A stretch of DNA of 64,000 bases, taken from contig NZ_RPEN01000158.1 of NCBI RefSeq assembly GCF_003991405.1, positions 372,001 to 436,000 on the forward strand, read 5' to 3'. Below the pieces are notes generated by a model, which saw nothing but the letters and a program-made list of their open reading frames with translations, did not search any database and was not told the DNA's origin. The DNA is from Pseudorhodobacter sp. E13. GTDB taxonomy: Bacteria > Pseudomonadota > Alphaproteobacteria > Rhodobacterales > Rhodobacteraceae. Position numbers and translations under genes: made by a program. Positions 1 to 64,000 of the stretch are shown here, in pieces (position 1 is the stretch's first letter; the number at the start of each line of letters is the position of its first letter).

Positions 1-366
1 ATCCGCAGCTTGCTGAAGCTGAAACCGAAACAGACCCTGATCCACATCCTTGCCCTGCATCTGGCCGAAGCCATGCCCTTTTGCCTGGAAGATCGCTGGG
101 TCAACCCAGACGCCGTGCCCGAATTTGCCGATGCAGACCTGTCGGCCATCAGCGCCAATGAATGGCTGGTGCAAAACGCCGCCTTTTCCGCTGGTGATTT
201 TGCCTTTGGCGCCAGCGCCGCCACGGCCGAGGCCGCAACTCACTTAAACTGCCCCTCCGGCGCGCCGCTCTTCACGGTCGAGCGCACCACCTGGGCCGCC
301 GCCCTGCCGATCACCGCCGTCTGCTTGTCTTACGCCCCCGGCTACAAGATGCGTGCCGAAATCTGA
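1..366 (+). CDS. hutC: HutC-like GntR-family repressor, C-terminal part (5' end outside window)
   Basis: The reading frame is open from the first base of the window to TGA at 364-366, so only about the last 121 residues are seen. They match the UTRA effector-binding domain of the histidine-utilisation repressor HutC: the segment LEDRWVNP, then an acidic stretch, SANEWL, and a final beta-rich part with TVERTTW. The DNA-binding domain lies off the window. HutC senses urocanate and represses hut genes; no hut enzyme is visible here, so the assignment rests on the UTRA resemblance alone. A different UTRA-domain regulator is possible. Confidence 0.75.
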   Translation: MRSLLKLKPKQTLIHILALHLAEAMPFCLEDRWVNPDAVPEFADADLSAISANEWLVQNAAFSAGDFAFGASAATAEAATHLNCPSGAPLFTVERTTWAAALPITAVCLSYAPGYKMRAEI

Positions 367-376
367 CGCGCGCCCG

Positions 377-408
377 TTTCATCTTGGCAAAAATACCTGC
401 GCCGCAGG
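377..408 (-). terminator. Dispersed hairpin/T-tract element, copy A (after lysR)
   Basis: Read on the minus strand: CCTGCGGCGCAGG (perfect 5-bp stem), then TATTTTTG, then CCAAGATGAAA. It lies 22 bases past the lysR stop codon in terminator orientation. The stem differs from other copies (CCTCC/GGAGG) by a compensated base pair. Confidence 0.6.
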
Positions 409-429
409 CCTATTTTCCGCAGGAAAATT

Positions 430-1287
430 CTAACCCGTCGCACCATAGCCCTGCCGCAAGGCCGCGCGCAAAGCCTCAGCCACATCGCCCTTGGCCTGCC
501 CGCTATCATAAAGACAAATGTAGGACACACCCAGATCCGGCAGGCCTGCATTGGCGTCCAGCGCCACGCAGCCTTGGGCCACTTGCCCCTCAATCCGGGC
601 CGATACGCCCAAGCCCGCGGCAACCGTTGCCTCCACCACTGTCTCACTGTCACCGTCAAAGGCGTTTTCCCATGGGATACCCGCCGCGTCCAGCGCGGCA
701 TGGGCCACCGGGCGGAAGAAACAGGTTTCCTTGAAGGCCAGCCGCAAAGGCCGCAAGGCCGCCGCCCCCTGATCGGGCGAGCCGATCCAGACCAGACGCC
801 GCTTGGACAGCACTTCGGCCCCTTCGGGCGGCGGAAATTCGGTGGTCAGGATCATGTCAAACGCGCCGGCCTGAAACCCCTCTTTCAAGGTCTTGCTGTA
901 AGAGGACACCAGATTGATCCGCATTTTCGGGTAGCCGATCGACAGATCGCGCAAAATCGCCGGCATCTGGGGTGAGATGATGTCATAAGGCACGCCCAAC
1001 CGCAGTTCGGCATCAAAGCTTTGCGGCGCAAGCTGCATCAGCAATTCGTCATTCAGCGTCAAGATGCGCCGCGCATAGGAAATTAGCTTCTCCCCCTCGC
1101 TGGAGGGCGTCATTTTCCGCGCCGCCCGGTGAAAAAGCTGCACCCCCAGCGCCTCCTCCAGCCGCCGCACCTGCATCGACACCGCCGATTGCGTGAGGTT
1201 GAGCACACCCGCCGCGCGGGTCACGCCGCCGGTATCGGCCACCGCAATCACCGCGCGCAGGGCGTTGGTATCCAGATTTCGCGACAT
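430..1287 (-). CDS. LysR-family transcriptional regulator
   Basis: The product has about 285 residues, the usual LysR length. An N-terminal winged helix-turn-helix (GGVTRAAGVLNLTQSAVS around residues 21-38, followed by LEEALGVQLFHR) precedes a periplasmic-binding-like effector domain. I chose ATG at 1287 (MSRNLDTNALR) because LysR proteins normally start about there; an upstream ATG at 1320 would add 11 residues. The gene is divergent from the small DUF1127 gene at 1403, the usual geometry for autoregulation and control of the neighbour. The effector is not predictable from sequence. Confidence 0.9.
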   Translation of the reverse strand: MSRNLDTNALRAVIAVADTGGVTRAAGVLNLTQSAVSMQVRRLEEALGVQLFHRAARKMTPSSEGEKLISYARRILTLNDELLMQLAPQSFDAELRLGVPYDIISPQMPAILRDLSIGYPKMRINLVSSYSKTLKEGFQAGAFDMILTTEFPPPEGAEVLSKRRLVWIGSPDQGAAALRPLRLAFKETCFFRPVAHAALDAAGIPWENAFDGDSETVVEATVAAGLGVSARIEGQVAQGCVALDANAGLPDLGVSYICLYDSGQAKGDVAEALRAALRQGYGATG

Positions 1288-1402
1288 ATCAATTTCCGTG
1301 CGCTTAAGGCCAACAATCATTCATTTCCATGATGATGCACTGACTGCCATAAATCAATAACAAGAATGAATATGGCGCAATGCAACACGAAAGGAAATGC
1401 AA

Positions 1403-1627
1403 ATGCTGACCACCTCCGCCAAGACCTGCACAGTGCCCCCCATGCCCCAACCGGGTTTTCTGCCCCGGTTGCGGGCGCTGTTTGCCCTGCGCCGTGAACG
1501 CCGCGCCTTGGCGAAACTGCCCGGTGAGCGGTTGCGCGATATCGGTCTGACAGCGCAACAGGCACAGGCCGAAAGCCAGCGCCGGTTGTGGGATGTGCCG
1601 CCGCATTGGACGCGCCTGCGGCGATAG
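1403..1627 (+). CDS. DUF1127 domain small protein
   Basis: This 74-residue product is Arg-rich and carries the DUF1127 pattern near its end: LAKLPGERLRDIGLT, then QAQAESQRRLWD. ATG at 1403 has AAGGA seven bases upstream; the in-frame ATG at 1397 is too close to that site. DUF1127 proteins are short, basic and often involved in RNA- or stress-related regulation in alphaproteobacteria, but this one's role is not known. It is transcribed away from the LysR gene across a short shared promoter region (1288-1402). Confidence 0.8.
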   Translation: MLTTSAKTCTVPPMPQPGFLPRLRALFALRRERRALAKLPGERLRDIGLTAQQAQAESQRRLWDVPPHWTRLRR

Positions 1628-1682
1628 CAACGGTTTTCCGGCGCTTGCCCTGCGGTTTTGGGGAAAATAAGTGACAGAAATA

Positions 1683-1710
1683 CTTGATATCTATCCCACG
1701 TTTCCCAATA
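1683..1710 (+). promoter_or_regulatory. Candidate RpoH (sigma-32)-type promoter for the BI-1 gene
   Basis: CTTGAT at 1683-1688 and CCCAATA at 1704-1710 are separated by 15 bases, close to the heat-shock sigma factor pattern CTTGAA/CCCCAT. The BI-1 start codon is 63 bases further on. This is a pattern match only. Confidence 0.35.
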
Positions 1711-1773
1711 TTCTGTGTTAAGCGGGTGTTGCAGAACGGCGATCCCGCAAAAAGAGTTCAACCGGAGGCTTAA

Positions 1774-2553
1774 ATGGCTGAATATCAAACTATCAATTCG
1801 GTCGGCGCAGGCACCCGCACCGCGCAGATCGATGCTGGCCTTCGGGCCCATATGAACAAGGTCTACGGGCTGATGTCGATCGGCATGTTGCTGACGGGGG
1901 CCGCCGCTTGGGCGATTTCCGGGCTGGCTGTGACGACAGACCCCGCGCTGGCAACGGTGCAGATGGGCAATGGCATGATGCTGACCAGCCTTGGTCAGGC
2001 GCTGTATCTTTCGCCGCTGAAATGGGTGGTGATGTTTGCCCCGCTCGTCATGGTCTTTGCCTTTGGCGCTGTGATCAACCGTTTGTCCTATGGCGCGGCG
2101 CAGCTGTTCTTTTACGCCTATGCGGCGCTGATGGGCGTGTCGCTGTCCTCGATTTTTCTGGTCTATACCGGCACCTCGATCGCGCAGACCTTCCTGATCA
2201 CCGCAATCGCCTTTGCGGGTCTGTCGCTGTATGGCTACACCACCAAGAAGGATCTGTCCGGCATGGGCACCTTCCTGATGATGGGCCTGATCGGCTTGTT
2301 CGTGGCGATGATCGTGAACCTGTTCCTCGCCTCCTCGGCGCTGGCCTTCGCGATTTCGGTGATCGGCGTGCTGATCTTTGCGGGTCTGACCGCCTATGAC
2401 ACGCAGTCGATCAAGAACGAATATATTGCCCATGCCCAGCATGGCGATAGCGAATGGTTGGGCAAGTCGGCGATCATGGGCGCGCTGCGTCTGTATCTCG
2501 ACTTCATCAACATGTTCATGTTCTTGCTGCAATTCCTGGGCAACCGCGAATAA
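1774..2553 (+). CDS. Bax inhibitor-1/YccA (YbhL-like) family inner-membrane protein
   Basis: The 259-residue product has a roughly 30-residue polar N-terminus and then about seven hydrophobic segments, the layout of the BI-1/TMBIM family. The C-terminal part GLTAYDTQSIKNEY and LYLDFINMFMFLLQFLGNRE-like end are typical of bacterial YbhL/YccA proteins. GGAGG lies 7 bases before ATG 1774. Bacterial members are linked to membrane protein quality control (YccA with FtsH) or to proton/calcium leak; which applies here is not shown. The gene stands alone and ends at a strong terminator. Confidence 0.9.
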   Translation: MAEYQTINSVGAGTRTAQIDAGLRAHMNKVYGLMSIGMLLTGAAAWAISGLAVTTDPALATVQMGNGMMLTSLGQALYLSPLKWVVMFAPLVMVFAFGAVINRLSYGAAQLFFYAYAALMGVSLSSIFLVYTGTSIAQTFLITAIAFAGLSLYGYTTKKDLSGMGTFLMMGLIGLFVAMIVNLFLASSALAFAISVIGVLIFAGLTAYDTQSIKNEYIAHAQHGDSEWLGKSAIMGALRLYLDFINMFMFLLQFLGNRE

Positions 2554-2579
2554 GCGGATGATCCGACGGAAATAAACGG

Positions 2580-2608
2580 AAAGGCCGGGGCAAAACCCCG
2601 GCCTTTTT
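2580..2608 (+). terminator. Rho-independent terminator after the BI-1 gene
   Basis: AAAGGCCGGGG, loop CAAA, CCCCGGCCTTTTT. The stem has A and T runs on both sides, so it could act in both directions between the convergent BI-1 and GNAT genes; the GNAT stop codon overlaps its edge. Confidence 0.85.
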
Positions 2609-3123
2609 CATGGCGAGAGGATGCAAACCATCCGCACCGAAGGAAACAGGGTGCCGCCCGGCAGTTGCACGTCTTCTGCGGCCAGCACCGCAAACCCCAT
2701 CGCCTGATAGAAGGGCACGGCGGTCAGGGTGGACAGGCAGCCCAGACGCTGCATCCCTGCCGCCCGTGCCTCATCCATCACCCGCTGCATCAAGCTGCGC
2801 GCAATGCCAAGGCGCAGGCAGTCTGGATCGGTGGCCACATGGCGGATATGACCCATTTCGGGATCGGTTTCTTTGGCCGAAGGGTCGTTCTGCGTCCAGC
2901 CCCCTGCCCCAACAACCCTGTCACCGCGCAAGGCCAGCCAATAGGTGCCACAGGCCAACAGCTCGGGCCGTGCGCGGGTGATGCGTGGCAGCGCCACAGA
3001 CAGCAGCTCGGGCGCGTAGGACGCGGCCAGCAACGCGGGATAGCTGCGCGCCAGCAAGCCATCTACAGCGGCCTGATCTGCGGGTGTGGCGGGGCGCAAG
3101 GAAAGCATCTGTTGGTCTGTCAT
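2608..3123 (-). CDS. GNAT-family N-acetyltransferase
   Basis: The 171-residue product carries the GNAT acetyl-CoA site: VATDPDCLRLGIARSL (R-x-x-G-x-A pattern) around residues 95-110, followed by the helix RVMDEARAAG and the C-terminal strand/loop VPFYQAMGF. It probably acetylates a small molecule or protein amine; the substrate cannot be told. ATG 3123 (MTDQQML) is preferred over TTG 3129. It is transcribed from the spacer that also holds the rpmG terminator. Confidence 0.85.
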   Translation of the reverse strand: MTDQQMLSLRPATPADQAAVDGLLARSYPALLAASYAPELLSVALPRITRARPELLACGTYWLALRGDRVVGAGGWTQNDPSAKETDPEMGHIRHVATDPDCLRLGIARSLMQRVMDEARAAGMQRLGCLSTLTAVPFYQAMGFAVLAAEDVQLPGGTLFPSVRMVCILSP

Positions 3124-3165
3124 GGTCAAACCCCAAAGCGTTTCCGGATTTCATTGAAACAACGC

Positions 3166-3213
3166 ATCGCCAATATCCCGAGAGCGCCGCAGGCGTGGCA
3201 GGGTATTGGCGAT
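3166..3213. other. Imperfect 48-nt stem-loop between GNAT and rpmG
   Basis: ATCGCCAATATCCC (3166-3179) and GGGTATTGGCGAT (3201-3213) are complementary except for one bulged base, and the loop holds a second small stem (GCGCC/GGCGT). It sits 42 bases upstream of the GNAT start codon. Function unknown; it could be a leader structure or a degenerate palindromic repeat. Confidence 0.4.
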
Positions 3214-3236
3214 TCAACTTTAACTGGAAATGCTGT

Positions 3237-3270
3237 GAAAACAGAAAAAGCCGCACCAACTGGTGCGGCC
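3237..3270 (-). terminator. Rho-independent terminator of rpmG
   Basis: On the minus strand GCCGCACC-AGTT-GGTGCGGC is followed by TTTTTCTGTTTT. It begins 27 bases after the rpmG stop codon. Confidence 0.9.
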
Positions 3271-3296
3271 CTGTCTTTGGTCCGGTATGGCAGATC

Positions 3297-3464
3297 TTAC
3301 TTGATCTTGCCTTCCTTATACTCAACATGCTCACGCTTGACCGGGTCATACTTACGCACAACCATCTTTTCGGTCATGGTGCGGGCATTCTTCTTGGTCA
3401 CATAGAAGTGCCCGGTGCCCGCCGTCGAGTTCAGACGGATCTTGATCGTCGTCGGCTTCGCCAT
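3297..3464 (-). CDS. rpmG: 50S ribosomal protein L33
   Basis: The 55-residue basic product begins [14 protein letters not shown] and contains [16 protein letters not shown] and the C-terminal [12 protein letters not shown], all diagnostic of L33. It lacks the CxxC pairs of zinc-binding L33 paralogues, so it is the zinc-independent form. It is a structural component of the large ribosomal subunit near the E site. GGAGAAA lies just before ATG 3464 and an intrinsic terminator follows, so it is probably a single-gene transcript. Confidence 0.97.
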
Positions 3465-3639
3465 AGTCGTTTCTCCTGCAGCCCGAGCCCGATTTGGCCC
3501 GGTGAAATTCTAATGAGGCTGCCTTTTACCCGCGCGGGGGGCAGAGTCAACTGGCAATCGGCAGATTTTCTGGGGATCGGCTATCAAAATGAACGCCTGC
3601 GGCGTAAGCCTTGTTTTTTGGGCGCTCCGCGCCCGTTTG

Positions 3640-3672
3640 CCTCCGGCGGAGGTATTTTTGCCAAGATGAAAT
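3640..3672 (+). repeat. Dispersed hairpin/T-tract element, copy B
   Basis: CCTCCGGCGGAGG, then TATTTTTG, then CCAAGATGAAA on the plus strand. No plus-strand gene precedes it. It lies 11 bases beyond the 3' end of rnpB and antisense to it, so it cannot terminate rnpB; it may stop antisense transcription. Confidence 0.6.
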
Positions 3673-3682
3673 CAAGGGGGAA

Positions 3683-4100
3683 ATGCGCGGATGGCCTGTA
3701 AGCCGGATTTTGTTCCGGGAGTTGCCTCCCTTCGATGACCATTCCTCTGGCCCCAGTGTTACCACTGGGGTCTAGCTGCCAACCCGGGCCTCTGGGCTGA
3801 AGCGTCCCTGCGGCGGTATTGGTTGCCCAACCTGCCCGCGTGAGGCCCCTATTCGGCATTGCTCCGGGTGGGGCTTGCCTTGCCATCCGTGTTGCCACGT
3901 CTGCGGTGGGCTCTTACCCCACCGTTTCACCATTGCCCCGACATGCGAGGCGTTCTCTTCTCTGTGGCGCTTTCCCTTGGGTTACCCCAGCCGGGCGTTA
4001 CCCGGCACCCTTGCCTCATGGAGTCCGGACTTTCCTCGCATGGTGCGGTTTCCCTTGCGGGACTACGAACCACACGCGGTCATCCGGCCATCCGCGCGTG
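3683..4100 (-). ncRNA. rnpB: RNase P RNA (bacterial class A)
   Basis: The minus strand shows the hallmark 5' block GAGGAAAGTCCGGACTCC (complement of about 4021-4038) and, near the 3' end, AAATCCGGCTTACAGGCC (complement of about 3694-3711). The two ends form P1: GCGCGGATGGCC (complement of 4087-4098) pairs with GGCCATCCGCGC (complement of 3685-3696). The length, about 415 nt, fits. It is the catalytic RNA that matures tRNA 5' ends. Its 5' end is only about 8 bases past the stop codon of the upstream amidase gene, so its promoter must lie inside that gene or it is cotranscribed. Exact ends are estimated from P1. Confidence 0.95.
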
Positions 4101-4107
4101 GTGGGGC

Positions 4108-4773
4108 TTACGCCTGTGGCGCGCTTTGGTCAACGCCAAAGCGTTGGGCGAGGTTTTGCGCAAGGGCGGCATCTATCGCATCCAGCGGGCCGCGCGCCCA
4201 AGGCCGAAAGCGCAGGCGGAAGGCGGTGAGCAGCTGGTCCGGTGCGGCGGGGTAGCCGAAAGCTTGGGCATGGGTGGCAAAGGTAGCGGGGTCGCCCTGC
4301 CCTGCGGCCTCGGGCCAGACAGAGAGCCCGCCGCGCGCGAGGCGGTGCCAGTCAAATCGCGCGCCGGGGTCGGATTTGCGGCCCGGTGCCATATCGGAAT
4401 GGCCGAGGATCGCCTGTGGTGGGATCGCCCAACGCGCCATGACGCCTGCCAGCAGCGCCTCCAGCGCCTGCATCTGCGGCTCGGCAAAGGGTTCGAACCC
4501 GTCATTCGCCAGTTCGATGCCGATGGAACGGGAATTCATGTCCGTCAGCCCCCGCCAGGACCCCGCCCCGGCATGCCAGGCGCGGGCGTCCTCGGGCACC
4601 AGGCTGTGCTGGGTTCCGTCATAGTCGATCAGATAATGGGCCGACACCTCATAGGCCGGGTCGCACAGCCTGTCGACCGCGGCGGCACAGCTTTCCATCG
4701 CGGTGTAATGGATCACCACGAATTCTGGCCGCAACCCATCCCGCCGTTCACCAAAATTGGGCGACAGCGGCAT
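4108..4773 (-). CDS. N-acetylmuramoyl-L-alanine amidase (AmpD-like, Amidase_2)
   Basis: The 221-residue product has the AmpD active-site set: H22 (VVIHYTAM), E87 (IGIELAN), H125 and D135 in GHSDMAPGRKSDPG, with K133. The 10-residue H-to-D and 8-residue H-to-K spacings match AmpD. It cleaves the lactyl-L-Ala bond of muropeptides in cell-wall recycling. No signal peptide is visible, so it should be cytoplasmic. It follows the lipoprotein gene by 6 bases (likely one transcript) and its stop codon almost touches the rnpB 5' end. Confidence 0.92.
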   Translation of the reverse strand: MPLSPNFGERRDGLRPEFVVIHYTAMESCAAAVDRLCDPAYEVSAHYLIDYDGTQHSLVPEDARAWHAGAGSWRGLTDMNSRSIGIELANDGFEPFAEPQMQALEALLAGVMARWAIPPQAILGHSDMAPGRKSDPGARFDWHRLARGGLSVWPEAAGQGDPATFATHAQAFGYPAAPDQLLTAFRLRFRPWARGPLDAIDAALAQNLAQRFGVDQSAPQA

Positions 4774-4779
4774 GAGCGA

Positions 4780-5523
4780 TCAGCGCAGCGCGTTGCGGAA
4801 GGGGCGCGGGTCCCATCCGCAGGCGAAACCGTCGCCATCCGGGTCCAGCCCTTCACGGTCCTTATCGGGACCGCCTTTGGCCAAGAACGCCTCTTGCGCC
4901 AGATCAGGCGAAGCGTATTTGGCGCAGGTGATCAGCGGGTCCTTTTGGAACAGGCTGCCGCGCTTATACATCTGGGTGCCGGGGGCGTGGGTGGTCGCAA
5001 GCGCGAATTGCACGATATTCGGGCCGTTGTCGCCGCTGCGCTGTGGCAGGGCCGTGGGGGCGACCACCTCATATTGTGCGCGCTGGCGGGCCAGACGTTC
5101 GGCATCGCTTTCGATGGTTTCGCGGGCGGCAACGGCGCTGAAATCCTGCTCGTCGGAAATGCCGGTGCTGCGGCGCATCTCGCCCGATTCTTCCTTGATG
5201 CCGATGGGGGCGCCGCCACGCGGACGGGTGCCCGCAGGTGACGCGGTGGTGGTGCTGGCCGGGTCCTGGCCAATCACCCGGCCCGTGGGCACGGCTGTCC
5301 GGCCTTCGGCATTGTCGATCGCGGCGGCAGCGGTTTCGGTCGAGAACACAGGCTGCGCCGGGGTTACTGCGGTCAGCGGCTGGCCTGCGCCTTGCTGTGC
5401 CGCCTCACGCTGGCGCACATATTCCGAGTAATCGCCAAAGCCGACCCCTGCCCCGGAATCCGGAACAGGCGTCGAACAGGCGGCGAGGGCCAGAGCGGCC
5501 GTCAAATATTTAAGCGATTTCAT
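4780..5523 (-). CDS. Lipoprotein with Excalibur-like C-terminus
   Basis: The 247-residue product starts with a lipoprotein signal ending LAAC (Cys16). The middle is low-complexity, rich in Ala/Thr/Pro. The last 60 residues are better ordered: PLITCAKYASPDLAQEAFL and then GLDPDGDGFACGWDPRPFR, which resembles the Excalibur motif (DxDxDGxxC), a calcium-binding-like fold of extracellular proteins. With the amidase directly downstream, an envelope or peptidoglycan-related role is plausible but not shown. Confidence 0.75.
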   Translation of the reverse strand: MKSLKYLTAALALAACSTPVPDSGAGVGFGDYSEYVRQREAAQQGAGQPLTAVTPAQPVFSTETAAAAIDNAEGRTAVPTGRVIGQDPASTTTASPAGTRPRGGAPIGIKEESGEMRRSTGISDEQDFSAVAARETIESDAERLARQRAQYEVVAPTALPQRSGDNGPNIVQFALATTHAPGTQMYKRGSLFQKDPLITCAKYASPDLAQEAFLAKGGPDKDREGLDPDGDGFACGWDPRPFRNALR

Positions 5524-5559
5524 GCGCTACTCCGGTAGCAAATGGTTCAGCGCTGGCGT

Positions 5560-7041
5560 TTACCACCATTTTCCGGGTTTGGCTACAAAGCCCGCCGCCT
5601 GTTCAAGCACATAGGCGTGATTCAGCAAGCCAGCCTCATCCCAGGGTTTGCCGATCAGTTGCAGACCCAAGGGCAAGCCCTGCGCATCCTGCCCCACGGG
5701 CACCGAAATCCCCGGCAGGCCCGCAAGGTTCACCGTCACGGTAAACACGTCATTCAGATACATCTGAATCGGGTCGGCATTCGCCATTTCCCCCAGCCCG
5801 AAGGCGGCAGAGGGCGTGGCAGGCGTCAGGATCGCATCCACACCGGCGGCAAACGCCTGATCGAAGTCGCGCTTGATCAGGGCGCGGACGCGGCGGGCGC
5901 GGTTGTAATAGGCATCGTAGAACCCGGCGCTGAGCACATAAGTCCCTATCATCACGCGGCGCTGCACCTCATGGCCGAAGCCTTCGGCGCGGGTTTTTTC
6001 ATACATCTCGGTAATGCCATCGCCTGCTTTCAGATTGGCGCGGTGGCCATAGCGCACCCCGTCATAGCGGGCGAGGTTCGAGGAGGCCTCGGCAGGCGCG
6101 ATCACATAATAGGCCGGCAGCGCATATTTCGTATGCGGCAGGGAAATATCGACAATCTCCGCCCCCGCATCCTTCAGCATCGCGGTGCCATCGGCCCACA
6201 GCTTTTCAATCTCGGCGGGCATGCCATCCATACGGTATTCGCGCGGAATGCCGATTTTCTTGCCGCGGATATCGCCGGTTAGCGCCGCCTCAAAATCCGG
6301 CACGGGCAAGTCGGCGCTGGTGCTGTCTTTCGGGTCATGGCCGCACATCGCGCCCAGCATGATCGCCGCATCGCGCACCGATTTCGTCATCGGCCCCGCC
6401 TGATCGAGCGAGGAGGCAAAGGCCACCACGCCCCAACGGCTGACGCGGCCATAGGTCGGCTTGATACCCACAATACCGGTAAAGGCCGCAGGCTGACGGA
6501 TGGAGCCGCCGGTATCGGTGCCGGTTGCGGCAAGGCACATATCGGCCGCCACCGCCGCCGCCGACCCACCAGAGGAGCCGCCCGGCGTCAACTGCCTGTC
6601 ATCAACCTTCCACGGGTTGATCGCGTTTCCGTAACAGGATGTTTCATTCGACGAGCCCATCGCGAATTCATCCATGTTCAGCTTGCCCAGCATCACCGCG
6701 CCCGCGTTGAAAAGCTGGGTGGTGACGGTGGATTCGTATTCCGGTTTGAAGCCTTTCAGGATGTTGCTGGCCGCCTGCGAAGGCACGCCCTTGGTGCAGA
6801 ACAGATCCTTGATCCCCAGCGGGATGCCGCACATTGCGGGGGCATCGCCGGCCTTGATGCGGGCATCGGCGGCGCGGGCCATATCCAGCGCGATCTCGGG
6901 CGTTTTGTGAACAAAGGCGTTCAGCCCGTCCCCCGCATCCATCGCGGTCAGGCAGGCCATGGTCAGATCGACCGCCGTTGTGTCGCCCTTGCGCAGCGCA
7001 TCGCGGGCGGCACTGATGGTGAGTTCGTTCAGATGTGTCAT
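5560..7041 (-). CDS. gatA: Asp/Glu-tRNA amidotransferase subunit A
   Basis: The 493-residue product is a full-length amidase-signature protein. The catalytic triad is visible: K78 (GIPLGIKDL), the Ser pair in [10 protein letters not shown] around 156-157, and S180 in [13 protein letters not shown]. As the glutaminase subunit of GatCAB it supplies ammonia to convert Glu-tRNA(Gln) (and Asp-tRNA(Asn)) to the amide forms. Its ATG overlaps the gatC stop by 4 bases, so the two are translationally coupled. gatB is not in the window. Confidence 0.97.
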
Positions 7042-7325
7042 TCCACCACCTTCGGCACTGCAAAAAATCCTTCGCGGGCATCGGGGGCGTTTTTCAGGAT
7101 CTGCGCCTGAATATCGCCATCCGTCACCACATCCGCCCGCCGTTTCAGGCGCTGCGGCGTGACCGAGGTCATCGGCTCGACCCCCTCCACATCCACTTCG
7201 TTCAACTGCTCCATGAAGCCCAGAATTCCCGAGAGTTCCTGCGCGAGGGCGGGCAATTCCGCCTCTTCCACCCGGATCCGGGCGAGTTTCGCGACCTTGC
7301 GCGCGGTATCAATATCAATGGACAT
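7038..7325 (-). CDS. gatC: Asp/Glu-tRNA amidotransferase subunit C
   Basis: The 95-residue product has the GatC pattern: [36 protein letters not shown] and the C-terminal [12 protein letters not shown]. GatC is a small chaperone-like strap holding GatA and GatB together. ATG 7325 is chosen because the family starts near this point; the frame runs further upstream but through repeat DNA. It is the first gene of gatC-gatA. Confidence 0.95.
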
Positions 7326-7391
7326 GAGGGCCCCTTTTTCAGCGTTTCCCCCGTTTAACGCCGCAGCCGTTTGGGTGCAAGCGGGGGTGAG

Positions 7392-7497
7392 GCCCGGCGG
7401 GCCCCAGCCCGCGAAAATGGTCCGGGGGAGCATTTTCAGGGGTGAACGCCCGGCGGGCCCCAGCCCGCGAAAATGGTCTGGGGGAGCGTTTTCAGGG
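7392..7497. repeat. Tandem 56-bp REP-like repeat (two copies)
   Basis: Two 50-base units (7392-7441 and 7448-7497) differ at only two bases; period 56. Each holds GGCGGGCCCCAGCCCGCG and then a stem GAAAATG...CATTTTC around GTCCGGGGGAG (in the second copy the right arm is CGTTTTC, still G-T pairable). They lie 66 bases upstream of the gatC start, and 180 bases from a REP-transposase remnant. The rest of 7326-7678 contains an AT-rich patch at 7557-7600 (TAAAATGTTTTTG and a T run) but no gene that I can support. Confidence 0.85.
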
Positions 7498-7678
7498 TTG
7501 CGGAAGAAGGCGCGGTATCCGCAGCATGAATCGCGCGCGGAATGAATGGCAGCGCATTGATTTAAAATGTTTTTGTAAAATTTTTTAACCGGTTGTTAAC
7601 CCGCACCTGCAAGGAAATCGCGCCTTGTCTGGCAGGGTTTCAAGTATTCCGTAACCAAGTTCCGGCCAGACTGCGCCC

Positions 7679-7805
7679 ATGTCAAACGATATCCCCCCGT
7701 ATCCCCGCTGCATCCGTGTTCTTCACCGTGACCCTAGCCGCGCGGGGAACGGAAATTTTGGTCCAGCATATCGACGCGTTGCGCGCCGCCGTGCGCAGCA
7801 AATGA
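7679..7805 (+). pseudogene. REP-associated tyrosine transposase (RAYT, IS200-like) remnant
   Basis: The stretch after ATG 7679 begins MSNDIPPYPRC in one frame; after about codon 13 the frame must shift to read VFFTVTLAARGTEILVQH and DALRAAV, which is the N-terminus of RAYT proteins (a tyrosine transposase family that usually has FFTV near residue 15-20 and HIDxLRxA next). It stops at TGA 7803-7805 after about 42 codons, so the catalytic domain is missing. It ends 27 bases from the last gene of the ATPase/PIN-like module, suggesting that module or a deletion removed the rest. Confidence 0.65.
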
Positions 7806-7832
7806 GGCTGTTAAATCCCCCATTTAGGCATA

Positions 7833-8288
7833 CTAATCCACCAGTTTGGCGCGTACTCTAGCATAAGATAATTCATTGCCTATGACACTAAAACGCAAAA
7901 ATGTAGCATCAACGCAACCTGAAAGGCAATCCCGACAACGCGCCATGCGATTATCCTTTGAAAAAACGTAGCGGGCAGGAAGTGCTCTAACCAAAGAAAA
8001 GGTATGACTATCATCACAACAGCCTGAATTTGAAACCCAAGCCTTTGAAGAGATCAATTCGTCATGAAAGCGTTCGATGGTCGCTTGGTGGGCGTCATCT
8101 CTACGCTTCATTTTCCCCATCAACACAAAGAATTCAAGCGCGGCTCGTTGTTTCCGAAGCTCAATCTGCTCTTTTGGCAATCCACCATATGCAAATCGAA
8201 CCTTATTGCTTCGAACTAGATCCCTTCTAATTTGTACGAACCAACTTTCCCCAAACATGTGAGGATCAATAATTACGCGAACTGTCAC
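7833..8288 (-). CDS. PIN-like domain protein, partner of the adjacent ATPase
   Basis: The 151-residue product shows spaced acidic residues in a PIN-like order: D8 in VRVIIDPHMF, D92/D93 in CCDDSHTFSLVRA and D112 in YVFSKDNRM. In PIN nucleases the second and third motifs look like DDxHxxALA...ARxLxTxD, which fits well. A metal-dependent RNase or nickase activity is therefore inferred, not shown. Its ATG overlaps the ATPase stop by 4 bases. The DNA is clearly AT-richer than the flanks, a sign of transfer. Cys residues (90, 91, 118, 121, 125) cluster around the last motif and might bind a metal. Confidence 0.6.
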   Translation of the reverse strand: MTVRVIIDPHMFGESWFVQIRRDLVRSNKVRFAYGGLPKEQIELRKQRAALEFFVLMGKMKRRDDAHQATIERFHDELISSKAWVSNSGCCDDSHTFSLVRALPARYVFSKDNRMARCRDCLSGCVDATFLRFSVIGNELSYARVRAKLVD

Positions 8289-9550
8289 AACATCGTCCTT
8301 AACATTTCATCAACAAAGAAGGTATGAAATGCATCCGGCTCGCCGCTAAGCGCACCATTATGCTCGATGTCTACTTCATACGCAGTGTTCCCTTCCGGTC
8401 CATTCTCACAAAACAAGATCAGAAGGTCTTTAGGCGATGCAAGTTCCTCCGCGTCGATCTTCAAATCATTCTGGTCTCGCAAATCTGAACGGAATCTATC
8501 TATTAAGAAGGAACTATGTGTTTCGAGTATGCCTCTCAACCCGTCGCGATACGATCTATGGAAGAAACTTCCAAGCGCTGCTTGAGCCACCGGGTGAAGA
8601 TGCAATTCAGGCTGCTGAACAAGGATCGCTAGTTTTGGCTTATTTCTGAGTGCGTATACAGTCTCAACCAAGATTGGCACGACCTGCGAAACGCCAACTC
8701 CGACTTGGTTAAGGAAGAACTCTTTATTTGACTTCACCACCGAAACAATTAGAGGCGAATCTGGAACTCTAGACGATATTTTTTTTACTTTTATGTCCTC
8801 AAATAACCCACTCTCCAAGCCAAAAGCACGCACCGCATCAAAATTAAACTTTGATTTGAGTCCTGAAAAATCATGCCACATCGGTGCGAAATGCAACCCA
8901 AGAGCGGTGATCTTTCTACTTGCCGAGTAAAATTTTTCGGGCAGCGCTCTAATCGGTGATATGAGTCGAGCACCACTAATTTCACCAAATATCCGGTCTA
9001 GAAAGGCGTTTCCGTCTTTTATTTTATCATATGGAATCAAGCTAAAAATAATTGTTGGTTCGCCGAACGAAATACCCCTTGGCGGTCTGCCCGAGAGATT
9101 AAAGCCAGTAGTCTCGTTGTGCAGTTCAATGATACGATGGAAACCAACATCATCTACATCACTAATGATTCGAGCCTGCCCAGCGGAAGGAGTTTTTTTA
9201 CAAGTGATCAGAGTTCTATTGGTAAGATAGGAGCATCTTATTATTTCTGGAGGCCTATCTTTTCTGTTCTTAACTGTTACCACTTTACAGAAAAAATCTT
9301 CACCTACACCCGTTGAGAAACCAAAAGTCACATCCGCAGAACCGAAATATGGCGAGAAATAATCGTACTCTCCCACTCCAAGTTCTTCATTTAGCACCGG
9401 TGGAGAGCTTAATCCACCCCTGAGAACGCTGTCAACTAGGTGTAAAATTGAGCTCTTGCCCGAGCTGTTATCACCAACAAGGAAAACTAATTTCTCTAAA
9501 TCAACTTCGATCGCCCTAAAGCCTCTAAAGTATTCAGCAAAAACCTTCAC
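8285..9550 (-). CDS. AAA_15/AAA_21-type ATPase (OLD/DUF3696-like)
   Basis: The 421-residue product has a Walker [10 protein letters not shown] at 27-34, a family-typical [13 protein letters not shown] at 196-208, a signature-like [14 protein letters not shown] at 281-294, Walker [13 protein letters not shown] at 309-320 and an H-loop [11 protein letters not shown] at 343-353. This is the SMC/ABC-like ATPase fold of OLD, PARIS AriA, Septu PtuA and DUF3696 proteins. There is no TOPRIM domain at its C-terminus, so a nuclease activity would have to come from the PIN-like partner. GTG 9550 overlaps the thyX TGA (GTGA). AT-rich DNA suggests horizontal acquisition. Confidence 0.85.
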
Positions 9551-10455
9551 CCCTCAACCACTCCCATAAACTCCCGCCACTCGCCCTTGCTCATGCCGGA
9601 ATTCTCCTGCGTCACTTCCTCACCTTTAAGCATTCTGCGAACACAATCAATCGCTTTTGACGAGAGTGTCGCCCCGCCCATCCGGTAATCCTCAAACGCC
9701 GCAAATGCGATGGGCACCCAGTCGGCCACCACCCGGCAGATCGCCTCGGCGTAAACGCGGATTTCATATTGCGCGTGGGCGTCGGCGCGCAGGCGGAGGA
9801 AGTGGAAGAGGTTGTGCAGGTCCACCTTCCAATACCATTGGGTGTAGATATTGGCGGGCAAGTTCATGCGGGCGAGTTCGCGGGCGAGGCCTTGCTGGCC
9901 GTCCTGGCTTAGCATCGCCTCGTAATGGTCATAGGCGGTGTTCGAATCGCGTTTGAGCATTTCCAGCACGCGGGCGGCTTCCTCCCCCGTCAGAACCTCG
10001 CCCCGGCCTTGGTTGTTTACCACAGATTGTGCCGCCAGTTGCTCGGGCGCGGGGATGTAAAACTCGCGGTCGAGGATGGAATAGCGGGCGGAATATTCGT
10101 TGACGTTGGCGGTGCGGTGGCGGATCCATTGGCGCGCGACAAAGACCGGAAGTTTGACGTGCAGCTTGATTTCGCACATCTCGAACGGGGTGGAATGCCA
10201 GTGCCGCATGAGGTAGCGGATCAGCCCTTCGTCATTGGAAACATGTTTGGTTCCAGCACCATAGCTGACGCGGGCGGCCTGCACGATGGCGGCATCATCG
10301 CCCATGTAATCAATGACCCGGACAAAGCCGTGATCCAGCACCTCATGCGCGTGGTAAAGATGCGCCTCCATCCCTTCGGACACCGCGCGCAGGGTCGGTT
10401 TCGGCGTCGCGCGCTGCGCTGCGATTTCGGCAAGTTGGTCCGGGGACAGGGGCAT
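9547..10455 (-). CDS. thyX: Flavin-dependent thymidylate synthase
   Basis: The 302-residue product carries the ThyX motif [19 protein letters not shown] (RHRx7S) plus the active-site region [20 protein letters not shown] and [15 protein letters not shown]. It makes dTMP from dUMP using FAD, NADPH and methylene-tetrahydrofolate. The DNA is GC-rich and native-looking, unlike the ATPase gene coupled to its 3' end. The leader contains a nested inverted repeat reaching to the start codon. Confidence 0.96.
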
Positions 10456-10456
10456 G

Positions 10457-10518
10457 GCAGGCCTCTTTCAAATAGGGGTTTTGGGGCTTGGCCCCATATC
10501 TATGGGGCGTTGGCCTGC
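10457..10518 (-). promoter_or_regulatory. Nested inverted repeats in the thyX leader
   Basis: GCAGGCC (10457-10463) pairs with GGCCTGC (10512-10518). Inside are a perfect stem GCCCCATA-TC-TATGGGGC (10491-10508) and an overlapping alternative GGGGC-TTG-GCCCC (about 10483-10495). The outer stem covers the bases immediately before the thyX ATG. It could control translation, or be only a repeat-derived palindrome. Confidence 0.4.
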
Positions 10519-10666
10519 AGCATACGAGATCAAGGGGTATAGGGGCAAGAGCCTGCGGCCACGCGACCTTTTTGCATCAACTTCGGCCCCGAACCCTATG
10601 TGGTAATTGACAAAAACGAACATCAACAGGCATTGTTTCCTCAAAACGAAAAATCGAGTGGTCATT

Positions 10667-11731
10667 ATGAAAATCAATTCTTTGGCGTCGATGGCGCTTG
10701 TCATGGCACTTGCGGCCTGCGGCGGGAACTCGTTGCTCCCAGATGAGACGGAGACGGTAACGCCGACCCCGACAGACCCGGATGGCGAAGAGGTTGTGAC
10801 CGGCGCGACACCGGTGACGGTTGTGACGGAGATCAAGAATAACATGACCAGCGCGCGGGTGATCAAAGGGACGGGCGGCAACCCCGACACCCTGCTGATC
10901 GCCATTACCGCGATTGATACCACCCCGGTTCAGGCAACATGGCAGCGGGCGCCCGCTTTGGATATCCCAGGGTTTCAGGCCTATTCGGTGCAGGAAGACC
11001 CGCTTGACCGCATGTTCATCGGGCTGTCGGCGGCCAGCGCGGATGGGTCAGCCAGTGCGACGATGGCAGGCGATGGCGGCCAGTTCAACAAGGTGTTGCA
11101 GGGCGTCGATTATTCACGCGTTGGCGGCTATTCCCCGCCACCGGCAACTGGCAACGGACCGGGCACCGGTCAGGTTTCCTATTCCGGGAAATATGCGGGC
11201 CTGTTGAATGGCGGCAGCGATGATACGGCCAGATTGCCTTTGCCTGCGGGCCGGGATTATGACCGCGAGGAAATTCCGGGCCAACCGGCGCGGATCACAG
11301 GCGATGTGTTCATGAACGCAAACTTTGCCGACAACCTGATCAACGGTGTGGTCAAGAACCGGGTTGCGGTTGATCTGGATATCTCTAACGATCCGGCCAG
11401 CCCGCGCTTCAATGACGGCACGGGGGTTCCGCTGGAAAGCGTTGTGATGGTGATTGACGGTGCGGGCGAAGGCACCGGGGGGCAGATTTTGGCCAATGGC
11501 ACCTTCAGCGGCAAGACCGAGCGACCGAACCAAGATCGCACCGGGCAATATGGCGGCGTGATTGGCGGCACCAACGGGTCCAGCGTGGCTGGCGGGATTT
11601 ATCTTGAGGCCAACAAGGTCTTTGACAGTGACGGCGAGTCCATTGAAAACGCGGTTGAGCGTGGTGTTTTTGTGCTGAACCAATGCGGGTTGACGGCGAC
11701 AGGCGGGGATTGCGTTGGCACAGCGCCATAA
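10667..11731 (+). CDS. Slam-dependent-type surface lipoprotein
   Basis: The 354-residue product has a lipoprotein signal ending LAAC (about residue 18) and a Thr/Pro/Asp-rich tether. The C-terminal half is Gly-rich with alternating polar/hydrophobic strands: GTFSGKTE, GQYGGVIGGTNGSSVAGG, as in the small beta-barrels of TbpB-like and other Slam client lipoproteins. Its 3' end overlaps by 17 bases a DUF560/Slam-like gene, which strongly supports this reading. ATG 10667 is chosen because the signal peptide starts there. The ligand (haem, metal or other) is unknown. Confidence 0.7.
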   Translation: MKINSLASMALVMALAACGGNSLLPDETETVTPTPTDPDGEEVVTGATPVTVVTEIKNNMTSARVIKGTGGNPDTLLIAITAIDTTPVQATWQRAPALDIPGFQAYSVQEDPLDRMFIGLSAASADGSASATMAGDGGQFNKVLQGVDYSRVGGYSPPPATGNGPGTGQVSYSGKYAGLLNGGSDDTARLPLPAGRDYDREEIPGQPARITGDVFMNANFADNLINGVVKNRVAVDLDISNDPASPRFNDGTGVPLESVVMVIDGAGEGTGGQILANGTFSGKTERPNQDRTGQYGGVIGGTNGSSVAGGIYLEANKVFDSDGESIENAVERGVFVLNQCGLTATGGDCVGTAP

Positions 11732-13157
11732 AGGCATAGGGCTGCGCGTTCTGACAGGGGCTGTGGCGGTTGTCGCCCTGCCCCTGTTCGCGCTGCCCAA
11801 AGGCGCGGTTGCACAAACCGAACCTGCACAAACCGAACTTGCACAAAGCGAACCTGAGCAGGCGCGCCTGTCAGTGCAAGACGCGCGTGTGCTGGGGTTG
11901 GAGGCTATTCGCCTTGGTCGCCCGGAGCTTGCCGCCGAAATCGCCATGGCCCTGCTTGCGGCTGACCCGGCGGACAGTTTCGGGCATTTTCTGATGGCCA
12001 ACAGCCTGATGCGGATGAACGAGCCACGCATGGCCGAACGGGCGGCGAAACAGGCGTATCGCTATGCCAAGACGCCAGAGCAATCCTTTCAATCGGCCCG
12101 CCTTGCGGCTGATCTTGCCTTTCAGCGCGGGGCTTTGACCACCTCACAATGGTGGTTGCGCAAATCGGCAGAGGCCGCCCCGGATGAGGCGCGCATGGCC
12201 AAATCCATCGCGCTGTTTCGCGGGGTGAAACGTCGTAACCCATGGCGGGTGCAACTGGCCTTTTCGGCCCGGCCTTCGGACAATGTGAACAACGGCAGCT
12301 CCGGCCAGTATAACATCATCGACGGCTTGCCCTTTGTCGGAAAATTGAGCGAGGACGCCCAAGCCGTAAAAGGTGTGGTTGCCGAAGCGGCGGTCACGCT
12401 GGGGTATCGCTTGCGCCAATCCGGGCAAAGCGAAACCTCGGTCGGGGCGCAGATCACGACCCGGCGGGTGCATCTGAGCACGGGCGAAAAGACCCGGCTG
12501 GGCGGCGATCCGGGTTTTGGCTGGAACCGGATCAGCCTGTCGCTGCGCCACGAATGGGCCCCTGCCGACAGCCGCCATCGTTTCAGCCTTGAGGGAACAG
12601 CGGGCCGGATGGATTACCAATCCGGCAGCGATTACAGCTTTTGGGGGCTGGCCCTTGGCCACCGGGCCATCCTGTCGGAGCGGGCCTTTCTGGACAGCGC
12701 CATCGAGGCCGAGCAGCGCAGCGACCAAGGCACCCGGCGCGGAGATCGCAGCTACAGCATCCGTAGCAGCCTTATTTTCCAGCGCGAAAACAAGGATATG
12801 ATTGCGGCCACCTTGCTTGGCAACCGCTTTGATACGACGATCACCGGGCGGTCGAGCACGATGGTTGGCGCGCAGATCAGCTATACGCTGGCAGACCCGA
12901 TTGGCCCGGTAGGATTGAGCGGCAGTTTGGGGCTGCAACGCTCGCAGGCCAATGGCTATAGCCTTGTCGGGCTGACGGTGCCGGGTGGCAAAAAAGATAC
13001 CACCCGCTATGCCGAAGTGCAGATGCAGTTCAATGATGTCAGCTATGCGGGCTTTGCCCCGCATCTGCGCCTGCGCCATCAAAGCACGCGGTCCAATGTC
13101 AGCCGTTTTGACGCGCGTGAGGTTTCGGCCACGCTGGGGATCGCATCGAAGTTTTAG
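11715..13157 (+). CDS. Surface lipoprotein assembly modifier (Slam/DUF560-like)
   Basis: The 480-residue product has a signal peptide, an Ala/Glu/Gln-rich linker, TPR-like helices (about residues 50-165: GLEAIRLGRPELAAEIAMALL and following) and a C-terminal outer-membrane barrel opening with RNPWRVQLAFSARPSDNVNNGS and ending in phenylalanine (GIASKF). This TPR-plus-14-strand layout is that of Slam proteins, which deliver lipoproteins to the cell surface (type XI secretion). The start is likely TTG 11715, inside the lipoprotein gene; no better start is seen. Confidence 0.8.
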   Translation: MAQRHKGIGLRVLTGAVAVVALPLFALPKGAVAQTEPAQTELAQSEPEQARLSVQDARVLGLEAIRLGRPELAAEIAMALLAADPADSFGHFLMANSLMRMNEPRMAERAAKQAYRYAKTPEQSFQSARLAADLAFQRGALTTSQWWLRKSAEAAPDEARMAKSIALFRGVKRRNPWRVQLAFSARPSDNVNNGSSGQYNIIDGLPFVGKLSEDAQAVKGVVAEAAVTLGYRLRQSGQSETSVGAQITTRRVHLSTGEKTRLGGDPGFGWNRISLSLRHEWAPADSRHRFSLEGTAGRMDYQSGSDYSFWGLALGHRAILSERAFLDSAIEAEQRSDQGTRRGDRSYSIRSSLIFQRENKDMIAATLLGNRFDTTITGRSSTMVGAQISYTLADPIGPVGLSGSLGLQRSQANGYSLVGLTVPGGKKDTTRYAEVQMQFNDVSYAGFAPHLRLRHQSTRSNVSRFDAREVSATLGIASKF

Positions 13158-13237
13158 CGCCCTGCGGTGCCGGACAGAACGAAACGGGGTGGCGCTGGCC
13201 CCCGTCTGTATTAGATTGGCCATGGAAGGAGACTGAC

Positions 13238-13666
13238 ATGGCACTCAAATATCTGCACACGATGGTCCGGGTTCTGGATCTGGAAAAATCCATGGCGTTT
13301 TACAAGCTGTTGGGGCTGGTGGAAAAACGCCGGATCGACAATGAGGGCGGGCGGTTCAGCCTGATCTTCCTGTGCCCGCCGGATCAGCCGGAATGCCCGG
13401 TGGAGCTGACCTATAACTGGGACGGGGATGAGGGGCTGCCTTCGGACAGCCGCCATTTCGGGCATCTGGCCTATGAGGTGGATGATATCTATGCCACTTG
13501 CGCCCATTTGCAGGCCAATGGCGTGGTGATCAACCGACCGCCGCGCGATGGCCGCATGGCCTTTGTGCGCAGCCCGGACAATGTGTCCATCGAATTGCTG
13601 CAAAAAGGTGAGGCCAAGGCCCCGGCCGAACCATGGCTGAGCGCGCCGAACATCGGGCATTGGTAA
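13238..13666 (+). CDS. gloA: Lactoylglutathione lyase (glyoxalase I)
   Basis: The 142-residue VOC-family product has all four GloA metal ligands: H7, E56 (PVELTYNWD), H76 (HFGHLAYEV) and E119 (VSIELLQ). It isomerises the methylglyoxal-glutathione hemithioacetal to S-lactoylglutathione, the first step of methylglyoxal detoxification. AAGGAG precedes ATG 13238. It stands alone, followed by a hairpin and a dispersed terminator-like element. Confidence 0.95.
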   Translation: MALKYLHTMVRVLDLEKSMAFYKLLGLVEKRRIDNEGGRFSLIFLCPPDQPECPVELTYNWDGDEGLPSDSRHFGHLAYEVDDIYATCAHLQANGVVINRPPRDGRMAFVRSPDNVSIELLQKGEAKAPAEPWLSAPNIGHW

Positions 13667-13685
13667 GCCAGTTTGGGGGGTAGGC

Positions 13686-13741
13686 GGATTTTCGGTGAAA
13701 ATCCGGTGCCTTCGGCGAGGATATTTTTAAATAGATGAAAG
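13686..13741 (+). terminator. Hairpin plus dispersed element, copy C (after gloA)
   Basis: GGATTTTC-GGT-GAAAATCC (13686-13704) is followed by CCTTCGGCGAGG, ATATTTTTA and AATAGATGAAA (about 13709-13741). It lies between convergent gloA and hisN in gloA's terminator orientation. Confidence 0.6.
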
Positions 13742-13780
13742 CCGGGGTGGTTTGGGTTGCCCCGGCTTTTTGGTCTGCGG

Positions 13781-14575
13781 TCAGGCGTTGAGCAAGGCCA
13801 TGGCGGCGACGTGGATATCCTTGTTGGCAGCGGCGAGCACTTGGCCGCCGTGATGCGCGGCGCCGCCTTGCCAATTGGTGACGATGCCGCCTGCGGCCTC
13901 GATCACCGCGATGGGGGCTTGCACGTCATAGGTTTGCAACCCGGCCTCGATCACCAGATCGACCTGGCCTGCGGCAAGCAGCGCGTAGCCGTAGCAATCC
14001 ATCCCATAGCGGGTGAGGCGCACTTTCCCGGCCACGCGGCGAAACGCTTCGGCCTCGGCGTTTGTGCCGATTTCAGGGAAGGTGGAGAGCAGGATCGCTT
14101 GCCCCAAAGCACGCGGCGCGCGGGTCTTGAGCGGGGAGACACCCATCGGGCCATTGACCGCCGCCTGCCCGAAGCCGCCTTCGAACCGTTCCTGAATATA
14201 GGGTTGGTCGATCAGCCCATAAAGCGGGCCGGTTGCATCCGCGACAGAGATCAGCACGCCCCAGGTCGGTGTGCCAGAGAGATAGCCGCGCGTGCCGTCA
14301 ATCGGGTCCAGCACCCATGTGAGACCGGAGCTTCCGGTCGTGGCGGCATATTCCTCGCCCAGCACCGCGTCTTGCGGGCGGCGGCGGGCCAGAATGTCGC
14401 GCATCGCCTTTTCGCAGGCGCGATCTGCCACGGTGACGGGATCGAAATGGGTGGTTTCCTTGGTATCCGCCGCCAGATCGGCCCGACGGAAATGCGCCAG
14501 CGTGGCCAGCCGTGCGGCATCGGCAAGCTCTGCCGCGGTGGCGCGAATATCGGCGATGTCAGACGCGGTCAGCAT
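13781..14575 (-). CDS. hisN: Inositol-monophosphatase family, histidinol-phosphatase HisN type
   Basis: The 264-residue product has the Li-sensitive phosphatase metal sites: E74/E75 (VLGEEYA), D90 and D93 in WVLDPIDGTRGY, and D217 (YDVQAPIAVIEAAGG). The form DPIDGTRGY followed by GTPTWG is more typical of HisN histidinol-phosphatases than of SuhB. The predicted reaction is histidinol phosphate to histidinol in histidine synthesis; another IMPase substrate cannot be excluded. ATG 14575 is followed by LTASDIADI, a normal start for the family. Confidence 0.85.
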   Translation of the reverse strand: MLTASDIADIRATAAELADAARLATLAHFRRADLAADTKETTHFDPVTVADRACEKAMRDILARRRPQDAVLGEEYAATTGSSGLTWVLDPIDGTRGYLSGTPTWGVLISVADATGPLYGLIDQPYIQERFEGGFGQAAVNGPMGVSPLKTRAPRALGQAILLSTFPEIGTNAEAEAFRRVAGKVRLTRYGMDCYGYALLAAGQVDLVIEAGLQTYDVQAPIAVIEAAGGIVTNWQGGAAHHGGQVLAAANKDIHVAAMALLNA

Positions 14576-14647
14576 GCGGTTCCCCCTTCAAGGTCTTGTC
14601 CGGCGCTACCGTGTCACGGCAGGCCGGTCAAGGGCAAGGGGGGCCGC

Positions 14648-15010
14648 TCAGGCGGCTTCGCTGAGCACGCGGGCCAGATCGAACAGGCGGCGGCGCTGCG
14701 CCTCGGGGATGGCGTAATAGGAGCGGACGAGTTCCAGCGCCTCTTTATCCGCGAGCATATCGCCCTCGACGCCGCGCGGGGCTTCCCGTTCGTCGTTCAG
14801 GCCCTCGAAGAAGAAGCTGATGGTGACGCCAAGCGCCTCGGCCACATCCCAAAGCCGCGATGCCGAGACACGGTTCATCCCGGTTTCATATTTCTGGATC
14901 TGCTGAAATTTGATGCCAACCTGATCGGCAAGCTGCTGCTGCGTCATGCCCACCATCCAGCGGCGGTGACGGATACGCTTTCCAACATGGGCGTCGACAG
15001 GGTGCTTCAT
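14648..15010 (-). CDS. XRE-family helix-turn-helix regulator
   Basis: The 120-residue product has an N-terminal Cro/CI-type HTH (about residues 8-66): GKRIRHRRWMVGMTQQQLA, GIKFQQIQKYETGMNRVSA. The C-terminal part (ALELVRSYYAIPEAQRRRL) is the small helical end common to this Rhodobacterales regulator family. ATG 15010 (MKHPVDAHVG) is chosen; the open frame extends 14 codons upstream without support. Its target is unknown; the palindromes in the 347-base spacer in front of it are candidate sites for it or for another regulator. Confidence 0.9.
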   Translation of the reverse strand: MKHPVDAHVGKRIRHRRWMVGMTQQQLADQVGIKFQQIQKYETGMNRVSASRLWDVAEALGVTISFFFEGLNDEREAPRGVEGDMLADKEALELVRSYYAIPEAQRRRLFDLARVLSEAA

Positions 15011-15118
15011 CAGGGACTCCAACAATGATAATTTGCTATTGCCACTATACAAGCAACTTTCATGCCAAATCTACGTTTATCCCAATTTTTCTGGCATATT
15101 AAGCAAGCCCTTTTGCAA

Positions 15119-15138
15119 ACCTGTCCTTTTAGACAGGT
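15119..15138. promoter_or_regulatory. Inverted repeat in the XRE-quinone oxidoreductase spacer
   Basis: ACCTGTC (15119-15125), a six-base AT-rich loop, GACAGGT (15132-15138). Perfect 7-bp arms about 108 bases upstream of the XRE start codon; possible operator. The spacer 15011-15357 is AT-rich and holds no gene. Confidence 0.4.
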
Positions 15139-15239
15139 GCCCCTGACCAGATAAACAGGCGAAAAAGCGGGCGCTGTGCGCTCTCCCCTCAGATGCCGTT
15201 GGTAACCATAACTCGCGAAAAAAGTGTTTTTCATTTTGC

Positions 15240-15284
15240 ATTGCATTTTGCAATGATCGCCGCGCGAACTGTTGCAGAATGCAA
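15240..15284. promoter_or_regulatory. Two identical-format palindromes, TTGCA-N3-TGCAA
   Basis: ATTGCA-TTT-TGCAAT at 15240-15254 and TTGCA-GAA-TGCAA at 15272-15284, 31 bases centre to centre (about three helical turns), with a further TGCA half at 15237-15240. They lie 74-118 bases upstream of the quinone oxidoreductase ATG. This is the look of a cooperative dimeric repressor site. TGC-rich sites bound by PhaR in relatives are one possibility. Confidence 0.5.
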
Positions 15285-15357
15285 TGCGAGCCGGACTGGC
15301 GTCACGCTGATTTTCCGGGTAGCACTGGGCCCCAGAACCACAGGAAAGGGACTGGCC

Positions 15358-16326
15358 ATGCGCGCATATCGAGTGGAAGCCTTTGGAACACCTGCCGCTT
15401 TGCAAGAGATTGCGACACCAGATCCCGGCCCCGGGCAGGTGCGGCTGCGGGTGATGGCCTGCGGGTTGAATTTCGCGGATCTGCTGATGCTGGAGGGAAA
15501 ATATCAGGAGCGCCCGGCCTGCCCCTTTACCCTGGGGATGGAGATTTCGGGCGTGGTCGACGCGCATGGCCCCGGTGTCACCGCCCCCGCCATCGGCACA
15601 CGCGTGGCCTGTTTCACGGGCCAAGGCGGGCTGGCGGAATACGCTGTCGTCACCGCGACCGCCTGCACGCCGATCCCCGATGCGATGCCGTTTGACGAGG
15701 CCGCCGCCTTCCAGATTGCCTATGGCACCAGCCATCTGGCGCTGGATCACCGCGCCCGCCTGCAAGCCGGGGAAACGCTGCTGGTCATGGGGGCTGCGGG
15801 CGGCGTGGGCCTGACCGCGGTAGAGATTGGCAAACGCATGGGCGCCACCGTCATCGCCACCGCGCGCGGCGCGGAAAAGCTGGCGATTGCGAAAGCGGCA
15901 GGCGCGGACCATCTGATCGACAACGAAGCCCCCGGCCTGCGTGAGGCGCTCAGGGCGCTTGGCGGCGTCGATGTGGTCTATGATGCGGTGGGCGGCCCCG
16001 CCTTCACCGAGGCCCTGCGCGCCACGAAACCCGAAGGCCGCCTGATTCCGATTGGCTTTGCCGGGGGCGAGGTGCCGCAAATCCCTGCCAATATTCTGCT
16101 GGTCAAGAACCTGACCGTGATCGGCCTTTACTGGGGCGGATATCTGAAATTCGCCCCGGCAACCTTGGCGCGCAGCATGGAAACACTGTTCGACTGGTAT
16201 CGCGGCGGCGGGCTGCACCCCCATGTCAGCCACAGCCTGCCGCTCAGCCGCGTGGAAGAGGCGCTGGCGCTGCTGCGCAGCCGCACCTCCACCGGCAAAG
16301 TCGTCGTCACCCCGCACCCCGTCTGA
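15358..16326 (+). CDS. Zinc-independent NADPH:quinone oxidoreductase (MDR family)
   Basis: The 322-residue product is a medium-chain dehydrogenase/reductase: GroES-like N-terminus (GQVRLRVMACGLNFADLLML), Rossmann dinucleotide motif MGAAGGVGLTAVEIGK around residues 142-157, and no structural-zinc Cys cluster. It resembles Qor/enoyl-reductase-like members that reduce quinones or activated double bonds with NADPH. GGAAAGGG precedes ATG 15358. The palindromes upstream imply regulated expression. Confidence 0.85.
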   Translation: MRAYRVEAFGTPAALQEIATPDPGPGQVRLRVMACGLNFADLLMLEGKYQERPACPFTLGMEISGVVDAHGPGVTAPAIGTRVACFTGQGGLAEYAVVTATACTPIPDAMPFDEAAAFQIAYGTSHLALDHRARLQAGETLLVMGAAGGVGLTAVEIGKRMGATVIATARGAEKLAIAKAAGADHLIDNEAPGLREALRALGGVDVVYDAVGGPAFTEALRATKPEGRLIPIGFAGGEVPQIPANILLVKNLTVIGLYWGGYLKFAPATLARSMETLFDWYRGGGLHPHVSHSLPLSRVEEALALLRSRTSTGKVVVTPHPV

Positions 16327-16327
16327 T

Positions 16328-16402
16328 TTCATCTTGGCCCAAATACCTCCGCCGGAGGCAAGCCCGCAGGGCTTTCGATTTTTCATCGAAAAATCGGGGC
16401 TT
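16328..16402 (-). terminator. Composite terminator region with dispersed element copy D
   Basis: A hairpin CGATTTTTC-ATC-GAAAAATCG (16376-16396) lies just past the permease stop; AAGCCC-GCA-GGGCTT (16360-16374) follows, then, on the minus strand, CCTCCGGCGGAGG, TATTTGGG, CCAAGATGAAA (16359-16328). It separates the convergent oxidoreductase and permease genes. Confidence 0.65.
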
Positions 16403-17150
16403 ACCCCCGCTCATCGGCTTGCAAACGGCGTTCCAGCCAGCGCACCCCGGCGGAAACGATCAGGATCAGCACCAGATATTCCAGCACCAGCACGGTATAA
16501 ATCTCCAGCGGGCGATATTCTGACACCACAAGCTCATTGGCTTTGCGCGTCAGTTCCTGCATCCCGATCACAGAGACAAGCGACGACATTTTCAGCATAT
16601 AAACCAACTGGTTGCCCAAGGCAGGCAAGATGCGCCGGATTGCCTGCGGCAGGATTACATAGCGCATCGTGTCAACATAGCCCAGGGATACCGAATAGGC
16701 CGCCTCATATTGACCGCGCGCGATGCTCTGGATACCGGCGCGGAAAATCTCGGCCTGAAAGGCGCTGTCTGACAGGGCCAGCGCAATCACCCCGGCCCAG
16801 AATACCCCGATCGTGATGCCCGTCACAGGCGGCAGCCCGTAATAGACCCACAGGATCAGCACCAGAATGGGCACCGCGCGCACCACCTCGACATAGGCGC
16901 GGCTCATCCCGCGCAGCCATTTGTTGGGCGACAGGCCCGGCAGCGCCACCAGCAACCCCACCACAATCGAAATCGCAATCGCCGTGGCGGAAAGCTGCAC
17001 GGTATAGGCCAGCCCCGAAAGCATGAATTTCAGGTTGTTATAGCCCTGCGGCGTCGCCGGGTTCACCACATACCAGCCCCAGTTGGCCGAGCAGCCCGAC
17101 AGCAACAAAAACGCGGAAAACAGCGGGAGCAGACGCATAAACGGCCTCAA
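16401..17150 (-). CDS. Polar amino-acid ABC transporter permease
   Basis: The 249-residue product has an N-terminal hydrophobic segment ending LLSGC, a periplasmic stretch, then the HisM/GlnP-type membrane domain with the EAA loop [24 protein letters not shown]. The LLSGC looks like a lipobox but is more likely chance within a first membrane helix. Its stop-side partner, the ATPase gene, is upstream in the transcript with a 4-base overlap. The SBP is divergent at 18012, together forming one amino-acid uptake system. Confidence 0.9.
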
Positions 17151-17887
17151 TGGTTCAAAATCTTTTGCAAAAAGTCCTGCGCGCGCGGGCTTTCGGGGGC
17201 GGTGAAGAAGGTCTGCGGCGGGGCAACCTCAACGATCTCGCCAAAATCCATGAAGACCATGCGGTCAGCGACCCGGCGCGCAAAGCCCATTTCATGCGTC
17301 ACCACCAGCATTGTCATACCGGTTTCCGCCAGTTCCGCCATCACATCCAGCACTTCGGAAATCATCTCGGGGTCCAGCGCAGAGGTCGGCTCGTCAAACA
17401 GCATGATCTCAGGTTCCATGCACAAGGAGCGCGCAATCGCCACCCGCTGCTGCTGCCCGCCCGACAGTTGGCGCGGGTATTTTGCGGCCTGTTCAGGGAT
17501 GCGCACGCGGGCAAGATAGGCCTCGGCGATTTGGCGCGCCTCGGCTTGCGACATGCCTTTGCCGCGCATCGGCCCCAGCATCAGGTTTTCGATTACCGTC
17601 AGATGCGGGAACAGGTTGAACTGTTGAAACACCATCCCCACCCGGCCCCGCACCTGGGTCAGGCCCGCAGGCTCCACCCGCGTGCCCTTCACGAAAATGT
17701 CACCGCTGCCATAGGTTTCCAGCCCGTTGATACAGCGGATCAGCGTTGATTTGCCCGAGCCGGAGGGGCCGCAGATCACGATCCGCTCGCCCTTCTGCAC
17801 AGTCAGATTGATATCTTTGAGCACCTGAAACGCATCAAAATGCTTGGAAACCTGCTGAAACTGGATGATAGGCGCTGTTTCCGTCAT
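17147..17887 (-). CDS. Amino-acid ABC transporter ATP-binding protein
   Basis: The 246-residue product has Walker [11 protein letters not shown]-loop [13 protein letters not shown], signature LSGGQQQR and Walker [14 protein letters not shown], and matches the GlnQ/HisP family ([14 protein letters not shown]). It powers uptake through the downstream permease. It is the first gene of the minus-strand pair and divergent from the SBP gene over a 124-base promoter region. Confidence 0.95.
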
Positions 17888-18011
17888 GTCTTGCCTTTAC
17901 TTGGGGGGCTTTGCCTTGATCTGCCCCAAAAGGACCTAGCTTGCCTTGCATTGCAAGCCAACAACGGCGAGAACCGTTGACGAACGCAAGAGATAAACCC
18001 TTGGGGAGAAC

Positions 18012-18791
18012 ATGATGAGCTTTCTGAAAACCGCATTGATCGCGGCAACATTGGTGGCAAGCCCGGTTGTGGCAAGCGCGCAGTCGATCTTGAATGATGT
18101 GCTGTCCTCGGGCGTGCTGAAGGTTGGCACGACGGGGGACTGGAACCCGATGACGATGAAGGATGTCGCGACCAACAGCTATACCGGTTACGACATCGAC
18201 GTGATGACAGCGCTGGCGGCCGATCTGGGCGTGGCGGTGGAATTTGTGCCGACCGATTGGAAAACCTTGGTCGCGGGTGTGACCGCAGGCACCTATCACA
18301 TCACCGGCTCTGCCTCGATCAGCCCGGCGCGGGCCAAGGCGGCGGGCTATTCCAACAGCTATTTCAGCCTTGCGACCGTGCCGCTGATCAACAAGAAAGA
18401 CGCGGAACTGTTCAAGGATTGGGCCGATCTGGACAAGCCAGAGGTGACGGTGGCCGCAACCCTTGGCACTACGCAGGAAAAGCAGGTGAAAGAGTTTTTC
18501 CCCAATGCGAAATACAGCATCGTCGAGGCCCCTGCCCGCGACTTCCAAGAGGTGTTGTCGGGGCGCGCCACGGCGCATATCACCTCGAACGTAGAGGCGA
18601 ACAAGCTGGTTGCGCAATATCCCGAACTGATGATCGTGCCCGTCTCGGCGCCGCGCGCGAAAACGCCGGTGGCGATGCTGATGCCGCAGGGTGATCAAGT
18701 CTGGATCAACTATGTGAACACATGGATCACGCTGAAGCAGGAAGCCGGGCTGTTCGATGAACTGGCCGCGAAGTGGCAGCTTTCCAACTAA
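18012..18791 (+). CDS. Amino-acid ABC transporter substrate-binding protein (family 3)
   Basis: The 259-residue product has a Sec signal ending VASAQS and the SBP family-3 core: GVLKVGTTGDWNPMTMKD, GYDIDVMTALAADLGV, and later VAATLGTTQEKQVKEFF. The sequence after YTGYDID lacks several residues usual for arginine/lysine binders, and resembles the cyclohexadienyl-dehydratase-like branch; the ligand cannot be assigned. GGGGAG precedes the paired ATGs at 18012/18015. An intrinsic terminator follows. Confidence 0.88.
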   Translation: MMSFLKTALIAATLVASPVVASAQSILNDVLSSGVLKVGTTGDWNPMTMKDVATNSYTGYDIDVMTALAADLGVAVEFVPTDWKTLVAGVTAGTYHITGSASISPARAKAAGYSNSYFSLATVPLINKKDAELFKDWADLDKPEVTVAATLGTTQEKQVKEFFPNAKYSIVEAPARDFQEVLSGRATAHITSNVEANKLVAQYPELMIVPVSAPRAKTPVAMLMPQGDQVWINYVNTWITLKQEAGLFDELAAKWQLSN

Positions 18792-18811
18792 GACCATCAC
18801 ATCTATCTTCC

Positions 18812-18840
18812 AAGGGGCGCTGTGTTGCGCCCCTTTTTTT
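18812..18840 (+). terminator. Rho-independent terminator after the SBP gene
   Basis: GGGGCGC-TGTGTT-GCGCCCC followed by seven T, 22 bases beyond the SBP stop. Confidence 0.95.
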
Positions 18841-18857
18841 ATATATGAAAGCCGCAG

Positions 18858-19487
18858 ATGCTGACCGTTTACGCCATCCCGCCCAGCCTTTACTGCGCCA
18901 AGCTGCGCATCACCCTGCGCGCCAAGGGGGTGGCATGGCGCGAGGTGCTGCCGCCGGGGGGCTATGGGTCGGCGGATTACAAGGCGCTGGTGCCTTCGGG
19001 GAACCTGCCTGCCGTGCAGGTCGACGGGCTGTTGCTGGCCGATAGTGAGGCGATTGCCGAATATCTGAACGAGGTTTATCCCAGCCCCGCGATGCTGCCC
19101 GATACGGCGGCGGGCCGCGCCCGGATGCGGGAGCGCGGTCGCTTTCACGACACGCGGCTGGAACCTGCGCTGCGGGCGCTGTTTGGCAGCATCAAGGCCC
19201 CGGATGCGGCACTTTCGGCGGCGCAGTCCGGGGCGATCAGCGAACGCTTGGCGCAACTGGGCCGGATGCTGGGCGCGGATGATCTGGCCTTCGGTCTGGG
19301 CGACTGCGGCTATCCCATCACATTTGCTTGGATCGACGCGCTGACCCCGGTGCTGGGCTTGCAGATCGACTGGCCGCAGGCGGTGCGGGCCTATCGCGCG
19401 CGGGTGGAGGCGGTGGGGCCGGTGGCGGCGGAATTGCAAAGCTATGTCCCGGTGTTGCAGGCATGGCTGGCGGAGGCGCGGGGATGA
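18858..19487 (+). CDS. Glutathione S-transferase family protein, first of a tandem pair
   Basis: The 209-residue product has a thioredoxin-like N-domain (YAIPPSLYCAKLRITLRAKG, PSGNLPAV, LADSEAIAEYLNE) and an all-helical C-domain. SEAIAEYL is the conserved glutathione gamma-Glu contact. The active-site region is SLYCAK, so a Ser or Cys may do catalysis. About half of its residues recur in the next gene in the same order, so the two arose by duplication. Substrate unknown. Confidence 0.88.
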   Translation: MLTVYAIPPSLYCAKLRITLRAKGVAWREVLPPGGYGSADYKALVPSGNLPAVQVDGLLLADSEAIAEYLNEVYPSPAMLPDTAAGRARMRERGRFHDTRLEPALRALFGSIKAPDAALSAAQSGAISERLAQLGRMLGADDLAFGLGDCGYPITFAWIDALTPVLGLQIDWPQAVRAYRARVEAVGPVAAELQSYVPVLQAWLAEARG

Positions 19488-20119
19488 TCCTTTATGCGGT
19501 GCCGCACAGCCTTTATTGCGCCAAAACCCGCATCCTGCTGCGCGCCAAAGGCTTGGAGTGGCAAGAGTGCAGCCCGGCGCAGGACCCTGCGGGCTTTGCC
19601 GCAGCCTCACCCTTTGGGAACCTGCCTGCCTTGCGGCACCGGGATTTTGGCTTAAGCGACAGCGAGGCGATTGCCGAATATCTGGACGAGGTTTTTCCGG
19701 TGCCGCCGATGTTGCCGCAAACGCCCGAGGCCCGCGCGAGGGCGCGGGAACGGGGGCGGTTTCACGACACACGGCTGGAGCCTGCGGTAAGGGCGCTGTT
19801 CCCACGGGTGGCAAAGCCTGATGACGCGGCGGCAGGGACCGCGATGGCGGCGGTGTCCAACCGTTTGGCGCAGCTTGCCGCGCTGCTGGCGCATCCCTTG
19901 CCCTTTGGTCTGGGCGATTGCGGCTTTGCGCCGACCTTCCTTTGGATAGATTCTTTGGCGCAGGACTGCGGCCTTCTGCCCTGCTGGCCGGACGCGGTGC
20001 TGCGCTGGCGCGGGGTCTTGGAAGCGGAGCCTGCGGTGGCGCAGGAACTGGCCGCCTATCGCCCCCATGCCGCCGCGTGGATGGCCGAGAAACGCGCCTT
20101 GCGGGCAGCGCCGGGTTAG
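19484..20119 (+). CDS. Glutathione S-transferase family protein, second of a tandem pair
   Basis: The 211-residue product begins MILYAVPHSLYCAKTRILL and keeps FGNLPAL, SDSEAIAEYLDEVFP and the shared GRFHDTRLEPAVRALF segment. Its ATG overlaps the stop of the first GST by 4 bases. The C-domain differs more than the N-domain, suggesting different electrophilic substrates. The start is set by the overlap; the longer open frame upstream is out of register with the paralogue. Confidence 0.88.
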   Translation: MILYAVPHSLYCAKTRILLRAKGLEWQECSPAQDPAGFAAASPFGNLPALRHRDFGLSDSEAIAEYLDEVFPVPPMLPQTPEARARARERGRFHDTRLEPAVRALFPRVAKPDDAAAGTAMAAVSNRLAQLAALLAHPLPFGLGDCGFAPTFLWIDSLAQDCGLLPCWPDAVLRWRGVLEAEPAVAQELAAYRPHAAAWMAEKRALRAAPG

Positions 20120-20168
20120 TGGCGGGCCGGGCGGGGGCTGACTGCCCCCCTTTGCCTTACGGCAAATT

Positions 20169-20200
20169 CCCCCCGTGGATATTTGGGCCGAAAAGAAAGC
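20169..20200 (+). terminator. Dispersed element, copy E (after the GST pair)
   Basis: CCCCCCGTGGATATTTGGG then CCGAAAAGAAAG; a diverged copy with a weak stem, 49 bases past the GST stop in its orientation. Confidence 0.4.
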
Positions 20201-20222
20201 GGGGCCGGCGATTGGGCTGTGG

Positions 20223-21062
20223 TCAGGGCACGAGGAAGGGTTTGGCCTGCATCGTGGCGGGAATATCTGCCCCCAGACGCGACAGGATGGTGGGGGCAAG
20301 CGCCAGTTGGTCGAGCAGGACATCTCGGCTGGGGCCGGTGGCGGGGCCGAAGTAATAAAGCGCGAAATCCTGCTGATCCGCGCCCGCGCCGCCGTGATGG
20401 CCACGCATCGACTGGCCGTGATCGGCGGTGACGATCACCTCATAGCCTGATCTGCGCCAGCGGTCGATCCACGGGGCGAGCTGATAATCCAATCGGTAGC
20501 AGGCATCGTCCATTTCGTGGCAATCATGGCCGAAGCGGTGGCCCATACTGTCGAGGGTGCATGTGTGCAACATGCCGTAATGCAGGCCGAAGCGTTCGGT
20601 GAGCATGGTCAGCGTGGCGAAGAGATCATTGTCTGCGGGGGTGGTCTGATTGATCAGGTTATAGCCATACATCGTGTGAAAGCGGCCATGGTTGATGCTG
20701 GTGCTTTCGGGTTCGTCATATTCCAGATCGCGGACGGGATCGAAGGGCGCGCGGTTGAAAAACTCGGACCAGAAGGAATGTGCGACGGCGCCGGTGATCC
20801 CGCCTGCTGCGCGGGTCTGGCTGAAGATATCTGGCTGGGGCAGGCGTTTGACGGCCTCATTGCCCCAGGTGCCATGCACCTGCGGCGGCGTGCCGGTGTG
20901 GATGGTGGCATAGCAGGAGGCGGAGGTGGAAGGCAGCGTGGCGCGCATTTTCCAGACCTGCGCCTGCCCCTGCGCGACCCAGCCTTCGAGATTGCCAAAA
21001 AGGCGGCGCCAATTGGCGTAAGGCACACCGTCGAGGATGATGAGGAGGAGTTTGGTCTTCAT
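20223..21062 (-). CDS. Alkaline-phosphatase superfamily phosphodiesterase/nucleotide pyrophosphatase
   Basis: The 279-residue product has the type I phosphodiesterase core: metal Asp in LLIILDGVPY, nucleophile region LPSTSASCYATIHTGTPP, then HTCTLDSMGHRFG and VTADHGQS. No signal peptide is visible. Family members hydrolyse phosphodiesters or phosphonates with two Zn. It is the last gene of, or just beyond, the dipeptide-type ABC operon (75 bases from its ATPase stop); its link to peptide transport is unclear. Confidence 0.8.
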   Translation of the reverse strand: MKTKLLLIILDGVPYANWRRLFGNLEGWVAQGQAQVWKMRATLPSTSASCYATIHTGTPPQVHGTWGNEAVKRLPQPDIFSQTRAAGGITGAVAHSFWSEFFNRAPFDPVRDLEYDEPESTSINHGRFHTMYGYNLINQTTPADNDLFATLTMLTERFGLHYGMLHTCTLDSMGHRFGHDCHEMDDACYRLDYQLAPWIDRWRRSGYEVIVTADHGQSMRGHHGGAGADQQDFALYYFGPATGPSRDVLLDQLALAPTILSRLGADIPATMQAKPFLVP

Positions 21063-21095
21063 TTCGGGGACTTGCGATTATGGCCGGGGGCGGAT

Positions 21096-21130
21096 GCCTC
21101 CGGCGGGGATATTTGGGAATAGATGATGGG
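21096..21130 (+). repeat. Dispersed hairpin/T-tract element, copy F
   Basis: CCTCCGGCGGGG, ATATTTGGG, AATAGATGATGG on the plus strand, between the ATPase stop and the phosphodiesterase start, both of which are minus-strand genes, so it is antisense to the transcript. Confidence 0.5.
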
Positions 21131-21136
21131 GGGCGG

Positions 21137-22771
21137 TCAGTTGCCTGCCGCCTCCATCTTGCGATTGGCGATGGTGCGTTCCAGCCAGCCCAGTTCCATT
21201 TCCGGCACCGAGGAGAGCAGCAGATCGGTGTAGTCATCGAATGGGGGCGACAGCACATCGGTTTTGGAGCCATATCGCACCACGCGGCCTTGATACATCA
21301 CCGCGATACTGTCGGCGATGGCACGGACGGTGGCAAGATCATGGGTGATGAACAGATAGGCCACGTTTTCGATCTTTTGCAGGTTGAGCAACAGCTTGAG
21401 GATGCCATCGGCCACCAGCGGATCGAGTGCCGATGTCACCTCATCGCAGATGATCATCCGGGGTTTGGCGGCCAAGGCGCGGGCGATGCAGACACGCTGT
21501 TTCTGCCCGCCCGAAAGTTCAGCGGGGTAGCGATCTATGAAGCCTTCGCCCATCTCGATCTCATCCAGCAATTCCTGAATGCGCTTGCGTTTCGCCTCGC
21601 CGCGCAGGCCGAAGTAAAATTCCAACGGGCGGCCGATGATGGTGCCGACCGTCTGGCGCGGGTTCATCGCGACATCGGCCATCTGATAGATCATCTGAAC
21701 CTCGCGCAGGTCATCGCGGCTGCGCTGTTCGAAATCGGCAGGAAGGCTGCGGCCCGCAAAGGTAATTTCGCCCTTGCTGGGGGGCAAAAGCCCGGTGATC
21801 ACGCGCGCCAGCGTTGACTTGCCAGAGCCGGATTCGCCCACGATGGCGAGGGTTTGCGCCTCGGGCAGGTCCACCGTCACATCTTTCAGCACATCGAATT
21901 TTGTGCCGCGATAGCGCGCGGTGATGCCTTTGACCGACAGAACCGGCGTGCCCCCGGTTTTTTCCTTGTGGGTGATCGAGCGGACCGAGACGAGCGCCTG
22001 CGTATAAGCCTCGGACGGGGCGTTGATGATATGGTCGGTGGTGCCATATTCGACCATATGACCGCCGCGCAGCACAAGGATATGATCGGCGATCTGGGCC
22101 ACCACGGCCAGATCATGCGTGATATAAAGCGCGGCCACCCCGGTTTCGACAATCGCGCGTTTGATCGCGGCCAGCACCTCGATCTGGGTGGTCACGTCCA
22201 ATGCGGTGGTGGGTTCGTCAAAGATCACAAGATCGGGTTTCGGGCACAGTGCCATGGCTGTCATCACCCGTTGCAACTGCCCGCCGGAGACCTGATGCGG
22301 ATAGCGGTTGCCGATGGTTTCGGGGTTGGGCAGGCCAAGCTGGGTGAACAACGAGACGGCGCGCTCCTCTGCCTCGGCCCGGGTCATCAGCCCGTGGTGC
22401 AGGGTGGTTTCGATCACCTGTTCCATCAGCTTTTTGGCCGGGTTGAAGGCGGCGGCGGCGGATTGGGCGACATATGTCACCTCCCGCCCGCGCAGGGCGC
22501 GCAGGCCCGCAGGCCCGGCCTTCAGGATATCGCGGCCGTTGACGAACACCTCGCCCCCGGTGATGCGCACACCCCCGCGCCCATAAGCCATGGCGGACAG
22601 GCCGATGGTGGATTTGCCCGCCCCGGATTCGCCGATCAGCCCCAGCACCTTGCCCTTTTCCACCGCAAAGGACACGCCTTCGACGATGGTGATATCGCGC
22701 GGGGGTTCACCAGGGGGATAGGCGGTCGCCTCGATCTTCAGGCCTTTGACCTCTAGCAAAGCGTCGCTCAT
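21137..22771 (-). CDS. Dipeptide-type ABC transporter, fused double ATP-binding protein
   Basis: The 544-residue product holds two ABC cassettes in one chain. The first has [17 protein letters not shown] and [11 protein letters not shown]; the second, after about residue 275, has [17 protein letters not shown] and [11 protein letters not shown]. Oligopeptide/nickel systems normally use two proteins (DppD and DppF); fusions such as GsiA and YejF are known. It couples ATP to uptake through the two permeases encoded just upstream (4-base overlap with the DppC-like gene). Confidence 0.95.
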
Positions 22772-23580
22772 CCGCGGCCCCCTTTCAGGCTGGTGGTGCG
22801 CGTCAGCACCCAGTCGGCAACCAGATTGACCGAAATCGCCAGCGAGGCGATGGCGAAGGCCGGGATCAGGCCGGCCATGACGCCGTAAGCGATGCCGTCC
22901 TTGTTTTCCTTAACAATCCCGCCCCAATCGGCCATGGGCGGTTGCACACCAAGGCCAAGGAAAGACAGGGTGGAAATGAACAGCACCGCAAAGATAAAGC
23001 GCAGCCCCATTTCAGCGACCAGCGGCGAGAGCGCGTTGGGCAAAATCTCGCGGAAGATGATCCACATCTGCTTTTCGCCCCGCAGGCGCGCGGCCTCGAC
23101 ATAATCCATCACGTTGATATCCACGGCCACCGCTCGGCTCAGGCGGAACACCCGCGTGCTGTCCAAAATTCCCATCACAAGGATCAGCACAGGCAGCGTC
23201 ACCGGCATCACCGACAGCACCACCAGCGCGGAAATCAGCGAGGGGATCGACATCATCAGATCGACACCCCGGCTGAGGACCTGATCCACCAAGCCGCCTT
23301 TTACCGCAGCAAAGAAGCCCAGAACCGAGCCCAGCGAGAAAGACAGCAAAGTGGCGGCGGTGGCGATGAAAATGGTGGTTTGCCCGCCATAGATCATGCG
23401 CGACAGCAAATCGCGCCCGATGGTGTCGGTGCCCAGCCAATGCGCCCAGGATGCAGGCTCCCAACTGTTGCCGACCACTTCGGCCATGCCGTAGGGGGCG
23501 ATGAAATCGGCGAAAATCGCCATGAAAAAGTAAAGCCCTGTAAAGAACAAGCCGATCAGGGCTGCGAATGGAATGCGCAT
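22768..23580 (-). CDS. Dipeptide-type ABC transporter permease (DppC-like)
   Basis: The 270-residue product has an N-terminal membrane helix, the DppC landmark WLGTDTIGRDLLSRMIYGG, about five further helices and the EAA loop EAARLRGEKQMWIIFREILPN. ATG 23580 (MRIPFAALIG) is chosen over the longer frame because it gives the usual short cytoplasmic N-terminus. It pairs with the DppB-like permease 10 bases upstream. Confidence 0.93.
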   Translation of the reverse strand: MRIPFAALIGLFFTGLYFFMAIFADFIAPYGMAEVVGNSWEPASWAHWLGTDTIGRDLLSRMIYGGQTTIFIATAATLLSFSLGSVLGFFAAVKGGLVDQVLSRGVDLMMSIPSLISALVVLSVMPVTLPVLILVMGILDSTRVFRLSRAVAVDINVMDYVEAARLRGEKQMWIIFREILPNALSPLVAEMGLRFIFAVLFISTLSFLGLGVQPPMADWGGIVKENKDGIAYGVMAGLIPAFAIASLAISVNLVADWVLTRTTSLKGGRG

Positions 23581-23590
23581 AACCGCCCCC

Positions 23591-24547
23591 TTATTTCGGA
23601 TGCCGCAGGCGCGGGTTTGCCAGAATGGAAACCACATCGGCGACAAGGTTCAGCCCGATATAGACGGCGGCAAACACCAGCCCGCAGGCCTGCACCACCG
23701 GCACATCGCGTTTGGCCACATGATCCACCAGATATTGCCCCATGCCGGGATAGACAAAGACCACCTCGACCACGACCACGCCGACCACCAGATAGGCAAG
23801 GTTCAGCATGACCACATTGACCACAGGGGCAATGGCATTGGGCAGGGCATGGCGGGCGATGATGGTGAATTTGCGCAGGCCTTTCAACTCGGCCGTTTCC
23901 ACATAGGGCGATTGCATGACGTTCAGGATGGCGGCGCGCGTCATCCGCATCATATGACCCAAGACCACCAGCACCAGCACGATCACCGGCAGCGCGATGG
24001 TATAAAGCTTGTCCCAGAAGGGCATCCCGTCATAGACGGTGGCAAGCGAGGGCAGCACGCGGAACTGCACCGACAGGAAGAAAATCGCGATATAGCCCAG
24101 CAGGAATTCCGGCACCGACACCGTGGCCAAAGTGATCGACGAGATCACCCGGTCCGGCCAGCGGCCCTGATAGCGCACGGCGATCAGGCCAAGGATGATG
24201 GCGGTGGGCACGGCCACAACGGCGGCCCAGAAGGCAAGGAACAGCGTATTGCCAAGCCGCTTGCCCATCGAGGTCGCGATGTCCTGACCATTGGTCAGCG
24301 CGGTGCCCAGATCGCCTTGCATGGCGGCGAACAGCCAGTTCAGATAGCGGGTCAAGGGCGGATCATTCAGCCCAAGTTCAGCGCGCAAATTGGCCAGCGT
24401 CTCGGGTGTGGCCCCCTGCCCCAAAATGCTTTGCGCCACATCGCCCGGCAGTATCTGCGTGCCGATAAAGATCAGCACCGACGCGGCAAACAGCAGGAGC
24501 AGGCCCAGCGCAATTCGCTGGGCCAACAGTTTTATGACAGGATGCAC
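23591..24547 (-). CDS. Dipeptide-type ABC transporter permease (DppB-like)
   Basis: The 318-residue product starts at GTG 24547 (HPVIKLLAQRIALGL), which matches the DppB N-terminal helix; a longer start would add unlikely Arg-rich residues overlapping the SBP gene. DppB features include the long periplasmic loop with LPGDVAQSILGQGATPE and LGLNDPPLTRYLNWL, and an EAA-type loop before FTIIARHALPNAI. It lies 10 bases after the SBP stop. Confidence 0.92.
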   Translation of the reverse strand: MHPVIKLLAQRIALGLLLLFAASVLIFIGTQILPGDVAQSILGQGATPETLANLRAELGLNDPPLTRYLNWLFAAMQGDLGTALTNGQDIATSMGKRLGNTLFLAFWAAVVAVPTAIILGLIAVRYQGRWPDRVISSITLATVSVPEFLLGYIAIFFLSVQFRVLPSLATVYDGMPFWDKLYTIALPVIVLVLVVLGHMMRMTRAAILNVMQSPYVETAELKGLRKFTIIARHALPNAIAPVVNVVMLNLAYLVVGVVVVEVVFVYPGMGQYLVDHVAKRDVPVVQACGLVFAAVYIGLNLVADVVSILANPRLRHPK

Positions 24548-24557
24548 AAGCAGGCCC

Positions 24558-26126
24558 TTACGCCAGCCAGGTCTTGTGCGGGGCAAGCCCGTTCATGCAT
24601 TCCTGCACGCCGTTCTTTTCCCAACCCTGCACGCCATCGCCAACGGCTTCGATGAAGTCGTTGAACATCGGGCAGATCAAGCCGCCATCGTCATGCACCA
24701 TCTTGCTCAACTCGGCATACATTTCGGTGCGCTTGGCCGGGTCCAGTTCGGCGCGGGCTTTCAACAGCAGATCATCAAAGGCCGGCACTTTGAAACGGGT
24801 GTCGTTCCAATCGGCGGTAGACAGATAGGCGGTGGAGAACATCTGATCCTGCACCGGACGGCCACCCCAATAGGAGGCGCAGAAGGGTTGCTTGTTCCAG
24901 ACTTCCGACCAGTAACCATCATTCGGCTCACGCTTGATTTCCAGCGGGATACCGGCCGCAGCGGCGGATTGCTGGAACAAGGCGCCCGCATCCACGGCAC
25001 CGGGGAAGGCCCCTTCGGCCACGCGCAGAATGATCGGGCTGCCATCATGGCCGGATTTCTTATAGGCCTCGGCAGCGGCTGCCGGGTCATATTTGCGCTG
25101 CTCCAACGCGGTGAATAGTGGATAGGCCGCGTTGATCGGCGTGTCATTGCCCACCGAGCCATAGCCATCAAGGATCTTGTCGACCATTTCTTCGCGGTTG
25201 ATCGCCAGTTTCAGCGCGTTGCGCAGATCGGCATTGTCAAACGGTGCGGTGTCGCAATGCATGATGAACACATAATGCCCACGGCCCGAGACGTTCTGCA
25301 CCGTCAGCCCCGGTGCGCGGCTGAGCAGTTTGGCGATCTTCGGATCAACGCGGTTGGCGATATGCACCTGACCGGACTGGATCGCGGCCATACGCGCGGT
25401 GGCATCGTTGATGACGGTGATTTCCACGCCATCGTAATGGCCACGGGTATCATCCCAGTAATCCGCGAATTTCTCAAAGGTGTGGCGCACACCCGGCTCG
25501 TTCACGACGATCTTGTAAGCGCCGCAGCCGATGCCGTCATCCGGGGTTGCCACGCTGCTGGCCGGTTGGATTTGCAGGTGATAATCGGCCATCAGATAGG
25601 GAAGGTCGGCGTTGCCCGCTTTCAGCGTCACTTCAACCACATTGCCATCGACTTTCATCGACTCGATGCCTTCCATGATGCCGAACGCACCCGAGGAACT
25701 GTCTTTGTTGGAATGGCGTTCCAGCGTGGCCAGCACGTCTGCGGGCGTCAGATCGGCCCCATTGTGGAATTTCACACCCTGGCGGATGGTAAAGCGCCAG
25801 ACCACCGCATCGGCAGAGCTTTCGACAGCTTCGGCGATCCGCATTTCCAGCGTGCCGTCGGCGGCCACATCAACCAGCGGCTCGCCCATGATCCGGCACA
25901 GGTGGAACGGCACCTGGCTGGCGGCCAGACCCGGATCAAGGCTGTTGGTGCTTTCACCGCCGCCCAGACCCATCTTCAGAATACCGCCCTTTTTGACTTC
26001 TTGGGCCAGCGCAGGCGTGCCCGACATCGCCACCGCACCAAAGGCCGCTGCCGTGCCCATAAAGCCGCGGCGGCTCAGGCGGGCGGCATCAATCCGGTCG
26101 ATGAGTTTTGCAAGATCGTCTTTCAT
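24558..26126 (-). CDS. Peptide-type ABC transporter substrate-binding protein (family 5)
   Basis: The 522-residue product has a twin-arginine type leader (LSRRGFMGTAAAFGA, cleavage after ALAQ) and family-5 SBP signatures: NSLDPGLAAS, WRFTIRQGVKFHNGADLTPADV and ALKLAINREEMVDKIL. It should bind a peptide or similar ligand in the periplasm after Tat export. ATG 26126 with GGAGAAACG upstream is chosen. It is the first gene of the transport operon; the adjacent CocE-type hydrolase suggests use of proline-containing peptides or esters. Confidence 0.93.
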   Translation of the reverse strand: MKDDLAKLIDRIDAARLSRRGFMGTAAAFGAVAMSGTPALAQEVKKGGILKMGLGGGESTNSLDPGLAASQVPFHLCRIMGEPLVDVAADGTLEMRIAEAVESSADAVVWRFTIRQGVKFHNGADLTPADVLATLERHSNKDSSSGAFGIMEGIESMKVDGNVVEVTLKAGNADLPYLMADYHLQIQPASSVATPDDGIGCGAYKIVVNEPGVRHTFEKFADYWDDTRGHYDGVEITVINDATARMAAIQSGQVHIANRVDPKIAKLLSRAPGLTVQNVSGRGHYVFIMHCDTAPFDNADLRNALKLAINREEMVDKILDGYGSVGNDTPINAAYPLFTALEQRKYDPAAAAEAYKKSGHDGSPIILRVAEGAFPGAVDAGALFQQSAAAAGIPLEIKREPNDGYWSEVWNKQPFCASYWGGRPVQDQMFSTAYLSTADWNDTRFKVPAFDDLLLKARAELDPAKRTEMYAELSKMVHDDGGLICPMFNDFIEAVGDGVQGWEKNGVQECMNGLAPHKTWLA

Positions 26127-26324
26127 TCGTTTCTCCCTGATCAGCATGTGCTGTTTTTGTTGTCTCTTGGGTCAATAAACCCGCTTCTAGGCGTTCAGGC
26201 AACATTTACTTTGGTCTGGACTAGCCTAAATCGTGGGGTGGCGCGCCGTGCTGCGCCTTTCATGGCCACATCTTTGCCCTTCTTAGGTCATTGCGCCTGT
26301 GATCACAACCAACCCCCCTGCCCG

Positions 26325-28328
26325 TCAGACAAAGTCGCGCGGCACTTCGTCGTGAAACTCGCGTTCAAAAACAAGATCTTCGCCTTCCCACGCACGCAGA
26401 TGGGCGTGAAAGATCAGATGGTCGGGGGTGCTGTGCAGGCGCGCCTTTGCCTCTGTCCGGATCGCCCAACCGCCGCGCGATTGGTGCTGCGTCCAGTCAC
26501 ATTGCGCCACCGCATGCGCGGGATCGGCGGGGTCCACCTCGAACCGCTCGGTCATGTTTTCCTCGACGATCAGGCCATGCGCGGGGTTTTCAACCCGGCC
26601 CGAGTGATCTTCGACCACCAAGGCCACGCGCCCGGAGATCAAGTCAGTTTCCACCCGCCGCGCGGCATGGCCGGGGCTATGCGCATGCAGCGCCAAGGGT
26701 TTGGCCGAACGGGGCGGCGGCGGCAGCCATTCATCCGCCGCCACACCGGGATGCACGGGCAAGTGCAACGCCCCTTCCAGCAGCGTCAGCGTCGCAGGCT
26801 CCGGGCTGGGCCAGAGAAAGGGCCAATAGGTCGTCGACAACGCCAAGCGCAAGTGATGACCGGGGGCAAGCTGATAGGCCATATCATCCAGCACCAGTTC
26901 CACATCCACGGCCTTGCCGGGGGGCAGGTGGCTGGGGTTTTCCATCCCGTCGCGGTGGCACAGGTTCAACATGCCATGCGCGATCCGCACCGATTGCCCG
27001 TCTGGCCCCACATCACACAGACGCGCGACGATAAAGGCGCGCGGCTTGTCGCTGTGCAGCCGCAAGCGCAGCCGCGCCCCCCCCAGCAGCGCCAGCGGGG
27101 CCTGCAAAGGGGCCGCGTCAAAACAAACCGACAGCGCATCATCGCGCGCTTGGTCGCCGGGCATTTCGGCGTTCAGCCCCATCGGGAAAAACTCACCCGC
27201 TGTCAGGCCCAGATCGGGGCGGGTGCAAACCGGCACCGCCAGCGCCCCCCCTGCCCCACCCAACAGGCCATCCGCCGACAAGGCGAGTTGCTGCATCGCC
27301 ACCCGGTCTGACGGCAAACGCGCCTCGGCCACCCACCGCCCCGCGCGGTTACGGGCACTGGCATCGGGGGCCGCCGAGTCCAGCATCCAGACGCGATAGG
27401 CCGGGTCATCCTCGGCGCCGTTTTCCACCCCTTTCAGCCAGCGATCCCACCAGCGCAGCGCCGCGTCCAGAAAGCCAATCGCCGGGCCGGGCACCGCATC
27501 ATGCGGGTATTGATGCACCCAAGGCCCCACAATCGCCTTGGCCCCCGCCACATTGCGCACCAGATGCGCCGATGTGTTCATGTAATTATCCGCCCAACCG
27601 GAAAAACTCAGCACCGGCACCTGAATACGGCTGAAATCTTCGCAGATGGAGCCGTGTTTCCAATAGCTGTCCCGCGCCTGATGGCTGGCCCAGCGCGGGG
27701 CGAGGAACGGCTCTGCCTCCAGCCGCGCCAACCAGTCGCGGCGCCAATCGGGGCGCAAAACCGGGTCCGCCGGACGCGAGGAATAAGACAGCATCACCGC
27801 GCCCCAGCCCAGATTCTCACCCAGCAAACAGCCGCCCTTGAAATGGATGTCATCGGCAAAGCGGTCGGTTGTGGAACAGACAGTCACCACGGCCTTCAAC
27901 GCAGGGGGCTGCAAAAAGGCGGTCTGCAAACAGTTGAACCCGCCCCAGCTTTTGCCCATCATCCCTACGGATCCGTTGCACCAATCCTGCGCGGCCAACC
28001 AGGCGATCACATCGCAGGCATCCTGCAATTCCTGCGGCGTGTATTCATCCGTCATCACCCCTTCGCTATCGCCATTGCCGCGGATATCCACCCGCACCGC
28101 CGCATAGCCATGCCCCGCGAAATAAGGGTGCATCCGCGCATCTCGCGCCGCCGTGCCATCGCGCTTGCGATAGGGGATATATTCCAGAATGGCTGGCACC
28201 CGCATAGGCTCGGGCCCCGCCCCCTGCGCCCGCCAGATCCGCGCCGACAAGCGGCAACCATCAGGCATCACGATGCCCACGTCCTCCTCTTCGATCACCG
28301 GAAAGGGAAAATCGCTTACCACCTGCAT
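26325..28328 (-). CDS. CocE/NonD (X-prolyl dipeptidyl-peptidase) family hydrolase
   Basis: The 667-residue product has the alpha/beta-hydrolase nucleophile GKSWGG (S127), an upstream strand AAVRVDIRGNGDSEG, and a C-terminal galactose-binding-like jelly roll typical of PepX/CocE proteins. Asp and His candidates lie in VLSFSGWADNYMN and GPWVHQYPHDAV. It cleaves X-Pro peptides or acyl esters. No signal peptide is seen. ATG 28328 is chosen over ATG 28346. It precedes the peptide ABC genes on the same strand, 198 bases upstream. Confidence 0.88.
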   Translation of the reverse strand: MQVVSDFPFPVIEEEDVGIVMPDGCRLSARIWRAQGAGPEPMRVPAILEYIPYRKRDGTAARDARMHPYFAGHGYAAVRVDIRGNGDSEGVMTDEYTPQELQDACDVIAWLAAQDWCNGSVGMMGKSWGGFNCLQTAFLQPPALKAVVTVCSTTDRFADDIHFKGGCLLGENLGWGAVMLSYSSRPADPVLRPDWRRDWLARLEAEPFLAPRWASHQARDSYWKHGSICEDFSRIQVPVLSFSGWADNYMNTSAHLVRNVAGAKAIVGPWVHQYPHDAVPGPAIGFLDAALRWWDRWLKGVENGAEDDPAYRVWMLDSAAPDASARNRAGRWVAEARLPSDRVAMQQLALSADGLLGGAGGALAVPVCTRPDLGLTAGEFFPMGLNAEMPGDQARDDALSVCFDAAPLQAPLALLGGARLRLRLHSDKPRAFIVARLCDVGPDGQSVRIAHGMLNLCHRDGMENPSHLPPGKAVDVELVLDDMAYQLAPGHHLRLALSTTYWPFLWPSPEPATLTLLEGALHLPVHPGVAADEWLPPPPRSAKPLALHAHSPGHAARRVETDLISGRVALVVEDHSGRVENPAHGLIVEENMTERFEVDPADPAHAVAQCDWTQHQSRGGWAIRTEAKARLHSTPDHLIFHAHLRAWEGEDLVFEREFHDEVPRDFV

Positions 28329-28340
28329 CGCTGCCCCCAA

Positions 28341-28371
28341 TTTCATCTTGGCAAAAATACCTATCTGCGCC
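28341..28371 (-). repeat. Dispersed element, copy G
   Basis: On the minus strand GGTATTTTTG then CCAAGATGAAA, with a degenerate stem. It sits just upstream of the CocE start codon, in the 145-base divergent spacer before betC, so it is not a normal gene-end position. Confidence 0.5.
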
Positions 28372-28473
28372 AGCCCCCTAAAACAGGTCGCAAAAGGAAC
28401 AGACCGCCCTTGCCTTCATCGCCATCAAAGGCGCAGACCGCCGCAAAGGCAAGCACTGAAAAGGGGGCATGAC

Positions 28474-29979
28474 ATGACCAAACCGAATATCCTGATCCTG
28501 ATGGTCGACCAACTCAACGGCACGCTGTTTCCCGATGGGCCTGCCTCCTGGCTCCACGCCCCCAACCTGAAAAAGCTGGCGGCCCGCTCGGTGCGCTTTG
28601 CCAATAGCTACACCGGCTCGCCGCTTTGCGCGCCGGGGCGGGCCAGCTTCATGTCGGGCCAGCTTCCTTCGCGCACCCGCGTCTATGACAATGCCGCCGA
28701 ATTCCAATCCGATATTCCCTGCTTCACCCATCATTTGCGCCGCGCGGGCTATGAATGCACGCTGTCGGGCAAAATGCATTTCGTCGGCCCCGACCAGATG
28801 CACGGGTTCGAACACCGGCTGACCACCGATATCTACCCCGCCGATTTCGGCTGGACCCCGGATTACCGCAAACCGGGCGAACGGATTGACTGGTGGTATC
28901 ACAACCTCGGCTCTGTCACCGGGGCGGGCGTGGCCGAGATCACCAACCAGTTGGAATATGACGATGATGTCGCACATCAGGCGGTGCAGAAACTCTATGA
29001 CCTGTCGCGCGGGGCGGATGCCCGCCCATGGTGCCTGACCGTCAGCTTCACCCATCCGCATGACCCTTACGTCGCGCGCCGCAAATACTGGGATTTCTAC
29101 AACGATTGCGCGCATTTGGATGCCCCCGATGCGATTGCTTACGCTGACCAGGACCCCCATTCCAAGCGCCTGATCGACGCCTGCGACAGCCACAGGTTCG
29201 ACATCACGCCCGACCATATCCGCCGCGCCCGCCAAGGCTATTTCGCCAATATCAGCTATATCGACGACAAGATCGGCGAGATTTTGCAAGTGCTGGAGGA
29301 CAGCCGGCAAGAGGCGATCATCCTCTTTGTTTCCGACCATGGCGATATGCTGGGCGACCGGGGGCTGTGGTTCAAGATGAACTTCTTTGAAGGCTCTGCC
29401 CGCGTGCCCTTGATGCTATGCGCGCCGGGGCTGGAACCGCATCTGGAAACCACGCCGGTTTCCACCATCGACGTCACCCCCACGCTCTGCGATCTGGCGG
29501 GGATTGATATGTCCGAGGTGATGCCCTGGACCGATGGCACTTCGCTGCTGCCGCTGGCAAAAGGGGCGGAGCGGGCGGACCCGGTGGCCATTGAATATGC
29601 GGCCGAAGGCTCCATCACCCCCCTCGTCATGCTGCGCTATGGCAAGTGGAAGTATACCCGCTGCCTTGCCGACCCGGACATGCTGTTCGATATCGAGGCC
29701 GACCCGATGGAGCGCAACAACCTTGCCGCCGATCCCGCCCATGCCGGCACTTTGCAAAGCCTGCGCGCCAAATCCGAAGGCCGCTGGGACCTGCGCGCCT
29801 ATGATGCGGCGGTGCGTGAAAGTCAGGCCCGCCGCTGGGTGGTCTATGAGGCGCTGCGGCAAGGCGGCTATTACCCGTGGGATTTCCAGCCCCTGCAAAA
29901 AGCCTCGGAACGCTATATGCGCAACCATATGGACCTGAACGTGCTGGAAGAAAGCAAACGCTTTCCGCGCGGGGAATAA
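28474..29979 (+). CDS. betC: Choline-sulfatase
   Basis: The 501-residue product is a type I sulfatase. C52 in SPLCAPGRASFMSG is the formylglycine site (CxPxR form), D11 in LILMVDQLNG and DHGDMLGDRG bind the metal, and the C-terminal region YALR-like WDLRAYDAAVRESQARRWVV matches the choline-sulfatase tail. It hydrolyses choline-O-sulfate to choline and sulfate, feeding betaine synthesis. ATG 28474 is chosen; an overlapping upstream ATG at 28469 stops after two codons. It is followed by a long inverted repeat. Confidence 0.92.
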   Translation: MTKPNILILMVDQLNGTLFPDGPASWLHAPNLKKLAARSVRFANSYTGSPLCAPGRASFMSGQLPSRTRVYDNAAEFQSDIPCFTHHLRRAGYECTLSGKMHFVGPDQMHGFEHRLTTDIYPADFGWTPDYRKPGERIDWWYHNLGSVTGAGVAEITNQLEYDDDVAHQAVQKLYDLSRGADARPWCLTVSFTHPHDPYVARRKYWDFYNDCAHLDAPDAIAYADQDPHSKRLIDACDSHRFDITPDHIRRARQGYFANISYIDDKIGEILQVLEDSRQEAIILFVSDHGDMLGDRGLWFKMNFFEGSARVPLMLCAPGLEPHLETTPVSTIDVTPTLCDLAGIDMSEVMPWTDGTSLLPLAKGAERADPVAIEYAAEGSITPLVMLRYGKWKYTRCLADPDMLFDIEADPMERNNLAADPAHAGTLQSLRAKSEGRWDLRAYDAAVRESQARRWVVYEALRQGGYYPWDFQPLQKASERYMRNHMDLNVLEESKRFPRGE

Positions 29980-29984
29980 CAAGG

Positions 29985-30042
29985 GGCGGTGGGTTGCACC
30001 CACCCTACATATCTGGCCGTAGGGTGGGTGTAACCCACCGCC
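29985..30042. repeat. Long inverted repeat, 24-bp arms (palindromic repeat element)
   Basis: Left arm 29985-30008 (starts GGCGGTGGGTTG, ends CACCCTAC), 10-base loop, right arm 30019-30042 (GTAGGGTGGGTG...CCACCGCC). One G-T mismatch only. It lies between convergent betC and the ClbS-like gene. It may act as a terminator but has no T run; the format is that of a mobile palindromic repeat. Confidence 0.85.
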
Positions 30043-30055
30043 CGCCGCAAACTGA

Positions 30056-30550
30056 CTAGCCCGACCTCAGCCTTGCGCGGATATATTTCGCGGCAGATCG
30101 GTAATGGCTTGGGCCTGCCGCTTCGGCCCAGCGCCCGGTGGTCCATGCGCTGCCACCGCCGGGCATCGGCCCTGCGTAAAGGGTGGCATCAGTCTGGCTG
30201 TCCAAGAAGGCTCTCAGCCGCGAGGCCGCAGCCTCCAGCAAGGTCCGGGCCGCCGCCCAATCCACCCCCGCCTGCGCCGCCCGCAGATCGGCGTTATAGC
30301 GTTTCAGATCGTTCCACATATATCCCGGCGCGGGGATCGCCACCGCCTGCCCCGCCATGCCCTGCGCCTGCCAGCCCAGAAACAACCCGATCCAATGCGC
30401 CCGATGGGCCACCACATCCTTGATCGAGGTGCCATCCTCATCTTTGACCAGCGCCAGCGCTGCCGGAACCTTGTCCAGCAGCGCTGTCAGATCAGCGTAT
30501 TCCTTGGCCGTCACCGCCAGAAGTGCCGCTTTATCCGTGGCGGCAGGCAT
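30056..30550 (-). CDS. ClbS/DfsB-type four-helix bundle protein
   Basis: The 164-residue product begins MPAATDKAALLAVTAKEY and carries SIKDVVAHRAHWIGLFLGW and PGYMWNDLKRYNADL, which match the ClbS/DfsB (DinB-like) family. ClbS of colibactin producers is a cyclopropane hydrolase giving self-protection; most other members are uncharacterised. It ends 14 bases from the inverted repeat and follows the SpoIIAA-like gene by 3 bases, so the two are likely cotranscribed. Confidence 0.8.
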   Translation of the reverse strand: MPAATDKAALLAVTAKEYADLTALLDKVPAALALVKDEDGTSIKDVVAHRAHWIGLFLGWQAQGMAGQAVAIPAPGYMWNDLKRYNADLRAAQAGVDWAAARTLLEAAASRLRAFLDSQTDATLYAGPMPGGGSAWTTGRWAEAAGPSHYRSAAKYIRARLRSG

Positions 30551-30553
30551 GGC

Positions 30554-30916
30554 TTATGCCTCGGCCAGCCACGCCCGCGCGGCGTCCAGCTCCTCCAGAT
30601 CAAAGGTGCGCAGTTTGGTCGCCATAAAGGCCCCTGCCGCCTTGGTCAGCGGGCTGATCCAGCCCATATCCGACACCACGGCGCAATGGGTGATATGCGG
30701 GATGATCTTGATGTCAAACTTCATCCCCTTCCACAGCATCATCGGATCAAAGCCTTGGAAATCCTCGATAATCTCCAGCAGCCTGATCTTGCCATGCTTT
30801 TCGACAAAATCCGCCATCGGCCCGGCCAATGCATCAAAATCCTCTGATGTCACCTTGCCGGAAACGGTGAATTCAAAGGTCTTGGTTTCGGGGATCGTCC
30901 GGTAACTTGTCGCCAT
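30554..30916 (-). CDS. SpoIIAA-like (STAS superfamily) protein
   Basis: The 120-residue product fits the SpoIIAA-like family: a beta strand EFTVSGKVTSEDFDAL, GKIRLLEIIEDFQGFDP, HCAVVSDMGWI, and FDLEELDAARAWL at the end. Family members are related to lipid-binding CRAL-TRIO/STAS folds; no function is proven. ATG 30916 has a strong AGGAGGG nine bases upstream. Confidence 0.78.
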   Translation of the reverse strand: MATSYRTIPETKTFEFTVSGKVTSEDFDALAGPMADFVEKHGKIRLLEIIEDFQGFDPMMLWKGMKFDIKIIPHITHCAVVSDMGWISPLTKAAGAFMATKLRTFDLEELDAARAWLAEA

Positions 30917-31002
30917 GCTTCGCCCTCCTGTGTGAAAGAAAAGCATAGCACAGCTTGCAAAGACCCGCTTTGCCCCAGATCAAGCCCCGATCAATACCGC
31001 GA

Positions 31003-31347
31003 TCAACCATGGCGCGCGCGGCTGTCCTGCGGCGCCTCTGCGCGGTCCACCATACCGTAATCGCGCAGCACATGGGCCACGCGCAGGCGGTAATCGGCAA
31101 AGATGCCGCCACGCCCTTGCGTTTGCGCACTGCGGTGATCGTCCAGCGCGCGCCAGCGCCGCACAGCCGCCTCATCTGCAAAGCAAGACAGCGACAACAG
31201 CTTGTCCGGGTCGCCCAGGCTTTGAAACCGCTCTCCCGACACGAAGCCTTCCACCTGCTCCAGCTCCGGGCGCAGGCGGGCGGCAATTTCCAGATAATCA
31301 GGCTTGCGGCCAGCGGCCAAGACCACCTCAAAGATCACTGCGATCAT
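31003..31347 (-). CDS. Antibiotic-biosynthesis-monooxygenase (ABM) domain protein
   Basis: The 114-residue product is a single dimeric alpha/beta-barrel domain: MIAVIFEVVLAAGRKPDYLEIAARL, VEGFVSGERFQSL and LLSLSCFADEAAVRRWR. Such proteins include cofactor-free monooxygenases and haem-degrading enzymes; no residue singles out an activity. ATG overlaps the NIPSNAP stop by 4 bases, so the two act as one unit. Confidence 0.82.
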   Translation of the reverse strand: MIAVIFEVVLAAGRKPDYLEIAARLRPELEQVEGFVSGERFQSLGDPDKLLSLSCFADEAAVRRWRALDDHRSAQTQGRGGIFADYRLRVAHVLRDYGMVDRAEAPQDSRARHG

Positions 31348-31667
31348 GCCGCACCCCGCAGCGGGTCCGATACGCGTTTCAGAAACACCCGATCCTCGCG
31401 CAGCAAGAACCGTTCTTTCTGCGCGAAGGCATAGTTTTCGCGGCCCAACGGGTCTGCCGCCAATCGCGCGCGATAGGCTTCATAGGCGGCCAGACTGGGG
31501 ATGTTATAGATGCCATAGGCCAGCGTCGCAGAGCCTTCATGCGGGCCATAATAGCCCAGCAACTCTGCCCCGCAGCGCGGAATGGCCTGCCCCCAATTGC
31601 GGGCATATTGCGCGAATTCTGCGTGTTTGGTCGGGTCGATGTGATAGCGGATGATACAGGTCAGCAT
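31344..31667 (-). CDS. NIPSNAP-family protein
   Basis: The 107-residue product has the NIPSNAP pattern: MLTCIIRYHIDPTKHAEFAQYA, CGAELLGYYGPHEGS, and YEAYRARLAADP. It is also a ferredoxin-like dimeric alpha/beta barrel. NIPSNAP-ABM pairs may act in small-molecule oxidation or detoxification, but this is inference. It is the first gene of the pair and divergent from an ArsR-type regulator 72 bases away, the likely controller. Confidence 0.85.
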   Translation of the reverse strand: MLTCIIRYHIDPTKHAEFAQYARNWGQAIPRCGAELLGYYGPHEGSATLAYGIYNIPSLAAYEAYRARLAADPLGRENYAFAQKERFLLREDRVFLKRVSDPLRGAA

Positions 31668-31739
31668 GGGATTTCCTTTGATCTTGCACGGTCATCCTAG
31701 CGGCTTGACCGCGGCGGATGCTTCGTCAATGATCGAACT

Positions 31740-32426
31740 ATGAAACATGGCCCCGATATCGCCCAGATTGCAGCCTTGATCGGCGATCTCGCCCGCGCCA
31801 ATATCCTGACGGCCTTGATGGCGGGCCACGCGCTGACCGCCACCGAACTGGCGGCAGAGGCCGGGGTGACGGCACAAACCGCCAGCGCGCATCTGGCCAA
31901 GCTGGAACAAGGCGGGCTGTTGCAGACCCGCAAACAGGGGCGGCATAAATACGCCAGCCTTGCATCGGAAGACGTTGCGCGCGTGTTGGAATCGCTGATG
32001 GGGCTGGCCGCCAAAACCGGCCAGTTGCGCAGCAAACCGGGGCCAAAGGATGCCCGTTTGCGCGCGGCACGAATCTGCTACAACCACCTCGCCGGGGCCA
32101 AGGGGGTGCAATTGTATCGCGCATTGCTGGCACAGGGCGTGCTGACCGTGGCAGCCAAAGGACCAGCGCTGACACCCGCTGGCCGCGACTTCGTCACTGC
32201 TTTCGGCATCGACCTTGCGGCGCTGGAGGCCCGCAAAACCCCGCTGTGCCGCGATTGCCTTGACTGGTCAGAGCGTCGATCGCATCTGGCCGGAAGCCTT
32301 GGCCGCGCTTTGTTGGCCCGGTTCGAAGCGCTTGGCTGGGCGACCCGCCTTGCCGATAGCCGTATCATCGCCTTTACCGCGAAGGGCGAGGCAGGCTTTG
32401 CCCAAACCTTCCCCAACCCGGAGTGA
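31740..32426 (+). CDS. ArsR/SmtB-family transcriptional regulator, long form
   Basis: The 228-residue product has an ArsR winged helix (residues 5-80: LTATELAAEAGVTAQTASAHLAKLEQGGLL) and a second half with ICYNHLAG and PLCRDCLDWSERRSHLAG, a conserved pattern in a longer ArsR subgroup. The cysteines could sense a metal or oxidant. The geometry (divergent, 72-base spacer) suggests it represses the NIPSNAP-ABM pair. Confidence 0.85.
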   Translation: MKHGPDIAQIAALIGDLARANILTALMAGHALTATELAAEAGVTAQTASAHLAKLEQGGLLQTRKQGRHKYASLASEDVARVLESLMGLAAKTGQLRSKPGPKDARLRAARICYNHLAGAKGVQLYRALLAQGVLTVAAKGPALTPAGRDFVTAFGIDLAALEARKTPLCRDCLDWSERRSHLAGSLGRALLARFEALGWATRLADSRIIAFTAKGEAGFAQTFPNPE

Positions 32427-32433
32427 GGCCGCG

Positions 32434-32589
32434 TTGAAAACCCAAACCATCATCCTGATCGGCTGGCTGCTCTTTGTCGTCTCGGCCATCGGCTTCATCA
32501 TCGCCAGCATTGGTGATTTCTGGGCGATGTTTGGCAGCATCTTTTTTCTGATTGCCTGCTTTGTCTTTCTGGTCGCGCATTTCCGCTAG
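32434..32589 (+). CDS. Small two-helix membrane protein
   Basis: From TTG 32434 the 51-residue product has two hydrophobic helices: ILIGWLLFVVSAIGFIIASI and, after a short DFWAMFG turn, IFFLIACFVFLVA. GAGTGAGG precedes the start, which lies 7 bases after the ArsR stop, so it is probably cotranscribed with that gene. Function unknown. Confidence 0.6.
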   Translation: MKTQTIILIGWLLFVVSAIGFIIASIGDFWAMFGSIFFLIACFVFLVAHFR

Positions 32590-32603
32590 GCGCTGCTTTT
32601 GGC

Positions 32604-34205
32604 TCAGCGCCCCTGATCGGCCAGAATAACCTCGGCCCCTTTCCAGCCCATCAGGATTGCGGGCGCGTTGGTATTGCCCGCGATCAGGTTCGGAAAGGCG
32701 CTTGCATCACAGACCCGCAGCCCCTCTACCCCTTTCACCCGCAGCCGATTGTCCACCACATCCCCCATCCGACAGGTGCAGGACGGGTGATACACCGTCC
32801 CCGACCGCGCCCGGAAATCCGCGATCAAGTCGGCGTCCGATGTCACCTCCGGCCCCGGTCGCAGTTCTTCGGCGATCACATCGGCCATCGGGCCTTGGGC
32901 GGCGATCTTGCGGATGAATTTCACTGCCGCCAACATCTCGGCCACGTCCTGATCGGTCGAATAGGCGTTGCCCACGATCTGTGGCGGCGCGAACGGATCG
33001 GCAGATCGGATTTTCAACCACCCGCGCGAGGTGGGGCGGCAGTTCGACAAGCCGATCGACAGGCCGGAAAACGGGTCCGGCGTCAGCAAGGGGCGTTCGC
33101 CCACTTTCGGCACAAGGGTGGAAAACGCCTGCATGTAAAGCTGCATATTGGGCCGCGTCAGCGCGGGCGAGGTGCGGAAGAACCCGCCTGCATGGTTGAT
33201 GCTTTTCGACAGCACGCCCCGGCCTTGCAGCAGATATTGCATCCCCACCAAGGCCTTGCCCCACCACGGGCGCAAAATGTCATTATAGGTGGGCACCTTC
33301 ATGCGGTAGGTGTAGTTCAAGCCCTGATGGTCGTTCAGATGGCCGCCGACATGCGGGTTATCGGCCACCACCGCCAGCCCCAAACCCGCCAGATGCGCAG
33401 CAGGCCCGATGCCGGAGAGTTGCAATAGCTGGGGCGAGTTGATGGCCCCGCCTGCCAAAATCACCTCACGCGCGCGGATCACCTCGCGCGTAGCGCCGCG
33501 CATCACCTCGACACCCACGGCGCGGCGCCCTTCGAACACCACGCGGGTAACATGGGCGCGGGTGCGCACCTGAAGATTGGGCCGCTTCATCGCGGGGCGC
33601 AAAAACGCCCGCGCCGTTGAATTGCGCCGCCCCCCCTTGATGGTCATCTGGTAAACCCCAGCGCCCTCCTGACCGGCCCCGTTGAAATCCGGCGTCTCGG
33701 GCAGGCCCGCGGCCGCGCAGGCGTCCAGATAATTGCGCACCAAAGGGTGCAAGCCATCCTTGTTAGCCGAGATGAACAGCGGCCCGCCCTGCCCGCGCCA
33801 GGCATCCGCGCCGGCCTCGTTATCCTCAATCGCGCGGTAAGCGGCCAGCACGCTGTCCCAGCCCCAATCGGCGCCACCCACCGCGCCCCATTCGTCATAA
33901 TCCTCGCGCTGCCCGCGGATCCAGACCATCGCATTGATCGAGGATGACCCGCCCAAGACCTTGCCTCGCGGCCAGTAATCGCGGTTGCCGCCAAGCCCCG
34001 GATCGGGGTCCGTCTCATAGGCCCAGTTCACCGCCTTGTTGTAGAACAATTTGCCATAGCCCAAGGGCATATGCACAAAAAACCGCGCGTCGGAGCCGCC
34101 TGCCTCCAGCACCAAGACGCGGTGCTTGCCCGATGCGCTCAACCGTTCGGCCAGCACCGATCCAGCAGAGCCTGCGCCCACAATCAGAAAATCAACTTCA
34201 GCCAC
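32604..34205 (-). CDS. GMC-family oxidoreductase (choline-dehydrogenase-like)
   Basis: The 533-residue product has the FAD-binding GAGSAGSVLAERL near residue 11, GMC signature KVLGGSSSINAMVWIRG around 82, and C-terminal YHPSCTCRMG with the catalytic His region and NAPAILMGWK. The overall pattern (EDYDEWGAVGGADWGW) is of the BetA/alcohol dehydrogenase group. Choline or another alcohol may be the substrate; the cluster with betC and carnitine genes favours a quaternary amine alcohol, but this is inference. Confidence 0.85.
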   Translation of the reverse strand: MAEVDFLIVGAGSAGSVLAERLSASGKHRVLVLEAGGSDARFFVHMPLGYGKLFYNKAVNWAYETDPDPGLGGNRDYWPRGKVLGGSSSINAMVWIRGQREDYDEWGAVGGADWGWDSVLAAYRAIEDNEAGADAWRGQGGPLFISANKDGLHPLVRNYLDACAAAGLPETPDFNGAGQEGAGVYQMTIKGGRRNSTARAFLRPAMKRPNLQVRTRAHVTRVVFEGRRAVGVEVMRGATREVIRAREVILAGGAINSPQLLQLSGIGPAAHLAGLGLAVVADNPHVGGHLNDHQGLNYTYRMKVPTYNDILRPWWGKALVGMQYLLQGRGVLSKSINHAGGFFRTSPALTRPNMQLYMQAFSTLVPKVGERPLLTPDPFSGLSIGLSNCRPTSRGWLKIRSADPFAPPQIVGNAYSTDQDVAEMLAAVKFIRKIAAQGPMADVIAEELRPGPEVTSDADLIADFRARSGTVYHPSCTCRMGDVVDNRLRVKGVEGLRVCDASAFPNLIAGNTNAPAILMGWKGAEVILADQGR

Positions 34206-34267
34206 GCGGCACCCCCGTTTGTTGCCGCCACCCTAACGCCCCCGCGCCGGGATGCCATAGCGCGAAG

Positions 34268-34282
34268 CGACAAAAAATGTCG
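34268..34282. promoter_or_regulatory. Palindrome CGACA-N5-TGTCG upstream of the GMC gene
   Basis: CGACA (34268-34272), AAAAA, TGTCG (34278-34282), 63 bases before the GMC start codon. A possible operator. The rest of 34206-34435 shows no gene. Confidence 0.35.
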
Positions 34283-34435
34283 AGTTTGGTCAGATATGCG
34301 GGGCGGCGGGACGACGCGCCCCCCGTTTTGCCTGCCCGTCAGAGCCGGGCCAGACCCCACCCACGACAGGCGCTGGCGGGTGCCGGTTCACAGTCGCGCA
34401 TCCAGTTCCGGATACCCAGACCATCCCGAACCGCG

Positions 34436-34900
34436 TTACCCCTCAACCTCGAAATGAGGCGCATAGGTCACGGGGAAATTGACTGAGCGTGCGATGAAAC
34501 AAACCGCATGGATGCGGTGATGAATGGCCTCTGCCGCAACCAGATCGGCCCCTGCCTTAACCCGGATCACTGGCCGTAACTCGGCCGAGACAAACCGCCC
34601 CGCGCCACCCGGCCCGACCTCGCCTTGCCCGACCGGCGTATCCTCATACCGCGTCACCACAATCCCCGCTTCGGACGCGTAGTGCAGATACCACAGCATA
34701 TGACAGGCCGAGAGCGCCGAGAGCAGCAAATCCTCGGGGTTCATCTTGCCGGGATCACCGCCCAGCAAGGGATCGTTGGAACACTGCACCACCGGCTTGC
34801 CCGGCACGGCAATATCCCAGGTGCGGGCATAGGCCTTGTAATGCGCCGTGCCCGCGCCCGTATTGCCGGTCCAGACCACGCGGCTGGTATACTCATGCAT
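34436..34900 (-). CDS. OsmC-family protein
   Basis: The 154-residue product has the OsmC fold markers: GKMNPEDLLLSALSACHMLWYLHYAS with the first redox Cys, and CFIARSVNFPV with the second. OsmC/Ohr proteins reduce organic hydroperoxides by a two-Cys mechanism. It lies 67 bases after caiD on the same strand with a dispersed terminator-like element in between, so cotranscription is uncertain. Confidence 0.9.
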   Translation of the reverse strand: MHEYTSRVVWTGNTGAGTAHYKAYARTWDIAVPGKPVVQCSNDPLLGGDPGKMNPEDLLLSALSACHMLWYLHYASEAGIVVTRYEDTPVGQGEVGPGGAGRFVSAELRPVIRVKAGADLVAAEAIHHRIHAVCFIARSVNFPVTYAPHFEVEG

Positions 34901-34910
34901 GCGCTTGCCC

Positions 34911-34940
34911 CTTCATCTTGGCCCAAATACCTATTCTGCC
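34911..34940 (-). terminator. Dispersed element, copy H (after caiD)
   Basis: On the minus strand AGAATAGG, TATTTGGG, CCAAGATGAAG, beginning 28 bases past the caiD stop. The stem is degenerate. Confidence 0.45.
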
Positions 34941-34967
34941 CGCAGCCACAGGCGCAAGGGTGAAGGC

Positions 34968-35765
34968 TCAGCGCCCCTTCCACACCGGGTCGCGTTTTTC
35001 GGCAAAGGCCCGCGCGCCTTCCAATTGATCGTCCGAGGAATAGAGCTTGTCGACCGTCACGAACTGCCGCTTGGTGATCCGGTTCAGCGCATCCTGAAAA
35101 CGCATCGCCTCGGCCTCGCGCACCACTTCCTTGATCGCGGCATAGACCAGCGGCGGCCCGCTTTCCAGCAGCCGCGCCAAATCCCACGCCTTGTCCAGCA
35201 GGGTTTCGGGCGTGGTGATCTCTTTGATCAGGCCCCAGCGCTGCGCCTCCTCGGCGTCAAACCAACGGCCCGTCAGCAACAGGTCCATCGCGACGTGATA
35301 GGGAATGCGCTTGGGCAGTTTGATCGAGGCCGCATCGGCCACGGTGCCCGAACGGATTTCAGGCAAGGCGAAAGTAGCTGTGTCAGAACACAAGATCAGA
35401 TCGCAGGACAAGGCCAGCTCCAACCCGCCGCCGCAGCAAATGCCGTTGACCGCGGCGATCACGGGTTTGTTGAGGTTGGGCAATTCCTGCAACCCGCCAA
35501 AGCCACCCACGCCATAATCGCCATCCACCGCATCGCCATCGGCGGCGGCTTTCAGATCCCAGCCCGGGCAAAAAAATTTCTCGCCCGCCGCGCGCAGGAT
35601 GCAGACGCGCAAACTGTCGTCATCGCGAAAATCGCGGAACACCGTTCCCATGATCCGGCTGGTCGCCAGATCAATCGCATTGGCCTTGCCGCGCGACAGG
35701 GTGACTTCCAGAATGGCCCCCTCGCGCCGGGTCAGGATCGGGCCTTCGCTTCGCATCTGCATCAT
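34968..35765 (-). CDS. caiD: Carnitinyl-CoA dehydratase / crotonobetainyl-CoA hydratase
   Basis: The 265-residue crotonase-fold product closely follows CaiD: ILEVTLSRGKANAIDLATS, EKFFCPGWDLKAAADG, GVGGFGGLQELPNLNKPV, and the distinctive C-terminus GARAFAEKRDPVWKGR. It interconverts crotonobetainyl-CoA and carnitinyl-CoA. Two Cys (NGICCGGGLE) replace the usual residues in the oxyanion-loop segment. Its start overlaps the upstream acyl-CoA synthetase stop by 4 bases, tying the two functions together. Confidence 0.88.
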   Translation of the reverse strand: MMQMRSEGPILTRREGAILEVTLSRGKANAIDLATSRIMGTVFRDFRDDDSLRVCILRAAGEKFFCPGWDLKAAADGDAVDGDYGVGGFGGLQELPNLNKPVIAAVNGICCGGGLELALSCDLILCSDTATFALPEIRSGTVADAASIKLPKRIPYHVAMDLLLTGRWFDAEEAQRWGLIKEITTPETLLDKAWDLARLLESGPPLVYAAIKEVVREAEAMRFQDALNRITKRQFVTVDKLYSSDDQLEGARAFAEKRDPVWKGR

Positions 35766-37756
35766 CTCTCATCCTTCCAGATCACCGCATCTGCCGCAAC
35801 GGCGCCTTGCGCGCGCAGCATCAGCGGGTTGATTTCTATTTCCTCAAACCGGTCGTCCTGCATCAGCGCCTGTAGTCGCATCACCGCCGCGACCACCGCA
35901 TCAACATCCGCCTTCACCCGCCCGCGATAGCCGTCAAGCAAGGGCCAAAGCCGCAGGCGCTGCAAGGCCGCGACAACCTCTTCGGGGGTGACGGGGCAAA
36001 TCAAGGTCACGGTATCGGCCAAAAGCTCTGCCGTCACGCCGCCAAACCCAAGGGTCAGGCTGACACCGTAGACCGGATCGCGCCGCAGACCGAGCAGAAG
36101 TTCGGCAATCACCCCCGTCACCATTTCTTCGGCCAGATAGCCGGTAGCCCCCGGCATGTCGGCCTGCCCCGCAAGGCTGGCAAGCCCAAGCCGCACCGCG
36201 CCATGATCTGACTTATGCGCAAAGCCAAGCCCTTTGAGGGCGAGTGGCGGCACCAAATTGCTGGCGGCGGCGCGCAACCCGTTCAGATCCGGCGCGGAAA
36301 CGCCGAGAGGCACAGCCACCCCTGCCCGCGCCAACAGCGCCTTGGCCTGCGCCTCATCCATCAGCGCAAGGCGGGTCGGCTTGCGCGACGGCAAGGGCCG
36401 CCACCCCGCCAGACCCGGCGGCGTCTGCGCCGCGCGCAACGCCCCCAATGCGGTTTCCAGCCCCATCAGCGGCACCACACCGCGCGCCATCATGGCAAGG
36501 GCAAGTTCCTCGTCAAAGTTTTCGGGCAAAGAGGCAACGGGGAAAGCAGACTTGCCCGTCCGCTCTGCCGCCGCTTCAATCGCCTGGAGGGCCGGCGTGA
36601 ACGAGCTTGGATCGCAGCGATCGGGGCGCGGCGGATCGATAATGAAAATGCCCGCGTCATAGCCCGCCAACATGGTTGCAAAAACATCGGTCGTGCGTGG
36701 CCCGTCACCCCAGATAAACGTGTGATAATCCAACGGGTTGGCGATGGCCACAATCGGCCCCAGAATATCGCCCAAAGCCTGCCGCTGCGCCTGCGTGGGG
36801 GCAGGAAAGGAAATACCGAAAGGGGCCGCCAGATCCGCGACCAGGCCTGCCTCTCCGCCCGAACAGGAAAGCGAGCATAAACGCGTCCCGATCTGTGGCC
36901 CGTAGCGGTGAAAAATCTTCAACGTCTCCAACAGTTCCGGCAGCGTCGTCACCTCTGCCACGCCGACCTGCCGCAGAAAGGCTGACGAGGCCGCGCCCCC
37001 ACCCGCCAAAGCCGCCGTATGCGAAGCCGCCGCCGCGCGCGAAGCCTCGGTCTTGCCGGATTTGATGCAGACAATGCCTTTGCCCGCCAGTCGCGCCGCC
37101 TCTGCCAAAGCAGCAAAACCGGGGGCATCGTCGATCCCCTCGATATATAGCCCAAGCGCGGTGACACGGTCATCGGCCAGCAAAGCGGCGGCCAGTTCCG
37201 CCAGGCCCACCTGCGCGGCATTGCCCAGACAGGCGACATAGGCCACCGGCAAGCCACGCGCCTGCATGGTCAGGTTGATCACGATATTGGAGGATTGCGA
37301 CAGCAAAGCCACCCCCCGCTCCACCCGCCGCCCCCCATGCTGGTCCGGCCACAGCAGGGCACCATCCAGGTAATTGATCACCCCATAGCAATTGGGCCCC
37401 AGTATGGGCATCTGCCCCGCCGCCTGCACCAAATCGGCCTGAAGCCCGGCCTCACCAGCCTCGGTCCAGCCGGAGGCAAAACAGATAGCCCCACCCGCGC
37501 CCATCGCAGAAAGCGAGGCCACGACATCAACAGTCGCATGCCGGTTGACGCCGATGAAAGTAGCATCCGGCGGCGCAGGCAAATTTGCAAGCCGCGCGAA
37601 AGCCGGCAATCCGCCAATCTGCGCCTTGGTGGGATGAATCGGCCAAACCGGCCCCTCAAACCCCATCTTGTGACATTGCGCGATGACATTCTCGGCCCAG
37701 ACTGAGCCCAAGACGGCGATGGATCGCGGGCGAAGCAGGCGTGAGATATCCTTCAT
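35762..37756 (-). CDS. NDP-forming acyl-CoA synthetase (ACD-type)
   Basis: The 664-residue product begins MKDISRLLRPRSIAVLGS (CoA-binding Rossmann domain), contains the succinyl-CoA-synthetase-like flavodoxin domains with the phospho-His loop SHTAALAG, and ends with an ATP-grasp domain (EEMVTGVIAELL, EEIEINPLML). It should activate an acid to its CoA ester with release of ADP and phosphate. Overlap with caiD makes crotonobetaine or gamma-butyrobetaine the likely substrate, replacing the usual AMP-forming CaiC. ATG 37756 is chosen; a longer frame to 37885 runs through a repeat element. Confidence 0.82.
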   Translation of the reverse strand: MKDISRLLRPRSIAVLGSVWAENVIAQCHKMGFEGPVWPIHPTKAQIGGLPAFARLANLPAPPDATFIGVNRHATVDVVASLSAMGAGGAICFASGWTEAGEAGLQADLVQAAGQMPILGPNCYGVINYLDGALLWPDQHGGRRVERGVALLSQSSNIVINLTMQARGLPVAYVACLGNAAQVGLAELAAALLADDRVTALGLYIEGIDDAPGFAALAEAARLAGKGIVCIKSGKTEASRAAAASHTAALAGGGAASSAFLRQVGVAEVTTLPELLETLKIFHRYGPQIGTRLCSLSCSGGEAGLVADLAAPFGISFPAPTQAQRQALGDILGPIVAIANPLDYHTFIWGDGPRTTDVFATMLAGYDAGIFIIDPPRPDRCDPSSFTPALQAIEAAAERTGKSAFPVASLPENFDEELALAMMARGVVPLMGLETALGALRAAQTPPGLAGWRPLPSRKPTRLALMDEAQAKALLARAGVAVPLGVSAPDLNGLRAAASNLVPPLALKGLGFAHKSDHGAVRLGLASLAGQADMPGATGYLAEEMVTGVIAELLLGLRRDPVYGVSLTLGFGGVTAELLADTVTLICPVTPEEVVAALQRLRLWPLLDGYRGRVKADVDAVVAAVMRLQALMQDDRFEEIEINPLMLRAQGAVAADAVIWKDER

Positions 37757-37827
37757 CGGCACGCTCCACTGACCAACCAATGCAAAATGGGGCTCTGCCC
37801 CACCACGATTGGCAAGCCAATCATGGT

Positions 37828-37856
37828 CCCCCGGGATATTTTTGAATAGATGAAAT
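37828..37856 (+). repeat. Dispersed element, copy I
   Basis: CCCCCGGGATATTTTTG then AATAGATGAAA on the plus strand, antisense to the synthetase transcript. Confidence 0.5.
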
Positions 37857-37977
37857 GGGTCAGAAGTCGCCCTGCCTCCAGCCAAGGAGACAGGGAAACT
37901 TCACCTATTACGGTCATCGGCGTCCCCGCCTGTACCGTGTTGTCAGAATAGCCACGCATGGTTAACGATCCGTTACT

Positions 37978-38003
37978 CATCTATTTCCAAATATCCTCAG
38001 GGG
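37978..38003 (-). terminator. Dispersed element, copy J (after the acyl-CoA dehydrogenase)
   Basis: On the minus strand CCCCTGAGG, ATATTTGG, AAATAGATG, beginning 51 bases past the dehydrogenase stop. Confidence 0.5.
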
Positions 38004-38053
38004 GTGAATTGGCCTTGAGGCCAAGAGGGGGCGCGAGCGCCCCCTGCCCGGTC

Positions 38054-39220
38054 TCATGCCCCATGCGCCCGCAGAAGTTGGCGGCTGATGATGTGGCGCT
38101 GGATTTCGGAGGTGCCTTCCCAGATCCGTTCCACGCGGGCATCGCGCCAGATACGTTCCAAGGGCAGGTCATCCATCAGGCCCATTCCGCCGTGAATCTG
38201 GATCGCCTCATCCGCGATCATTGCCAGCACCTCTGTGGCTTTCAGCTTGGCCATCGACATATCGGCCTCGGTCACGCTGCCGTCGTCAAAGCGCCAGGCG
38301 GCGTCCCATGTCAGCAGTTCTGCGGCTTTCAACTCCATCGCCATATCGGCGAGTTTAAAACTGATACCTTGGAACTTGCCGATCTTTTGCCCGAACTGTT
38401 CGCGTTCGGCGGCATATTGCACGGAATGGCCCAGCGCGCGGTCTGCCCGCCCCAGTGAGGTCGCGGCGACTTGCAGGCGGGTGGCCCCCAGCCATGTATT
38501 GGCGACCTCAAAGCCCTTATGCACCTCGCCCAGAATGTGCGATGCTGGCAGGCGGCAATTGTCAAACTCCAGTATCGCATTGGTATAGCCGCGATGCGAG
38601 ACGTTGCGATAGCCGTCACGGACGGTGAACCCCGGCGTCCCCTTATCCACGAAAAACGCGGTGATCAGGCGTTTGGGGCCGCGGGGGGTGACCTCCTCGC
38701 CGCTGGCCATGAAAACGATCGCGAAATCGGCGATATCGGCATGGCTGATGAAATGCTTGGTGCCGTTCAGCACCCAATCATCGCCTTCGCGCCGCGCGCT
38801 TGCTTTCATACCGCGCAGGTCAGACCCGGCGCCCGGCTCTGTCATCGCCAGACAATCCCATTTCTCGCCGCGAATACAGGGGTAGAGGTATTTCTCGCGC
38901 TGCTCTGGGGTGCCGGCCAGCAAGATATTCGATGGCCGCGCGACGCAGGTCCAATGCAGCGCGTAATTGGCACGCCCCAACTCGCGTTCATAAAGCAGCC
39001 ATGACAGCGTATCGAGGCCTGCGCCGCCCACATCCTCGGGCATATTCGCGGCATAAAGCCCCGCTGCAATCGCCTTGGCCTGCACCTCGCGGATGATCTC
39101 CATCGGCAGATGGCCCGTGCGTTCCACCAGCGCCTCATGCGGATACAGCTCTGCCTCGACAAAGGCGCGCGTGGTGTCAACGATCATGCGCTGTTCGTCG
39201 GTCATGCCAAAATGCATCAT
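38054..39220 (-). CDS. Acyl-CoA dehydrogenase, probably gamma-butyrobetainyl-CoA type
   Basis: The 388-residue product has the ACAD set: AMTEPGAGSDLRGMKASA (FAD/substrate loop), NGTKHFISHADIADFAIV, QFGQKIGKFQGI and C-terminal IHGGMGLMDDLPLERIWRD followed by RIWEGTSEIQRHII. It removes two hydrogens from an acyl-CoA using FAD and ETF. In this cluster it would make crotonobetainyl-CoA from gamma-butyrobetainyl-CoA, but any short acyl-CoA fits the sequence. It lies directly after the SDR gene (adjacent stop and start). Confidence 0.85.
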   Translation of the reverse strand: MMHFGMTDEQRMIVDTTRAFVEAELYPHEALVERTGHLPMEIIREVQAKAIAAGLYAANMPEDVGGAGLDTLSWLLYERELGRANYALHWTCVARPSNILLAGTPEQREKYLYPCIRGEKWDCLAMTEPGAGSDLRGMKASARREGDDWVLNGTKHFISHADIADFAIVFMASGEEVTPRGPKRLITAFFVDKGTPGFTVRDGYRNVSHRGYTNAILEFDNCRLPASHILGEVHKGFEVANTWLGATRLQVAATSLGRADRALGHSVQYAAEREQFGQKIGKFQGISFKLADMAMELKAAELLTWDAAWRFDDGSVTEADMSMAKLKATEVLAMIADEAIQIHGGMGLMDDLPLERIWRDARVERIWEGTSEIQRHIISRQLLRAHGA

Positions 39221-39967
39221 CTATACCTTTGGGTCTGGGTTGATGGTAAAGCCGTCCACCGCGATCACCTGACCGGAGATGCGCGGAGCAGAGGCCAGAA
39301 ACAGGGCCATATCAGCCACGTCTTGCGCGGTGACCAAACAGCCAAGCGCGGTGCCCGCGGCATACCCTGCGGCAACGGCCTCGGGCGTCATGCCTTTGGC
39401 CTCGGCCTCGGCGGCAAAGACGCGGTCGATGCGCGGCCCCTCTACAGAGCCGGGCGCGATGGCATTGCAGCGTATCCCCTTCGGACCCAGTTCCATCGCG
39501 GCGGTTTTCATCAGCCCGATGATGGCCCATTTCGCCGCCGCATAGGGGCTGCGATATGGAAAGCCATACAGCCCGGCGGTAGAGGCGGTAAACACCATCG
39601 CCCCGCCTTGACCCATCAAGGGGGCGGCGTGTTTCACCGTCAGGAACGCACCATCAAGGCAAACGGCCAGACAGTCACGCCAAGCCCCCAGATCGGTGTC
39701 GACAATCGCCGAGGTCGGCCCCTTGATGCCTGCATTCACGCAAACCACATCCAACCCGCCCCAAGCCGCCTGCACATCGGCCATCAGCGCGGCCATGCCC
39801 CCCTCATCCGCGACGCTGACGCAACTGCCCTTGATCGCCGCGGGCAAGTCGGCAATGGCGGTGGCATCCACATCCGTCACCCAAACCTGCGCGCCCGCGG
39901 CGGCAAAGCTTTGCGCCATCACCAGCCCGATGCCATTCGCCCCGGCGGTGATCAACACGCTTTTCAT
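39221..39967 (-). CDS. Short-chain dehydrogenase/reductase
   Basis: The 248-residue product has the SDR cofactor motif LITAGANGIGLVMAQ (TAGxxGIG form), VCVNAGIKGP (NAG), the catalytic Ser in FTASTAGLYG and YAAAKWA (YxxxK). NAD preference is suggested by the acidic VTDVDATA after strand 2. Its start overlaps the carnitine-dehydrogenase stop by 4 bases. It could oxidise a hydroxy intermediate of the pathway; the substrate is not known. Confidence 0.85.
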   Translation of the reverse strand: MKSVLITAGANGIGLVMAQSFAAAGAQVWVTDVDATAIADLPAAIKGSCVSVADEGGMAALMADVQAAWGGLDVVCVNAGIKGPTSAIVDTDLGAWRDCLAVCLDGAFLTVKHAAPLMGQGGAMVFTASTAGLYGFPYRSPYAAAKWAIIGLMKTAAMELGPKGIRCNAIAPGSVEGPRIDRVFAAEAEAKGMTPEAVAAGYAAGTALGCLVTAQDVADMALFLASAPRISGQVIAVDGFTINPDPKV

Positions 39968-41418
39968 TTGCGCTGCCCGGTAAAGCGGCCCGCTGCCGCA
40001 GGGCGTGGCAAATCGGCATGGGCGGCGGCAATCGGCAGCAAACGATCAAGGATCACCGCAGGCGCGGCACAGGCCCGCCCAGCCTTCATATCCACATGCA
40101 AAAGCATCTGTTCAATCGTTGCCACATCCACGCCATCCTTTTGAATGGCAATGAAAATATGCATCCGCTTTTCATCCGCTGCCAGCACTTGCAGGGTTCC
40201 GGTCAAACGGTCGCCCAGCTTCGCCTCTCCCTTGTGCATGATATGGCTTTCGGCGGTGTAATAGCTGAACCCAGAGCCGACATAATCCATATCCGCCCCG
40301 ATAAAGCGCAAGAACGCGTCCGAGGTTTCCGAGGCCGCGAACAGATAGCGGCTTTCGGTCATATGGCCGTTGTAATCAATCCAGCCGGGCAATACCTGCA
40401 TATGGGCCATGACCAGCGGCGCGCCTGTGGGGGGCGTATCGGCCAGCGCCACGCGGCGGCGGGCATCATGGTCGCGCAGCACTTTGCCCGCGCCCCAATT
40501 GCGCTCTTTCAAGCTGCGCAGGAAGCCGACAAGGTTGCCATCGCGGATACGTTCCAACTCGCGGATGGTATAGGCACCCGATTGCGCATCCGACTGGCCC
40601 GCGATCAGGTCTACCAGTTCGTCAGTAAACTCCGGCACATCGGTCAGCTTGGTCCAGGGCCATTGCAGGCAAGGGCCGAACTGCGCCATGAAATGCTTCA
40701 TCCCGGCCTCACCCCCCGCCACGCGGTAGGTTTCAAACAGCCCCATCTGGCCCCAGCGCAGGCCAAAGCCCATGCGGATCGCCTCGTCAATCTCCTCGGT
40801 GGTGGCGATGCCATCCTTGACCAGCCACAGCGCCTCACGCCAGACGGCTTCAAGGAAGCGGTCCGCGATATGGGCGTCGATTTCCTTGCGGATATGCAAG
40901 GGGAACATGCCGATATCGCGCAAAATCTCCTTGGCCCGCTCGATCGCGTCGAGGTCGCTTGCCGCTGACGGCACCACCTCTGCCAAGGGCAGCAGGTAAA
41001 CCGGGTTGAACGGGTGGGCCACAAAGATCATCGCCGGATTGGCGGCGTTTTGTTGCAATTCTGAAGGTTTGAAGCCAGAGGTCGAAGAACCGATCAAAGT
41101 ATCCGGGCAGGATTGTTGGATTTGTGCAAAAACACGGTGCTTCAGCTCCAACCGCTCTGACACGGATTCCTGAATATACTCGGCCCCGTCCACCGCTTCG
41201 GTGATGGTTTCCGCCATGGTCAACACGCCTTCCGGCCCCTGCGGAATATCTGACAGGGCTGGCAGCGCCGCCCGCGCATTGGCCAGCACCTCCCCGATCT
41301 TGCGCGCGGCCTCTGGGTCCGGGTCAAACACCGAGACGTTCCAGCCGTTCAGCAAGAACCGCGCGGCCCAACCGCCGCCAATAACCCCACCACCAATGAT
41401 TGCCGCCTTGCGTGCCAT
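39964..41418 (-). CDS. L-carnitine dehydrogenase fused to a thioesterase domain
   Basis: The 484-residue product has two parts. Residues 1-320 are a 3-hydroxyacyl-CoA-dehydrogenase-type Rossmann enzyme (AAIIGGGVIGGGWAARFLLNG, AHPFNPVYLLPLAEVVPS, the L-carnitine dehydrogenase pattern). Residues 345-484 are a hotdog thioesterase (VLPGWIDYNGHMTESRY). Such fusions (LCDH with betainyl-CoA thioesterase) occur in soil alphaproteobacteria. It would oxidise L-carnitine to 3-dehydrocarnitine with NAD and later hydrolyse betainyl-CoA to glycine betaine. ATG 41418 is chosen. Confidence 0.9.
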   Translation of the reverse strand: MARKAAIIGGGVIGGGWAARFLLNGWNVSVFDPDPEAARKIGEVLANARAALPALSDIPQGPEGVLTMAETITEAVDGAEYIQESVSERLELKHRVFAQIQQSCPDTLIGSSTSGFKPSELQQNAANPAMIFVAHPFNPVYLLPLAEVVPSAASDLDAIERAKEILRDIGMFPLHIRKEIDAHIADRFLEAVWREALWLVKDGIATTEEIDEAIRMGFGLRWGQMGLFETYRVAGGEAGMKHFMAQFGPCLQWPWTKLTDVPEFTDELVDLIAGQSDAQSGAYTIRELERIRDGNLVGFLRSLKERNWGAGKVLRDHDARRRVALADTPPTGAPLVMAHMQVLPGWIDYNGHMTESRYLFAASETSDAFLRFIGADMDYVGSGFSYYTAESHIMHKGEAKLGDRLTGTLQVLAADEKRMHIFIAIQKDGVDVATIEQMLLHVDMKAGRACAAPAVILDRLLPIAAAHADLPRPAAAGRFTGQRK

Positions 41419-41522
41419 GTCACACCTTTTTCTAAAGGCATGGAACGGCGCGCCGCCCCAGCCCATTTGCTTTTCACTCTCTGTCTTTGCACAGGCGGGC
41501 AGCGCTGCCGCTGCCCCCTCGC

Positions 41523-42437
41523 TCACTTCGGAAGCGGCGCCCGCTTTTCCAGTTTCAGCTTTGTCCGCACCTCGGCAGGCGTGATGACCCGCGCCCCCAA
41601 AGCGGTGATGATCCCCACGGCGCGTTCCACCAATTGCGCATTGGTCGCCAAAACGCCCTTGTCCAGCCACAGGTTATCTTCCAACCCAACGCGCACATTG
41701 CCCCCCGCCAAAACGCTGGCGGCCACATAGGCCATCTGGTTGCGCCCGATGGAAAACGCCGACCAGTTCCAATTGCTGGGCACATTGTTGACCATCGCGA
41801 GAAAGGTGTTCAGATCATCCGGCGCCCCCCATGGCACGCCCATGCACAGCTGCACCAACACCGGATCAGGAATAATGCCTTCCTTCGCCAATTCCTTGGC
41901 CAGCCACAGATGCCCGGTGTCAAAGGCCTCAATTTCAATCCGCACGCCGCTTGCCACCATGCGGCGTGCCATGTCGCGCAGCATGCCGGGGGTGTTGACC
42001 ATCACATAATCGGCCTCGTTGAAGTTCATCGTGCCGCAATCCAGCGTGCAGATCTCGGGCCGGCATTCGACCACATGGGCCACACGCTCCTCTGCGCCTG
42101 CCATGTCGGAATGGGCGGCCATCTGACCCATGTTTTCGGTGCCATCAAACAGCAGATCGCCCCCCATCCCGGCGGTCAGGTTCAACACGACATCCGTATC
42201 ACTGTCGCGAATACGCTCCGTCACTTCGCGGTAAAGCTTGGGGTCGCGCGCGGGCTTGCCGGTTTCGGGGTCGCGCACATGGCAATGCACCACCGCCGCC
42301 CCCGCCTTGGCCGCCGCAATGGCACTTTCGGCAATCTGCTGGGGTGAGCGCGGCACATGCGGGCTGCGGTCTTGCGTGCCCCCCGACCCGGTCACAGCAC
42401 AGGTGATGAAAACATCGCGGTTCATTTGCAGCGGCAT
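41523..42437 (-). CDS. BKACE-family dehydrocarnitine cleavage enzyme
   Basis: The 304-residue DUF849 (BKACE) product shows the zinc His pair in VVHCHVRDPETGKPARD, VLNLTAGMGG, CGTMNFNEADYVMVNTP and GNVRVGLEDNLWL. BKACE enzymes condense a beta-keto acid with acetyl-CoA to give acetoacetate and a new acyl-CoA; with dehydrocarnitine the products are betainyl-CoA and acetoacetate. ATG 42437 has GAGGAGGAG upstream. It is the first gene of the minus-strand operon and divergent from the AraC-type regulator. Confidence 0.9.
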   Translation of the reverse strand: MPLQMNRDVFITCAVTGSGGTQDRSPHVPRSPQQIAESAIAAAKAGAAVVHCHVRDPETGKPARDPKLYREVTERIRDSDTDVVLNLTAGMGGDLLFDGTENMGQMAAHSDMAGAEERVAHVVECRPEICTLDCGTMNFNEADYVMVNTPGMLRDMARRMVASGVRIEIEAFDTGHLWLAKELAKEGIIPDPVLVQLCMGVPWGAPDDLNTFLAMVNNVPSNWNWSAFSIGRNQMAYVAASVLAGGNVRVGLEDNLWLDKGVLATNAQLVERAVGIITALGARVITPAEVRTKLKLEKRAPLPK

Positions 42438-42509
42438 CGGCGGCTCCTCCTCTTTGCGGCACAGCTTAAGAGGCTTGGCAAAGCAGGTTTTGCGTTTTAC
42501 GAAGTATCC

Positions 42510-43475
42510 ATGACAAAACCCGCAACAATTTTCGCCCCCTCCACGACCCCATTGTCGCTGGCGGTGCTGGTCCTGCCGCAGGCCTCGATCCTAGAGGTGG
42601 CAAGCACCCTGGACCCGATGCGCTCTGCCAACCGCCATCTCGGGCATGAGGCTTATCGCTGGCGCATCCTGTCGCGCGATGGCGGGCCGGTGCCGCTGAC
42701 CTGCGGCATTGATCTGCCCGCCAGCGGCACGCTGGAACAGGCCGCAGGGGCCGATGCGCTGGTGGTGATTGCAGGCTTCAAACAGGCCGAGGTGGCCACC
42801 CGCCCGCTGATCGCCGCCCTGCGCCGCGCCGCCCCGCGCTTTGCCGCGATCGGGGCGATTGATGCCGGGCCTTGGGTGCTGGCACGGGCGGGGCTGCTGG
42901 ATGGCTACCGCGCCACCGTGCATTGGGAAGACTTCGAAGACCTCGCCGCCGCCCACCCCGAAATCGACGTGGTGCAAAACCGCTATATCATTGATCGCAA
43001 TCGCTTTACCGCAGGCGGCGCTTCCCCTGCCGCCGATCTGATGCTGCATCTGATCGCCGCACGCCACGGCCCTGCCCTCGCCCGTCAGGTCGCCGCCAGC
43101 TTCATCACGACCCCGCGCGATGGCACTGACCCACAGATGCAGGCGCAAAATCCCCGGCTCGATCCGCGCCTCGCCCATGCTATCGCCCGGATGGAGGCGC
43201 ATCTCGACACCCCCGAACCGGTGGCCGATCTGGCTCGCAACCTCGGCCTGTCAACCCGGCGGCTGGAAACCCTGTTCCGTGCCACGCTGAACCAAAGCCC
43301 CGCCGCCTATGCACTCGGCCTGCGCCTCGCCGCCGCCCGCCGCATGATCACCGACACACATCACTCACTGGCCGAGGTCGCCCTGCGCACCGGGTTTTCC
43401 AGCCCATCCACCCTCAGCCGCGCCTTCACCCGCGCCTTCGGGCAGCCCCCCTCCAGCCTGCGAAAACCGCGCTGA
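42510..43475 (+). CDS. cdhR: GlxA-type AraC regulator, CdhR-like
   Basis: The 321-residue product has an N-terminal DJ-1/PfpI-like (GATase1) domain (LAVLVLPQASILEVASTLDP, GAIDAGPWVLARAGLLDGY) and a C-terminal AraC HTH (DLARNLGLSTRRLETLFRA, LAEVALRTGFSSPSTLSRAF). This layout and position divergent from BKACE-LCDH match CdhR, the carnitine-responsive activator. The 72-base spacer holds GCAAA-N6-TTTGC at 42478-42493 as a possible site. Confidence 0.85.
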   Translation: MTKPATIFAPSTTPLSLAVLVLPQASILEVASTLDPMRSANRHLGHEAYRWRILSRDGGPVPLTCGIDLPASGTLEQAAGADALVVIAGFKQAEVATRPLIAALRRAAPRFAAIGAIDAGPWVLARAGLLDGYRATVHWEDFEDLAAAHPEIDVVQNRYIIDRNRFTAGGASPAADLMLHLIAARHGPALARQVAASFITTPRDGTDPQMQAQNPRLDPRLAHAIARMEAHLDTPEPVADLARNLGLSTRRLETLFRATLNQSPAAYALGLRLAAARRMITDTHHSLAEVALRTGFSSPSTLSRAFTRAFGQPPSSLRKPR

Positions 43476-43507
43476 ATTCATCTATTCAAAAATATCCCAC
43501 GGGGGTG
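43476..43507 (-). terminator. Dispersed element, copy K (after the M3 peptidase)
   Basis: On the minus strand CCCCCGTGGG, ATATTTTTG, AATAGATGAAT; 32 bases past the M3 peptidase stop, between convergent genes. Confidence 0.6.
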
Positions 43508-43538
43508 CGGGGGTGTGAAACCCCCGCCCTTTGCCGCC

Positions 43539-45551
43539 TCACGCCACGTCCAGCAGCCCGCGCCCTTTCAGCAAAGGCTCTACCCCCGGCATCCGGCCGC
43601 GGAATTGCGTATACAGCGCCTCGGCATCCTGCGATCCCCCGGCCGACAGGATGAACTTTTCCAACCGCGCCGCCACGTCGGGGTCGAACGCATCACCGGC
43701 CTCCTCAAAAGCGGCAAAGGCATCGGCGTCCATCACCTCGGACCACATGTAGGAATAATAGCCCGAGGAATAGCCGTCGCCAGAAAACACATGCGCGAAA
43801 TGCGGCGTGGCATGGCGCATCCGGATCGCATACGGCAGGCCGATCTGGGCCAGCACTTCGGCCTGTTTTGCCATCGGATCGGCAGGGGCCGCGCCTTCGT
43901 GGAAGGCCAGATCAACCAAGGCACTGGCCAAGAACTCCACCGTGGCAAACCCTTGGTCATAGGTTCCCGCCGCCAGCAGGCGTTCCAGCATATCGGCGGG
44001 CATCGCCTCCCCGGTTTTCACATGGCGGGCGTGTTTTTCCAGCACTTCTGGCACTTCCAGCCAATGCTCATACAACTGGCTCGGCAGTTCCACGAAATCC
44101 CGCGCCACGGAGGTGCCGGAAATAAAGCCATAAGTCACATCCGACAACATCTGATGCAGCGCATGGCCGAATTCGTGGAACAGGGTGCGCGCATCGTCAT
44201 AGGATAGCAGCGCAGGCTCCCCCTTGGCGAAATTGCACACATTCACCACGATGGGGCGCACATCGCCGCCCAGCTTTTTCTGCGACCGCATGGCCGAGCA
44301 CCACGCGCCCGAGCGTTTGGAGCCGCGCGCGAAGTAATCCCCGATGAACACCGCAATATGGCGGCCCTCGCGCGTCACCTCCCATGCCCGCGCATCCGCG
44401 TGATAAAGCGGTGCGTCCAGTTCCCGAAACTCCAACCCGAACAAGCGGTTGGCGCAATCAAACTGTGCCGCCAGCATCGCCTCCAGCGACAGATATGGCT
44501 TCAGCACCGCCTCATCCAGATCATGTTCCGCCTTGCGGCGTTTCTCGGAATAATAGCGCCAGTCCCATGGCTCCAACGGGCCATTGATGCCTTCGGCCTG
44601 CATCATCGCCTCCAGCACGGCGGCATCGGCTTCGGCCTTGGCCTTGGCAGGTTTCCACACCCGCATCAGCAAATCGCGCACGGCTGCCGGGGTTTTGGCC
44701 ATTTCCGGTTCCAGCTTGAAATCGGCAAAGCTGGCGTAGCCCAGCAGCTTTGCCCGCTCTTCGCGCAGGGCCAAGGTTTCCGCCGCAATCGCGCGATTGT
44801 CATTGGCATTGCCATTCTCACCCCGCGCGACCCACGCCTCATAGGCTTTTTGCCGCAACTCCCGCCGGGGCGAAAATTGCAAAAATGGAACAATAAGTGA
44901 GCGGTTGAGCGTAATAACCGGGCCAGAAACACCCTTTTCCGAACCTGCGGCCCGGGCACTGGCGATCACGAAATCGGGCAGGCCTTGCAGATCGGCCTCG
45001 GCCACTTCCATGAACCAATCGCGTTCATCGGCCAGCAGGTTCTGGCTGAATTGTGTGCCCAGCACCGCAAGCCGCGCTTTTACCGCTGTCAGCCGCTCTG
45101 CCGCATCGCCGCGCAATTGCGCGCCAGAGCGGATGAACATCCGCCGATACAAATCCAGCACCCGCAATTGCTCCGCCCCCAAGCCTTCGCGCGCCCGCCA
45201 GACCGCTTCGATCCGGGCAAAAAGCGCTTCGTTATTGGTGACTTCGGATGAAAACGCGCTCATCTTCGGGGCCAGATCGCGTTGCAAGGCCTCGCGCGCG
45301 GGGGTGCTGTCGGCGCCGGCGAGGTTGTAAAACACACCTGCCACCCGGTCCAATGTGGCCTCGGCCTGTTCCATCGCCTCGATCACATTGGCGAAATCGG
45401 GGGTGGCGGGGTTTTCGGCAATGGCTTTGATATTGGCGCGGGCCTCGGCCAAGGCGGCGTCAAAGGCGGGGGCGAAATCGGCGTCCGTCAGGGCGGCAAA
45501 GGGCGGCAGCGCGAATTCGGCAGTCCAGTCGGACAAAAGCGGGTTGGTCAT
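43539..45551 (-). CDS. M3-family oligopeptidase / peptidyl-dipeptidase (Dcp-like)
   Basis: The 670-residue product has the zinc site DARTLFHEFGHALHQML (HExxH) with a downstream Glu in DFVELPSQLYEHW, and M3 core features such as FNYY-like RYYSEKRRKAEHDLDE. It resembles Dcp and oligopeptidase A, which cut small peptides in the cytoplasm or periplasm. No signal peptide is seen. ATG 45551 (MTNPLLSDW) with GGAG upstream is chosen. It lies divergent from the CHAT gene. Confidence 0.94.
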   Translation of the reverse strand: MTNPLLSDWTAEFALPPFAALTDADFAPAFDAALAEARANIKAIAENPATPDFANVIEAMEQAEATLDRVAGVFYNLAGADSTPAREALQRDLAPKMSAFSSEVTNNEALFARIEAVWRAREGLGAEQLRVLDLYRRMFIRSGAQLRGDAAERLTAVKARLAVLGTQFSQNLLADERDWFMEVAEADLQGLPDFVIASARAAGSEKGVSGPVITLNRSLIVPFLQFSPRRELRQKAYEAWVARGENGNANDNRAIAAETLALREERAKLLGYASFADFKLEPEMAKTPAAVRDLLMRVWKPAKAKAEADAAVLEAMMQAEGINGPLEPWDWRYYSEKRRKAEHDLDEAVLKPYLSLEAMLAAQFDCANRLFGLEFRELDAPLYHADARAWEVTREGRHIAVFIGDYFARGSKRSGAWCSAMRSQKKLGGDVRPIVVNVCNFAKGEPALLSYDDARTLFHEFGHALHQMLSDVTYGFISGTSVARDFVELPSQLYEHWLEVPEVLEKHARHVKTGEAMPADMLERLLAAGTYDQGFATVEFLASALVDLAFHEGAAPADPMAKQAEVLAQIGLPYAIRMRHATPHFAHVFSGDGYSSGYYSYMWSEVMDADAFAAFEEAGDAFDPDVAARLEKFILSAGGSQDAEALYTQFRGRMPGVEPLLKGRGLLDVA

Positions 45552-45680
45552 GAATGTCTCCTTTCCCCGCAAGCTAGGCACAGCGCGGGGCTTCGTCCAG
45601 TGCGCGCGGGCGCGACCGCCCGGAATTCTCTGCCGAATTGTCACTTGACCCTGCCCCCGCGGGCCAAGCACAGTTGCCGC

Positions 45681-47321
45681 ATGTTACGCGCGTTTTTCCT
45701 TTGGCTTTTGTCCCTGACAGCCCCGGCAACCGCCTTCGCCAGCCCCTTGCTTGCCGACCCGATGGCGGAAAGCTTTGCCATGGCGCAGCGCGGCTATGCC
45801 TCCTCGGCGGGCAATGCCTTGCGCCAGATTGCCCTGCGCGCCGCCGCCACCGATCCCGCCCTTGCCCCAAGCTTGCGCGCGCGCCAAGACCAGACCGAGG
45901 CGCTGGCCCGTGCCGAACGCGCGCTGGCCGATGCGCTGGCCGCCAATGACCCCCGCGCCGTGGCGCGGCTCAGCGCCGAGGCTGCCGCCCTGCGCAACCA
46001 GATCGCCGCGCTGGAGGCAGATATCGCCCGCCGCTTTGACGGCTTTGCCAGCCTTGCCGCGCCCAACCCGCTGACCCTCGATCAGGCGCGGGCCTTGCTG
46101 GCCCCGGATGAGGCGCTGCTGTTCACCTTTGTCGCCAAGGACACGACTTTCGTGTGGTTTCTGCGGCAGGGTTTCACCGTTTGGCACCGCTTTCCGCATG
46201 GTCAGGCCGATCTGGCGCAGGTGGTGCAAGAGATTCGCGCGGGCCTTGGCGTCACAACCACCCCCACCCGCGCCGCAGCCCCGCTGGACGACAGCGCAGG
46301 CCCCGGCTTGCCCGTGTTTCGGCGCGACCTGACGCAGGCGCTGTATCGTTTGTTGCTGCAACCGGTGGGCGATGGCTTGGCAGGCGTGACCCATCTGATC
46401 GCGGTGACAGATGGCCCCTTGGCCGCCCTGCCTCTGCACCTGCTGACGACCGAGGCTGAGGACAGCAGCGCAACCAGCGACCCGGAGGCGCTGCGCCAAA
46501 CCGCTTGGCTGATCCGCGACATGGCGATCACCACGCTGCCCTCGGTCGAAAGCCTTGCGGCCTTGCGTGCCAATCCACCTGCGCCACGGCAGGAAAACCC
46601 GCGCTTGTTTGCTATGGGCGACCCGGTGCTGGGCCGCGCGCTGGCGCAGAAAACCGCACTGACGCGGGGCGGTCTGGGCGACCCTGCGGCGATTGCGGCG
46701 CTTGCCCCATTGCCCGGCACAGCGCGCGAATTGCGCAGCATCGCGGCCCAGTTTGCCCCCGAGGCGACGACCCTGAAACTGGCAGCAGAGGCGACCGAAA
46801 CCGCGCTGAACACGCCCGAGGCGCAAGCCGCCCTGTCGCAGGCCGATGTGGTGGTCTTTGCCACGCATGGGCTGGTGTCGGGAGAGTTGGGCCTGACGGA
46901 GCCCGCCTTGGTGCTGACCCCGCCCGAGATCGCGACCAGCGCCGATGATGGTTTGCTTTCGGCGTCGGAAATTGCGGGGCTGTCGCTGTCGGCCAGTTGG
47001 GTGATCTTGTCGGCATGCAACACAGCGGCCAGTGATGGTCGCGCCGATGCCGATGGGTTTTCCGGGCTGACACGGGCCTTTCTTTTGGCAGGGGCGCGGG
47101 GGCTTTTGGTGTCGCATTGGCCGGTGCGCGATGATGCCGCCGCCCGATTGACCACCACGGCGCTGGCCGAAATGGGGGCCGCGCCCGAAGGCCAGCCGTT
47201 GCGCCGGGCCGAGGCTTTGCGCCGCGCCATGCTGGCCCTGATGGCCGACAGCAGCGATGACAGCTTGGCGCATCCGTTTGCTTGGGCCCCCTTTGCCATG
47301 GTTGGGGAGGGGGGCTATTGA
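45681..47321 (+). CDS. Secreted CHAT-domain caspase-like protease
   Basis: The 546-residue product has a Sec signal (FFLWLLSLTAPATAFAS), a helical region (about 30-140), then a CHAT domain: H396 in VVFATHGLVSGELG and C446 in VILSACNTAASDG, 50 residues apart, as in the clan CD dyad, plus the conserved AFLLAGARGLLVSHWPVRD and C-terminal HPFAWAPFAMVG. CHAT proteases usually cleave after activation by a partner; here the next gene encodes a TPR-like exported protein overlapping by 4 bases. Export implies action in the periplasm or outside. Confidence 0.85.
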   Translation: MLRAFFLWLLSLTAPATAFASPLLADPMAESFAMAQRGYASSAGNALRQIALRAAATDPALAPSLRARQDQTEALARAERALADALAANDPRAVARLSAEAAALRNQIAALEADIARRFDGFASLAAPNPLTLDQARALLAPDEALLFTFVAKDTTFVWFLRQGFTVWHRFPHGQADLAQVVQEIRAGLGVTTTPTRAAAPLDDSAGPGLPVFRRDLTQALYRLLLQPVGDGLAGVTHLIAVTDGPLAALPLHLLTTEAEDSSATSDPEALRQTAWLIRDMAITTLPSVESLAALRANPPAPRQENPRLFAMGDPVLGRALAQKTALTRGGLGDPAAIAALAPLPGTARELRSIAAQFAPEATTLKLAAEATETALNTPEAQAALSQADVVVFATHGLVSGELGLTEPALVLTPPEIATSADDGLLSASEIAGLSLSASWVILSACNTAASDGRADADGFSGLTRAFLLAGARGLLVSHWPVRDDAAARLTTTALAEMGAAPEGQPLRRAEALRRAMLALMADSSDDSLAHPFAWAPFAMVGEGGY

Positions 47322-48769
47322 TCCGCGTCCTGCTTTTTCTGGCCGCGCTGGCGTTGCCCTTTGCGCCGCAGCCGGTTGCGGCCCAAACCACCGACCCCAC
47401 CGCGCTGACCGAAAGCTTCCGCGACCGCCGCGATGCCGGCGAAGCCCCCGGCGCGCTGGCGGCAGAGCTTGGCCCCCAGATCGCCGACCCACCCGCCGCC
47501 GACGGTTGGTTCGCCCCGCTGATCCTGCATGCCGAACTGCTGGCCGAGGCAGAGCAGTGGCAAGCCGCCTATGACGCCCTGATCCGGGCCGAGGGATATT
47601 TTTACACCGTCCCCGAGGCTGACCCGATGTTTCTGGACTGGATCCTGATCTTGCAGGGTCTGCGCCTTGCCGATCTGGGCCATTACGGCGATGCGGCAGA
47701 CAGGTTGGAGCCGCTGCTGCCCAGCGTTGCCGCGCTGTTTGGCGAAGGCGATCGTGCGGCGCTGTTGCAGGCGATTCCGATCTGGCGCGCGATCATGCTG
47801 CATGCCGAACCAGAGCGGGCCTTTGCCCAGTTGAACGCCGCCGTGGCCGCCTATGAATCCGGCAACCCCGGACAGGCCGAACCCTTGGCGCTGGGGCTGT
47901 TACTGCCGCGCGAAACGCTGGGCGATGAACCCCTGCCCTTTCTGATCACCGCGATGGCGCAATCGCTGTTGTCGCTGATCGCGGCAGATCGCGGGGCAGA
48001 GGCGATGGCCGATCAATTTGCCCGCAACGCCGTGGCGCTGCTGAGCGAACCGGAATGGCACGGCAGCGGCCCGTTGACCCTGCGCGCCCTGCCGCCAGAG
48101 CCGGAGTTCACCGATATGGCGGTCACGGTGCTTTTTGCCGCCGCAAGCCGCGCGCTGGACCAAAACGGCCCCCCCCGCGCCAAGGCCCTGATGGCGGCGA
48201 TGACGCCACTGGCCACCACACCGCAGCGCAAGGTCTATGTGTTGAACCTGCAAACCATCATGGCGGGCAATGCGCAGGATCTGGACGCGATGATTGATCT
48301 GAACCGCGCGCGGCTGGCGCTGTTGCAGGCCAACCCGCAGGCCGATCCGCTGGACCTTGAAACCAACGCCTTTGAATACCGCCTTCTCAGCGCGTTTCGC
48401 GATCTGAAGGCGGGCCAATCGGTTGATCTGGCGGCGCTGCAAGCGCAGGCCGGGGCTGTTGGGTCGGCGCTGCATGTCACCTTGTTCACCGATTTGCTGG
48501 TGACTTTGGGCAAAACCTATCTGGCCCCCGATCAGGTGCTGGTGCTGGCGCAGCAGGCGATTGACCAGCGCGACAAAACCACCGCCGCGCTGACCCAGTC
48601 GGAAACCGCGCGCGATGCCTATTTGCGCGCCGGTCGCGACCTGACGGAAACCTGGCTGAACGCGGCCTTCAACCTGACCCGCGCCGATATCGCTGCCTTT
48701 CCCCCCGCGCAGCTTGTCTGCTCGGATGAAACGGAGGCCGCGTTTTGCGTGGTCTGGTCTGCCGAATAA
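47318..48769 (+). CDS. Exported TPR-like repeat protein, partner of the CHAT protease
   Basis: From TTG 47318 (TTGA overlap with the CHAT stop) the 483-residue product has a signal peptide ending PVAAQ and then mainly alpha-helical repeats with TPR-like spacing (ILHAELLAEAEQWQAAYDALIRAEG; LGHYGDAADRLEPLL; SEPEWHGSG is a break). The cysteines near the end (VCSDETEAAFCVVW) could form a disulphide. It is likely a scaffold, substrate or regulator of the CHAT protease; no direct evidence. Confidence 0.75.
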   Translation: MIRVLLFLAALALPFAPQPVAAQTTDPTALTESFRDRRDAGEAPGALAAELGPQIADPPAADGWFAPLILHAELLAEAEQWQAAYDALIRAEGYFYTVPEADPMFLDWILILQGLRLADLGHYGDAADRLEPLLPSVAALFGEGDRAALLQAIPIWRAIMLHAEPERAFAQLNAAVAAYESGNPGQAEPLALGLLLPRETLGDEPLPFLITAMAQSLLSLIAADRGAEAMADQFARNAVALLSEPEWHGSGPLTLRALPPEPEFTDMAVTVLFAAASRALDQNGPPRAKALMAAMTPLATTPQRKVYVLNLQTIMAGNAQDLDAMIDLNRARLALLQANPQADPLDLETNAFEYRLLSAFRDLKAGQSVDLAALQAQAGAVGSALHVTLFTDLLVTLGKTYLAPDQVLVLAQQAIDQRDKTTAALTQSETARDAYLRAGRDLTETWLNAAFNLTRADIAAFPPAQLVCSDETEAAFCVVWSAE

Positions 48770-48839
48770 CCCACCCACAGGCGGCTTGCTTTACGTTCCC
48801 GCTTCGTTCATGGTTAAACAACCCTAAACGCTGGTTCCC

Positions 48840-49328
48840 ATGCCCCAGATGCAGCCTGCCCTTTTGCCCCCTGCCGCCCCGCTCAGCCCCGGCCAAAGGC
48901 TGGCGCGTGGCACATGCCGCCATCTGGCAGCCCTTGGCTTTGCCTGTGTCGAGGAATTGGTGCCAACCTCGGGCCTGCGCGTCGATGTCATGGCACTGGG
49001 ACCGAAGGGGGAGATTTGGGTGGTGGAGTGCAAATCCTCACGCGCGGATTTTCAGACCGATCGCAAATGGCGGGGCTATCTGGCGTGGTGCGACCGGTTT
49101 TTCTGGTCGGTGGATGCCGATTTCCCGGTAGAGATGTTGCCCGAAGAGACCGGGCTGATTTTCGCGGATGACTATGACGCCGAACTGATCCGCATGGCAC
49201 CAGAGACGAAACTGGCCGCGCCGCGCCGCAAGCTGGTGACGCAGATCTTTGCCCGCACGGCGGCACAGCGCCTGCAAGGGCTGCGCGATCCGGCCCCCGG
49301 CCGCGCGCTGCGCGGACCGTTGGGCTAA
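48840..49328 (+). CDS. MmcB-family DNA repair protein
   Basis: The 162-residue product matches MmcB: RLARGTCRHLAALGFACVEEL, RVDVMALGPKGEIWVVECKSSRADFQTDRKW, YLAWCDRFFWSVD. VDV...VECKS is a PD-(D/E)XK-like nuclease core (D49, E63, K65 region). MmcB is induced by mitomycin C in Caulobacter and helps survive DNA damage. ATG 48840 is chosen; ATG 48849 is also possible. It is convergent with the DUF6324-like gene. Confidence 0.85.
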   Translation: MPQMQPALLPPAAPLSPGQRLARGTCRHLAALGFACVEELVPTSGLRVDVMALGPKGEIWVVECKSSRADFQTDRKWRGYLAWCDRFFWSVDADFPVEMLPEETGLIFADDYDAELIRMAPETKLAAPRRKLVTQIFARTAAQRLQGLRDPAPGRALRGPLG

Positions 49329-49355
49329 GCCGCAGCCGCGCGCCCCAAAAGAATG

Positions 49356-49565
49356 TCAGCGCTTTTTCTTGCCGCCGCCATCGCCCATGGCCCGCGCGGC
49401 TGCGGCTGCGGCGCGCAATTCCTCGGCGATTTCTTCGGCTTCATCCGGGTCAAAATCCAGCGGCAATTCCACGCCGTCGCCTTCGACATAAAGGCGCACC
49501 ATGCCAAGACTTGTCGGCCCAATCTGCAAATTCGCCGCAATGTCACTTTGCTTGTCGATACCCAT
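49356..49565 (-). CDS. DUF6324-like small protein
   Basis: The 69-residue product begins MGIDKQSDIAANLQIGPTS and ends in an Ala-rich helix and a basic tail GGGKKKR. The pattern GMVRLYVEGDGVELPLDFDPDEAEEIA recalls DUF6324 proteins of Rhodobacteraceae. Function unknown. ATG 49565 has GGGGATAGG just upstream. Confidence 0.6.
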   Translation of the reverse strand: MGIDKQSDIAANLQIGPTSLGMVRLYVEGDGVELPLDFDPDEAEEIAEELRAAAAAARAMGDGGGKKKR

Positions 49566-49677
49566 GCCTATCCCCTGACCAAACTGGTTTTTTCCCGCAT
49601 AAACTGAACCCAAGCGACTGACAAGCGCTGCAAAGGGTCTTGCAATCACCCGAAACCCGGTCTAAATCGCCCCAAGT

Positions 49678-49754
49678 GCCGCGTTAGCTCAGTTGGTTAG
49701 AGCGCTTGATTGTGGATCAAGAGGTCCCCCGTTCGAGCCGGGGACGTGGTACCA
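49678..49754 (+). tRNA. tRNA-His (anticodon GUG)
   Basis: Acceptor GCCGCGT (49678-49684) pairs with ACGTGGT (49744-49750); D-arm GCTCAGTTGGTTAGAGC; anticodon arm CTTGA-TTGTGGA-TCAAG with GTG; T-arm CCCCG-TTCGAGC-CGGGG; A73 and CCA encoded. The base before position 1 is T, so no G-1 is encoded and position 73 is A not C, the known alphaproteobacterial variation. Confidence 0.97.
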
Positions 49755-49835
49755 TCCCCCCCTACGCATCGGAATTCGCTTGCAAAAGCACAGCAAAGGC
49801 ATAGCCTTTGGGGCACCAGACACAGGAGTCGCCCC

Positions 49836-49916
49836 ATGAAAATGTTCATCGCGCTTGGCCTTTTGACCCTGTTGTCTGCCTGTGGGGGCGGGGTGCCGCT
49901 GATTCCCCTGATCTAA
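49836..49916 (+). CDS. 26-residue lipoprotein
   Basis: ATG 49836, with CAGGAG seven bases upstream, opens a 26-codon frame ending at TAA. The product is a lipoprotein signal (IALGLLTLLSAC, lipobox LSAC) and then only GGGVPLIPLI. After processing only 11 residues would remain on the lipid. Such mini-lipoproteins are frequent in this group; function unknown. Confidence 0.6.
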   Translation: MKMFIALGLLTLLSACGGGVPLIPLI

Positions 49917-49988
49917 CGCATCACAGGGTCTTGGCCCCGGCGCGCGGTCTGGCTATGGTCCGGGTCCAACCCAAAAGACCGGAACAGC

Positions 49989-52331
49989 ATGACCCCAGAT
50001 CTCGCCGCTCGTATCGCCCGCCTTATCGCCTCGGAAATCGGGGCGAACCCTGCCCAAGTCAGCGCCGCCGTAGAGCTTTTGGATGGCGGGGCCACGGTGC
50101 CTTTCGTCGCCCGCTACCGCAAAGAGGTGACAGGCGGCCTTGATGACACGCAGCTGCGCAACCTTGATGAGCGTCTGACCTATCTGCGCGAATTGGAAGC
50201 CCGGCGCGCGGCGATTCTGTCCTCGATTTCGGAACAGGGCAAGCTGACCGATGATCTGACCGCCAGCCTGACAAAGGCCATGACCAAGGCCGAGCTGGAA
50301 GATATTTACCTGCCCTATAAGCCCAAGCGCCGCACCCGCGCGATGATTGCGCGCGAAAACGGGCTTGGCCCCTTGGCCGAGGCGCTGCTGGCCGACCGCA
50401 ACGCCGATCCGCAGGTGCTGGCCTCGGGCTATATCAATGCCGAAGTGCCGGATGTGAAAACCGCCCTTGAAGGCGCGCGCGATATCGTTGCCGAAGGACT
50501 GGCCGAAGATGCCACACTGCTGGGCAAACTGCGCAACCATATGAAATCAGTGGGCCGTCTGGCCGCCACGGTTGTCGCGGGCAAAGAGGCCGAAGGCGCC
50601 AAGTTTTCCGACTATTTCGCCCATTCCGAGCCGTGGCACTCTGCACCCTCGCACCGGGTTCTGGCGATGCTGCGCGGACGCAACGAAGGTTTCCTGACGC
50701 TGGACCTAGAGGTGGACCCGGACGCCCCGCGCGGCCAATCCCCTGCGGAACAGATGTGCGGCGCGGCTTTGCAAGCAGGTGGCACGGGCAAAGCCGACCA
50801 ATGGCTGCGCGAGGTGGCGGCATGGACATGGCGCATCAAGCTGAAAACCAGCCTGACGCTGGACCTGATGGGCGATCTGCGCGACCGCGCCGAGGCCGAG
50901 GCGATCCGGGTGTTTGCCCGCAACCTCAAGGATTTGCTGCTGGCCGCCCCGGCGGGGGGAAAGGCCACGATGGGGCTGGACCCCGGTATCCGAACGGGCG
51001 TCAAAGTGTGCGTGATCGACGCCACGGGCAAGCTGTTGGCCACCGATACCGTCTATCCGTTCCAGCCCAAGAACGATCTGCGCGGCGCACAGGTGGCAAT
51101 TGCGCAGATGATCGGCAAACACGGCGTCGGCCTGATCGCCATCGGCAATGGCACAGCATCCCGTGAAACCGAAAAGATGGTGGCGGACCTGTTGGCCGTG
51201 CTGCCCGCCACCGCGAAAAAGCCAACCAAGGTTGTGGTGTCCGAAGCAGGCGCCTCGGTCTATTCGGCCTCGGAACTGGCGGCCAAGGAATTCCCCGATC
51301 TCGACGTGTCGATCCGTGGCGCGGTCTCCATCGCGCGGCGTTTGCAGGACCCGCTGGCCGAATTGGTAAAGATCGAACCCAAAGCCATCGGCGTGGGCCA
51401 GTATCAGCATGACGTGGACCAGCACCGCCTTGGCCGCAGCCTTGAAGCGGTGGTCGAAGATGCGGTGAACGCGGTGGGCGTGGACCTGAACACCGCGTCT
51501 GCCCCCTTGCTGGCCCGTGTGTCCGGTGTCGGGCCGGGCTTGGCCGAGGCGATCGTGGCCCATCGCGATGCCAACGGCCCCTTTGCCAAACGGCGCGACC
51601 TGCTGAAAGTGGCGCGGCTGGGGCCGAAAGTGTTTGAACAGGCGGCAGGGTTCCTGCGGATTTCCGGCGGGGCGGAACCGCTCGATGCCTCCTCCGTGCA
51701 TCCCGAAGCCTATGATGTGGCGCGCAAGATCGTCGCTGCTTGTGGCCGCGACCTGCGAGAAGTGATGGGCTCACCAAAACTGGCGCAGCTTGACCCGATG
51801 GCCTTTGTCGATGAACGGTTCGGCCTGCCCACGATCAAGGACATTCTGTCGGAACTGGAAAAACCGGGCCGCGACCCGCGCCCGGAATTCAAAACCGCAA
51901 CCTTTGCCGAAGGTGTGGATGATATCAAAGACCTGAAACCCGGCATGATGCTGGAAGGCACGGTGACCAACGTGGCCGCCTTTGGGGCCTTTGTCGATAT
52001 CGGCGTGCATCAGGACGGGTTGGTCCATGTCAGCCAGCTTGCCGATAAATTCGTGTCTGACCCGCATGAGGTGGTGAAAGCCGGTGATGTGGTCAAGGTG
52101 CGGGTGGTCGAGGTGGATGTGCCGCGCAAGCGCATTGGCCTGACCATGAAAAAAGACAGCGGCGAGGCGCGCGACCAAGCCGCCGAGCGGCGCGCGGGAG
52201 GGGGCGGCCAGCGCCCTGCGGCAGGCAAAGGCAATGCGCCGCCCAAGCCCGCACAGATGCAAAGCGCCCCGAAATCCACGGGCGCGGCGAACCCCTTTGC
52301 CGATGCGCTGCGTGGCAAGTTCGGCAAATGA
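49989..52331 (+). CDS. tex: Tex-family RNA-binding transcription accessory protein
   Basis: The 780-residue product has the Tex order: N-terminal HTH/helical domain ([17 protein letters not shown]), YqgF-like domain ([17 protein letters not shown]), HhH domain ([24 protein letters not shown]) and a C-terminal S1 domain ([28 protein letters not shown]). The tail after residue 725 is low-complexity. Tex binds nucleic acids and the transcription apparatus. A strong terminator follows. Confidence 0.97.
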
Positions 52332-52368
52332 AAAAAGGGCCCGGTCGCAATGACCGGGCCCTTTTTTG
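52331..52368 (+). terminator. Bidirectional rho-independent terminator after tex
   Basis: Six A, GGGCCCGGTC-GCAAT-GACCGGGCCC, then six T. Shared with the convergent exported-protein gene ending at 52381. Confidence 0.95.
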
Positions 52369-52380
52369 GTATCAAGTCAA

Positions 52381-53076
52381 TCAGTTGGTCAGCAGGTAAT
52401 AGCTGTTGCGCTTGCTGCCCTGATTCATGACCGAAACGTTGAAATACCCGTTCCAGCGCGGCACGAAATCGCAATAGAACTTGTCATAGACCCGCGCGGG
52501 GCAAGACACCCGATTGCCGTTTTCATCCGTTACAATCACCGACAAGGGCGCATCGCCATCGCCCGAGATACCGATCTCGGCATAGGAATTGCCGTAGAAC
52601 GGGATTTTCCAGACATCAATCGCACCCGCAGGCAAGCGGCTGAGCTGTCGCGAGGCACCACCGATACGGCCCCGCGCGCCTTCGGCCTCGATATCTTCAA
52701 TCAGGCCCAGAAGGGTTTCATCGCCCGCCGCAAATTCACGCGCCGAGGCCAGCATCATGGCCGCATCTGCCGGGGCATCGGCCACATCGGCCTCTTCGGT
52801 GACACCGTCAGCGGGCTTCTGCTCGCCTTCCCGCTCTACATCCGTCATCTGCACGCCTGCGGCCAGCTTTGCCGCTGTCAGTGCCAGCAGCGCGTCCTTG
52901 TTGGTCAGGCTGAGGGCATAAAGCCCCTGCGCCATGTCAAATTGCGCCACGCCGCCGGGTTGGCCGGTTGCGGCCTCGTCCATGTTCAAACCGGTTTTAT
53001 CTTGCGCGAAACCGGGCGCGGCAAAGGCAACCAGTGCTGTCGTCGCAAGGATGGTTGAAAAGCTCTTAAAGGTCAT
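52381..53076 (-). CDS. Exported protein of unknown function
   Basis: The 231-residue product has a Sec signal ending GFAQD. The middle is acidic with EEADVADAPADAAMM. The last 75 residues (AIDVWKIPFYGNSYAEIGISGDGDAPL, VTDENGNRVSCPARVYDKFYCDFVP, YYLLTN) look like a pre-peptidase C-type beta-sandwich with two Cys that may pair. I do not recognise a named family. It has its own promoter region (53077-53196) and shares the tex terminator. Confidence 0.75.
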   Translation of the reverse strand: MTFKSFSTILATTALVAFAAPGFAQDKTGLNMDEAATGQPGGVAQFDMAQGLYALSLTNKDALLALTAAKLAAGVQMTDVEREGEQKPADGVTEEADVADAPADAAMMLASAREFAAGDETLLGLIEDIEAEGARGRIGGASRQLSRLPAGAIDVWKIPFYGNSYAEIGISGDGDAPLSVIVTDENGNRVSCPARVYDKFYCDFVPRWNGYFNVSVMNQGSKRNSYYLLTN

Positions 53077-53196
53077 AATTCTGGTTCCTTCCTGAAGAAT
53101 GCCACCGATGGGGCGGGGTTGCCCATGGATATAAGCCTTCTATAGCAGGAGTTCGCGTTTTGTAGGTAGTGACAATTTCCGTCATCTGCCGCGCGA

Positions 53197-54147
53197 TTAT
53201 TCCGCCGCTGTGCGAAACCGCGCCAAACGCCCCAAGCCCCGCGCCCCCCCTTGCCGCGCCAGCGCAATCGCCGCTGTATGCGCGCCTGCATCAAGGCAAG
53301 CGGCAAGCGCCGCGCCATCCAGCCAGCGATCCAGAAAGCCTGCGTTGAAGGCATCGCCCGCACCAACCGTATCCACCACCTCCAGCGCCACGGCGGGGCG
53401 GTGCAGCCGTGCCGTGCCTTGCAGCGCGCTGGCCCCCTGCCCGCCCTGTTTCACCACGACCAAGGGCGCGTAATCTTGCAGCGGCGCGTGGCGGGCCAAG
53501 GCTTCGGCTTCGCTTGCATTGGGCAAAAAGACATCGACATCGCGCAGCAAGGGGCGCAGATCATCGCGGGCCAGCACTTCGGCATCCCATGCGCAATCGA
53601 CCGAAACCGTCATGCCTGCCGCCTTGGCCTGCGCGACCACTTCCGGCTGTTCCACAAGGCTGGCAAGTTCGCCGATATGTAAATGGTCAAACCCGCGCGC
53701 CGCGATCAGCGCGGCCAAGCCATCCGGCATCGCAGGGCCGCTGCGCCGGGTGACAAAGGCCCTGTCACCCCCCGTAATCATCGCCACTGTGATCTGCGGC
53801 TCTGCCCCGACGGCGGCAAAGCCACAGGGCGAAAGATCGACGCCGGATTGCGCAAGCTCTGCCGCGATGGGCCCGGCAAAGGGTTCTGCCGGGATGACAG
53901 AGGCCAGCGCCGCCCCCCGCCCCAGCGCCGCCAGATAGGCCGCAGTGATATAGGCCCCACCACCTGCGGCGATAACCAGATGTTCGGCATAAACCTCTTG
54001 CCCGGCGGCGGGCGGGGCCGAAAGCCCGGCCATCACCAGATCGCAATAGAGCCGCCCGGTGGACAGCACGCGTTTGGGCCGGTGGTCGCCCCCCCCCGAT
54101 CTTGCGCGCCCCAGTGCCGCCCCTGCCTGACTTGTCCCGCCCGTCAT
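53197..54147 (-). CDS. PfkB-family sugar kinase
   Basis: The 316-residue product has the PfkB end signature VDTVGAGDAFNAGFLDRW with the catalytic Asp, an N-terminal IAAGGGAYITAAYLAALG (usual GG at the substrate site) and the central FLPNASEAEAL. It phosphorylates a sugar or nucleoside with ATP. Its start overlaps the ABC ATPase stop by 4 bases, so it should act on the transporter's substrate or a product of it. Confidence 0.88.
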   Translation of the reverse strand: MTGGTSQAGAALGRARSGGGDHRPKRVLSTGRLYCDLVMAGLSAPPAAGQEVYAEHLVIAAGGGAYITAAYLAALGRGAALASVIPAEPFAGPIAAELAQSGVDLSPCGFAAVGAEPQITVAMITGGDRAFVTRRSGPAMPDGLAALIAARGFDHLHIGELASLVEQPEVVAQAKAAGMTVSVDCAWDAEVLARDDLRPLLRDVDVFLPNASEAEALARHAPLQDYAPLVVVKQGGQGASALQGTARLHRPAVALEVVDTVGAGDAFNAGFLDRWLDGAALAACLDAGAHTAAIALARQGGARGLGRLARFRTAAE

Positions 54148-55193
54148 CGGATCGCCACCCCTTCGGCATCGAACAAATGCAGGTTGGCCGGGTCCACCGT
54201 CAGATGCACCTGCGCGCGCAAGGGCGGCGGCGTGCGGCCATCGGCGCGGGCCACCACCTCTTGCCCGCCAATATCGACATAGGCCAGCGTTTCCGCGCCC
54301 AAAGGTTCCAGCACCGAAACGCGGCCCGCAAAACTGCCCGCATCCGGGGTTACGCGCAGATCATCGGGGCGGATGCCAACCGTCACGGCGCTGCCCACGG
54401 CCCCCGGCGTTTTGCGCGCGATCACGCGGCCCGCAACCTCGATCCCGTCTGCGGTGATGCGGCCTTGCAGCATGTTCATCGACGGCGCGCCGATGAACTG
54501 CGCGACAAAGGCATTGGCGGGTTGGTGGAACACCTCGGCCGGGGTGCCAACCTGTTGAATATGACCGTCTTTCATAATCACGATCCGGTCGGCCATGGTC
54601 ATCGCCTCCACCTGATCATGGGTCACGAAGATGATGGTGGTGCCGACACGTTGATGCAGTTTCTTGATCTCCAGCCGCATCTGGGTGCGCAATTGGGCAT
54701 CGAGATTCGACAGCGGCTCATCAAACAGGAACACCGCCGGGTCGCGCACCATGGCCCGCCCAATCGCCACGCGCTGGCGCTGACCACCCGAAAGCTGCGC
54801 GGGTTTGCGGTCCAGATACTCGGTCATCGACAGGATTGCCGCTACCTCCTCGATCCGCTTTTCCTTGTCGGCTTTCGGCATCTTGGCCGTGCGCAGGCCA
54901 AAGCCGATATTCTTGCGCACCGACATATGCGGGTAAATCGCGTAATTCTGGAACACCATCGCGATATTGCGATCCTTGGGTTCCAGATGGTTGACCACCG
55001 CGCCGCCAATCCGCACCTCGCCGCCCGAGACATCCTCCAGCCCGGCGATCATCCGCAGAGTGGTGGATTTACCGCAGCCCGACGGCCCGACGAAAACCAC
55101 AAACTCGCCATCGGCCACATCCAGATTGATGCCATGCAGCACCTCGGTTTTGCCGTAAGCCTTGACGAGATTGTGCAAGCTGAGCGTGGCCAT
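54144..55193 (-). CDS. Carbohydrate ABC transporter ATP-binding protein (UgpC/MalK-type)
   Basis: The 349-residue product has an ABC domain (GPSGCGKST, LSGGQRQR, FLFDEPLSNLDAQLR) followed by a C-terminal TOBE/regulatory domain (GIRPDDLRVTPD), as in MalK and UgpC. It drives the CUT1 permeases at 56681-58443. It lies 3 bases after the ArgH-like gene and overlaps the PfkB gene. Confidence 0.94.
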   Translation of the reverse strand: MATLSLHNLVKAYGKTEVLHGINLDVADGEFVVFVGPSGCGKSTTLRMIAGLEDVSGGEVRIGGAVVNHLEPKDRNIAMVFQNYAIYPHMSVRKNIGFGLRTAKMPKADKEKRIEEVAAILSMTEYLDRKPAQLSGGQRQRVAIGRAMVRDPAVFLFDEPLSNLDAQLRTQMRLEIKKLHQRVGTTIIFVTHDQVEAMTMADRIVIMKDGHIQQVGTPAEVFHQPANAFVAQFIGAPSMNMLQGRITADGIEVAGRVIARKTPGAVGSAVTVGIRPDDLRVTPDAGSFAGRVSVLEPLGAETLAYVDIGGQEVVARADGRTPPPLRAQVHLTVDPANLHLFDAEGVAIR

Positions 55194-55196
55194 AGT

Positions 55197-56684
55197 CTAC
55201 TCCGACAAAAGGTCTGCAAAGGAGGCATCCAGTTCGGTTGCCGCTGTCGTTATCCGTTCAAACCGCAGGCGGATCATTTCGGCGCATTCGCCCAACTCGT
55301 ATTCATATTGCGCAAAGGCGTCGTCCATCGCCTCGGGTGCGGGGCCGCCAAAGCGGTTGCGCTGCGCGATGAAATTCCGGGCGCTGACGGCATGGGCAAA
55401 ACCGGGCGCATCCAGCGCCGGTTTGCGCCCGGTTTCCGCGATGAAGGCCAGCGAAAAGGCGGTAAAGCCCTGCGCCAAAGGCACGCCGCGCCCGATCACA
55501 TCGCGCGCGGTTTTTGCCGCCACCTCATGCGCCTGGCGAAAGCTAAGGCCTTCGGTGCGCACCAATGTATCGGCCAGTTCCGTCACGGTCACGCAGGCGG
55601 CATCCATATTCGCGGCCACGCGGTCGGCCCGGATGCTGCACGCCGGGACCAGCGCGCCAAACAGGGTCAGCACCCGCGCGGCGCTGTCAAAGGCGGCATA
55701 GCCCGCAACCTGAACCTCGCCTTCGCTGTCATTCATATCGGTGAAGGGGGTGTTGTGCATGGTATTGACCACCGCATCACAGCGCCCCACCGTCATCGAG
55801 GCCAGATGCCGCATATGTTCAATCGGCACCGGGTTGCGCTTTTGCGGCATGATGGATGAAATCTGCACCATGGAATTGGGCACGTAAAGCTGGCCCACCT
55901 CAAACGCGCTCCAGAATTGCAGATCCTGGATCACGCGGCCCAGATGCAGGAACATCAGCTTCAGCGCGGAATACAACCCGGTGACATAATCAACCGAGGC
56001 GATACAGCCGTAAGAGTTGCGCATAGGCCCGCTGAACCCCAGCAGTTCCGCCATCCGGTGCCGGTTGATCGGAAAGCCCGAGGTGGTGATGGCCGCCGCC
56101 CCCATCGGGCAATGATCCAGCGCATCCCGCGCCTCGCACAGGCGCACGCCATCGCGGATAAGAACCTCTGTGGCTGCGGCAAGGTAATGGCCAAAGGTCG
56201 TGGGCTGGGCGGGTTGGCCATGGGTATAGGCGACGATAGGTGTATCGCGTTCGGCCTTGGCCTTGGCGATCAGGCCCAACGCCACCGTCATCACCAAGTC
56301 CAAAAGCTGGTCGGTCTTGTGGCGCAGAACCATCTTGAACACGGTATGGTCCATATCGTTGCGCGACCGGGCGGTGTGCAGCGCGCCGGCGACATCCGGG
56401 CCAAGGCGGCGTTTCAGCTCTGCCTCCACCAGAAAGAAATAATCCTCATATTCACCGGTATAGGTCAGGGCGGACAGGTCCACCTCGGCGTCAATCGCCA
56501 CCAAGGCCTGCGCGATCTGCCCGGCGGTGCTGCGCGGCAAGATGCCCTCTTCGGTCAGCATCACCAGATGGGCGCGGTTGATATCGCGCACCGGGCCTGC
56601 GTAATGGGTCTTTGCGGCCTCAAACAAGGGGGCCAGCACCGTGTCACGATAGGCCGGATTGGGAAATCTGCTTTTGTCGGTCAT
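55197..56684 (-). CDS. Argininosuccinate-lyase-family C-N lyase in a transport operon
   Basis: The 495-residue product has the fumarase/aspartase superfamily signatures: HTARSRNDMDHTVF, YTHGQPAQPTTFGHYL and the mobile loop SSIMPQKRNPVPIEHMRH with the catalytic Ser. True ArgH is normally next to other arg genes and about 460 residues; here it sits between sugar-permease and ATPase genes by 4- and 3-base spacing. A related enzyme, EDDS lyase, cleaves C-N bonds in aminopolycarboxylates. The substrate is unknown, probably an N-substituted aspartate-like compound taken up by this transporter. Confidence 0.85.
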   Translation of the reverse strand: MTDKSRFPNPAYRDTVLAPLFEAAKTHYAGPVRDINRAHLVMLTEEGILPRSTAGQIAQALVAIDAEVDLSALTYTGEYEDYFFLVEAELKRRLGPDVAGALHTARSRNDMDHTVFKMVLRHKTDQLLDLVMTVALGLIAKAKAERDTPIVAYTHGQPAQPTTFGHYLAAATEVLIRDGVRLCEARDALDHCPMGAAAITTSGFPINRHRMAELLGFSGPMRNSYGCIASVDYVTGLYSALKLMFLHLGRVIQDLQFWSAFEVGQLYVPNSMVQISSIMPQKRNPVPIEHMRHLASMTVGRCDAVVNTMHNTPFTDMNDSEGEVQVAGYAAFDSAARVLTLFGALVPACSIRADRVAANMDAACVTVTELADTLVRTEGLSFRQAHEVAAKTARDVIGRGVPLAQGFTAFSLAFIAETGRKPALDAPGFAHAVSARNFIAQRNRFGGPAPEAMDDAFAQYEYELGECAEMIRLRFERITTAATELDASFADLLSE

Positions 56685-57550
56685 CCTTTCAGCCCCGCCA
56701 TTGCCACGCCGCGTATGATATAGCGCTGAAACACCAGAAAGACGATCAGCGTGGGGATGGTGGCCAGCGCCGCCCCGGTCATGATCAATTCCCATTCCAC
56801 CGCCTGTTCCACGCTGAAGGTCGTCAGCCCCACGGGCAGGGTGTAAAGCTCTGCCGAATTGGTCACGATCAGCGGCCAGAGAAACGCCGTCCAGTTGCCA
56901 AGGAAGATGAAGATCGCCAAGGCGCTCAGCGCGGGGGTCACCAGCGGCAAGGCGACCGACCACCAGATCTGAAACTCGTTCAACCCGTCGATCCGGGCAG
57001 CTTCCAGAAAATCATCGGGCACGGTTTCAAAGAACTGCTTCATCAGGAAGGTGCCGAAGGCCGTCATGATACCGGGGAACATGATGCCCCAATAGGTATC
57101 CAGCCAGCCAAAGCTTTTGGACATCAGATACCACGGGATCACCAGCATTTCGGTGGGGATCATCAAGGTAGACAGGATGGCGATGAACACGAAAGTCCGC
57201 CCGCGAAAGGTGAACTTGCACAGCGCATAGCCCACCAGCGCATCAAAGAACACCGCCGAAAGGGTGGTCAGCGTGGCGATCAGGAAGGAATTGCCGAACC
57301 AGCGCAGAAAGCGGCCATCCGACAGCACATAGGTGTAGTTTTCAAAGGTCGGCTCTTTGGGGATGATGTTCAGATCATACATCTCGAACGGGTATTTGAT
57401 GCTGGCCGACAGCATGTAGACAATCGGCATCACCATCACGATCGCGCCCATGGCAAGCAAGGTCCAGCGCAGCACAGACCAAGGGTCGCGCGGGCCTTTG
57501 GCGGCACGCGTCTGCATCAGCGCGGCAGAGCTGGCGCGGATTTCGGTCAT
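56681..57550 (-). CDS. Carbohydrate ABC transporter permease (MalG-like)
   Basis: The 289-residue product has six membrane helices and the EAA loop EAARIDGLNEFQIWWSVALPLVTPA near residue 180, typical of CUT1 MalG/UgpE proteins. It overlaps the ArgH-like gene (ATGA) and the other permease (4 bases). With the MalF-like partner it forms the channel. Confidence 0.94.
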   Translation of the reverse strand: MTEIRASSAALMQTRAAKGPRDPWSVLRWTLLAMGAIVMVMPIVYMLSASIKYPFEMYDLNIIPKEPTFENYTYVLSDGRFLRWFGNSFLIATLTTLSAVFFDALVGYALCKFTFRGRTFVFIAILSTLMIPTEMLVIPWYLMSKSFGWLDTYWGIMFPGIMTAFGTFLMKQFFETVPDDFLEAARIDGLNEFQIWWSVALPLVTPALSALAIFIFLGNWTAFLWPLIVTNSAELYTLPVGLTTFSVEQAVEWELIMTGAALATIPTLIVFLVFQRYIIRGVAMAGLKG

Positions 57551-58443
57551 GGTTTTTCCCTCAGAATCCGCAGTTGCACCAGACTGACGGTCAGCAAAAT
57601 CGCAAACAGCACGACGGTTTGCGCGGCGGCATAGCCCATATCAAAGCTGGAAAACGCGGTTTGATAGATCATCAGCACCAAGGGTTTGGTGCTGTCCAAC
57701 GGGCCGCCGGGGTTGTTGGTGGTCATGTTGAACACCTGATCGAATATCCGCAAAAACCCGATGGAGGAGAACACCACCAGAAACACGATCGTCGGTTTCA
57801 GCAAGGGCAGCGTGATCTCCCACAAAATGGTCCAGCCGGAAACGCCGTCAATCCTCGCTGCCTCATAATAGCTGGTGGGGATGGCCCGCAGCCCCGCCAT
57901 GAAGATGATGATCTGAAAGCCCAAGCCCGCCCAGATCGCCGGGATCAGGATAGAGGGCAGCGCATTGCTGGTGGAGTTCAGGAAATTGACCTGCGCAAAG
58001 CCAAGCGAGGCCAGGAAGTTATTGAACAACCCGATTGGCACCGGTTGGTAAAACCAGCGCCAGACCCAAGCCATAGCCACGGTCGAGGTGAGGAAGGGCA
58101 GGAAATACAGCGCGCGCAACGTGCCATGCAGCAGCCGGGTCTTATCCAGTTGATAGGCAATGACAAAGCTCAGCACCAAGGAAATCGGCGTGCCAAGGAT
58201 CAGATAGACAAAGGTATTCCGGAACACTTTCCAGAACACCGGGTCATGCCACAGCTTGACATAGTTTTCCAAACCCACCCATTCGCGCGGGCCCAGCAGG
58301 TTCCAGCTTTGAAAGCTTAGAACAATCGCGTTGAAGGTGGGATAAAACCGGATCACCACATAAAACAGGATCGGCAGGGCCAAAAAGCCCCAAGCCCAAA
58401 CCACCTGTTTCTGGCGGATGGAAAGGTTGCGATAGCGCTTCAT
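57547..58443 (-). CDS. Carbohydrate ABC transporter permease (MalF-like)
   Basis: The 298-residue product has six helices and the EAA loop EAARIDGVSGWTILWEITLPLLKP. The start MKRYRNLSIRQKQVV (ATG 58443) is chosen over a longer frame reaching into the terminator behind the SBP gene. It pairs with the MalG-like permease downstream. Confidence 0.93.
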   Translation of the reverse strand: MKRYRNLSIRQKQVVWAWGFLALPILFYVVIRFYPTFNAIVLSFQSWNLLGPREWVGLENYVKLWHDPVFWKVFRNTFVYLILGTPISLVLSFVIAYQLDKTRLLHGTLRALYFLPFLTSTVAMAWVWRWFYQPVPIGLFNNFLASLGFAQVNFLNSTSNALPSILIPAIWAGLGFQIIIFMAGLRAIPTSYYEAARIDGVSGWTILWEITLPLLKPTIVFLVVFSSIGFLRIFDQVFNMTTNNPGGPLDSTKPLVLMIYQTAFSSFDMGYAAAQTVVLFAILLTVSLVQLRILREKP

Positions 58444-58478
58444 CGGGCGTTCCCTGTCATCGGGCGGCGGCCAACCTG

Positions 58479-58507
58479 AAAAAAGCGGCCCGGACATGCC
58501 GGGCCGC
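58479..58507 (-). terminator. Intra-operon terminator between the SBP and permease genes
   Basis: On the minus strand GCGGCCCGG-CATGT-CCGGGCCGC followed by six T, starting 13 bases after the SBP stop and ending 36 bases before the first permease ATG. Partial termination would give more SBP than permease. Confidence 0.9.
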
Positions 58508-58520
58508 AGGTTCAGGAAGG

Positions 58521-59777
58521 TTATTTCTTGTAATAGCCATCCAGAATGGCCTGTTCTGCGGTGGCGGCAGCGGCCAAGGCATCGGCGGCCGATTGCCCTT
58601 CAAGGAACATCCGGCTGACCGCATCCACCAGCACTTGCCGCTGACCGGATTCGTCTGCGAAAACAGTGGTCTGGGCATAGCCAAGCCCCGCCACAAACGG
58701 CCCGAACACCGGATCAGCAAGGTTCGCCTCGGTCATCGCCGCCGATGGTTTCGCGGGCAATTCGCCAACCGTATCCAACCAGATCTGCATCGCCTCATCG
58801 CTGGTGATATATTCCATGAACTTGACCGAGGCCTCGTATTTCTCGCCCTCGGCCTTGGAGGTGATCGCGTTCACCCAATAGCTGGCATAGTTGGATTTGG
58901 TGCCATCCGGCCCGGCGGGCAATTCGGCCACGCCCCAATCCAGCCCGCGCGTATCCTTCAGCGCGCCGATGCGGAACGACCCGTCGATATGCATGCCCGC
59001 GCGGCCCGCTTTGAAGGCGGCTTGCGGTTCATCCATGAAGGTGGATTTGGTGACGCCATGCTTGGCTTCCAGATCGGCATAGAATTGCAGCGCCTTCACA
59101 CCGGCTTCGGTGTTATAGGTCACGGTCTTGCTGTCTTCGGAATAGGGCGTGCCGCCGAACTGACGCAGCAGCACCTCGCGCCACCAATGGTGATCCTGCG
59201 CGGTCATGCCAGAGGTCAGCCCCTCGGCGGTGATGTTACCCGCGCCATCCTTGGTGGTCATCTTGGCGGCCATGTCCACCAATTCATCCAGATTGGCAGG
59301 CGGTGCCTCGATCCCCGCTTCGGCAAACATGCGCTTGTTGTAAAACAGCGCGAGCGAGCGGACTGCCGTGGGCAGCGCCATGTAATTGCCGTCGATCTTC
59401 ATGGCGCGGACCATGGGGAAGAATTCCGCCTCGATCTTGTCTGCCGGGAAATTCGCTGCCGGAAGCGGTTGGATCAGGTCGGCCTCGACATAATCATTCA
59501 ACCAGCCATAGAACAATTGCACCACATCCGGCCCTTCGCCTGCCGGAATGGCGGCGGCAACCTTGGTGCGGTAATCGGCATAGGGAAAGGTGCTTTGCTT
59601 GACGGTGATATCCGGGTTGGCCTTTTGGAAATTCTCGATCAGCACATCCATCGCCTTGATCCGGGCGTCAAAGATATACTGCCAATATTCAATCTCTACC
59701 GCCGAGGCGGGACTTGCGGCGACAAGTGCCGCGAGGCTGGTCGCGGCGGCAAAGGCAAAACTCTTGAAGGCTGTCAT
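58521..59777 (-). CDS. Carbohydrate-type ABC transporter substrate-binding protein (family 1)
   Basis: The 418-residue product has a Sec signal (FAFAAATSLAALVAASPASA) and family-1 SBP features: VEIEYWQYIFDARIKAMDVLIENFQ, PDITVKQSTFPYADYRTKVAAAIPAG, and GRAGMHIDGSFRIG. Ligand is likely a sugar or sugar-like compound. ATG 59777 is chosen: GGAGAGG lies 6 bases upstream, but directly abuts the alternative ATG 59783. It is the first gene of the operon. Confidence 0.92.
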   Translation of the reverse strand: MTAFKSFAFAAATSLAALVAASPASAVEIEYWQYIFDARIKAMDVLIENFQKANPDITVKQSTFPYADYRTKVAAAIPAGEGPDVVQLFYGWLNDYVEADLIQPLPAANFPADKIEAEFFPMVRAMKIDGNYMALPTAVRSLALFYNKRMFAEAGIEAPPANLDELVDMAAKMTTKDGAGNITAEGLTSGMTAQDHHWWREVLLRQFGGTPYSEDSKTVTYNTEAGVKALQFYADLEAKHGVTKSTFMDEPQAAFKAGRAGMHIDGSFRIGALKDTRGLDWGVAELPAGPDGTKSNYASYWVNAITSKAEGEKYEASVKFMEYITSDEAMQIWLDTVGELPAKPSAAMTEANLADPVFGPFVAGLGYAQTTVFADESGQRQVLVDAVSRMFLEGQSAADALAAAATAEQAILDGYYKK

Positions 59778-59893
59778 GGTCATCCTCTCCTAAAGCGGCC
59801 TGCACCCCATGTCAGGCCCGGTTGACGCGGCGCAGCCTTCTGAACCCCGCTGGTGTGGCCCGATGGGTGGGTTGCGTCCGGTTGACACAAGTG

Positions 59894-59922
59894 TTGACGG
59901 CTTCCTTGCAAAGATCAATACT
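59894..59922 (+). promoter_or_regulatory. Candidate sigma-70-type promoter of the ROK gene
   Basis: TTGACG (59894-59899), 17-base spacer, AATACT (59917-59922). A second -35-like TTGACA lies at 59882. The start codon is 31 bases downstream of the -10 box. Confidence 0.4.
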
Positions 59923-59953
59923 TTATTCAAATGTTTTGAGTTAAGGTTCGCGC

Positions 59954-61159
59954 GTGCCCATTCCTCCCCGCCAGATTGCCGGCAAAAACGCCGAAAAGAC
60001 CAAGGCGCATAACCGCCGCGTGGTTCTGGGCTATCTTCAGGGCCGCGATGCGGGCCGGGCCGAGATTGCCAAGGCCTCGGGCCTGTCAACGCAAACCGTG
60101 TCGAATCTGGTGGCCGAGCTGGAGGCCGAAGGGCTGGTAGAGGCTTTGGGCCGCCGTGCCGCCGCACGGGGCCAGCCGCCGCTGGTCTACCGCTTTCATG
60201 CGCGCGGGGCGGCGGTGCTGGGGTTTGAGGTGCGGCCCGATACCTTGTCCATGGTGTTGACCGATCTGGGCGGCACCGCGCTGATGACCCATCAGGACCG
60301 GCTGTCAGACACCGCCCCCGCGCAGGTTCTGGCCCAGATGGCGCAAATGGCGGCAGAGGCGCGCGCCCTGCCCGATTGCCCGCGTATTCTGGGCGCCGGG
60401 CTGGTGATTCCCGGTCCGTTCGGGGTCGAAGGGTTAAGCGCGGCAGGGGCCACCACCCTGCCCGATTGGGATGCAGCCACCATCCCCGGATTGGCGGAAA
60501 CCGCGCTTGGCCTGCCTGTCTATCTGGACAAGGACGCCACCGCCGCCGCCCTTGCCGAAGGCATGTTTGGCGCGGCGCAGGGACTTTCCTCTTTTGCCTT
60601 TCTCTATTTCGGGTCGGGCCTTGGGCTGGGTGTCATCACCCAAGGGCACCCGCTGCGCGGCGCGTTTGGCAATGCGGGGGAATTGGGCCATGTGGTGCTG
60701 CATCCCGGCGGCTTGCCCTGCGATTGCGGCAATCTTGGCTGTCTGGAACAATATGTCAGCCGCCTGTCGGTGCAGCGCCACCTGATCGACGCGGGCCTGT
60801 TGCCTGCGGGCGCCATGGGCACCGATGCCACCATCGCCCGCCTGCTGGCCGAGGCGCACCCCGCCTTGGACGCTTGGACCAACAGCGCCGCCGAGGCCCT
60901 GTCGCGGGCGATCGGCATGTTGGAAAACCTGTTTGACCCGCAGTCGATCCTGCTGGGCGGGGCCTTGCCCGATGGCCTGCTGGACCGCCTGATCGCGCGG
61001 CTGTCGCTGCCGCCCGGCTCGGTTGCGCGGCGCACTGACCGCAGCCACCCCCGCGTGGCGCGCGGCACCTCGGGCCGTCTGACCGCCGCTTTGGGGGCAG
61101 CAGCACTTGTGATCCATGACACTGTCACCCCTCGGCTTGATGCCCATGAACTGGAATAA
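59954..61159 (+). CDS. ROK-family transcriptional regulator
   Basis: The 401-residue product has an N-terminal HTH (HNRRVVLGYLQGRDAGRAEIAKAS, LSTQTVSNLVAELEAEGLVE) and a ROK kinase-like domain with GNAGELGHVV and the zinc motif CDCGNLGCLE. ROK repressors sense sugars. Start GTG 59954. It is divergent from the ABC operon, the usual position of its specific regulator. Confidence 0.93.
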   Translation: MPIPPRQIAGKNAEKTKAHNRRVVLGYLQGRDAGRAEIAKASGLSTQTVSNLVAELEAEGLVEALGRRAAARGQPPLVYRFHARGAAVLGFEVRPDTLSMVLTDLGGTALMTHQDRLSDTAPAQVLAQMAQMAAEARALPDCPRILGAGLVIPGPFGVEGLSAAGATTLPDWDAATIPGLAETALGLPVYLDKDATAAALAEGMFGAAQGLSSFAFLYFGSGLGLGVITQGHPLRGAFGNAGELGHVVLHPGGLPCDCGNLGCLEQYVSRLSVQRHLIDAGLLPAGAMGTDATIARLLAEAHPALDAWTNSAAEALSRAIGMLENLFDPQSILLGGALPDGLLDRLIARLSLPPGSVARRTDRSHPRVARGTSGRLTAALGAAALVIHDTVTPRLDAHELE

Positions 61160-61162
61160 CGG

Positions 61163-63511
61163 ATGCCCCTGACCGATGCCGCCCGTATCACCGCCCAAAC
61201 CAGCCAACCCGCCGCCCTGATGCTGTGGCGGGCGCTGCAACCCCTGCGCGGGTTGGTGCGGTTCATGAATTCCGGCGCGCATCCCGATGATGAACACAGC
61301 GCCATGCTGGCCGCGCTGACCTATCGCGACGGGCTATCGGTGTCTTATGTCTGTTCGACCCGTGGCGAAGGGGGCCAAAATGATATCGGGCGCGAGGCGG
61401 GGGCCGCCCTTGGCACCCTGCGCACCGCCGAGATGCACCGCGCCGCCGATGTTCTGGGCCTGTCGATGTATTGGATGTCGGATACACCTGCCGACCCGAT
61501 CACCGATTTCGGCTTTTCCAAATCCGGGGTGGAAACCTTGGCGAAATGGGGCCACGCCCATACCCTGCGCATGTTGGTGCAGGCGATCCGCGCCGACCGC
61601 CCGGATATCCTTTGCCCCACGTTCCTCGATATCCCCGGCCAGCACGGCCACCACCGCGCCATGACCCAAGCCGCGCATGAGGCAATCGCCGCCGCCGCCG
61701 ACCCCGCGTTTGAAGCGGCGGGCGAGGCGTGGCAAGTCTCCAAACTCTACTTGCCCGCGTGGTCCGGCGCGGGCGATGCCTATGACGATGATCTGCCGCC
61801 ACCTCCCGCCACTGTCCACATTCCCGGCGCGGGGCATGAGCCGCTGTCAGGCTGGACATGGGCCGAGATTGGCCAACAATCCCGCGTGTTTCACGCCACC
61901 CAAGGCATGGGCCGCTGGACAGGCGGCGAGGAGCCGCAGGGCTGGCCGCTGCATCTGGCGCATAGCGTGGTCGGCCCCGACCGGGCGGGAAAACACGGCG
62001 CGATCACCGATAACCTGCCCAATTCCTACCGCGACCTGCTGCCCGGGCATCCCGAGGCAGACCATCTTGATACCGAACTTGCCGCCTGCGTTGCGGCCTT
62101 TCCCAACCGCGCCGCCGTGCTGCATCACGCGATCTGGGCCTTGCATCATGTGGAAACCACCCGCCTTGCCTGCCAAAACCGGGGCCAAGATTACGCCCTG
62201 CACAGGCTGGACCGCACCGCGGCGCAACTGTCGCGCGTGGCCTTCCTTGCCACCGGTGCAAGGCTGACGGCACAGCTTGCCACAGATCACGCCAAACCGG
62301 GTGACACCATTGGCGCCACGCTGCGACTGGTTGCGCCGGACCCGTTGTGCCACCTGCAAGCGTCCTGGCACCTGCCCGATGGCTGGCACAGCAGCGCGGA
62401 CAGCATCACGCTGCCTGCCGATGCCGCCGCCTTCAACCCATTCCCGATGGTCCACCACGCCCATGCACCCCAAGGCCCGGTCGCGGTGCGCGTCACGCTC
62501 AGCTATGAAGGCCTTTGCGCCACGCATCTGCTGCCTGTTGAGACGCAGCTTTTGATCCTGCCCCGCCTTGAAGCAAGCGTGACACCGGATGCCGCCTTCC
62601 TCAACACCGCCGCGCCCAAACCCATCGCGCTGCGCCTCAGCCAAGGGGCGAGCCTGAATGCCCCCACCGGTTGGTCGCTGACCCCAACGGCCCAAGGCGC
62701 AACCCTGCACCCCAACGCGCCGGAACCCGGCCTGCTGACCCTGCCCATCACCAAGGGCGGCCAACCTGCGCAAAGCGTCACCCGCTTCAACCACCCCCAT
62801 ACCGGCCCGCTGATCCACCCCAGCCCCGCCACCCTGCGCCTGCGCGTGGCCGAGGTGGCGCTGCCCCCCGCCCGCATCGCCTATATCGGTGGCGGCAATG
62901 ACCGCGCCGACCATTGGTTGCGCGCCATGGGGGCCGATGTCACCACGCTGGACGATGCCGCGCTGACCGCGCCTGCACTTGCCGAATACGACAGCCTTGT
63001 GATCGGCATTTTCGCCTTGCGCTTCCGCCCGGCCCTCGCCGCCCTGATGCCCGCCATTCACCACTGGGTGCAGGCAGGCGGCACGCTGCTGACGCTCTAT
63101 CACCGGCCGTGGGACAATTGGGATGCCACCAAAACCGCCCCCGCCCCGCTGGAAATCGGCAAACCCTCTCTGCGCTACCGCGTCACGGATGAGGCGGCGC
63201 CTGTCACCCATCTGCTGCCTGACCATGCGCTGCTCAATACCCCCAACCGCATCACGCCCGAGGATTGGCAAGATTGGGTCAAGGAACGCGGCCTCTATTT
63301 CGCCAAAAGCTGGTCGCTCGCCTATCAGCCCTTGCTGGAAATGGCCGACCCAGACGAAGCCCCGCATCGCGGCGCGCTGCTCTCGGGGCGCTTTGGCAAG
63401 GGCCAGCACCACCACTGCGCCCTGATCCTGCATGTGCAGATGGAGGCGCTGGTGCCGGGTGCCTTCCGCCTGATGGCCAATCTGACCGCCCCGCCAGCGA
63501 CGCTGCCTTGA
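61163..63511 (+). CDS. Large PIG-L-family deacetylase with extra C-terminal region
   Basis: The 782-residue product has a PIG-L/LmbE zinc deacetylase domain at the N-terminus: GAHPDDEHSAML (H40, D42/D43) and PGQHGHHRAMTQAAHEA (second His pair about 160), within residues 30-330. The remaining about 450 residues include a beta-rich stretch (350-560) and a segment reminiscent of a type 1 glutamine-amidotransferase/ThuA-like fold (residues 570-780: RIAYIGGGNDRADHWLRAMG). PIG-L enzymes remove N-acetyl groups from sugars. It lies 3 bases after the ROK gene. Confidence 0.82.
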   Translation: MPLTDAARITAQTSQPAALMLWRALQPLRGLVRFMNSGAHPDDEHSAMLAALTYRDGLSVSYVCSTRGEGGQNDIGREAGAALGTLRTAEMHRAADVLGLSMYWMSDTPADPITDFGFSKSGVETLAKWGHAHTLRMLVQAIRADRPDILCPTFLDIPGQHGHHRAMTQAAHEAIAAAADPAFEAAGEAWQVSKLYLPAWSGAGDAYDDDLPPPPATVHIPGAGHEPLSGWTWAEIGQQSRVFHATQGMGRWTGGEEPQGWPLHLAHSVVGPDRAGKHGAITDNLPNSYRDLLPGHPEADHLDTELAACVAAFPNRAAVLHHAIWALHHVETTRLACQNRGQDYALHRLDRTAAQLSRVAFLATGARLTAQLATDHAKPGDTIGATLRLVAPDPLCHLQASWHLPDGWHSSADSITLPADAAAFNPFPMVHHAHAPQGPVAVRVTLSYEGLCATHLLPVETQLLILPRLEASVTPDAAFLNTAAPKPIALRLSQGASLNAPTGWSLTPTAQGATLHPNAPEPGLLTLPITKGGQPAQSVTRFNHPHTGPLIHPSPATLRLRVAEVALPPARIAYIGGGNDRADHWLRAMGADVTTLDDAALTAPALAEYDSLVIGIFALRFRPALAALMPAIHHWVQAGGTLLTLYHRPWDNWDATKTAPAPLEIGKPSLRYRVTDEAAPVTHLLPDHALLNTPNRITPEDWQDWVKERGLYFAKSWSLAYQPLLEMADPDEAPHRGALLSGRFGKGQHHHCALILHVQMEALVPGAFRLMANLTAPPATLP

Positions 63512-63512
63512 C

Positions 63513-64000
63513 ATGGCCACCCTCCCCCGGCTCACCGCGCCGCATACCACACCCGACCCCGGCCCCGCCCGCAACAATATGCGCGGCGCGGTCTGGTTGC
63601 TGACGGATATGAGCTTCAACATCTGGGCGCTGACCATCGTGAAATCGCTGGGCGTCTCGCTGCCCTCAATCCAGATCGTGCTGATCCGGGCGCTGGTCGG
63701 CCTCGCGGTGCTGCTGCCCTTCGTGATCTATAAAGGCGGGATGCAGCGGCTCACCAATCCCGGCCTGCAAGTGCTGCGCATCGGGCTCAGCACCATCGCG
63801 ATGACAGGCAGCTTCTTTGGCGTGGCAAAACTGCCCTTCGCCTTGTTCACCACCGTCAACTTCACCCGCCCCCTGCTGATGATGACCCTCGCCGCCTTGC
63901 TCTTGGGCGAACGCATCCGCCCGAAACAATGGCTGGCAGGCGGCGTCGGGCTGATCGGCGTCGCCATCGCGGTGGACCCGTCCAGCCTTGGCGCAGGTTC
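63513..64000 (+). CDS. EamA/DMT-family transporter, N-terminal part (3' end outside window)
   Basis: ATG 63513 (1 base after the PIG-L stop) opens a frame running off the window: 162 residues seen. Hydrophobic segments alternate (AVWLLTDMSFNIWALTIV, IQIVLIRALVGLAVLLPFV, FALFTTVNFTRPLLMMTLA, LLLGERIRPKQWLAGGVG), and the GERI...QW...G...IGVAI pattern is the end of the first EamA repeat. It is probably a metabolite exporter. Confidence 0.85.
   Translation, partial: MATLPRLTAPHTTPDPGPARNNMRGAVWLLTDMSFNIWALTIVKSLGVSLPSIQIVLIRALVGLAVLLPFVIYKGGMQRLTNPGLQVLRIGLSTIAMTGSFFGVAKLPFALFTTVNFTRPLLMMTLAALLLGERIRPKQWLAGGVGLIGVAIAVDPSSLGAG

Follow-up and report, generated by a model that had tools for sequence, protein, structure and literature searches.

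Septu, PARIS and retron systems combine an ATPase with a nuclease, and the nucleases AriB (PARIS) and PtuB (Septu) are described as acting on tRNAs (PMC12409363), a target that PMC13096335 also gives for the PARIS and Septu nucleases. A 2026 account describes, in 594 taxa, OLD-ABC ATPases paired with alternative nucleases beside BREX, PIN endoRNases being among these nucleases, and refers to earlier reports of such couplings in ABC-ATPase-anchored systems (PMC12839542). A further ATPase and PIN pair is the PADLOC candidate HEC-03, represented in our collection by locus L011, where a 456-aa AAA_15/DUF3696-type ATPase precedes a PIN-like protein of 161 aa. Assays reportedly show several HECs, including HEC-06, to be antiviral (PMC12988326), and for the PIN systems DS-3 and DS-5 the catalytic residues are described as being required for phage defence (PMC13092281).

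Here we describe an ATPase-PIN gene pair that resides behind thyX in a 64,000-nucleotide stretch of DNA from Pseudorhodobacter sp. E13 (hereafter the window). The thyX, ATPase and small-protein genes all lie on the minus strand, and 4-nt overlaps occur both between thyX and the ATPase gene and between the ATPase gene and the small gene (Table 1). The coordinates, strand and overlaps given by an earlier, sequence-only reading of this DNA were all correct. Beyond the pair lie gatC and then an amidase (gatA-type) gene, such that only two genes separate thyX from gatC. The pair has a GC content of ~42-46%, compared with ~57-64% in the flanking kilobases. A simple scan of the minus strand from thyX to the ATPase gene, which is weak evidence, revealed no promoter-like site, and expression of the pair in the window probably rides on thyX through coupled translation.

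Table 1. Features of the thyX locus, with positions given in the window
Feature	Position	Strand	Description
thyX	9547..10455	-	Thy1 match, 7e-57; stop codon shares 4 nt (GTGA) with the ATPase start
ATPase gene	8285..9550	-	421 aa; ABC/AAA_15-type; SMC/Rad50/PtuA-like head; no TOPRIM; GTG start
Walker A of ATPase	9452..9475	-	GDNSSGKS, residues 26-33; K32 invariant in 11
Walker B region of ATPase	8606..8617	-	QQPE, residues 312-315
PIN-fold gene	7833..8288	-	151 aa; GTG start; acidic set D8, E43, D92/D93, D112; conserved C91, H95, C118
AT-rich inserted cargo	7806..9549		Between thyX and the flank common to genome G774; edges approximate; low GC
Truncated reading frame at far edge of cargo	7690..7805	+	Homologues at other thyX loci

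The ATPase matches the Pfam families AAA_15 (2.5e-17) and AAA_21 (5.6e-9). Its fold covers residues 1 to ~417 of 421 and resembles the heads of SMC and Rad50 proteins and, along its length, the PtuA proteins of Septu and of retrons Eco7, Ec78 and Ec83. The Pfam scan (E ≤ 1) located no TOPRIM domain, as the sequence-only reading had claimed, and the ATPase thus lacks the C-terminal TOPRIM of the OLD family. Among PADLOC models, NsnB is the best match (2.1e-28, best stretch 269-409), with further matches to HEC-03B (1.6e-22), AriA (2e-19) and, weakly, PtuA (3.5e-10). All 11 module ATPases retain the Walker A and ETHS motifs, with K32 of Walker A invariant among the aligned homologues, and the signature-like motif fits its pattern in 10 of them. 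The first place of Walker B is Q in 10 of the 11 module ATPases and in both of two sister ATPases, and it is E in all 15 other ATPases examined (EQPE in 12, ENPE in two, EEPE in one). Module and sister ATPases together form one clade in the tree, wherein 12 of 13 members carry a QQPE Walker B. Because this motif is atypical, it is uncertain whether the ATPase hydrolyses ATP.

A PIN domain has four acidic positions: one closes strand 1, one is within an early helix, one precedes a later helix and one follows a later strand. The small protein presents this four-acid layout. Residues D8, E43, D92 and D93 are invariant in all 11 aligned homologues, and D112 is present in 10, with E in the eleventh. 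All of these except E43 had been singled out as PIN-like from the sequence, and the structure prediction and fold comparison proposed at that time also point to a PIN domain: the protein was modelled as a PIN fold (pLDDT 89.8), and the structure comparison is led by Nmd4 and VapC, with SMG6 and protein-only RNase P also among the closest by title. With Foldseek alone, no match to the model reached E ≤ 0.001 (best Nmd4, 0.014). There was no meaningful match in Pfam (one at 0.14), where HNH was likewise not found, no match in NCBIfam, and no PADLOC family at E ≤ 1. Four residues are candidate zinc ligands, of which C91, H95 and C118 are kept in 11/11 homologues and C121 varies. On the basis of the model, the small protein is predicted to be a PIN-type nuclease that presumably cleaves RNA. 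A Septu- or Gabija-like restriction system, with an ATPase that recognises replication structures or the ends of phage DNA and a PIN domain that nicks DNA, seems unlikely to us, given that the closest folds bear the titles of RNA-decay and toxin proteins and that an RNA ligase gene follows HEC-03 ATPase-PIN pairs.

The ATPase and PIN genes are direct neighbours, with order and strand conserved, in each of the 11 loci of the subfamily (the window, L015, L016, L017/L022, L023-L027, L029 and L030), as anticipated if the pairing noticed in the window recurs elsewhere. Their junctions vary between an overlap of 4 nt and a gap of 1 nt, and the partner of the PIN gene is always an ATPase of ~420 aa. 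The family was opened by ATPase-based searching and then by alignments, after single-sequence searches with the small protein had failed to detect relatives among viral contigs, plasmids and phage records. Two candidate relatives from a single-sequence search of genomes of the class (L002 and L003), which are weak partial matches, were dropped. With the ATPase, a single-sequence search of viral contigs produced two relatives (40% and 37% identical), each with a homologous small gene directly behind, and alignment-based searches then reached a third viral contig. ATPase scans led to eight loci with a PIN gene behind the ATPase in each, and PIN searches led to five loci besides the window with an ATPase in front in each, three contigs being common to both search sets.

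Five records, titled Rhizobiaceae, Bartonella, Rhizobiales, Ensifer and Shinella, were recovered from a genome collection of 84,980 species. PIN relatives reside in three of the 390 genomes examined from the window's order, its own included, and in one of the 385 from its class, which is again its own, the profile search being negative in the 384 others. A tblastn search of plasmid and phage records likewise returned no PIN relative. Judged from sequence, the ATPase-PIN family is real but rare.

Remote ATPases outside this clade, among those whose partners were read (L009 and L010 in part), have PIN-like partners in L005, L006, L011, L013, L032, L033 and L037, and other partners in, for example, L007, L012, L014, L031 and L034. 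Since some of these ATPases have other partners, PIN pairing holds for the module clade and not for the whole ATPase superfamily. Two of the remote loci reside on plasmids of Azotobacter (L032, 2215-4833) and Aeromonas (L033, 2221-4849), each with a gene for a DUF3696 ATPase, one for a HEC-03A-type PIN protein (HEC-03A matches of 9.2e-28 and 2.1e-24, respectively) and, behind them, one for an RNA ligase (Pfam RNA_ligase, 9.1e-31 in L032). For these HEC-03-type pairs, the ligase gene suggests RNA cleavage and repair.

On one phage contig (L015, G781) the pair lies near one end beside a T7-type RNA polymerase gene (PHROG E 1.2e-267), and an integrase match lies towards the opposite end. On a second (L016, G782) it lies beside a primase-like gene, and a weak integrase match falls below the curated cut-off of its family. 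No integrase match was found on the third viral contig (L017, G783), and its viral label is doubtful near the pair because a glyoxalase gene and other host-type genes are present. The remaining eight loci (the window, L023-L027, L029 and L030) come from genome assemblies. Resolvase genes are located near the pair in L024 and L025, and in L025 the pair sits behind a dprA-type gene, with a phage integrase ~4 kb away. Other copies reside between mfd- and mnmA-type genes (L056) or before thrS (L027).

We considered whether the pair is prophage cargo for superinfection exclusion, which would shield the lysogen for the benefit of the phage and would later have been captured by chromosomes. Phage genes near the pair on two viral contigs, the integrase matches there and the integrase in L025 are consistent with this explanation. 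However, the eight loci from genome assemblies, two of which are at thyX, weigh against it, and we regard it as quite improbable.

Only two of the 11 loci were seen at thyX, namely the window and a genome of another genus (G480, locus L055/L029); the upstream side of L017 lies off its contig. The G480 genome has a separate copy of the pair behind thyX, again joined through a GTGA overlap, and its ATPase is only 40% identical to that of the window. Simple vertical inheritance of these two thyX-linked copies is not favoured, in that their ATPases show this level of identity and are not sisters in the tree, where the fork separating them has a support of 84/90 only. The overlap with thyX in two genera could also be taken to indicate a housekeeping function, or one in nucleotide metabolism linked to thyX. 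This proposal is highly improbable, because other loci lie near mfd/mnmA-type, thrS, dprA-type or phage genes and because relatives from the same genus hold other genes at thyX.

One such relative (G774, L058) shares both flanks of the pair with the window and has other genes between them. The two genomes thus represent a natural cargo swap, in which the replacing genes are HicA/HicB-like as read from their sequences. This swap at the same site, together with the separate copy in G480, led us to examine 75 thyX loci from the window's family. Over the 600 nt that follow thyX, the GC content drops by at least 0.08 in 42 of these 75 loci, which are near relatives and best-scoring places rather than a random sample, each with at least 600 nt downstream; the count is 40 of 73 without the window and G480, which were included though known to carry the module. 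The search that supplied the best-scoring places found thyX in 230 of 295 genomes. Among the 35 loci assessed on both sides, the drop occurs downstream in 19 and upstream in none (Fisher p 1.3e-7), or downstream in 17 of 33 without the two known carriers. Left out of the 75 were L040, L043, L072 and L091 (<600 nt after thyX), the outgroup loci L049-L054, and L067 (644 nt, GC 0.61 vs 0.64, no drop), whose inclusion would give 42/76. Unrounded GC values were used, and rounding would add L042 to give 43.

In 26 of the 42 AT-rich loci, a same-strand ORF has its start in the interval from 39 nt upstream to 10 nt downstream of the thyX stop, based on mechanical ORF calling and a start window that opened 40 nt before the stop. 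Examples of AT-rich thyX 3' ends in relatives are L039, L047, L055, L069, L089, L092, L096, L106 and L119. We scanned 35 of 47 cargo ORFs, having set aside the three genes of the window and L055 and nine short or doubtful ORFs. Pfam matches include HicA (three), HicB (three) and TIR_2 (two), along with single matches to PIN_12/PIN_8, GmrSD_N, HSDR_N, HEPN_RiboL-PSP, Mrr_cat, RelA_SpoT, DUF4062, YaaC and others. PADLOC matches include ThsB (L096, 2.2e-85), TIR-type models (L092), NsnA, PD-T4-2_A and several PDC candidates. The Pfam and PADLOC figures count ORFs family by family, and since an ORF may match more than one family they do not give the share of defence-type cargo. The thyX 3' end is a cargo hotspot in the window's family, with defence and toxin-antitoxin types among the cargo. 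A limited literature search retrieved no earlier report of this hotspot, which is thin ground for a claim of novelty.

Additional observations were made at these sites. HicA-/HicB-type genes reside at thyX in L039, L130 and L134 by sequence reading, and in L047 (2415-3359, genome G780) a different PIN gene (PIN_12, 1.2e-24) lies directly behind thyX. Two loci from different genera (L045, 2414-3049; L079, 839-1498) encode related cargo proteins of ~215 aa that are 37% identical over 182 aa, have a hydrophobic N-terminal stretch and give no PADLOC match; this protein is possibly the product of an undescribed defence gene. The use of thyX as an integrase attachment site was not supported. In 22 loci, the window included, the final 70 nt of thyX, extended by 12 nt, were searched for in 0.9 to 4.5 kb of downstream sequence. 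The thyX end showed no conspicuous repeat there, and L057 alone scored above the best of its 10 shuffles, by a single point.

The far edge of the cargo is marked by a plus-strand frame at approximately 7690-7805, which ends where the AT-rich cargo begins and which is a putative remnant of a REP-associated (Y1-type) transposase. Homologues exist at three other thyX loci (L058, 6701-6949 on the minus strand, 76% over 37 aa; L104, 1928-2047; L128, 2207-2347), and the one in L058 runs on past the break point in the window. The sequence-only reading had cited an adjacent transposase remnant in favour of gain by transfer. The recurrence of the frame and its end at the cargo edge confirm the remnant in part, but Pfam assigns no family to the frame or to a longer homologue. 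The frame may take part in cargo exchange. Gain by transfer, and with it a foreign origin of the pair, is itself supported by the low GC content, the phage contigs and the thyX hotspot.

A mobile pair with a toxin-like nuclease could instead constitute an addiction module, wherein a VapC-like RNase is merely neutralised by the ATPase and the pair maintains itself or a prophage without sensing phage. This explanation draws on the proximity of the PIN fold to VapC-type proteins and Nmd4, on the HicA- and HicB-type genes (three members each) at the thyX site of relatives, and on the integrase matches on two of three viral contigs. We nevertheless consider it rather unlikely. There is a large ATPase in place of a small VapB-like partner, the conservation of its nucleotide-site motifs (Walker A and ETHS in 11/11, the signature-like motif in 10/11) exceeds what an antitoxin needs, and many defence-type genes are among the hotspot cargo.

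We favour the interpretation that the pair is a horizontally moving two-gene anti-phage module in which an ATP-bound scaffold restrains a PIN nuclease until a phage trigger leads to RNA cutting, and we judge this to be probable. The SMC/Rad50/PtuA-like ABC head would form an ATP-bound scaffold that keeps the PIN nuclease inactive. A phage trigger would then change the scaffold such that the PIN protein is freed or activated. The PIN protein would subsequently cut RNA, most likely tRNA, and thereby stop the infected cell. This order of events, with restraint by the ATPase, then a trigger, then RNA cleavage, is drawn from PARIS and Septu. The sequence data establish the pairing itself, the two predicted folds, the conserved acidic residues, the occurrence on phage contigs and a location rich in defence genes; complex formation, the trigger, the RNA substrate and protection against phages are elements that we infer.

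A bolder and more tentative proposal is that the QQPE motif, with Gln at both of the acidic Walker B positions, sets the module apart as its own class of PIN ribonuclease defence gated by an ATPase. The ATPase would then serve as an ATP-binding lock or a sensor of nucleotide levels with little hydrolysis, and the pair would be one cargo of an unreported thyX 3' defence hotspot in the window's family, Rhodobacteraceae, that has no obvious recombinase and whose rotating genes are expressed via overlap with the thyX stop. We view this proposal as possible, although we would not yet bet on it. The unusual ATP site is itself testable, and the thyX 3' end offers a place to look for new defence genes in a large bacterial family, the candidates being AT-rich genes that overlap the stop codon of thyX.

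Compared with described systems, the module would add a PIN effector branch to ATPase-plus-nuclease systems such as Septu, PARIS and retrons, whose nucleases act on tRNA. It shares a PtuA-like ATPase with Septu and retron PtuAB systems, albeit with a weak sequence match to the PtuA model. However, the nuclease PtuB of Septu is described as an HNH protein (PMC12409363), whereas the module carries a predicted PIN protein. PARIS likewise joins an AAA_15-type ATPase, AriA, to a nuclease, but AriB is of the TOPRIM type, and the small protein has no AriB match in PADLOC. Menshen contributes the best PADLOC match of the ATPase, yet the two-gene interval between thyX and gatC leaves no room for NsnA and NsnC beside it. 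VapBC differs in its partner, which is a small DNA-binding antitoxin rather than an ABC ATPase.

The closest resemblance is to other ATPase-PIN pairs. The OLD-ABC and PIN pairs of PMC12839542 are likened to the module by their description, and they appear to have the same architecture that is present in all 11 of our loci, with PIN instead of TOPRIM; as described, they sit next to BREX systems. HEC-03, judged here from its PADLOC models, is separated from the module by several features. The HEC-03A model matches L011, L013, L032, L033 and L037 at 4.7e-42 to 1.5e-22, but it matches neither the small protein of the window (E ≤ 1) nor those of L029 and L030 (E ≤ 0.01). When the profiles of the two PIN groups were compared, no more than 10 columns could be aligned (probability 3%), and the ATPases fall into separate supported clades (forks 99/98 and 100/100). 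The HEC-03B Walker B is EQPE rather than QQPE, and the HEC-03B match ranks behind NsnB for the window ATPase. The sequence-only reading had not recognised the combination as a named one. This is correct in so far as the subfamily stands apart from HEC-03, but ATPase-PIN pairs as such are known. By sequence comparison, then, the build is already represented by HEC-03 and by the pairs of PMC12839542, and the subfamily described here is distinguished by its sequence clade, its putative PIN type and its Walker B motif.
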